DNA of 32,405 nt, taken from positions 1-32,405 of the forward strand of contig JANYCF010000163.1 of the NCBI GenBank assembly GCA_025360455.1. Direction: 5' to 3'. This document shows positions 1 through 32,405 of the stretch, piece after piece. The position numbers and the translations under genes are program-made. Below the pieces are notes generated by a model. The model was not told where the DNA came from. It was given only the letters and a program-made list of their open reading frames with translations, and did no database searches. Source of the stretch: Opitutaceae bacterium (lineage in GTDB: Bacteria > Verrucomicrobiota > Verrucomicrobiia > Opitutales > Opitutaceae). The stretch's first letter is position 1; each line of letters opens with the position of its first letter.

Positions 1-588
1 GGCAGCATGAGTTCCAACCAGTCCGGCGAAGGCGAGATCCGCAAAGCCCTCATCGAAGCCGATCTCGTGGACTGCATGGTCGCTCTCCCCGGACAGCTTT
101 TCTACAGCACGCAGATTCCCGTCTGTTTATGGTTTTTGACCAAGGATAAAACAGGTAGGGCGAACCGTCCCGGTGAGCCGAAACGCCGCGACCGCCGCAA
201 ATCCACCCTCTTCATCGACGCGCGAAAAATGGGCACCCTCATCGACCGTGTCCACCGCGAGCTGACCGACGCCGACCTCAACAAGATCACATCCACCTAT
301 CACGCGTGGCGCGGTGATCCCAAAATCGTAAATCGTAAATCCGAAATCGTAAATTACGCGGACGTCGCCGGTTTTTGTAAGTCAGCGACGACGGCGGAGA
401 TTTCCGCTCACGGCCACGTCCTCACGCCCGGCCGCTACGTCGGCGCCGAGGAAGTCGAAGACGACGGTGACCCCTTCGAGGAAAAGATGCCGCGCCTCAT
501 CGCCGAACTGCACACCCAGTTCGCCGAGTCCGCGAAACTGGAGAAAGGCATCCAAGCAAACTTGAGGGGGCTAGGTTATGGCGGGTGA
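1..588 (+). CDS. hsdM: Type I restriction-modification DNA methyltransferase (M) subunit, 3' part only
   Basis: This is the C-terminal part of the HsdM adenine methyltransferase, the subunit that modifies the recognition site and assembles with HsdS and HsdR. The open frame runs from the window edge, so the 5' end and the NPPF catalytic motif lie outside; the ATG at 7 is internal. The visible part has features typical of HsdM C-termini: [20 protein letters not shown], the FIDARKMG segment, [10 protein letters not shown], and [12 protein letters not shown]. Its last 11 bases overlap hsdS, which indicates translational coupling. A heptanucleotide tandem repeat at 323-354 adds the peptide [11 protein letters not shown] at a point where homologues usually have a short link. 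The family call is firm; the effect of the repeat is unknown. Confidence 0.95.
323..354 (+). repeat. Heptanucleotide tandem repeat inside hsdM
   Basis: The tract consists of units AAATCGT, AAATCGT, AAATCCG and AAATCGT followed by a partial AAAT, about 4.6 units with one imperfect copy. It is AT-rich, unlike the surrounding GC-rich gene, and is read in frame. Gain or loss of one unit would shift the frame because seven is not a multiple of three. Confidence 0.85.
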
Positions 589-1906
589 ATGGGAAACAAC
601 GCTCCTTCGTGACTTGCTGGTCACGACGAAGGATGGCGACTGGGGAAAAGAAAATCCGGAAGACGGCTACGTACCTTATCACATCATTCGCGGCACAGAT
701 TTTCCGGACGTCCGCGTTGGCGACTTGTCATCAGTTCCGCAGCGCTATCTGGCGGAACACACGGTGAAGCGCCGCACGCTCGAACCGGACGACATTCTCA
801 TCGAGACCGCAGGCGGAACCCGAGACCGACCGACTGGCCGTACATTACTCATCACCGAAAAGGTTCTCTCGCGTTTTCGTGGCCCCGTTACATGCGCCAG
901 TTTCGCCCGCTTCCTCCGCATAGACCGAAAGCAAGCCGACCCGCGTTTCGTTTTTTGGTATCTCCAGCACCTTTACGACAAGGGTGAGATGTCGCAGCAC
1001 CAAGTGCAGCACACGGGAGTCGCCCGTTTTCAATACACGCGCTTCGCAGAGACTCAGAACGTCCCGCTCCCATCCCTCGCCGAGCAAAAAGTCATCGCAG
1101 CGGTGCTTGGAGCGCTGGACGACAAGATCGAGTTGAATCGGCGGATGAACACGACGCTGGAGGCAATGGCACGGGCGCTGTTCCAGAGCTGGTTTGTGGA
1201 TTTCGATCCCGTCCGCGCCAAACTCGACGGCCGTAAACCCACCGACCTCGACCCCGCTACAGCCGCCCTCTTTCCCGACTCCTTCCAAGACTCGCGACTC
1301 GGGCATATCCCGACCGATTGGGACGTGCTTCCACTCTATGATACAGCACGGTGGGTAAATGGAGCAGCATTCAAAAACGAAGACTTCTGCGCCGCAGGCG
1401 AAGGTCTTCCCGTCATTAAGATTAGTGAGCTAAAATCCGGAATTAGTATTCAAACAAAATGGTGCCAACGCGACGCCGACGCTGACAAAATAATCGACAC
1501 GGGAGACTTGGTATATTCGTGGTCAGGCAGCCCGGATACATCTCTCGAAGCGTTCCTTTGGAGTGGTGGCCGCGGATTGCTCAATCAGCACATCTTCAAG
1601 GTGATTTCAGCGACGGCGGCAGAAAAACGCTTCGTCTATTACCTCCTCCAATACCTGCGCCCGGTGCTCGTGGAGACGGCGAGGAACAAACAGACCACTG
1701 GCCTCGGTCACGTGACGATTGCCGACATGAAACGCTTGTTGGTCTGTATGCCAAACAAAGCAGTGCTTGCCGCATTCGACAGGAACGTCGCCCCCATCTT
1801 CGACAAGGCCTTCACCAACACGCTCGAATCCCGCACCCTCGCCTCCCTGCGCGACACGCTGCTGCCGAAGCTGCTGAGCGGGGAGTTGAGCGTGCCTGCC
1901 GCCTAA
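578..1906 (+). CDS. hsdS: Type I restriction-modification specificity (S) subunit
   Basis: HsdS sets the DNA recognition sequence of the type I complex. The 442-residue protein shows the standard two-target layout. A first target-recognition domain spans about residues 1-165. A central conserved helix follows with [20 protein letters not shown] and [17 protein letters not shown] at about 166-215. A second recognition domain occupies about 240-400, and the C-terminal helix has [16 protein letters not shown]. The ATG overlaps the hsdM end by 11 bases and is preceded by GAGGGGG about 7 bases upstream, one of the few good ribosome-binding sites here. Length and layout are normal for the family. 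The recognition sequence cannot be read from the protein. Confidence 0.96.
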
Positions 1907-1909
1907 CCG

Positions 1910-2563
1910 ATGGATGTTCTTCAGCTCAACGCCGTGCGCTTTATCCAACCGATGAAAGTCGGGCGGACCGGGCCCTTGCTGCTCGGCTGCGAAGATGCAA
2001 AGAACGGCGGTCACGAGGTCGTGATTAAGCTGCGTGGTCGGGAGATGACCCCGAAGTCGCAACTCGCCGAGCTCATCGCGGCCCAACTCGCCGGTGATCT
2101 GGGACTAGATATTCCCACACCGGCCGTCGTTGACGTGCCGGCAGAACTTGCCGCGATCATATCAGACCCGGTGGTGGCTGCGGCAGTGAAGGCGAGCCCG
2201 GGGCCCAATTTCGGTTCACTGCATCTCGGGACCAGTTTCACGATCTGGCCCAATGGCCGCACCCCCATCGGGCCCATGCGCGATCAGGCGGCGCTCATCT
2301 TCGCCTTCGATGCCTTGGTGCAGAATCCTGACCGGCGCACCATCAATCCCAATCTTTGGGCACGCTCCGACACGATCGGGGTGTTCGACCACGAACAGGC
2401 GTTCGCTTTTCTCTACACCACAATCTTGGGGGACCCGCCGAAACCGTGGGTCGCGGCCAACCAAATTATGGGCTTCCGCTTCCTTGAGCAACATGTGTTC
2501 TATCCCGCGTTGCGCGGAGGCACGGTTGACCTTGTAGGGTTCGAAGATCGGCTCAAAAACTGA
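1910..2563 (+). CDS. HipA-like kinase (HipA_2 type), C-terminus lost by a frameshift
   Basis: This 217-residue frame begins 3 bases after hsdS and resembles the HipA-like kinase family related to the HipA toxin kinase. Visible motifs are an N-lobe VVIKL with Lys40, a catalytic-loop-like segment ALVQNPDRRTINPNLW at about 135-150, and a metal-binding-type segment IGVFDHEQAF at about 156-165. The frame stops at a TGA immediately after an A5 run. The -1 frame then continues with a sequence that fits the missing C-terminal helices, listed separately. The protein is therefore truncated, restored by frameshifting, or affected by a one-base sequencing error. Substrate and toxin activity are not shown. 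In many genomes this family sits next to a DUF3037 gene, as here. The fold call is fairly strong and the function inferred. Confidence 0.75.
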   Translation: MDVLQLNAVRFIQPMKVGRTGPLLLGCEDAKNGGHEVVIKLRGREMTPKSQLAELIAAQLAGDLGLDIPTPAVVDVPAELAAIISDPVVAAAVKASPGPNFGSLHLGTSFTIWPNGRTPIGPMRDQAALIFAFDALVQNPDRRTINPNLWARSDTIGVFDHEQAFAFLYTTILGDPPKPWVAANQIMGFRFLEQHVFYPALRGGTVDLVGFEDRLKN

Positions 2564-2712
2564 CCAAGAGCCGGATTGAAGGCTATTTCGAAGCCGTGCC
2601 TAAAGAGTGGCGTAGCGGCCACGATCTGTGCGAGAAGATAGCTGCTTATCTCGACGAAGCCCGCAAGGAACGGACCAAGTTGATCTCATTTCTAAAACAT
2701 TTCCTACGATGA
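2555..2712 (+). pseudogene. Out-of-frame C-terminal continuation of the HipA-like kinase
   Basis: Past the TGA at 2561, the -1 frame reads LTKSRIEGYFEAVPKEW, then an AAYLDEARKER helix and SFLKHFLR, ending with TGA at 2710-2712. This suits the end of a HipA-like protein, and one extra A in the A5 run at 2555-2559 would join the two parts. The terminal ATGA overlaps the start of the DUF3037 gene, as expected of an intact operon. The track's 2628 start for the next ORF is a different frame over the same DNA. Confidence 0.75.
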
Positions 2713-3557
2713 AAACCAACTACAGCTACGTCACTCTTCGCTATGTGCATGACGTTGTCACCGGCGAATTCGTCAATATCGGCGTGGTCATCTACGCTCC
2801 CGACCAACGCAGCTTAAAGGCACGGTTTACGACCTCGTATGAGCGCCTCAATGCGATCTTCCTCAAGATCGACCATAATCATTTCCGGGCGATGGTGCGC
2901 TATCTCGGCAACCGGTTTTCCGAGATGACAGATGAGCTGAGCAATTCATTGCAACTTATGCCGGTCACCGGGATCACCGAACTCGTGCGCAAGGTGCTGC
3001 CACCGGACGACAGTTCACTCCAGTGGTCTGAAGCTGGCGGCGGCATAACCTCCAATGTGGAGCAAGCGATGAAAGAACTTTATGCAAGACTGGTAGAACG
3101 TTACGAACGGACATCAGAACTGCAAAGTCGCTCTGACGATGATATTGCCCGTCCATTCAAGGCAAAGCTGGACCGAAAGATGGTCGGGCCAAAAGTCGCT
3201 GAAAAACAAATCGCCGCCAAGGACTACGACTACCGGTTCCAATTCGCTTGGAAAAACTCGATCTGGCACCTCTACGAACCCGTGTCTTTCGATCTGGTAG
3301 ATCCGAACAGCATTGTGGAAAAAGCCAATAAATGGCTGGGCCGCGGCATCGCGCTGCAGGACGCCAGTGAGAAATTTAAACTCTATTTTCTCCTGGGTGA
3401 GCCGAAGTTGCCGGCAACACGCAAGGCCTTTGATCATGCCCAGCATCTCCTGCAAAAAATCCCGGGCAAAATGGAGTTGGTGCGCGAAAATGAACTGGAG
3501 GATTTTACGGAGAAAGTAGCGGAAGATATCGCAAAGCACGACCGGTTGCAGTCCTGA
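2709..3557 (+). CDS. DUF3037 family protein
   Basis: The protein begins MKTNYSYVTLRYVHD and continues with TGEFVNIGVVIYAPD, which is the DUF3037 signature. The family has no established biochemical function. It is typically encoded beside HipA-like kinases, matching this order, so the pair probably works as one module. I place the start at ATG 2709 instead of the upstream codon at 2628, because this ATG overlaps the kinase's continued stop (ATGA) and the family motif begins at once. About 282 residues. The C-terminal half is mixed and charged (ERYERTSELQSRSDDD), with no membrane segment or signal peptide, so it is probably cytoplasmic. Confidence 0.85.
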   Translation: MKTNYSYVTLRYVHDVVTGEFVNIGVVIYAPDQRSLKARFTTSYERLNAIFLKIDHNHFRAMVRYLGNRFSEMTDELSNSLQLMPVTGITELVRKVLPPDDSSLQWSEAGGGITSNVEQAMKELYARLVERYERTSELQSRSDDDIARPFKAKLDRKMVGPKVAEKQIAAKDYDYRFQFAWKNSIWHLYEPVSFDLVDPNSIVEKANKWLGRGIALQDASEKFKLYFLLGEPKLPATRKAFDHAQHLLQKIPGKMELVRENELEDFTEKVAEDIAKHDRLQS

Positions 3558-3607
3558 CGGTGAGCCTCAAAGCCGGCGTATTTGAATCAACGGCCGTATT
3601 TTTTATT

Positions 3608-4921
3608 ATGGCGACCCAACGCGCACTTTCTGAACTCACCCGGGAGGAACTGCATGATCTCATCTGGTCCCTGCCGGCGACAAAACTTGCGGCAGACTTT
3701 GGCGTCTCCGATGTGGCGGTCGCCAAACGCTGTCGAAAGCTGAATGTGCCCCGGCCCGCGCGCGGCTACTGGGCCAAGATCGAAGCCGGACATAAACCGA
3801 AAAAACCGCCGCTGCCGGCCTCTCCGGCGGACGCGTTTGCCGAGCAAGTTTTGCAGCCCATCGCATCCAGCATCGCCCTGCCGGCAGAGACCGAAATCCT
3901 GCATCCCGTGGCAGTGCAATTTCTCGCGGCCATCAAATCATCGGCGTTGAGCCATGATAAGCAGCGCGTGCATCTGAAGGAACCGGAGTTCCCCGAAGCC
4001 GATATTTCCAAAGCCCAGGCACCGCGCGCCGCCGGGGTCTTGCAGACCCTGTTCACTCTGGTCGAGTCGCGCGGCATCCCGTTCCGGAAGAACCAGGGCA
4101 AATACGACGGCGGCTACTTCCGAAAGGGAAATGATCGTCTTCATTTCAAGATCGAAGAGGAACTGATCGACAAGCCGGCGAGTCCCGGTCGCCGGAGAAA
4201 CCATTACTCCAACTGGCAGCAGCAGGAGAACAAAGTGGCGGGCGGGCGCCTGACGTTTTCGGTCAATCCCGAAAACTATGGGAAACAGCAGGAGAAGCGC
4301 TGGAGCGAGAGCGAGAAAATGCCCCTCGAAGCCATCGTTGCCGCGATGGCGAAGGAGATTTGCCGTCACTTCATGGAATTGCAGAAGAGGCATGCCGCTG
4401 AGGTGATCGAACGCGAGAAGCAGCGGGTCGAGGCGGAGATTCGCTGGAAAAAACATCAGGAAGAGGAGGCCATTCGCATTGAGCAGGAGAAGAAGCGCAA
4501 GCATGCCGCGGCGCTGGAGGCGGTCGCACGAAATCGGGAGGAGGATCTGCTGAAAGCCGCCGAGTGGTGGCGGCTTCACCGTGGCATCGACGACTTCATC
4601 GCTGACTGCGAACGCCGCTGGCGTGCCGCCCAATCCGGTGAATTGTCGCCCGAGCAACAGGCGTGGCTCGCTTGGGCGCGCGAGGTGGCAACGGGGGTGT
4701 CCCCGTTAGCGACCGGCTATCCCGATCCCGCTAAAGACGGCGTTTTCGATCCGGCGACCGTTCCGTTCGGTGGCCCCTATCCGGAGCAGCGCAAGTTTCC
4801 CCAACCACCGACCATGCCGGCGATACCCGCGCCGGTGGTGGTGAAGCAGGGCTACGGCGAGCCAAGCCATCAGCCCGCATCCAACCCGTATCCGTTCTGG
4901 TTAAAATATCAGCGGAGATAG
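3608..4921 (+). CDS. Helix-turn-helix and coiled-coil protein of unknown function
   Basis: The N-terminus has LTREELHDLIWSLPATKLAA followed by FGVSDVAVAKRCRKLNVPRP and RGYWAKIEAG. This is a recurrent bacterial DNA-binding-type helix-turn-helix seen in otherwise uncharacterised proteins. A long charged segment at about residues 255-345, rich in EKQRVEAEIRWKK-type repeats, is predicted coiled coil. The C-terminus is proline-rich. I prefer ATG 3608, 13 codons before the HTH region; the frame is open up to a GTG at 3560, only 2 bases after the DUF3037 stop, which would couple it more tightly. The position between DUF3037 and DUF3800 inside an RM locus suggests a defence or regulatory role, but no catalytic motif is visible. 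Confidence 0.7.
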   Translation: MATQRALSELTREELHDLIWSLPATKLAADFGVSDVAVAKRCRKLNVPRPARGYWAKIEAGHKPKKPPLPASPADAFAEQVLQPIASSIALPAETEILHPVAVQFLAAIKSSALSHDKQRVHLKEPEFPEADISKAQAPRAAGVLQTLFTLVESRGIPFRKNQGKYDGGYFRKGNDRLHFKIEEELIDKPASPGRRRNHYSNWQQQENKVAGGRLTFSVNPENYGKQQEKRWSESEKMPLEAIVAAMAKEICRHFMELQKRHAAEVIEREKQRVEAEIRWKKHQEEEAIRIEQEKKRKHAAALEAVARNREEDLLKAAEWWRLHRGIDDFIADCERRWRAAQSGELSPEQQAWLAWAREVATGVSPLATGYPDPAKDGVFDPATVPFGGPYPEQRKFPQPPTMPAIPAPVVVKQGYGEPSHQPASNPYPFWLKYQRR

Positions 4922-4985
4922 TACTACCCCACGATCCCTCTCGCGCATGACACCATTCCATACCAGCATGGTGGAAATTTGAATC

Positions 4986-5651
4986 ATGGCTGATCGATTC
5001 CTCTATATCTTTCTCGATGAAGCCGGAAATCTTGATTTCTCAAAAACCGGCACGAAGTTCTTTCTGCTGGGCGCGATCACCAAAGAGCGGCCGTTTCACG
5101 CCTACAAGGAGCTGACGGAACTGAAATACGATCTCACGGAATTGGGCACCGAGCTGGAATATTTTCATGCCTCAGAAAATGCGCAGCCAGTGCGCAATCG
5201 GATGTTTGATATTATCTGCCGCAATTTAGCCGGAGTGCGGATCGATGCTCTGGTCGTTGAGAAGCGTAAGACGGGGCCGGCTCTTCAAACCGAGGAGAAG
5301 TTTTACGCCCGGATGCTCGGCTATCTGCTTAAGTATATTCTGAATCAACACGACCTCGGGCAATTCAAGGAGGTACTGGTCTTCACCGATAGCATCCCCA
5401 TTCAGAAAAAACGATCCACCATCGAAAAGGCGATCAAGACAACTTTGGCAGAACTACTGCCCGCCACAGCAAAGTACTGGCTACTGCATCACTGTTCCAA
5501 ATCAAACCTAGACCTGCAAATTGCCGACTACTGCACCTGGGCCATCTACCGCAAATGGAACATGGGCGACGCCAGATCCTATGAGCATATCAAACCGGCC
5601 GTGACGTCTGAGTTCGACATCTTTCGCTCCGGTACAATTCTCTATTACTGA
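4986..5651 (+). CDS. DUF3800 domain protein
   Basis: The 221-residue protein opens with YIFLDEAGNLDF and ends with LDLQIADYCTWAIYRKW plus a GDARSYEHI segment, the hallmark ends of DUF3800. That family is thought to have an RNase H-like fold with acidic residues such as the DEAG aspartate. It is frequent in mobile and defence regions, and no activity has been settled. It starts 64 bases after the previous gene and is preceded by GGTGGA, a modest ribosome-binding site. Length is normal for the family. A nuclease role in the restriction locus is a reasonable inference only. Confidence 0.85.
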   Translation: MADRFLYIFLDEAGNLDFSKTGTKFFLLGAITKERPFHAYKELTELKYDLTELGTELEYFHASENAQPVRNRMFDIICRNLAGVRIDALVVEKRKTGPALQTEEKFYARMLGYLLKYILNQHDLGQFKEVLVFTDSIPIQKKRSTIEKAIKTTLAELLPATAKYWLLHHCSKSNLDLQIADYCTWAIYRKWNMGDARSYEHIKPAVTSEFDIFRSGTILYY

Positions 5652-5673
5652 TGCGCCGGACCTCAAAAAGCGA

Positions 5674-5726
5674 CCACCCCGGCTACTCTTGCGAGAGAAC
5701 CCATTGGGTTCTTATTACCGGGGTGG
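5674..5726. repeat. Nested inverted repeat between the DUF3800 gene and hsdR
   Basis: An outer perfect 9-bp stem (CCACCCCGG / CCGGGGTGG) encloses an inner perfect 7-bp stem (AGAACCC / GGGTTCT) with a 3-base loop. No T-run follows on the + strand, so this is not a classic intrinsic terminator. It lies 23 bases after the DUF3800 stop in the 201-bp gap before hsdR. Confidence 0.7.
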
Positions 5727-5852
5727 AACCTTTAAATTGGTCAGAAACCGCGTTTGCAACGGTCTCAGTAGCTTTATTCACATAAGTGAATTGGCTGTGA
5801 AACACATCGACCCAATCCTCATAAAAGTAAAGAGTTTCGTTTCCACCGCCTC

Positions 5853-8800
5853 ATGAGCCTCAATGAATCCATAGTCGAAGCAGCCGCCTTGGAATGGTTT
5901 GGTGAGCTGGGCTACGCCATCGGCCATGGACCGCACATGGCGCCCGGTGAACCGGCGGCGGAGCGGGATGGATTTGGCGACGTGGTATTGGTGGGGCGTT
6001 TGCACGAGGCGATCCGGCGGATGAACCCGGCCATTCCCGAGGACGCACGGGAAGAGGCTTTGCGCAAGGTGCTGCGGGTCGGGACTCCTTCGCTTACGCA
6101 AACGAACCGCGCTTTTTACCGGATGTTGCGTGATGGCGTGCCGGTAGAGTATCCACGGCCAGACGGCAGCATTGCGGGCGATGATGTGCGGTTGGTGAAT
6201 TTTGATGATGTACAGGCGAACGACTGGTTGGCGGTGAATCAGTTCACGGTGATCGAAGGGCAACACAATCGCCGGCCGGACATCATAATTTTCGTCAATG
6301 GGCTGCCGCTCGGCCTGATTGAGCTGAAAAACGCAGCGGATGAGGACGCGGATATATGGGCTGCTTACCGACAACTTCAAACTTACAAGTTCGAGATCGG
6401 TTCGCTTTTGAATTACAATGCGGCGCTGGTGGTGAGTGATGGCTTGCAGGCGCGCATTGGCTCTCTCACGGCCAACCAGGAGTGGTTCAAGGTCTGGCGC
6501 ACGATCGAGGGTGATGGTGATGCGCCGAAGAATGCCTTGGAGCTGGAGGTGCTGGTGCGCGGCGTGTTCGATCGGCAATGCTTCCTCGACCTGTTGCAGC
6601 ATTTCATCGTCTTCGAGGAAGATCCTGATTCGGGCGCGCTGCACAAGATCATCGCGGGCTACCATCAGTTCCATGCGGTGAATGCAGCGGTGGAGGAAAC
6701 GGTGCGTGCCAGCGGGATGGATATCGATTGGCAGAAGCCGGGTGAGGGTGAACAAGGCACTTATTGGGCTGGTCGGATGCACGGTGGCAAACCGGGTGAT
6801 CGGCGGGCCGGCGTGGTCTGGCACACGCAAGGCAGTGGAAAAAGTTTCTCGATGCTCTTCTATGCCGCCCGTGTGGTGCGGCATCCGGCAATGCAGAACC
6901 CGACGCTGGTGGTGCTGACGGATCGCAACGATCTCGACGACCAGCTCTTCGGCCAGTTCCAGCGCTGCCACGATATTCTCGGTCAGACACCGGTGCAGGC
7001 CAGTGGGCGCGAGCATTTGCGGGAGCTGCTGAATCGGGCGAGCGGCGGCGTGGTGTTCACGACCATTCACAAGTTCGCGGCGGAAAAGGGCGAGGAGATT
7101 CCCGAGCTGAGCGCACGGCAAAATATCGTCGTGATCGCGGATGAAGCGCACCGCAGCCAGTATGGATTTGGCGGCAAAGTAAATGAGAAGACCGGCGAGA
7201 TGTCCTACGGTTTCGCCAGCAACCTGCGCGATGCCTTGCCGAACGCGTCATTCATCGGTTTCACCGGCACACCCATCGAAAAGGCGGACGCGAACACGCG
7301 GGCGATCTTCGGTGATTACATTTCTATCTACGACATCCAGCGCGCTGTCGCCGACAAGGCTACGGTGCCGATCTACTACGAGAGCCGAATTTCCAAGCTT
7401 AGTCTGAACGCCGCGGCTTTGCCCAAGATCGACGCCGAATTCGAGGAGATCACCGAAGGCGAGGAGATGACGAAGAAGGAGAAACTTAAAACCAAGTGGG
7501 CTGCGCTGGAGGCGCTCGTAGGCGATCCCAAACGCATCGCGCTCGTGGCCGCCGATCTGGTGACGCATTTTGAGAAACGCGTGGAGGCGATGGACGGCAA
7601 AGCGATGATCGTCTGTATGAGCCGTCGAATTTGCGTGGATCTCTGCAATGCTCTTATCTCGCTGCGTCCCGACTGGGCCAGCGCCAAGGACGACGATTTT
7701 GAACTAGAAAAGGACAGGAGCTTTCTGGTGAAAGTGGTGATGACCGGTAGCGCCGACGACGGCCCAAACTGGCAGCCACACATCCGCAACAAAGACAAAC
7801 GTCGCAAACTGGCGAACCGTTTCAAGGACTCCAAAGATCCGTTCCGCATCGTGATCGTGCGCGACATGTGGCTGACCGGCTTCGACGCGCCCTGCCTGCA
7901 TACGATGTATGCCGACAAGCCTATGCAAGGCCACGGCCTCATGCAGGCGATCGCCCGCGTGAACCGTGTGTTCCGCGACAAACCCGGCGGACTGGTGGTG
8001 GATTACCTCGGCCTTGCCGACCAACTGAAGCAGGCACTCATCACTTACACCGAAAGCGGCGGCCAAGGGAATCCTACCCTCGATACCGCCCAGGCCATCG
8101 CCGTGATGCTGGAGAAACACGGGATCGTCTGCGATCTGATGCATAGTTTTAGTTGGGACAAGTGGACGACCGGTAAACCCACCGAGCGCCTTGCGCTCAT
8201 CCCCGCTGGACAAGAACATGTTCTCGCGCAGGAGAACGGCAAGAAACGCTTCGTGCAGGTGGTCACCGAGCTCACCCGCGCTTTCGCCCTCTGCGCCTCC
8301 AGTGATGACGCCACAGAAATCCGCGATGATGTGAGTTTCTTCCAAGCCATTCAGGCTGCCTTGAACAAGCAGACCACGAACACCAATAAGTCGCCCGAGC
8401 AAATCGATGCCGCCATCCGCCAGCTCGTATCCGGTGCAATCACAACCGATGGCAAGATCATCGACGTGTTCACCGCCGCCGGCTTACCGAAGCCGGACAT
8501 CAGTATTCTGTCCGATCAATTCCTCGCCGAAGTCCGCGGGCTCAAGCACAAGAACGTCGCGACAGAATTGCTCGAGAAGTTGCTCAGAAATGAACTCAAA
8601 GTTCGTTCGAAGCGCAACCTCGTCCAGGCACAGGTCTTTTCGGAGAAGCTCAAGCAAGCGCTCAATGCTTACCATAACCGCGCCATCTCCACGATGCAGG
8701 TGCTGGAGGAGTTGATCGCACTCGCCAAGGAAATGGACGCCGCCAGCAAACGTGGGCAGTATCTCGGCCTGACTGACGATGAAGTCGCCTTCTATGACGC

Positions 8801-9053
8801 GCTCGCCGCCAACGAAAGTGCGGTCAAAGCAATGGGCGACGATAAACTAAAAGTCATCGCCGCGGAGCTAATCACCAAAGTCCGTCAAAGCGTGACGATC
8901 GACTGGACCCTCCGCGAAAGCGCCCGCGCCAAGATCAAGGTTATGGTAAAACGAATCCTGAACAAATACGGCTACCCACCCGACTTGCAGGAAGAAGCCG
9001 TGAAGACGGTGTTAGCCCAAGCGGAGCTCCTTTGTGCCGAGTGGGCCGTTTGA
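5853..9053 (+). CDS. hsdR: Type I restriction enzyme endonuclease/translocase (R) subunit
   Basis: HsdR cuts unmodified DNA after ATP-driven translocation. The 1066-residue protein has the normal order. An N-terminal PD-(D/E)xK nuclease has RPDIIIF near residue 141 and LIELKN near 157. Walker [11 protein letters not shown], is near 322. A helicase motif [13 protein letters not shown], is near 428, followed by FTGTPIEK. The second RecA lobe has [16 protein letters not shown] and ends with the motif VI-like [15 protein letters not shown]. The C-terminal helical domain that binds the methylase core follows. All key residues appear intact. The gene is separated from hsdMS by four accessory genes and a 201-bp gap with a nested hairpin, so it may have its own promoter, though none is clear. 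No strong ribosome-binding site precedes the ATG. Confidence 0.97.
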
Positions 9054-9188
9054 TCTCCAAGTTGTTCACTGCACTTTTCGAAAATTTTTTCGGTTCTTCT
9101 CTCATTTCTTAGATCGACCAATCCCGCACCTCGCGCAGGAACGAACCTCACTCACTTTCCAGAAATAAATTCCCGTTCGTCCTCTTCT

Positions 9189-10139
9189 GTGTATTCCGTT
9201 ACTTCCGTGGTTACTCTCAATACTTACAAAATCGGCGTCGATGGCGGCGGCACCAAGACGGAGCTGATCCTCGTCGATGCCGCCGGCGAAATCGTCACGC
9301 GTCACCTTGCCGCCGGCTGCAATCCAAGCCAGACCGGTCCGGAAAGAGCGCGCACCATTCTCACCGAAGCGCTGACTGCTTTGCTGGCCCAATCTAAAAT
9401 CGATATTCAAAAATCGAAAATTACCACGACCGCGCTGTACATGGCTGGCAGTCCGCCATTCTGGGCGGAGGTCGCGGCCTCGTTAACCGATTTCGGCCAG
9501 GTCACCACTGCGCCCGATTCCGCTCCTGTGCTCGAGCTCGCCACGGCTGGAGCTCCGGGAATTGTCCTCCACGCGGGCACCGGCTCCTTCGTCATCACCC
9601 GCCGTGCGGACTTCACCATCCACTACACTGGCGGACTCGGTTGGAAGTTCGGCGATCCTGGCAGCGGCTACGATATTGGCCGACGCGCGCTTGCCTTGGC
9701 CTTGCTCGATATGCAGGCGAATCCACCGCTGTCCGACCACCGGCCTTCGCCCTTGGCCGAAGCGCTGGTGAATCATACGGGGTTGATGGATTACGCCACC
9801 AACTCGCGTTTCTTCTACACCGATTCTGAGGCCAACGCCAAAATCTCTTCGTTCGCTCCGCAGGTTCTCACTCTCGCGGAACAAGAATACGGCCCGGCCC
9901 AGCAAGTGCTGGCCGATTCGATCACCGATCTCGCCCGCTTGACCGACGGGGTGATCCACAAATATTTCCCCAAGACGACCGTGAAGCTCCCTTGCGGAGT
10001 GAGCGGCCGGATCTTGAACAGCGTCGCCGGCGCCTTTGCGCTGCGTTCCTTGGCCAGCAAACTCGACTGGCCCGTGGAGTTAAACTTCATCACCACGCCA
10101 CCCATCGAAGGCGTCCGCCGGCTATTGCTGAAACTGTAG
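9189..10139 (+). CDS. BadF/BadG/BcrA/BcrD-type ATPase, probable N-acetylglucosamine/glucosamine kinase-like
   Basis: This is an ASKHA-fold kinase. The phosphate-1 loop is KIGVDGGGTKTELILVD. LHAGTGSFVITR forms the phosphate-2 region, and GWKFGDPGSGYDIGRRAL is typical of GlcNAc-kinase-like members. At 316 residues it has the length of single-domain sugar kinases rather than benzoyl-CoA reductase activases, and the activases' metal-cluster context is missing. The start is GTG at 9189 or the in-frame GTG at 9207, which leaves about 8 residues before the loop. An AT-rich insertion-like tract at 9396-9422 adds KIDIQKSKI. The stop codon TAG lies inside a stem-loop repeat. The substrate is inferred from family only. 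Confidence 0.85.
   Translation: MYSVTSVVTLNTYKIGVDGGGTKTELILVDAAGEIVTRHLAAGCNPSQTGPERARTILTEALTALLAQSKIDIQKSKITTTALYMAGSPPFWAEVAASLTDFGQVTTAPDSAPVLELATAGAPGIVLHAGTGSFVITRRADFTIHYTGGLGWKFGDPGSGYDIGRRALALALLDMQANPPLSDHRPSPLAEALVNHTGLMDYATNSRFFYTDSEANAKISSFAPQVLTLAEQEYGPAQQVLADSITDLARLTDGVIHKYFPKTTVKLPCGVSGRILNSVAGAFALRSLASKLDWPVELNFITTPPIEGVRRLLLKL
9396..9422 (+). repeat. AT-rich direct-repeat tract inside the sugar kinase gene
   Basis: Two copies of AAAATCGA lie 14 bases apart, start to start, followed by AAATT, in a GC-rich gene. The tract is read in frame and resembles in composition the AAATCGT tract in hsdM. Confidence 0.55.
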
Positions 10140-10196
10140 GAGCCTGTTTACAGGCGGCCTTTCCCACTACCCATCGCTTGCTAGCAAGCTCCTACA
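10135..10196. repeat. GTAGGAGC-type stem-loop repeat, copy 1
   Basis: The outer ends TGTAGGAGC and GCTCCTACA are perfectly complementary over 9 bp. Each arm contains its own small palindrome (CCTGTTTACAGG, CTTGCTAGCAAG). The TAG stop of the preceding sugar kinase is part of the left end. The element belongs to the same group as the copies at 11142, 31432 and 32327. Confidence 0.85.
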
Positions 10197-10213
10197 ATAT
10201 CAAAGCGTCCACC

Positions 10214-11083
10214 ATGACTCTCTCCGAGCCCGAGTGGCTCGCACGGCGCGACGCCCACGAACTACGCGTCCGCGCCTGGACCGATCCGCACCAACAACGC
10301 GCGGCACGCGGTGAGAAACAACCGGTCGATGATTTTCTCTTCGAGTATTATCGTTTCCGTCCCAGCTGGCTCAAACGCTGGCACCCTGGCCCCGATGTCG
10401 TGCTGCTCGGCGAAGCCGCGCGCGATTATCTCCGCTGGCCGGAATATCAAGAGCGCGATGGAGGCGTCGCGCTCAACCCTGCTACCTTCGACCCGAAACG
10501 CCGCGACAGCCTCGCCTGGATTCTCAATTTACTCCGCACGACCGCCGAGCGCCCACCGCAATTCGCCTGCTTCGGCCTGCATGAATGGGCGATGGTCTAT
10601 CGGCAGACACCGGATGTAGTCCGCCACAACACCTGGCCGTTGCGCTTTGCACCCGATCAAATTGCCGCGATTGTCGAAGCCCAGCCGATCCGCTGTTCGC
10701 ATTTCGACGCGTTCCGTTTTTTCACCCCGCCGGCGCGACCGCTCAACCGTCTGCAACCCGAGCGCACCACCACCGCGCAATTCGAGCAACGCGGTTGTCT
10801 GCACGCCAACATGGATCTCTACAAATGGGCCTTCAAACTCGCGCCCTTCACACCCAGTGAGCTGATCGCCGACGGCTTTGGCCTCGCCCGCGACATCCGT
10901 GAGATCGACATGCGGGCGAGCCCCTACGATCTGCAAAAACTCGGTTACGCCCCAATCAAAATCGAAACCCCCGAAGGCCGTGCCGAGTACGAAGTCCACC
11001 AACGCAATTTTGCCGACCGCAGCCAGCCGCTGCGCACCCGGCTGGTGGCTTTGTGTGAGCGGCTCTTGCAGTCAGGAACCTGA
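10214..11083 (+). CDS. Conserved protein of unknown function, often labelled 3-methyladenine DNA glycosylase
   Basis: The 289-residue protein begins MTLSEPEWLARRDAHELRV and contains PVDDFLFEYYRFRPSWLKRW, FACFGLHEWAMVYR and NMDLYKWAFKLAPF. I recognise this as a widely distributed family, common in actinobacteria, usually annotated as 3-methyladenine DNA glycosylase. I see no helix-hairpin-helix or other known glycosylase motif, so that label is unproven. I chose ATG 10214 over the track start at 9992, because the upstream frame runs through the sugar kinase and the stem-loop. Conserved His, Asp and Tyr residues suggest an enzyme. There is no signal peptide or membrane segment. It lies alone between two stem-loop repeats. 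Confidence 0.8.
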   Translation: MTLSEPEWLARRDAHELRVRAWTDPHQQRAARGEKQPVDDFLFEYYRFRPSWLKRWHPGPDVVLLGEAARDYLRWPEYQERDGGVALNPATFDPKRRDSLAWILNLLRTTAERPPQFACFGLHEWAMVYRQTPDVVRHNTWPLRFAPDQIAAIVEAQPIRCSHFDAFRFFTPPARPLNRLQPERTTTAQFEQRGCLHANMDLYKWAFKLAPFTPSELIADGFGLARDIREIDMRASPYDLQKLGYAPIKIETPEGRAEYEVHQRNFADRSQPLRTRLVALCERLLQSGT

Positions 11084-11141
11084 ACCACTGAAACCCAGCG
11101 GGTCGCCACCACGAAAGACACCAAACACACGAAAGGATCAG

Positions 11142-11203
11142 CTGTAGGCGCGGCTTTACGCCGCGATGGGCATTCGAATCACGGCGTAAAGCCGCTCCTA
11201 CAG
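11142..11203. repeat. GTAGG-type stem-loop repeat, copy 2
   Basis: Arms of 22 bp (11142-11163 and 11182-11203) pair with one mismatch: CTGTAGGCGCGGCTTTACGC and its complement, with an 18-base loop. It lies 58 bases after the preceding stop codon. Confidence 0.9.
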
Positions 11204-11228
11204 TTTCCGATCCACGATTCCTGAATCC

Positions 11229-11260
11229 ATTCGCGTCCCTTCGCGTTCATTCGCGGTTAA
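11229..11260. repeat. Short 10-bp-period tract
   Basis: TTCGCG recurs three times at 10-base spacing (ATTCGCGTCC, CTTCGCGTTC, ATTCGCGGTT) in the 243-bp gap before the kinase-like gene. No function is assigned. Confidence 0.6.
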
Positions 11261-11326
11261 CCCTGTCTGAGTTATCCCCCCGACTCGCGCATTGCCTCCG
11301 ATCTCTAAACGGCTACCCTGCCATAC

Positions 11327-12412
11327 ATGGACCCAGCGGCAGATCTTCCCGGTGTGCGCACGCGCAAAAAGCCCAGCTACCCGATCTCGGCACCCTTGCG
11401 CGATTACCTGCGTCGGTACCGCCGGGAACGTGAACTGCCCATCTCCTACGAACGCCTGCGCAATTTCAAGGACGCCATCCCTCTGACCGCTTCCGATGGC
11501 CGCCCCACGCTCTGGGATTCTGTCATCTACGACTCAGCCGATATCGCCGCCCTCAATGAGGACCTCAAACGCGTCTATGCTTTGCTAAAGGTCGATGGCG
11601 ATCTTTCCGTGGTGCGCCATCTTTACATCGACCGCGTGGATTTTTGCGGCTTTGGCAATTCGATGCCGTTTCGCATCCGGATCGTGAATGCCTACAACGA
11701 CAATCAGGATTATTTCTACATCAAGAAAGCCGACGCCTCACGCGTCTACGGCCTGGAGCTGGAGCATCTGCTCTCTCCCAACCGTCTCAATTACCTCACG
11801 CACCATAACACGCTGATCGAGGAGCACATTGCCGGCGTGCCCGGCGATATCTTCAGCGAACGCTGGTTGGAAAACAAAGAACTTAAACCCATCCGTATTG
11901 CCAAGGAACTGATCAAATTCAACGAACGCTGTTTTGTCCGCCTGCTCGGCGACATGCGCAGTTATAATTACGTCGTCGTGCTCACCCCGGATTTCGAAGG
12001 CTGGCAGGTGCGCATCCGCGCCATGGATTTCGACCAGCAGAGCTACTTCGGGAAAAAGAATTTCTACCTGCCGCAGTACTTCAAGGAAAACACCGCCGTC
12101 GTGCAGTTCTGCCAGCGGCTCCTCAACCCCCAGTCCGCCTACCAGTATCAACGCGAAGAGCAGGCACTCCTGCTGCAACGCGCCGATATATCCGCCACGC
12201 GGCTAAATCTCGTCCTCGACGCCATGGTGAATGATCCCATCGCCCCGGAGGAACATGTTCGCCAGCTCCGCGAAGGTTTGGCCCAACACTTCAGTTCCGA
12301 CCGCTTCCTCCGCTGTGAATCCATGGGCGCGCTCGTAAGGGAAAATCTCAACATCGTCCGCGATCACATCGAAAAACAAATCCCGCCGACTCCCGCGGAA
12401 TTGATGCTATAG
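11327..12412 (+). CDS. Unrecognised protein with protein-kinase-like motifs
   Basis: I do not recognise a named family. The 361-residue protein, however, has a plausible kinase-type motif series. FYIKKADASRVYGLELEHLL could be the nucleotide-binding lysine strand and the following helix glutamate. LIEEHIAGVPGDIF resembles the hinge region of aminoglycoside-phosphotransferase-like kinases. LLGDMRSYNYVVVL matches a catalytic loop with Asp and Asn in the right spacing, and IRAMDFDQQSYFG resembles the metal-binding DFD/DFG site. No signal peptide or membrane segment is seen, so it should be cytoplasmic. It starts at ATG 11327 without an evident ribosome-binding site and ends 12 bases before a convergent gene. 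A kinase or pseudokinase role is my inference. Confidence 0.7.
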   Translation: MDPAADLPGVRTRKKPSYPISAPLRDYLRRYRRERELPISYERLRNFKDAIPLTASDGRPTLWDSVIYDSADIAALNEDLKRVYALLKVDGDLSVVRHLYIDRVDFCGFGNSMPFRIRIVNAYNDNQDYFYIKKADASRVYGLELEHLLSPNRLNYLTHHNTLIEEHIAGVPGDIFSERWLENKELKPIRIAKELIKFNERCFVRLLGDMRSYNYVVVLTPDFEGWQVRIRAMDFDQQSYFGKKNFYLPQYFKENTAVVQFCQRLLNPQSAYQYQREEQALLLQRADISATRLNLVLDAMVNDPIAPEEHVRQLREGLAQHFSSDRFLRCESMGALVRENLNIVRDHIEKQIPPTPAELML

Positions 12413-12424
12413 GAAATGCGGTCT

Positions 12425-13822
12425 TCAAAACTTGTACTGAAGACCGAGTGACACGACGTTGTGGTCGAATTCGCGATAGGCCGCCTGCAGATTGGCGGGG
12501 AGTGTGCTCAGGCCGTTGCGGCCGATGTCGTGATTGTAAGCCGCGTTAAGCGAGCATTGTTTACTGAGTGCGTAGGTGACGCCGGCGGAAAGATTGTAGT
12601 CGAGATCGTCGCGCAGACTGGGCGCACCGCCGGTGACTTCGTTGCCCATGGTGTAGTTGGCCTCGAGTATTTTGGCACCGAGATCCAACCCCCACTGTTT
12701 ATCCACACTCCAATGGTAGGCCAGCGTCCAGGTGCTGTCCACATACGGCACCAGACCGGTGCTCGCCACAAACATCCATTGTTTGCCGGTGAACGTGAGT
12801 GACTTGTCGGGAGCCAACGTCGCGGTCGCAGAGGCTTCACCGTACCACCGCGTGGTGGAGAGACTGTTGGTCGCGGCGAGAGGATTGTAGCTGCGGAAAT
12901 CCGGCCCGGCGCTGAGTTTCAAGCTCAGCCATTTGGCCGGCTTGCCTTCCAGCCCAAGCAGCACGCGCTGGTAGTGATTGCTGGAGAAATGCTGGTCGGC
13001 ATTCACACCGGGGCTGAACTGCTGCTGGTATTGGTAGCCAGCGCGCCACCCCAAGGTGAGCGCCACGTCGGGTGAAATTTTCCAGCCTACATCGGTGCCG
13101 GCATTCAGATCGTAACGGTCGGGATAATTCTGGTAGCCTTTGTACGGAGCTGCGCCCGTATTGTGCTTCACTGTGTTCATATCGATGAAAACCATCGAGG
13201 AGGCGGCGCGGATAAACCAGCTGCCCTGGGAGTACTGCAGGACCGTGTTGTAGCGGTCCTGATATTGGTTGCGGCGCTCGCGGGCGAGGGAGTGCGCGTA
13301 GTTATTGCGAAACTTGTCATTCTGTTCCGCCGCCGCACCGGCGAGCTGATTGAGCGCATAGACGGGGGCGTCCTTGCTGCCGTCATTATAGAGGAAGTTA
13401 TTGTCGAAACTAAACGTCACCGCGTCGGACTTCACCTTAATCACGGTCCCGACGCGATGGGCGGTGTAGCTTTCTTCCGAGGCTGAGGCGTAGGTCACCA
13501 CTTCCGGCTGATAGCTCAGCGTGAACGTCTGGATGTTTTTGTCGTCAAGCAACGGCACGAGATTGAGGCCCAGTTTAAATGACACCGCGCTCACCCACGA
13601 GGATTGCGGCTGCAGGCCCAGACCCGCAACGGCGAGCACGTTATCATCGTAGCTTTCGCGAGCCGACAGGGAGAATTCTCCCAGCCAGACGGGTTTGGCA
13701 CCCGCGACTTTGTCGGGCGCTGGGGTGTCCGCAGCCAAACGCGGCGCGAGCACGGACTGGAGAACAATCACCGTGACAATAAAGCCACCGAGGAGTCTGG
13801 CAGGAAGTGAGGGAAGTTTCAT
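12425..13822 (-). CDS. Outer-membrane beta-barrel protein
   Basis: A signal peptide (GGFIVTVIVLQSVLAPRLAA) is followed by alternating amphipathic strands rich in Tyr, Trp, Asn and Gln, ending in GLQYKF with the terminal Phe expected for BAM-dependent outer-membrane insertion. At 465 residues it suits a barrel of about 16-18 strands. Segments such as SARESYDDNVL resemble the start of putative beta-barrel porin families. Its ATG directly follows the TAA of the upstream FG-GAP gene (AAATAAATG), so the two are probably translated together and act at the same surface. Cargo and partner are unknown. Confidence 0.8.
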   Translation of the reverse strand: MKLPSLPARLLGGFIVTVIVLQSVLAPRLAADTPAPDKVAGAKPVWLGEFSLSARESYDDNVLAVAGLGLQPQSSWVSAVSFKLGLNLVPLLDDKNIQTFTLSYQPEVVTYASASEESYTAHRVGTVIKVKSDAVTFSFDNNFLYNDGSKDAPVYALNQLAGAAAEQNDKFRNNYAHSLARERRNQYQDRYNTVLQYSQGSWFIRAASSMVFIDMNTVKHNTGAAPYKGYQNYPDRYDLNAGTDVGWKISPDVALTLGWRAGYQYQQQFSPGVNADQHFSSNHYQRVLLGLEGKPAKWLSLKLSAGPDFRSYNPLAATNSLSTTRWYGEASATATLAPDKSLTFTGKQWMFVASTGLVPYVDSTWTLAYHWSVDKQWGLDLGAKILEANYTMGNEVTGGAPSLRDDLDYNLSAGVTYALSKQCSLNAAYNHDIGRNGLSTLPANLQAAYREFDHNVVSLGLQYKF

Positions 13823-16800
13823 TTATTTTGTGGGGACGAAGAGAAGCAACGGCCCGTCGCAGCGCGACACGGCGATGGCGGGTTGTTTTGAACCGGCGAC
13901 GCGCACGGCCACGGCCGAGCGGGCGTCACCCGTGACGAGCAAACCAGATTGCGCGGAGGAAAGGGGCGTGAAGCCGCCCTGCCCATCGCCCTTCAGTACC
14001 ACGCCCAAGCCGCCGTCGAAGCGACCGGTGTTGGCTTCGGGGCCAAAATTATTGCCGACACAGCAGAGGTCGAGCTTGCCGTCACCATCGAGATCACGCG
14101 CGATGATGGCGTTGATCGGCGCGATCTGCGCGACCTGGGGCAACGGCTGAAACTTGAAGGTGCCGTTTTTTTGCTGGAGAAACACGCCGCTCGCGAGCTC
14201 TGTGGCCGCGAGTTTCCGCACTTTGGCGAGATGATCGGCGCCGAAAATTTCGTCCACCGTGGCCTGCGAAAAAGCCTGATAGGTGGGGAATTTCTTCGGT
14301 AGCCAAGGGAAGGCATAGGCCAATTTACTCCGGCCGCGCAGCGGGAAAAGTTTTCCCTCCTCATATTGCGCTTCGATCAGCTGGTCTTTGCCGCTACCGT
14401 CGATATCACCGGCGAAGAGCACGGTCGGTTCCGCAGCCGAGGCGCGATACTTGGTGTTGAGGCCAACGTTGCCGGCGATGAGATCGAGCCGTCCGTCTCC
14501 ATTCACATCGGCCACCGTGAGTGCGCTCCACCAGCCGGTGAGGCCGGCGAGACCCACTTTTGCCGTCAAGTTTTCAAAGCCCTTGCCGGTATTGTGGAAA
14601 TAAGTGATGGCACCCCATTCCAGGGTAAGGAGCAGGTCAGGACGCTTGTCGCCATCGACGTCAGCCCACACGGCCGAGGTGACCATGCCGATATTGCGCA
14701 AGCCAGGAGCCAGCTTGTCGGTCACATCGACGAGTTTACCGCCTTCATTGTGATAGAGGAAGCTGCGGGGCGTCTCGGGATATTTACCGGGGACAACACG
14801 CCCGCCGACGAAGAGATCGGCTTTGCCGTCGCCATCGAAATCGGCGGTCGCGACCGCAACGGTGCTTTCCCCGTCAGCCGGCAGGGTTCCTTCCGGGGCG
14901 AGACTAAATTTGCCGTGGCCGTCGTTCAGGTAGAGCCGGTCGTTGAGCAGCGCGTCACCCTGATTTTTTTGCACGCCGCCAGCGGAGATGAACAGATCGG
15001 GATGACCGTCGCTGTTTACATCGAGGAACGTCGCGCCGACATCGTCAGATTCTGCCGCTGCGGTCCAAGGCTGATCAGGAGCGGAAACAAATTTTCCGTC
15101 GGGCTGACCGAGGAAGAGTTCACCGGCCTGGCCGGCCGTGCCTGTCACGAAGATATCATCAAGACCGTCGTCGTTGACATCGGCCACCGCCAAGACCGGG
15201 CCCAGGCCATTGAGCCGGCGAGGGAGGAGGCGCTGGCGGGTGAACTCGTCGAAAGGACGAAGGGTATTGGTGTGTTTGATGCCTTGGCTAACCGCAGACT
15301 CGACCAACAATGCGTCCGGACGAGCCGGAGTCTTGAAGAAGGCGGGAGCCGGCTTCGTCCCTTCGGCCAAAGCGGGTTCATTGATCGTGAACACTTGATC
15401 GGCGGGGAGATTTTCGATCACCTGCACCTGACCGCGCGACCAGTGAATGGTGAGTTTCTTGATAGCGGTATCGTTGCCGAGACCGAAGTGAACGAGTGGC
15501 GGTTCGCTCGAAACGATGCCGCGCTCGGTGAAGAGCTGGCGCATCTGAATGCCCGAGGCGGTTTCGATCCGCAACTCCGCGCCGATGCCGTCGAGGTTGG
15601 GTGCCCGGCCCGCGAGTTTGATTTCCACCCGGCGACCGCTGGCGTTGTTGTTGCGCACAATGGTCGGAGGTTCGTTGTAATTGGCAAAAATCAGGTCGAG
15701 GTTGCCGTTACCCGAGAGGTCGGCCATCGCGCAGCCAAAGCTGACACCTTCGTGATCAAGCCCCCACTCCTTCGAGACATTTGAGAATTTCAGATCGCCG
15801 AGATTCCGGTAGGCGAGCGTGGTCTCGCGCCGGGGCTGGGCATTTTTCCAGACGTTGGCGCGGGCCGTGAGTGTGGGCGCGACGTTTTGTTTGTCGACGA
15901 GATCGGCATCGATGAAGTTGCGGATCATTCCGGCGGTGACGAAGGTGTCGAGGCGACCGTCGTTATCGAGATCGCCGAGGCGAGCAGACCAAGTCCAGCC
16001 CGTGGCATCCATGCCGGTCAAATGGGCGACTTCCGCAAAATGGTCGTTGCCCGTGTTAAGATAGACGGCGCTCCACATGTATTGCGGAATGAGTTCGTTC
16101 ACGCGTTCGCTCTCCCAAAGTCCGCGGCCGATTTCTTCCATACCGGTCATGAACTCGTGGTGGTTGCGATCACGCATATCGGTGATCATAAAATCAATCA
16201 GCCCGTCGTTATTGATATCGCCGGCATCGGCGCCCATCGAAAAATAGGTGACGTGCGGCAGGCGTTCATCGACGACGTCGGTGAAAGTACCGTCGCCCTT
16301 GTTGAGGTAGAGGCGGTCAGGCGTTTCGAAATCATTCGCCACATAGATGTCCGGCCAGCCGTCGTGATTGATGTCCACCCAGATCGCGGTGTGGCCTTGG
16401 GTCAGGCCCCAAATACCGGCCGGCTTGGAAACATCCGTGAAGGTGCCGTTGCCATTATTGTGGAGCAGATAGTCGCGCCGACCCTGCGGTGCCTTGGAGA
16501 AATCGAGAATGTTCGTGACGAGGTAGCAGTCGACAAAACCGTCGCGATCATAGTCGGCGAAGACCGCATGCACGGAGGCATCCTTGATATCGAGACCGTA
16601 GGCTTTGGCGCTTTCAGTGAAGGTGACGCCGCGCCCGGTGGATGCGTCGCCGTCCTTGTTATTAATGAAGAGTAGATTCGGGGCGTCGTAGCGGCAGACA
16701 TAAATATCGGGCCAGCCGTCCTGGTTGATATCCACCACGGTGGCACCAGTCTTGCTCGAGCCGGCTTCGTCGCATGCCACACCGGCTGCGGCGGCAATAT

Positions 16801-17140
16801 CGACAAACTTGTACGGCGCGACTTGGTGATAGAGTGCGCACGGGCCGTTCTTCGACACCGCGAAAATGTCGGGCCGGCCGTCGTGATCGAAATCACCGAC
16901 CGCGATGCCGGTTTCTACGGCACCGAGCGTGAGTTCGCGAAAACGGTTGCCCCACATGCGCGGGTCGTTGAAGACATTGGGCACGGTCACGCCGGTGTCG
17001 GCGGCTGAGAGAATCGAAAAGTTTCTCGCGCCCGCCGGTGCGGCGGAGCGCACGGGCAAAGGGACGGCGGTGTAGTCAGCGGCGAGGGCAAGCGATACCG
17101 TGCAGAGCAGCACGGCGGTGGAGAGCGTGAATTTAAACAT
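13823..17140 (-). CDS. FG-GAP/VCBS repeat protein with ASPIC/UnbV domain (CRTAC1-like)
   Basis: This large secreted protein of 1105 residues has the signal peptide KFTLSTAVLLCTVSLALAA. About 14 calcium-binding-type repeats are visible, such as DFDHDGRPDIF, DINQDGWPDIY, DYDRDGFVDCY, DVNGDGRLDLI and DLDGDGKLDLC, indicating one or two beta-propellers. Between two repeat sets, at about residues 500-590, lies an ASPIC/UnbV domain with GIGAELRIETASG and HFGLGNDTAIKKLTIHWSRG. Such proteins act outside the cell in adhesion or ligand binding, but no precise role is settled. It lies downstream of the haloperoxidase gene on the same strand, separated by 112 bases, and directly abuts the barrel gene. Confidence 0.95.
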   Translation of the reverse strand: MFKFTLSTAVLLCTVSLALAADYTAVPLPVRSAAPAGARNFSILSAADTGVTVPNVFNDPRMWGNRFRELTLGAVETGIAVGDFDHDGRPDIFAVSKNGPCALYHQVAPYKFVDIAAAAGVACDEAGSSKTGATVVDINQDGWPDIYVCRYDAPNLLFINNKDGDASTGRGVTFTESAKAYGLDIKDASVHAVFADYDRDGFVDCYLVTNILDFSKAPQGRRDYLLHNNGNGTFTDVSKPAGIWGLTQGHTAIWVDINHDGWPDIYVANDFETPDRLYLNKGDGTFTDVVDERLPHVTYFSMGADAGDINNDGLIDFMITDMRDRNHHEFMTGMEEIGRGLWESERVNELIPQYMWSAVYLNTGNDHFAEVAHLTGMDATGWTWSARLGDLDNDGRLDTFVTAGMIRNFIDADLVDKQNVAPTLTARANVWKNAQPRRETTLAYRNLGDLKFSNVSKEWGLDHEGVSFGCAMADLSGNGNLDLIFANYNEPPTIVRNNNASGRRVEIKLAGRAPNLDGIGAELRIETASGIQMRQLFTERGIVSSEPPLVHFGLGNDTAIKKLTIHWSRGQVQVIENLPADQVFTINEPALAEGTKPAPAFFKTPARPDALLVESAVSQGIKHTNTLRPFDEFTRQRLLPRRLNGLGPVLAVADVNDDGLDDIFVTGTAGQAGELFLGQPDGKFVSAPDQPWTAAAESDDVGATFLDVNSDGHPDLFISAGGVQKNQGDALLNDRLYLNDGHGKFSLAPEGTLPADGESTVAVATADFDGDGKADLFVGGRVVPGKYPETPRSFLYHNEGGKLVDVTDKLAPGLRNIGMVTSAVWADVDGDKRPDLLLTLEWGAITYFHNTGKGFENLTAKVGLAGLTGWWSALTVADVNGDGRLDLIAGNVGLNTKYRASAAEPTVLFAGDIDGSGKDQLIEAQYEEGKLFPLRGRSKLAYAFPWLPKKFPTYQAFSQATVDEIFGADHLAKVRKLAATELASGVFLQQKNGTFKFQPLPQVAQIAPINAIIARDLDGDGKLDLCCVGNNFGPEANTGRFDGGLGVVLKGDGQGGFTPLSSAQSGLLVTGDARSAVAVRVAGSKQPAIAVSRCDGPLLLFVPTK

Positions 17141-17215
17141 GGAGATAAGCGGAAGCGTGGTTGGCGTGCAAAGTTATCTGAAAACAGAGAGATACTTGAT
17201 CTCGTCTTGCCTGTT

Positions 17216-17240
17216 AGGGCGGAGTCAAAGACTCCACCCT
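17216..17240. repeat. Inverted repeat between haloperoxidase and FG-GAP genes
   Basis: Arms AGGGCGGAGTC and GACTCCACCCT pair over 11 positions with one wobble or mismatch and an AAA loop. On the - strand the T-run comes before the stem rather than after it, so it does not look like a standard terminator. It may attenuate readthrough or be another dispersed palindrome. Confidence 0.65.
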
Positions 17241-17252
17241 GCAAAAAAGTGA

Positions 17253-18527
17253 TCAGGGCTTGGTCCCGTCCTTGTTTGGCTGGAGCGCATTATCGAATAC
17301 CCAATCGGCAATCTTGAGCCCGGCCTTCGTCCCCTCGAGGTTGTCCGACATCACGTGAATGCCGCCATAGAGCCGGCTCATGCCGATTTCCTTGCGGCAC
17401 TCCGAAAGTGATTTGTAGGAGCGGACTGCCCCGGGCGAACCTTCGGAGGTAACCGTGAACTCAATATTATCGGTGCCGAAAAAGCGCTCGATAATCCGCG
17501 ACGCTGCACCGGAAAACGTACTGTGACCGGAAGTATAGGACGGAAAGGAGGGCGTGGTCATCAGGGGAATGAAATCGGGATTGGGGACCGCGTGCGGGTT
17601 CAGTTGGGTCGTAATTTCGCGGATCGCGGTTTCCGGCCGCCACGTGCGATAGAAGAATTTGGTGTCCCAGCAGGAAATACCGGCATCGGCGGTGGCCATA
17701 TTGAGCAGAGCAAAAAGACGCGCGGTCTCGGGGACGGAGAGTTTGTTGCGCTTGGTCAGATCCTGCGCGATCACGTTCCAGTGCCCGGGAGGAGTGGCGG
17801 TGCCAAGATCATCGGCCCAGAACACCGTGCCTTGGGTCTGGTACTCTGTGCGCTCGGAACCATCGCGGGAGCCGAATTTGACAATATAGGCGAGTTCATC
17901 GGCACACTCTTGGGAATCCAAAGCCGGTGGGGGTGGCGCACGGAATTGATCCGGCGAAGTCATGACAAAGGGCACGACTTTGCCCCAAAAGGGCAAGGTG
18001 GGTGGACGGAACCCCGGAGGTGTTTCGCGCCATTTTCCCGCATCGGTGCTGCTGTAAACGCCGGGGATAGGTTTGTCGAAACCACTGGTCGCGCGAGCTG
18101 CCAACACCGCTTGGGCAACTTTTTTGCCCCACGCAATGCCGTCAGTCTTTGTCTGCCCGTCGGGAATACCCGCGAGGGCTTTGTCATAGGCAATCTGGAA
18201 ATTGCGTGGGTTGGCGGATTGACCCCAAAGGGCATTCAATATCGTGAAGCTCGCGCTGGAAATGGCCGCATCCATATTAGCACCGACGGGCGCGGCTTCG
18301 TTAACCAACCAGCCATGATGGGTGTGGGTGATGCCATTAACGGCATCGAAGATCGCGGCATGATAAGTCGCGTAAAAAGCCGAGGCGATCGGCGGGGGAT
18401 TGCGAGCGAGTCGCACGGCATCCATGGCTTGGCTGTTCCAATAGAGGACAGCGTTGTCGGCTGCCGCCAAAGGAGCGGCGAGCGCAATGAGCGCGAGCGC
18501 CGTCATGATAATGCGTGGAAATTTCAT
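17253..18527 (-). CDS. Vanadium-dependent haloperoxidase / PAP2-like secreted enzyme
   Basis: The vanadate/phosphate site of the haloperoxidase-PAP2 superfamily is complete: KFFYRTWRP near residue 290, PSYTSGHST near 331, and SRLYGGIHVMSD near 385. Members oxidise halides with peroxide or hydrolyse phosphate esters. The 424-residue size and the spacing fit bacterial vanadium haloperoxidase-like proteins. I moved the start to ATG 18527, where MKFPRIIMTALALIALAAPL forms a signal peptide; the track start at 18707 adds a non-signal leader. The protein should be exported to the periplasm or surface. It is the likely first gene of a three-gene surface cluster. Which reaction it performs cannot be told from sequence. 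Confidence 0.93.
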   Translation of the reverse strand: MKFPRIIMTALALIALAAPLAAADNAVLYWNSQAMDAVRLARNPPPIASAFYATYHAAIFDAVNGITHTHHGWLVNEAAPVGANMDAAISSASFTILNALWGQSANPRNFQIAYDKALAGIPDGQTKTDGIAWGKKVAQAVLAARATSGFDKPIPGVYSSTDAGKWRETPPGFRPPTLPFWGKVVPFVMTSPDQFRAPPPPALDSQECADELAYIVKFGSRDGSERTEYQTQGTVFWADDLGTATPPGHWNVIAQDLTKRNKLSVPETARLFALLNMATADAGISCWDTKFFYRTWRPETAIREITTQLNPHAVPNPDFIPLMTTPSFPSYTSGHSTFSGAASRIIERFFGTDNIEFTVTSEGSPGAVRSYKSLSECRKEIGMSRLYGGIHVMSDNLEGTKAGLKIADWVFDNALQPNKDGTKP

Positions 18528-19787
18528 AGGGGAGAGGTGACTTGGAGGGTAAATTCGCTGTCGTGGGGGCGAATGGGGACGGAGGCGAAAGCTGGGAGCA
18601 ACGGGCGTAAAGAAAACCCTACAGGGACGAACTGCCGCTATTTTGGGGTGAATTGAAAAATCTCCTGCTGCTTTCATTGGGTCGTGGGTCTGGATCGGAG
18701 TAGCCACAGGCCTCTGTGCCTGTCGGGTTCGATTACGCGCGCCGCACTCGGCAGGCAGGGACGCCTACCGCTACTCCGAACTGGTCCAACAGAGGTACCA
18801 CAAGTAATAAAGAGCCTTTTTTACCCACTGGAAATAGCGAGGAACCTGAATTGAAAATCCTTTCTGGTTTCTCGCTGATATCCATGGGCATGACAGGTGA
18901 ACTGCTGGCCTACCGATCCAATTACCCACTCCAAGGAAACAGCATTATGTTGAGTCGGCGCTTGTCGCAGTGCCGATAGATTTCCAAGGCAAGCCGGCGC
19001 TGCCCGACAAGCTTCCGTCGCCAAGGCTAGGGAGGCCAAGACTGCGGCCCCACATAAGTCACCGTGAAAACCCCTGTTTGTTCCCGGCACGGGCAAAACG
19101 CATTTTGCGGACGAGGCTGCATGATTCCTGGCCTAGCAATGAGCAACCCCGGGAGTCCCTAAACTCACCGGGGTCATAACCCATAAACCCTAATAAACGA
19201 GAAATTGAATTCGCCCTAAATTAACCAGTGAAAGCCCGGCGTGCCGTGAAGATTAGCTGCGCCATGAAACCGCACGGAAAAGATCTGAGTGATTTTTTTG
19301 GTGGGTGTCATGGGTGGTGGCGATGGGCAAAATGTGGCAAAGTTCTCCGAGAAAATAAATCCAACAGGGACGGATTGCCGTGGAGCTGGGACGAAGTGCG
19401 CAAGTTCCCGGGTAAGGACCATCACTTACCCTCAATTCGGATATCCCATACTGAAATGCATCAAGGTGATTTCCACAGAGTATCCGGAGGGCCGACACAG
19501 TGACTGAGGAAGGATACACGGTGTAAGCAGCGCTCTCCTCTATTCCTATTCTCGGATCGAATTTGGCAACAGTTTGGCTGGTGCGCCTCACTCTGTGATC
19601 TCCGGATCGACTCGGTGTACTCTGTGTCTCAAGAATTTTCTTGGTTTAAAGGCGAATTTATACGCCACGAAGTTCAGCGACTCGCCCCATTCTTCCGGCG
19701 CTTGGTCCCAAAATGATTTTCAAGTGACGCAATTTAATCACGGTCGCCGACGACCTACAGAACTACTCAGCCTTAGATTAAATCCTT
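18528..19787. other. Gene-poor 1.26-kb region between divergent genes
   Basis: No ORF here has a recognisable domain, credible composition or a good start. The region holds a palindromic element at 18696-18778 and two imperfect copies of a short sequence (ACAGGGACG..TGCCG) at 18621 and 19364. It must also contain the promoters of the divergent haloperoxidase and barrel genes, but I see no clear -35/-10 pair. Confidence 0.6.
18696..18778. repeat. CGGAGTAGC-ended palindromic element
   Basis: The ends CGGAGTAGC and GCTACTCCG are perfectly complementary over 9 bp. The interior has a small palindrome CACAGGCCTCTGTG and a CTGTCGGG / GCAGGCAGGG segment. It resembles dispersed intergenic palindromes in size (83 bp) and layout. 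Confidence 0.75.
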
Positions 19788-20918
19788 ATGACTACCCACG
19801 CACCATCCGGTCAGGAAAATTCATTCCTGACTCTCGCCCAACAGCATCTTCGCAGCCTTGTGCTCGCAAGTGCTTTCATTCTTTCCGCCACCTCGGCTCA
19901 CGCCCAAGGTTGCGTCGCCGCCCACGGCAGCGGTGTCCCTTGCGCCATGGAGGCAGGCGAAACCGCCCATTCCTGGGATCTCTCTGTTTCCTACCGCTGG
20001 TTTCAATCGGATCGCCATTATGTCGGCACGGCTTATCAAGCGCAGCGTGACGCGGCCGGCGATCAGGTGATCAACCGCTCGCACTTCACCGACATCGGTC
20101 TGACGTACACCGTCTCACCACGCTACAGTTTCTCCCTCACCCTTCCGTACGTGAATCATGATCGGTCCCAGACCCTGAAAAAGAACGGGGTGGTTTTTCA
20201 ACGTTACGCCACCCAATCGACCGGTATTGGCGATGTCAGCATCACCGGTAATATGTGGGTGTTCGATCCGGCCACTTCATCCAAGGGCAATATCCAGCTC
20301 GGTCTTGGCTTATCCCTGCCGACTGGCAAAGACGATGCGACCGATACCTTTCAATCCTATAACGCCACCCTGAATCAAGTTCTGGCCGTGGTCAAAACGG
20401 TTGATCAATCCATCCAGCCCGGCACGGGCGGTTATGGTATTATCCTAAATTTGAATGGCTATCGCCAGTTGGGTGCGGGCTTCACGGGCTATCTCAATGC
20501 CAACTATAATATCACGCCCCAAGAAACCAATGGCGTCGATACATTCCGCGGCGGTTTCGAAGCCATCATGTCGATTCCCGACACTTATCTGGGTCGCATC
20601 GGTGTCGAATACACCATGCCCGGTGCCTCTGGCATAGGCGTCAGCTTGGGACTTCGTGCCGAAGGTGTGGCCGTGTATGATCTGATTGGCGGCAGCAAAG
20701 GTTTCCGCCGGCCAGGATATTCCGTGGCCATTGAGCCGGGCATCAGCATCACCCGGAAGAAGTGGTCGGCCCGGCTTTATGTTCCCTACGCGATTCAACG
20801 TAATCGCATGCAAAGCGTACCCGATAAACAGCGTTCCATCTCCACGGGAGTTTATCGCCAGGGCGACGCCGCCTTTGCCGATTATCTGATCGCCTTCAGT
20901 TTCAGCTATAAACTCTGA
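19788..20918 (+). CDS. Outer-membrane beta-barrel (transporter-like) protein
   Basis: The N-terminus has a signal peptide with VLASAFILSATSAHAQG at the cleavage region. The mature protein is a series of amphipathic strands (WDLSVSYRWFQ, LTYTVSPRYSFSLTLPYVNH, IQLGLGLSLPTGK, FSFSYKL) typical of outer-membrane barrels. Features such as SLPTGKDDAT and a strand-rich C-terminus recall the family of putative phenol-degradation/MetA-pathway transporters, but the match is not firm. The 376-residue size suits a 12-14-strand barrel. It has its own intrinsic terminator and is probably monocistronic. A cysteine pair near the mature N-terminus (GCVAAHGSGVPC) could form a disulfide. Confidence 0.8.
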   Translation: MTTHAPSGQENSFLTLAQQHLRSLVLASAFILSATSAHAQGCVAAHGSGVPCAMEAGETAHSWDLSVSYRWFQSDRHYVGTAYQAQRDAAGDQVINRSHFTDIGLTYTVSPRYSFSLTLPYVNHDRSQTLKKNGVVFQRYATQSTGIGDVSITGNMWVFDPATSSKGNIQLGLGLSLPTGKDDATDTFQSYNATLNQVLAVVKTVDQSIQPGTGGYGIILNLNGYRQLGAGFTGYLNANYNITPQETNGVDTFRGGFEAIMSIPDTYLGRIGVEYTMPGASGIGVSLGLRAEGVAVYDLIGGSKGFRRPGYSVAIEPGISITRKKWSARLYVPYAIQRNRMQSVPDKQRSISTGVYRQGDAAFADYLIAFSFSYKL

Positions 20919-20960
20919 GTCTTCTCCCATCTGGTCCACGATGGGCCGGTTTAAATTCTC

Positions 20961-20997
20961 AGACGGCGGCGTTTATTCGCCGCCGTCTTTTTTGTTT
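20961..20997 (+). terminator. Intrinsic (Rho-independent) terminator
   Basis: A perfect 11-bp GC-rich stem (AGACGGCGGCG / CGCCGCCGTCT) with a 6-base loop TTTATT is followed at once by TTTTTGTTT. It lies 42 bases after the barrel gene's stop codon and ends that transcript. Confidence 0.95.
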
Positions 20998-21035
20998 CAT
21001 CATCCAGCCAGCACCACCACGCTCCGCACCGATCC

Positions 21036-23618
21036 ATGAAGTTTGTTGCTAAAACGATTCACGCCACTCCCCCTCCTGCCACGAAGCCGAGCATTGGCCC
21101 GGTGGCGTTGCTCCTCTTCGTCTCCGGAGCGGTGGCGTTGGTCTATGAGATCGTCTGGCAACGGCAATTCGCACTCCTCTTCGGCTCGGCTGCGCCCGCT
21201 ACCGCCGCGGTACTGGCTGCCTATTTCGCCGGCTTGGGTACCGGCAGTTTCGTCATAGGACGCTGGGCGAAAAAATGGACGCGTCCGCTCCTGGCCTACG
21301 CGTTACTCGAATTTTCCGTGGGTCTCGGAGCACTGCTCGTCACCCCGTTGCTCTCATGGTTTGAGCTAGCTTATCCGTGGCTGTTTCAAGCGTTGTCGGG
21401 GCACCCTGGATTATTCGTCGCGGTGAGAATCGCCGTGGCATTTATTACTTTGCTGATCCCGACTTTCTGTATGGGTGGCACCTTGCCGTTGCTCGGTCAG
21501 CTCGTGGATCAGGGACGACAACAACTCGGGCTGACCGCTGGCTGGCTTTATGTGGCCAACACCGTGGGCGCCGGCTTAGGCGCACTGGCGGTTCCGTTTC
21601 TGCTGCTGCCCCAGCTCGGCTTGGCTCATGCCGTTTGGCTGGGCGCTGCGCTCAACGGAGTACTGGCGCTCGCGGCGTGGGGGATGGATGGACAAGTGGG
21701 GTTGACAGAAAAACTCCAAGGTGGAACCCGGCCTCTGGACGGGTTTGAAAAATCCCCGCAGCAGAAAACCCGTCCGGAGGCCGGGTTCCTCCTCATGCAA
21801 AATCACGGCAGTGCGCCTCCCGTTCTGTGGCTGGCGCTGATTTCCGGCGGCGTGACTTTCGCCCTGCAGGTCCTGTGGAATCGCGCGTTCGCGCAGGTGC
21901 ATGAGAACTCGATGTATTCTTTCTCAGTGATCGTGGCCGTCGTCATCTTTGCCCTCGCCATCGGCGCACAGCTCGCCCGACTCGGACTGCGCCGAGGTGT
22001 TGAGCCGCGACGGCTGCTTGGTGGAGCGTGGGTACTGGCCGGGCTCACGGTACTCATCGGGCCTTGGCTTTTCCTCGGTCTGTCCAATGGCTTGGCCTAT
22101 TTCTCTGTCGGTGGCAATTGGAGCGCACAAGCGATTCATCTCACCAGTCTTGCCCTAGCGGTGATCTTGGGGCCCATGGCCCTGCTCGGGATCGGCCTGC
22201 CGGCGCTCATGGAACAAACTGGCCGCACTGCCGGCGTTGAAGCAAGCCGCACGCTCGGACGTTTGCTCGCAGTCAACGTCACGGGCTCTGTCCTCGGCGC
22301 GCTGGCCGCAGGATTTCTTTTGCCTGACTGGCTCGGCTTATGGAACGGCATGCTGTGGCTGGGGGCGTTGCTGCTGGCCACCGGTCTGTGGCAATGGGTG
22401 CGTTGGCCGAATCCCGCCACGCAGCGAAAATTCGGTTTCATTTTCGCGGTCGGTTGGATCGCGAGCCTGATACTGATCACAAAATTTGATTTCCCCCGCG
22501 TGCGCCTCGACGGGGATCGGAACGAACAATTGCTGGCGTTAACGGAAGGCACTCACGGCATCACTGCAGTCGTGGAACGCCCGGGTTCGCGCCGGTTAAA
22601 ACTCAACAACCATTACGGACTCGGCGGCACCGCCTCCACCGGAGACGAACGCATGCAGGCGCATGTCCCGCTCTTGTTGCATCCCGCGCCGCGCCGCGTG
22701 GCATTTTTGGGATTGGGCACGGGCATCACTGCTGGCGGAGCGCTGTTTCATCCCATCGAACAGGTAACCGTGATGGAACTGGTGCCCGAAGTAGTCGCGG
22801 CTTCACGCGCCTATTTTCGCGAAGCCAACGTCGGCGTCCTGGATGATGCCCGCACCCACATCGTGCAGGATGACGCGCGGAACTTCCTCCGGGGCTCAGG
22901 CGAACGCTTTGATGTCATTGTCGGCGATCTCGTGGTGCCTTGGCGCCAAGGCGAGGGTACGCTGTTCACCTTGGAACAATTCAAAGCCGCGCGGGCGGCG
23001 CTCGCTCCGGGCGGATTATTCTGCCAATGGCTGCCGCTGTTTCAGCTTTCCGAAACGGAAGTAAACATTCTCGCGCGCACCTTTCTGACCGTGTTTCCCC
23101 AGGCGCAAGTGTGGCGCGGGGATTTCTCTCCCACCGAGCCCGCAATCGCACTGATTGGCACCACCGACGACTTTAAATGGGACGCGGAGATCGTGCGCAG
23201 AAGACTGACCGAGATGCGGCCAGATCGCGCCAACGCGCAGCTGCGTTCATCGGACGCCTACTGGATGAATCTGGTCGGGGTGCTGGAAATTGCAGATCTG
23301 CCCTCCCGCGAAACCCGGCTCAATCACGAAGACCGACCCTGGATCGAATTGCTCGGACCGATGCTCCATGCCGGCGGCAGTCAGGCGACACTGTTCACCG
23401 GCCGCCGATTGCAGGCGTGGTTGGAGCAAGTGCGATTACGCTCCCGGGGACGGCTCGCGCAAATTCCCGAACAAGAAAAGAACGCCATGGCCGCCGGCAG
23501 CGTGCTCGCAGAAATAACCTTGTATCTCGCCGAGGAAAACCAAGCCGGCGCGAATGCCGCGCAAGAGCGACTAAGACAGATGCTGCCCACCGATGTGTAT
23601 CAAAGCCTGTTTCCGTGA
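21036..23618 (+). CDS. Multi-pass membrane protein fused to a spermidine-synthase-like domain
   Basis: This 860-residue fusion has an N-terminal membrane half with many hydrophobic helices (from VALLLFVSGAVALVYEIVW to ILITKFDF), and a cytoplasmic-type C-terminal domain from about residue 500. That domain has a Rossmann aminopropyltransferase fold: FLGLGTGITAGG near 557, VMELVPEVV near 579, and QDDARNFLRG near 610. The usual catalytic segment with a D-x-x-D-P is replaced by GDLVVPWRQGEGTLFTLEQF, seen in membrane-fused relatives, so true spermidine synthesis is doubtful. These fusions are often annotated fused MFS/spermidine synthase, with unknown substrates. It follows a terminator and probably has its own promoter. 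Confidence 0.88.
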   Translation: MKFVAKTIHATPPPATKPSIGPVALLLFVSGAVALVYEIVWQRQFALLFGSAAPATAAVLAAYFAGLGTGSFVIGRWAKKWTRPLLAYALLEFSVGLGALLVTPLLSWFELAYPWLFQALSGHPGLFVAVRIAVAFITLLIPTFCMGGTLPLLGQLVDQGRQQLGLTAGWLYVANTVGAGLGALAVPFLLLPQLGLAHAVWLGAALNGVLALAAWGMDGQVGLTEKLQGGTRPLDGFEKSPQQKTRPEAGFLLMQNHGSAPPVLWLALISGGVTFALQVLWNRAFAQVHENSMYSFSVIVAVVIFALAIGAQLARLGLRRGVEPRRLLGGAWVLAGLTVLIGPWLFLGLSNGLAYFSVGGNWSAQAIHLTSLALAVILGPMALLGIGLPALMEQTGRTAGVEASRTLGRLLAVNVTGSVLGALAAGFLLPDWLGLWNGMLWLGALLLATGLWQWVRWPNPATQRKFGFIFAVGWIASLILITKFDFPRVRLDGDRNEQLLALTEGTHGITAVVERPGSRRLKLNNHYGLGGTASTGDERMQAHVPLLLHPAPRRVAFLGLGTGITAGGALFHPIEQVTVMELVPEVVAASRAYFREANVGVLDDARTHIVQDDARNFLRGSGERFDVIVGDLVVPWRQGEGTLFTLEQFKAARAALAPGGLFCQWLPLFQLSETEVNILARTFLTVFPQAQVWRGDFSPTEPAIALIGTTDDFKWDAEIVRRRLTEMRPDRANAQLRSSDAYWMNLVGVLEIADLPSRETRLNHEDRPWIELLGPMLHAGGSQATLFTGRRLQAWLEQVRLRSRGRLAQIPEQEKNAMAAGSVLAEITLYLAEENQAGANAAQERLRQMLPTDVYQSLFP

Positions 23619-23738
23619 AGCGGCCCATTCGACAGTGAAAGCTGATGTCACTCGATCGCTTAGAATTTCAGATCTTCGATTCCCCGCTGCCCGATTGCCA
23701 GATGTCGCTTTGCTCGGTATCATAATCGCCTCCTCGTC

Positions 23739-26546
23739 TCACGCGCGATGCACGATCGCGGCTGCGACCACTTCCAACAATGATTCGCTGGTAAAGGGTT
23801 TCTGTAACGGGCCGAAAAGTCCGGCGCCCTGAAACGCGGTGGTTTCCAATCCTCCGCCAAAGCCTGTCGCCAAAATGATCGGCGTGCCCGGACGAATCGC
23901 TCTCATCTCGGCGGCCAGCTTCGTGCCTCTCATGCGCGGCATCGTCAAATCGGTAATGACCAAGTCATACGCCAGAGGCGTTTCACGAAACGCCTGCAAC
24001 GCCAGGACCGGATCGCTGAACGGCACGACCCGATACCCGGCCCGCCGCAACACATTCTCCGAGACGGATAAAACCAACTCGTCATCATCCACCACCATCA
24101 CACTGCGGCCAGCACCTTGATTCGGCGGCGGCGAAATGGAGCGAAAATTCGGCGTGGCCTGAAGGCTCGCCACCGCACTGGCGGAGATGACAGGAAAATA
24201 AATTTGGAACGAGGTGCCTTTGCCGGGTACACTATAAACGACAATTGCGCCATCGTGTTGCTGGACGATGCCGTGCACCACCGCGAGTCCTAGACCCGTG
24301 CCTTTGCCGGTTTCCTTCGTGGTAAAGAACGGTTCGAAAATTCGCTGCAAAGTCTGCTCGTCCATGCCAGCTCCGGTGTCGGTGACCCACAAACGGAGAA
24401 ACCGGCCGGGTTTCAGCTGCGGTCTTTGACTGATCATTTCCCGATCCACCGTCACTTCCTCCACCAGAATATCCAACCGACCGCCCATTTCCTCCATAGC
24501 GTGCGCGGCATTCGTCGCGAGGTTGACGACGATTTGATGCAGCTGGGTTTCATCGGCCATGATCTTCGGCAGCGAATCCGGTATCCGCGCGCAAATCTGA
24601 ATCGAAGACGGCAAGACAGACCGGAGCAGCTTGATCGACTCTTTCACCACCGCACCGAGATGAGTGGGAGTCCGTTTCTGCTCTTCGCGGCGACTGAAGG
24701 TAAGAATCTGTTTCACCAGGTCCTTCGCCCGGTGCGAGGCGACCAGCGTTTGTCCGAGCATCGCATGCGCCTGATGCTGCTCCGGCAGTTCCATCTGGGC
24801 GAGCTGCGCATTACCGAGGATCGCCGTGAGGATATTATTGAAATCATGGGCAATACCGCCGGCCAGATTGCCGATGGCTTCCATTTTCTGCGCCTGCCTG
24901 AGTTGGGCTTCGAGTTCAGCGTGCGCCTCACCCGCCTTCTTTCTTTCCGTCACGTTGCGGCCGATGCCGAGCAGGCCCACGACGCGGCCATTCTTCACGC
25001 GCGGGGAAATGGCGAATTCCATCGTGACCACCGAACCGATCTGCGTTCTGACCTCCAATTCAAACGACGGCGGATGACCACCGCGCACCACTTCGGCAAA
25101 TAGGGCCTGGGCCTTCGCGCGATTCTCCGCCAGCATCTGATCCGTGAAATTGCGTCCGATCCATCGTTCGCGTTTCCAACCGGTGATGATTTCCACCGCC
25201 TGGTTGAGTTCGATGATTTCGCCTTCCGGCGAGAGGGTGAAAATCGCATCGCGCGCCTCCTCAATCAAACTCCGGTAGCGCTCCTCGCTATCGCGCAGTT
25301 CGATCGCCGCCAAATGCGAATCCTCGGCCTCGAGAAAGAGCGCCACGCGGTCCGCCGCCGAAATCGCGAAACCCACTTCATCCAACTGCCAGGGGCGAGG
25401 CCCACCGACTTGCTCGAGACAAAGCACGCCGGCGAGACGTCCACGCCACCGCAACGGCGCGTCCAACATCGAGCCAATGCCCTTTGGCTTCAGGTAATCC
25501 TTCACCAATTCGGCGGTGCGGGGGTCGGTCAAAGCATCCCCGGCTTCGATCGCCCGCTCTCTTTCGAGCGCGGCAAAATAGGCGGGATAAAGCGTGGTCG
25601 GCAAAGTTATCTCCACACGATGCAACCGGAAACTGCGCTCATACAGATCGCGACAAATCAACGCCGTCCGGTCGGCCGACATGATCCAGATACTCGCGCG
25701 TTCCACCTCGAGGGTTTCACACAATATTTCCGTCAACCGGCGTGCTTGGCCCGCCGTATCGTCGGGAGCCGCTTTCTGCGCGAGCGCCATGTCGACGAGA
25801 CCCAAATTTTGTCGGGCCAGCCGGGCTTCGCGCTCGCGCTGGCGGGCGTCGTGTTGCGCCAGCGTTTCCAGCATGGTGTTAAACGAACGCGCGAGACCAC
25901 TGATTTCTCCGCTGCCCGTTTCTGTCACGCGCAATTGCAAATCCCGGCTCTGACTCACGAGCTGGACGGTCTCGGATAAGGCATGCAAGGGATCCGTGAT
26001 TTGTTTCCGGGTCGCGGACGAAATAAAAAGAGACAGTACAATCACGGCCAGCGTGACGAGCACGAGAAGCAAGGCATGTTGGCGCACGCGATCCCCCCAA
26101 CCGGGCATTTCCGCCTGCAACCACACTCGCCCGATTTCAGTACCATCAGCAATCACGGCCACCGAGGTGAAAATTTTCTGCCCCTCGAATCGATCCAGCC
26201 GAGTCGGTGAAGACTCCGGTGCTTGCGCCCCGCCCACGGTCCGTTGGTACTGCACTAGCCGGCTGCCATCCACGCGATACACCCCGGCAGCTTCAACTGT
26301 CGCCTCGTGGCGCAGCACGGCTAGCATCTTCTCAGCGACTCGCGCATCGTCGAATTCAAGCGCGGGCACGATGATTTCCGCGACGAGTCCGGCCTGGGTT
26401 TTCGCACTCTCCAGCGCCCGGGGACGAAAGGTTGTGATCTCAAACAGCGCCACTGAAACCAGCGTGGCCAAGAGCGACAGCAACACCGCTACCAGCGTTA
26501 GGCGGATGAGTTTCTGATGCAGTGATCGCTTGGAAGTATCACTCAT
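23739..26546 (-). CDS. Hybrid histidine kinase (HAMP-GAF-PAS-HisKA-HATPase-REC)
   Basis: This 935-residue membrane sensor has two membrane helices (about 16-38 and 157-178) around a periplasmic region. Cytoplasmic domains follow: HAMP at about 180-235, GAF at about 262-405, PAS at about 420-540, HisKA with GGIAHDFNN and His567, then HATPase with NLATNAAHAM, DTGAGMD and GKGTGLGLAVVHG. A C-terminal receiver has VVDDDE, Asp866 in ITDLTMPRMRG and Lys916 in LQKPF. All phosphorelay residues are present. Its ATG overlaps the YfiR stop by 4 bases (ATGA), preceded by a purine run AAGGGGG. It is the last gene of the TonB-TonB-YfiR operon and probably receives its signal through YfiR. Its output partner is not evident. 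Confidence 0.96.
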   Translation of the reverse strand: MSDTSKRSLHQKLIRLTLVAVLLSLLATLVSVALFEITTFRPRALESAKTQAGLVAEIIVPALEFDDARVAEKMLAVLRHEATVEAAGVYRVDGSRLVQYQRTVGGAQAPESSPTRLDRFEGQKIFTSVAVIADGTEIGRVWLQAEMPGWGDRVRQHALLLVLVTLAVIVLSLFISSATRKQITDPLHALSETVQLVSQSRDLQLRVTETGSGEISGLARSFNTMLETLAQHDARQREREARLARQNLGLVDMALAQKAAPDDTAGQARRLTEILCETLEVERASIWIMSADRTALICRDLYERSFRLHRVEITLPTTLYPAYFAALERERAIEAGDALTDPRTAELVKDYLKPKGIGSMLDAPLRWRGRLAGVLCLEQVGGPRPWQLDEVGFAISAADRVALFLEAEDSHLAAIELRDSEERYRSLIEEARDAIFTLSPEGEIIELNQAVEIITGWKRERWIGRNFTDQMLAENRAKAQALFAEVVRGGHPPSFELEVRTQIGSVVTMEFAISPRVKNGRVVGLLGIGRNVTERKKAGEAHAELEAQLRQAQKMEAIGNLAGGIAHDFNNILTAILGNAQLAQMELPEQHQAHAMLGQTLVASHRAKDLVKQILTFSRREEQKRTPTHLGAVVKESIKLLRSVLPSSIQICARIPDSLPKIMADETQLHQIVVNLATNAAHAMEEMGGRLDILVEEVTVDREMISQRPQLKPGRFLRLWVTDTGAGMDEQTLQRIFEPFFTTKETGKGTGLGLAVVHGIVQQHDGAIVVYSVPGKGTSFQIYFPVISASAVASLQATPNFRSISPPPNQGAGRSVMVVDDDELVLSVSENVLRRAGYRVVPFSDPVLALQAFRETPLAYDLVITDLTMPRMRGTKLAAEMRAIRPGTPIILATGFGGGLETTAFQGAGLFGPLQKPFTSESLLEVVAAAIVHRA

Positions 26547-27187
26547 GGCGCCCCCTTGGTTTCTACCGGCTCCCGGTAGATTTTTCGCGCCGAGGCAAGC
26601 ATCGAGGCACTGATCTGCAAACCTGCTTCCCGGGCGGCCGGCAAATTGGCGGAAAACGCCACCTTGGATTCGCCGCGCAGATTTTTCTCCAAGAAAAGTG
26701 CGAGTACCGCACCCGAGGCCACCCCCGGAGTGGATTCAGTCACAGTCAACACGGGTTTACGCTGCAACACACGCAGCCAATCGGCTTCATCACGCTCCTG
26801 TTTGCGGGCAATGAACACCACATGGCAGCACGCAGCCTCCTCCGCAGTTTGCACCAGCCGGACTTCGATCGGCCGGCCCTGACTCTTTAAGCCGTGGACG
26901 GTTTTCTCCAACACCTCGCCAAATGGATTCGCGCCAAGCACGCCGATGATGATGGGGTCAAGTGGAGTCGCAAATGCACCGGCCGGCCACTCGACATAGC
27001 GGGTAAAGAGCAACAAGTAGCCCGCCTTGGCGTTGTACTCCGGCGCGGAAACCGGCGCTGAGCTTACGATCGCCACCACGGGGGCCAGCTCCGCTGCTGG
27101 GGCGATGGACCAACCCAAGCACAACCCGAAGCTCAGCCAAAACGGCCGCTTGGTGGGTGAGGATTTAACTGGGCGAAGGGAACTCAT
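26543..27187 (-). CDS. YfiR/DUF4154 family periplasmic regulator
   Basis: The protein has the YfiR layout: YNAKAGYLLLFTRYVEWPAG, then IIIGVLGANPFG, IEVRLVQTAEEA, CCHVVFIAR, PVLTVTES and AGLQISASMLASAR. In Pseudomonas, YfiR is a periplasmic inhibitor of the YfiN cyclase. Relatives are often encoded beside sensor kinases. I set the start at ATG 27187, because it overlaps the stop of the TonB receptor upstream (ATGA) and gives a signal peptide with WLSFGLCLGWSIAPAAE; the track start at 27328 is upstream in the receptor gene. The 214-residue length is usual. It likely gates the downstream histidine kinase rather than a diguanylate cyclase. Confidence 0.92.
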   Translation of the reverse strand: MSSLRPVKSSPTKRPFWLSFGLCLGWSIAPAAELAPVVAIVSSAPVSAPEYNAKAGYLLLFTRYVEWPAGAFATPLDPIIIGVLGANPFGEVLEKTVHGLKSQGRPIEVRLVQTAEEAACCHVVFIARKQERDEADWLRVLQRKPVLTVTESTPGVASGAVLALFLEKNLRGESKVAFSANLPAAREAGLQISASMLASARKIYREPVETKGAP

Positions 27188-29301
27188 CGTTGCCAGGTGG
27201 CGCGCAGTTCGATGCGGCGCGGGATTTCGGTGGAGGGTCCGGCGAGCGTGGGCCGGTTTTCCGGATGCTGCGCGTGGAGCAGATTGCGGCCGACCAAGGC
27301 GAGTTCCCAGTGGGCGTTGGGCCGCCACGCCAGGTTGACCGAGGCCTCGGTGTAACGAGGTATTTTATTATTGGGCAACTGGTCGAACCAGCGGACCACA
27401 GCAGTACATTCCCAATTGGCGGCCAATTGTACTGTCGTGCTCGCCGTCGCCGTCGCACGCGGGGCATTGCGGAGCAAACCGGCGAAGTTAAACGGGTCCG
27501 AAGTGGTGGCCCGGGATTCGATGTGCATGTATGTATACCCAAGATTAATCCGCCAATTCGACCGGGGTTGCCAGATCAGGGAAATCTCACCGCCCGACGA
27601 ATGCGCCTCCAAACCATTGTCCTCCGGCAGAGGAATAATCAGAGCCGGCACGGGGGTGGCCTGAACAAACCTCGGGGCGCCGGTGACCTTGATGAGATGA
27701 TGATAGCTGTTGAAGAACACGCTCGCGCTGACACTCCACTGCGGATGGGGTGCCCAGCGCCAGCCGAAATCGAGCGCATCGAGCGTTTCGGCGATGAGCG
27801 CCGGATTGCCCAGACCACGAATCACCACCGGCAACACCGGATCACGCACCCCGGGAGGCAGCACCGCTACGTCCGTGATGTTGGCATCTTCCGTCAGAGC
27901 GGGCGTGCGCACGGCGCGCGACCAACCGGCCCACAGCGTGTGATTGTGAGTGGGAAACCACGCCAGTTTCACGCTGGGCTGACACTCGAGCCCGGTGAAA
28001 TCATTATGCTCAAGCTTAATCCCGGCGGTGAATTCCAACAGGTCGGGCTGCAAGGTGATCTTATCCTGCACGAAGCCGCTCCACCGGGAAAAACGATAGT
28101 GATCACGACTAAAGGAGATCCAACGATTATGAAGCATTGCCTCGGAAAAACGCGCACTCACACCCCAGTCGAGCGCCTGAACCGAGCCCACCTTGAGTGA
28201 ATGTTGCATATCCAACTGTACCTTGCTGGTCCGGAAATTGAAAATCGCACCATGCCGCGCATCGGTGTCAACTGAAGCACCCAAGCGCAACGTGCCATCC
28301 GCCCCGACCGGCGCTTCCCAATGGGCGAGCAGGTTGCCGCCCTGCACCCGCTCGCCTGTCGTGTCGGTCAACTGATAGGTGGGCGGGGCCAGCAACGTGG
28401 GCAACGAAACCGTCAAATCGTTGAAGCCCCGATAGACCTCACCGGAAACCGTCCAGCTGGCCCCGGAGGTTTTTTCCCGATCAATCCGAAACCCGGCGCG
28501 TGCCATATTCATTCCGTCTTGGGCACTCGCTCCTGTCGCCAGCCGCGTCCCCTCATCCGTGATGAACTTGGCATAAACCCGAGCCGCCGTCTCCGGGTCA
28601 ATCCGCCAGCCGTGCCGCAATTCGGCCTGCCGGGAATTTTCGCCGACGGAGAAACTAAGCCGATCACCCAAGGTATCCTGCGCCGAACGGGTGATGATAT
28701 TGATGACACCATTCACGGCATTGGCCCCCCACATGGAACCGCCGGGCCCGAGCACGACTTCGATGCGGTCGAGATCGGCCAGCGGATAATCCTGCACATC
28801 CCAAAACACACCGCCGAAGACCGGAGTATAAACCGAGCGGCCATCAATCATCACCAGCAGTTTGCTCGCGAATTGAGAGACCGAACCCCGCGCGCCGATG
28901 CCCCACGTCGAGCTGTTGATCTGAGTCACATTCAAACCTGGAATGACGCGCAGGGACTCGGCAATAGTTGTTGCTCCCGTCTTCTTCGCCTCATCGCCAG
29001 TCAGCACCGACACTGCGGCCGAAGCAGTGAACAGCCGTTCCTCCCGTTTGGATACCGTGGTGATCGTGATATTCGCCAGCTCCTCAAACGTCGCATCGCG
29101 AAAGAGTGGTTCGGTTTTCACGCTCTGCCCCAATAAAGCGGCGGGGAGCAAACTGATGGTGGCCACAAAAATCCATGTCCGTTGCTTTCGTCCTCCGGTA
29201 TTGGCACCGGATGAAGTGATGGCGATACGCACGGGAGGCGATAATCCTCCCTCCACAGCACTGCTGAGGCCAGATCTGAGAAATGTCGGCAGTGCATTCA
29301 C
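27184..29301 (-). CDS. TonB-dependent outer-membrane receptor (second of tandem pair)
   Basis: This is a gated outer-membrane transporter or sensor. After the signal region WIFVATISLLPAALLGQ comes PLFRDATFEELANITITTVS, then the plug domain with GSVSQFASKLLVMIDGRS, DRIEVVLGPGGSMWGANAVN and GVINIITRSA, and a barrel with NLAWRPNAHWELALVGRNLL near the end. I choose GTG 29301: it overlaps the upstream receptor's stop (GTGA) and GGAGG lies 5 bases before it. The track start (TTG 29313) has no such support. The GTG start gives a long, about 45-residue leader before the hydrophobic core. Ligand unknown; likely a signalling receptor, given YfiR and the kinase downstream. Confidence 0.93.
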   Translation of the reverse strand: MNALPTFLRSGLSSAVEGGLSPPVRIAITSSGANTGGRKQRTWIFVATISLLPAALLGQSVKTEPLFRDATFEELANITITTVSKREERLFTASAAVSVLTGDEAKKTGATTIAESLRVIPGLNVTQINSSTWGIGARGSVSQFASKLLVMIDGRSVYTPVFGGVFWDVQDYPLADLDRIEVVLGPGGSMWGANAVNGVINIITRSAQDTLGDRLSFSVGENSRQAELRHGWRIDPETAARVYAKFITDEGTRLATGASAQDGMNMARAGFRIDREKTSGASWTVSGEVYRGFNDLTVSLPTLLAPPTYQLTDTTGERVQGGNLLAHWEAPVGADGTLRLGASVDTDARHGAIFNFRTSKVQLDMQHSLKVGSVQALDWGVSARFSEAMLHNRWISFSRDHYRFSRWSGFVQDKITLQPDLLEFTAGIKLEHNDFTGLECQPSVKLAWFPTHNHTLWAGWSRAVRTPALTEDANITDVAVLPPGVRDPVLPVVIRGLGNPALIAETLDALDFGWRWAPHPQWSVSASVFFNSYHHLIKVTGAPRFVQATPVPALIIPLPEDNGLEAHSSGGEISLIWQPRSNWRINLGYTYMHIESRATTSDPFNFAGLLRNAPRATATASTTVQLAANWECTAVVRWFDQLPNNKIPRYTEASVNLAWRPNAHWELALVGRNLLHAQHPENRPTLAGPSTEIPRRIELRATWQR
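29233..29251. repeat. Small hairpin within the receptor's leader-coding region
   Basis: GGGAGG and CCTCCC form a 6-bp stem with a 7-base loop, located in the unusually long N-terminal region of the second TonB receptor, before the hydrophobic signal core. It may be a captured intergenic element. Confidence 0.5.
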
Positions 29302-31316
29302 ATGAACCTCCAAGTGATCTTGGCGGAAACTGTCGTCGGGATTTCCACGGTGCTGCCAAGCGCAAAGGGGGGAATTTCGGCATGCTGACTTTCAAAAAGA
29401 TTTTGCCCGGTCACAGAAAATTCCCAGTTCGCGTTCGGCCGCCACGCGAGTTGGACATCACCGACAAAATAACTGGGCACGGTTGTACCCGGGCGATCAG
29501 ACGCATACCTCACGCCCATATCCCACTGCCAGTTGCCCGGCAAATCCCAGGAGGAGCGCAGGCCAAAACGATGCCGCGGCGTGTAGGAGGAGAACGAAGT
29601 CAGACCGGGCATGGTGTTTAATTTCACTTCGAGATAACTATACTCAGCAAACAACCGCCAATGCTCCGTTGCCTGGCACCGTGCCGCCAGCTCCACCCCG
29701 CGAGATCCTCCTTTGAGGCCGGTCTTATCGAAGATCAGCGGCACGACGATGTGCGCCGGAGACGGAGCGGTTTCGAGGAACGGCGTGCCTTGGCGGAAAG
29801 CCTGCACCGTCGGCAGATCATTGTAGAATACCGTGGCATCCAGGCTGAAGTCCGTGGCCGGTTGGAAGCGGTAACCCAGTTCGTAGGCGATCTGCACTTC
29901 GCTCTGCGTGTTCCCCTCGGAAATTTGCCGGGCCAGCGTCAGCGGCGAAATCCGAACGACCTGGGCATCGTAACGGATGTCCCGTTCCAACACGCTGGGC
30001 GTATGCACCGAACGGCTGATGGCCGCCCAGGCGGTTTGCTGCTCCGTCGGATGCCACGCCAGACGAATACTCGGTTCGAGTTCGAGCTGAGAGATATTAT
30101 TATGCTCAATCTTCGAGCCCACCGTCAGAGACAACCGGTGCGGCTGCAGCTGGATCTCATCCTGAAAAAATAGATTCACGACTTCGTCTTTCGGCGTCTG
30201 ATCAGGGAAAACGACGCCGACGTTTCCTCTGAGCGCGTGGTTGATCAAGCGCGTCCCACCGCCCCAGATGATCTGCTGCTGATCACCCACCGCCAGCTGC
30301 TGCGTCAGTTCGAGGTCGAAGGTGTCGTTCGCGAAATCGTTGCGGAATTGGGTGCGTTTTTCGTAAGACCAAAAGGCCTGCAAGGTGAGCTTGTTGTCGG
30401 GCGCATAGTCCCGCGTCCAGCGCGAGAGCAGATGTGCCGTCGTCATGCGCGATGCCTCGGTGATTTTCAAGCGATAGGGTGCGGTGAGAAGGGGATAATC
30501 ACCCGATTCGTACAAGCGCGCCGTGGAAATTTCCGCCTGGAAAAACAGCCGGCTGGAATCCGTGAGGTCGCGATCGACCCGAATTCCCGCGCGCACCGCC
30601 TCCCACGGATCACCGGCCTGCGCGCCATTGGCCAATTTGGCCGCGCCACCATTAATGCCCTCCGCAAAAACTCGCGCCCACGTCCGCTCCCCGGCTTTGA
30701 AGCCGAAGCCGGAGTAGACGGATTGTTTATCCATCGTGCCGCCGCTGATGCTGACTACGTCGCCTTGAGTCTCCCGGGCGCTCTTGGTCACGATGTTGAT
30801 GACCCCATTCATCGCATTCGCCCCCCACACCGAAGCACCCGGACCGCGAATGATTTCAATCTGTTCGATTTCAGCGACAGGCGGACCGACCGCTTCCCAA
30901 TATACGCCACCGGAATAAGGACTGTAGATCGAGCGTCCGTCTTCCAACACGAGCTGCTTGTTGGCAAAACGGGAATTGAACCCCCGGGCGCTGATGGCCC
31001 AATCGTGCGCGTTGATTTGCGCGACTTCGAGCCCGGGCACATAGCGCATTGCCTCCGGAATGTTGGCTGCGCCCGAGCGCTGGATATCTTCGGCTGTCAC
31101 GACCGTCAGCGCAGCTGAGACGTGCGAGATGGGTTCAGCGCGACGCGAGACGGTGGAGACGATAATATTCGCCAACTCCTCAAACGTCGCGTCACGGAAG
31201 AGTGGTTCGGATTTTTCCTGGGCGTGCACTGAACCCCAGCCGACCAACCCTAAAATTGTCCCAGTCCAAAAGACCCGACGCAGCTTCACCGTCAAAAGTT
31301 GGGGACAACTAATCAT
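29298..31316 (-). CDS. TonB-dependent outer-membrane receptor (first of tandem pair)
   Basis: The signal peptide (VFWTGTILGLVGWGSVHAQ) is followed by PLFRDATFEELANIIVSTVS, nearly identical to the second receptor. A complete plug follows with VLEDGRSIYSPYSGGVYWE, IIRGPGASVWGANAMNGVIN and VTKSARETQGD. The barrel ends in ITWRFM with an aromatic close to the C-terminus. I favour ATG 31316 because the track start at 31337 is TTG without a ribosome-binding site; 672 residues. It heads the operon. The stop overlaps the next receptor's GTG by 4 bases. Barrel sequences of the two receptors differ widely, so they may bind different ligands. Confidence 0.94.
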   Translation of the reverse strand: MISCPQLLTVKLRRVFWTGTILGLVGWGSVHAQEKSEPLFRDATFEELANIIVSTVSRRAEPISHVSAALTVVTAEDIQRSGAANIPEAMRYVPGLEVAQINAHDWAISARGFNSRFANKQLVLEDGRSIYSPYSGGVYWEAVGPPVAEIEQIEIIRGPGASVWGANAMNGVINIVTKSARETQGDVVSISGGTMDKQSVYSGFGFKAGERTWARVFAEGINGGAAKLANGAQAGDPWEAVRAGIRVDRDLTDSSRLFFQAEISTARLYESGDYPLLTAPYRLKITEASRMTTAHLLSRWTRDYAPDNKLTLQAFWSYEKRTQFRNDFANDTFDLELTQQLAVGDQQQIIWGGGTRLINHALRGNVGVVFPDQTPKDEVVNLFFQDEIQLQPHRLSLTVGSKIEHNNISQLELEPSIRLAWHPTEQQTAWAAISRSVHTPSVLERDIRYDAQVVRISPLTLARQISEGNTQSEVQIAYELGYRFQPATDFSLDATVFYNDLPTVQAFRQGTPFLETAPSPAHIVVPLIFDKTGLKGGSRGVELAARCQATEHWRLFAEYSYLEVKLNTMPGLTSFSSYTPRHRFGLRSSWDLPGNWQWDMGVRYASDRPGTTVPSYFVGDVQLAWRPNANWEFSVTGQNLFESQHAEIPPFALGSTVEIPTTVSAKITWRFM

Positions 31317-31431
31317 ACGTGGTGGACAGCCAAACAATCAGAGCCACCCGCCGGCAGCAAGCCTCAGCTCAAGGAGAAGAACCAGCAGGATTAAGCCGGA
31401 GAACTTCAGTTAAGAATTCAGACCCGCTTGT

Positions 31432-31481
31432 GTAGGTGGCGAGCTTGCCTCGCCACGTTGCGAGGCAAGCTCGCAACCTAC
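31432..31481. repeat. GTAGG-type stem-loop repeat, copy 3
   Basis: 21-bp arms (GTAGGTGGCGAGCTTGCCTC and its complement, one mismatch) with an 8-base loop lie between the response-regulator stop and the TonB operon start. Confidence 0.9.
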
Positions 31482-31521
31482 GAGGAGGCACTTCTCTTGT
31501 GCTATAAACAGGGATGTTTTC

Positions 31522-32280
31522 TTACGCGCTACCGCCGGTCACGAATTTGCCCAACTGGCCGCGCAGATTGCGGCTGAGCGGCAGCTGGGCCCCATCGCGC
31601 AGCAACACGGTATAATCGCCATGCATCGCGGGTTGGATTTCTTTGATCTGGTCGAGATGCACGATGGCGGAACGGTTGACCCGCACGAAGCTAACCGTGC
31701 CGAGCCGAGCCTCGATCGCCGCCATGGTCTCGCGCACCATCAACCGACCGGTGATGAGGTGAAGCACCACGTAATTATCCGCCGCTTCCACCCGGATGAT
31801 TTCTTCGGGCTGCAGAAACACGAGACGCCCATCGGTTTTCACCGTGATCCGCTCATTTTTCGATGCGACGACTGCGGGGTCGCTGGGCGGAGAATCCGCC
31901 ATCCCCATTCGGCGCAGACGGTGAAACTCCAGCGCCCGGCGCAAGGCGGTTTGCAATCGCTCCCGATCAAACGGCTTCAGCAAGTAATCGATCGCTTGGA
32001 CTTCGAAGGCATCGAGGGCAAAACGTTCATGCGCCGTGGCAAAAATTATACCCGGCCGGTTTTCCTCGGGAATACGGGCGAGCACCTGCAAGCCATCACA
32101 TCCCGGCATCTGCATATCGAGGAAAACCAAATCGAGTGGCGTGCTCTTGATCGTCGCGATGGCCTCGGTGCCATTGCCGCATTCGCCCACGACTTCGACC
32201 GATGTTTCCTTGCGCAACATGCCCAACAGCCGCTCGCGAGCGAGCGGTTCATCATCAACAATCAGGGTGCGGAGTATCAT
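31522..32280 (-). CDS. LytTR-type response regulator (LytR/AlgR family)
   Basis: The 252-residue regulator has a receiver domain (LIVDDEPLARERLL, Asp55 in VFLDMQMPGCDG, TAHERFAL, Lys102 in DYLLKPF) and a C-terminal LytTR DNA-binding domain at about 146-245, with RITVKTDGRLVFL, IIRVEAADNYVVLH, FVRVNRSAIVHLDQI and DYTVLLRDGAQLPLSR. I chose ATG 32280, directly before the receiver; the track start at 32376 runs through a stem-loop repeat. LytTR regulators are normally paired with a LytS-type or 5TM kinase gene nearby. None is seen here on the left, so it may lie beyond the right edge. It could control the TonB operon 206 bases downstream. Confidence 0.95.
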   Translation of the reverse strand: MILRTLIVDDEPLARERLLGMLRKETSVEVVGECGNGTEAIATIKSTPLDLVFLDMQMPGCDGLQVLARIPEENRPGIIFATAHERFALDAFEVQAIDYLLKPFDRERLQTALRRALEFHRLRRMGMADSPPSDPAVVASKNERITVKTDGRLVFLQPEEIIRVEAADNYVVLHLITGRLMVRETMAAIEARLGTVSFVRVNRSAIVHLDQIKEIQPAMHGDYTVLLRDGAQLPLSRNLRGQLGKFVTGGSA

Positions 32281-32326
32281 GGAGAGGGAGATTAGGGGCA
32301 ACGTGTCAGCATTCGTCGGATTCAAA

Positions 32327-32405
32327 TGTAGGAGCCTGCTTGCAGGCGACTCAGAACGCGCGCTGGCCATCCACACTCTGAGTCGCCTGCAAGCAGGCTC
32401 CTACA
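32327..32405. repeat. Perfect 28-bp inverted repeat, GTAGGAGC-type, copy 4
   Basis: The arms (32327-32354 and 32378-32405) starting TGTAGGAGCCTGCTTGCAGG are exactly complementary over 28 bp, with a 23-base loop. The window ends at its last base, so nothing can be said about flanking duplication. It is 46 bases upstream of the response regulator. Confidence 0.95.

Follow-up and report, generated by a model that had tools for sequence, protein, structure and literature searches.

In this type I RM locus the stretch from hsdS to hsdR is quite probably a cargo slot, that is, a small defence island in which genes come and go independently of one another. At present it would hold a HipAD pair (the kinase gene frame-shifted, the antitoxin gene intact), a solitary HTH/coil passenger, and a DUF3800 gene that is mobile and has a structured element of its own at the 3' side. 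The slot is of a known kind and the pair is known, and the two other genes are unrelated passengers. An earlier note, made from the letters alone, had proposed that the four genes and the RM genes make up a combined restriction plus kinase-based defence unit. Part of this proposal stands, as the pair is a published one and is linked to RM genes in unrelated bacteria, but the reading of the four genes as one unit is not supported.

Gene order of the locus

The window, by which we mean the whole stretch of 32,405 nucleotides that was analysed, is an entire contig of a 4.85-Mb, 405-contig assembly and begins inside hsdM. Searches with Pfam, PADLOC and NCBIfam gave the order hsdM (3' end)-hsdS-HipA_2-DUF3037-HTH/coil-DUF3800-hsdR, with all genes on the plus strand (Table 1), and the Pfam family matches bore out the single-strand gene order between hsdS and hsdR that had been read in the earlier note. 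All three type I RM genes, hsdM, hsdS and hsdR, were recognised, hsdM being incomplete at the contig start. Compared with type I RM systems having an HsdR of the TIGR00348 family, the locus is distinguished by the four genes, about 3.9 kb, that separate hsdS from hsdR. The tight spacing that had also been claimed holds as far as DUF3037, but between DUF3800 and hsdR there is a gap of 201 bp, which contains a stable hairpin.

Table 1 Features of the type I RM locus and its cargo in the window.
Feature	Position	Strand	Evidence
hsdM, 3' part, incomplete at the contig start	1..588	+	N6_Mtase E 7.7e-32; PADLOC MTase_I
hsdS, specificity subunit	578..1906	+	Methylase_S E 8.3e-17; PADLOC Specificity_I E 6.8e-82
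HipA_2-type kinase ORF, 217 aa, C-terminally truncated	1910..2563	+	HipA_2 E 7.2e-19; PDC-M66A E 4.4e-49; alignments
Kinase remainder out of frame, C-terminal ~50 aa	2560..2712	+	Aligns to the C-terminus of HipA_2 in L016
DUF3037 partner (putative antitoxin), intact	2709..3557	+	DUF3037 E 3.2e-21; PDC-M66B E 7.7e-82
HTH + charged coil passenger	3608..4921	+	Relative (52% identity) located immediately before hsdR in L153
DUF3800 protein (RNase H-like family)	4986..5651	+	DUF3800 E 4.4e-11; PADLOC DUF3800_VII E 8.7e-10
Structured hairpin 3' of DUF3800	5665..5735	+	Fold z -4.4; identical copy in L170; covariation; 3' of every testable DUF3800 relative
hsdR	5853..9053	+	TIGR00348 hsdR 573 bits; HSDR_N, SWI2_SNF2, T1RH-like_C

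Contents of the hsdS-hsdR interval

Two sets of loci were compared with the window: 25 complete loci in the phylum with an hsdR related to that of the window, which formed the slot survey, and 80 DUF3037 loci from a genome-wide scan, in which RM genes were called by home-made HMMs. In the slot survey, cargo was present between hsdS and hsdR in 21 of the 25 loci and absent from the remaining 4, ranging from no gene to 7 genes, and the contents differed almost every time. In most loci whose hsdR is a relative with 50-88% identity, cargo occupies the same position. The gene order is thus more than chance, since cargo mostly accompanies the hsdR relatives at this position and HipA_2/DUF3037 stands beside hsdS in distant phyla.

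Single or few instances of DarT, HipA_C, GmrSD_N, Abi_C and RhuM were found among 61 cargo proteins (including the cargo of L015, L016 and L046), and a Schlafen AlbA_2 protein is slot cargo in L167. The slot of L154 holds one DUF3800 gene only, of another subfamily than that of the window. L153 contains, between hsdS and an HTH gene (7275-12257), genes for a DUF6119 protein, a DEAD helicase that also matches phosphoribosyltransferase weakly, and a member of the DprA family. An Ignavibacteria RM slot preceding a 67% identical hsdR (L046, 2863-11691) has SIR2-like and HerA-like genes (assigned by eye), DUF3037 with a kinase remnant, and GIY-YIG-like genes.

The full four-gene order HipA_2-DUF3037-HTH-DUF3800 was not found beyond the window among the 25 loci with a related hsdR and the 80 DUF3037 loci. 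L016 has HipA_2-DUF3037-X-DUF3800 between hsdS and hsdR, in which X is a member of a ClpP-like protease family, the DUF3800 protein is of another subfamily and no hairpin accompanies its gene. The check by recurrence of order that the earlier note had suggested therefore gave a divided answer: the exact order did not turn up elsewhere and its parts occur separately, but an RM link is frequent for HipA_2-DUF3037.

Defence genes inside type I operons have precedents. The prrC gene is embedded in the EcoprrI type I operon, DarTG2 is located between hsdS and hsdR in EPEC, at a site called a potential recombination hotspot, and TgvAB is located in the type I cluster of VPI-2 in V. cholerae. A 2024 preprint by Payne et al., cited by the papers on these embedded precedents, reportedly deals with embedded defences. 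The window resembles the three systems in having defence genes inside a type I operon, the position of DarTG2 being that of the window, and differs from them in its effectors. As with a PrrC-like guardian, an effector is embedded in the type I operon (1910-5651); no match to a PrrC-type anticodon nuclease was obtained among the cargo of the window with Pfam and PADLOC.

The HTH/coil protein matches no Pfam, NCBIfam or PADLOC family above the cut-off and gave only a sub-threshold RWP-RK/HTH match. Its closest relative (52% identity) is encoded directly before hsdR in L153, among other companions, which is its one recurrence in a slot. Relatives at a greater distance are solitary genes of plasmids and viral contigs, and no relative of the family was found in the 80 DUF3037 loci, within the locus DNA examined.

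The HipA_2-DUF3037 pair and its kinase

HipA_2 and DUF3037 are the PADLOC pair PDC-M66A/B, that is, the published defence pair DS-6/HipAD, which confirms the earlier statement that these neighbours are a known pairing (PMC13092281, PMC12548924). The pair was validated as the phage defence DS-6 and later renamed HipAD (PMC13092281). In the Retron-Sda1 operon, deletion of the kinase abolished defence and deletion of DUF3037 was toxic, and HipA/DUF3037 worked in E. coli without the retron parts, an RM partner not being described there (PMC12548924). Both PADLOC profiles match the proteins of the window over most of their length, and the kinase motifs are present with DUF3037 next door; the differences from the published pair are the frame shift in the kinase ORF and the position inside a type I RM operon. 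DS-6B carries DUF1829, a domain not known to be essential, as well as DUF3037 (PMC13092281), and in the partner encoded in the window Pfam detected DUF3037 only, and no DUF1829, at E<=0.01.

The HipA_2 ORF stops at 2563, giving 217 aa against the 259-271 aa of most relatives. A different frame encodes the missing C-terminal ~50 aa, which include the P..W motif conserved in relatives, and runs to a TGA (2710-2712) that overlaps the DUF3037 ATG at 2709; a gene overlap of this kind is seen in relatives, and the DUF3037 start is most likely 2709 and not 2628. The catalytic motifs N139-P140-D141-R142, N146-P147-N148 and D160-H161-E162, invariant in the alignment, are all upstream of the break. The window lacks the full-length kinase ORF (~260-270 aa) overlapping DUF3037 that is intact in relatives, and to judge from the alignment its HipAD is a broken or misassembled member of the family. 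An assembly error may account for the frame shift, and since large genes farther along the window look open, generally poor sequence is not obvious. Because the kinase ORF is truncated, active kinase defence in this genome is doubtful. Programmed frameshifting is hinted at by the sequence C AAA AAC at the stop. In relatives, however, the frame continues uninterrupted, and L015 does not conserve the site, so that a plain frame shift is preferred.

Decay of the kinase gene is also seen in relatives. In about 13-15 of the 80 DUF3037 loci the kinase is broken or missing while DUF3037 is intact, either as a frame-shifted, deleted or remnant kinase (L017, L020, L023, L034, L039, L040, L041, L046, L047, L053) or as DUF3037 without a kinase (L031, L036, L049). 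Loss of the kinase with retention of DUF3037 fits a toxin/antitoxin pair, although the asymmetry is biased by the use of DUF3037 as bait in the choice of loci. With HipA_2 as bait instead, no more than about 7 intact kinases were obtained, every one accompanied by DUF3037, and these are too few loci for statistics.

Adjacency of the pair to hsdS

With the home-made HMMs, type I genes were found in 36 of the 80 DUF3037 loci and in none of the other 44 within the locus DNA examined, indicating that the RM link of HipA_2-DUF3037 is frequent but not obligatory. The same HMMs placed hsdS immediately 5' of the HipA_2 kinase gene in 22 of the 80 loci, often with a 4-bp overlap, and Pfam Methylase_S was found in 16 of 64 genes upstream of HipA_2-DUF3037. 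According to the record titles, the hsdS-adjacent pair occurs in six phyla (Verrucomicrobiota, Kiritimatiellota, Lentisphaerota, Acidobacteriota, Nitrospirota and Pseudomonadota), and the adjacency is scattered over the DUF3037 tree, with 15 changes, 14 of them forced by well-supported branches. Several RM families and both orders, M-S-HipA-DUF3037-R and R-M-S-HipA-DUF3037, are represented: hsdM-hsdS-HipA_2-DUF3037-hsdR with a different hsdR family is found in Acidobacteriota (L026) and also in Verrucomicrobiota (L042, L050), and R-M-S-HipA_2-DUF3037 in Paracoccus and relatives. This extent of adjacency between hsdS and HipAD seems to be new, and it may reflect shared defence islands only. A single Limisphaerales metagenome assembly contains an in-frame fusion ORF of a truncated HsdS and HipA_2 (L015, 20-1705).

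The DUF3800 gene and its 3' hairpin

A hairpin of ~70 nt (5665-5735, fold z -4.4) follows the DUF3800 stop, between DUF3800 and hsdR. An identical hairpin (71/71 nt) precedes hsdR in L170 (13947-14017), directly after a C-terminal remnant of DUF3800 that is the one recurrence in a slot of the window's DUF3800 subfamily. Since the hsdR of L170 is only ~50% identical to that of the window despite the identity of the hairpins, the DUF3800/hairpin module moves between slots. Related hairpins follow DUF3800 stops on plasmids of Phaeobacter and Ruegeria (Roseobacter), and a covariance model from five copies gave a match in Gordonia phage Kenna, immediately downstream of its DUF3800 gene. The hairpin is found in all 7 viral loci with downstream sequence, Kenna among them, one match being weak (E 0.0015); its exact pattern was not found in viral contigs, and the diverged copies there came from the protein-led search. 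A covarying element is located directly 3' of every related DUF3800 gene with readable downstream DNA, and the copies 3' of DUF3800 genes are those of the window, L170, L271, L273, L274 and L276-L282. Solo hairpins without DUF3800 are present on P. inhibens and Yoonia plasmids (L272, 2976-3043; L275, 2472-2540), one of them beside TniQ and integrase genes.

Among twelve aligned copies, 9 of 16 pairs changed on both sides, with 96.4% of cells paired (0 of 500 shuffles), and a five-sequence MAFFT alignment gave 4 such pairs, which is the more cautious figure because the twelve-copy alignment was fitted to the model. The hairpin has a single copy in this genome, which rules out a repeated element. 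Integron attC was discarded by eye, no attC core sites being seen, as was a simple intrinsic terminator, the hairpin having no T run and not being called as a terminator.

The element resembles the Rfam DUF3800-IX RNA (RF02968) in its position beside DUF3800 genes and in having a long closing stem and inner hairpins. DUF3800-IX matches the L276 copy over the full length with 30.9 bits and the L278 copy with 19.1 bits, in both cases below the gathering score of 36.8, and the strand of the element is opposite to that of the Rfam model. On the window, an Rfam search of 4900-5900 was empty at E<=1, and in 5652-5752 DUF3800-IX was not matched at E<=10. From the sub-cut-off matches in two copies, the hairpin is a divergent relative of DUF3800-IX lying on the opposite strand; it branches from an RNA type already known and is not a new kind. 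An RNase H fold and a location beside putative ncRNAs have been described for DUF3800 (PMC10910872). The 3' element of DUF3800 described here seems to be new.

Proposed working and alternative explanations

For relatives with an intact locus, the following working is the most likely. The RM enzyme would cut unmodified phage DNA, and DUF3037 would keep the kinase silent until infection, perhaps via inhibition of restriction, frees the kinase, which would then stop growth. The DUF3800 protein probably works with its own hairpin, independently of these steps.

We consider it very improbable that the four genes and the RM enzyme are a single integrated system. They share one strand and mostly short spacing, and the order in L016 is similar, but X in L016 is a different protein and its DUF3800 is of the other, hairpin-less subfamily. 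Furthermore, the HTH and DUF3800 families of the window recur without HipA_2/DUF3037, in other slots or elsewhere, and 0 of 80 DUF3037 loci have a relative of the HTH family in the DNA examined; with its pieces recurring separately, the four-gene unit was rejected. A closer tie restricted to the pair is conceivable, although rather unlikely: by analogy with PrrC/EcoprrI, HipAD would be a guardian of the RM system, its adjacency to hsdS would be selected, and the kinase would be held by, or would sense, the type I enzyme. This explanation draws on the hsdS genes directly 5' of the pair (22 of 80 loci, six phyla, frequent 4-bp overlap, several RM families, both orders), on the HsdS-HipA_2 fusion ORF in L015 and on the PrrC precedent. 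It is weakened by the fact that no RM gene is seen in more than half of the loci, by the activity of HipA/DUF3037 in E. coli in the Retron-Sda1 test, where no RM partner was described, and by the origin of the L015 fusion in one metagenome assembly.

The contents of the slot could also be decaying debris, a promoter and a safe site attracting genes that have no present function in this strain. The frame-shifted kinase of the window, the decay in many relatives and the DUF3800 remnant in L170 are what such decay would leave, but the reading frames of DUF3037, the HTH protein, DUF3800 and hsdR are uninterrupted and of full length, and the hairpin is kept with compensatory changes across phyla, and we regard this explanation as unlikely. 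A wider form of the guardian explanation can be put forward only tentatively, in which HipAD is a recurrent RM guardian that joined the 3' end of hsdS many times and monitors the enzyme or protects the operon, and DUF3800 and its hairpin are a portable ribonucleoprotein or hairpin-recognising module moving between slots and phages.

With the interval read as a slot for independently gained and lost genes, a vague cluster of defence genes now becomes a set of testable parts. The hairpin, whose conservation extends from a relative in Verrucomicrobiota to plasmids of Roseobacter and to actinophages, is a concrete partner for DUF3800, and the repeated occurrence of HipAD beside hsdS in unrelated bacteria makes a link between the kinase toxin and the restriction enzyme directly testable.
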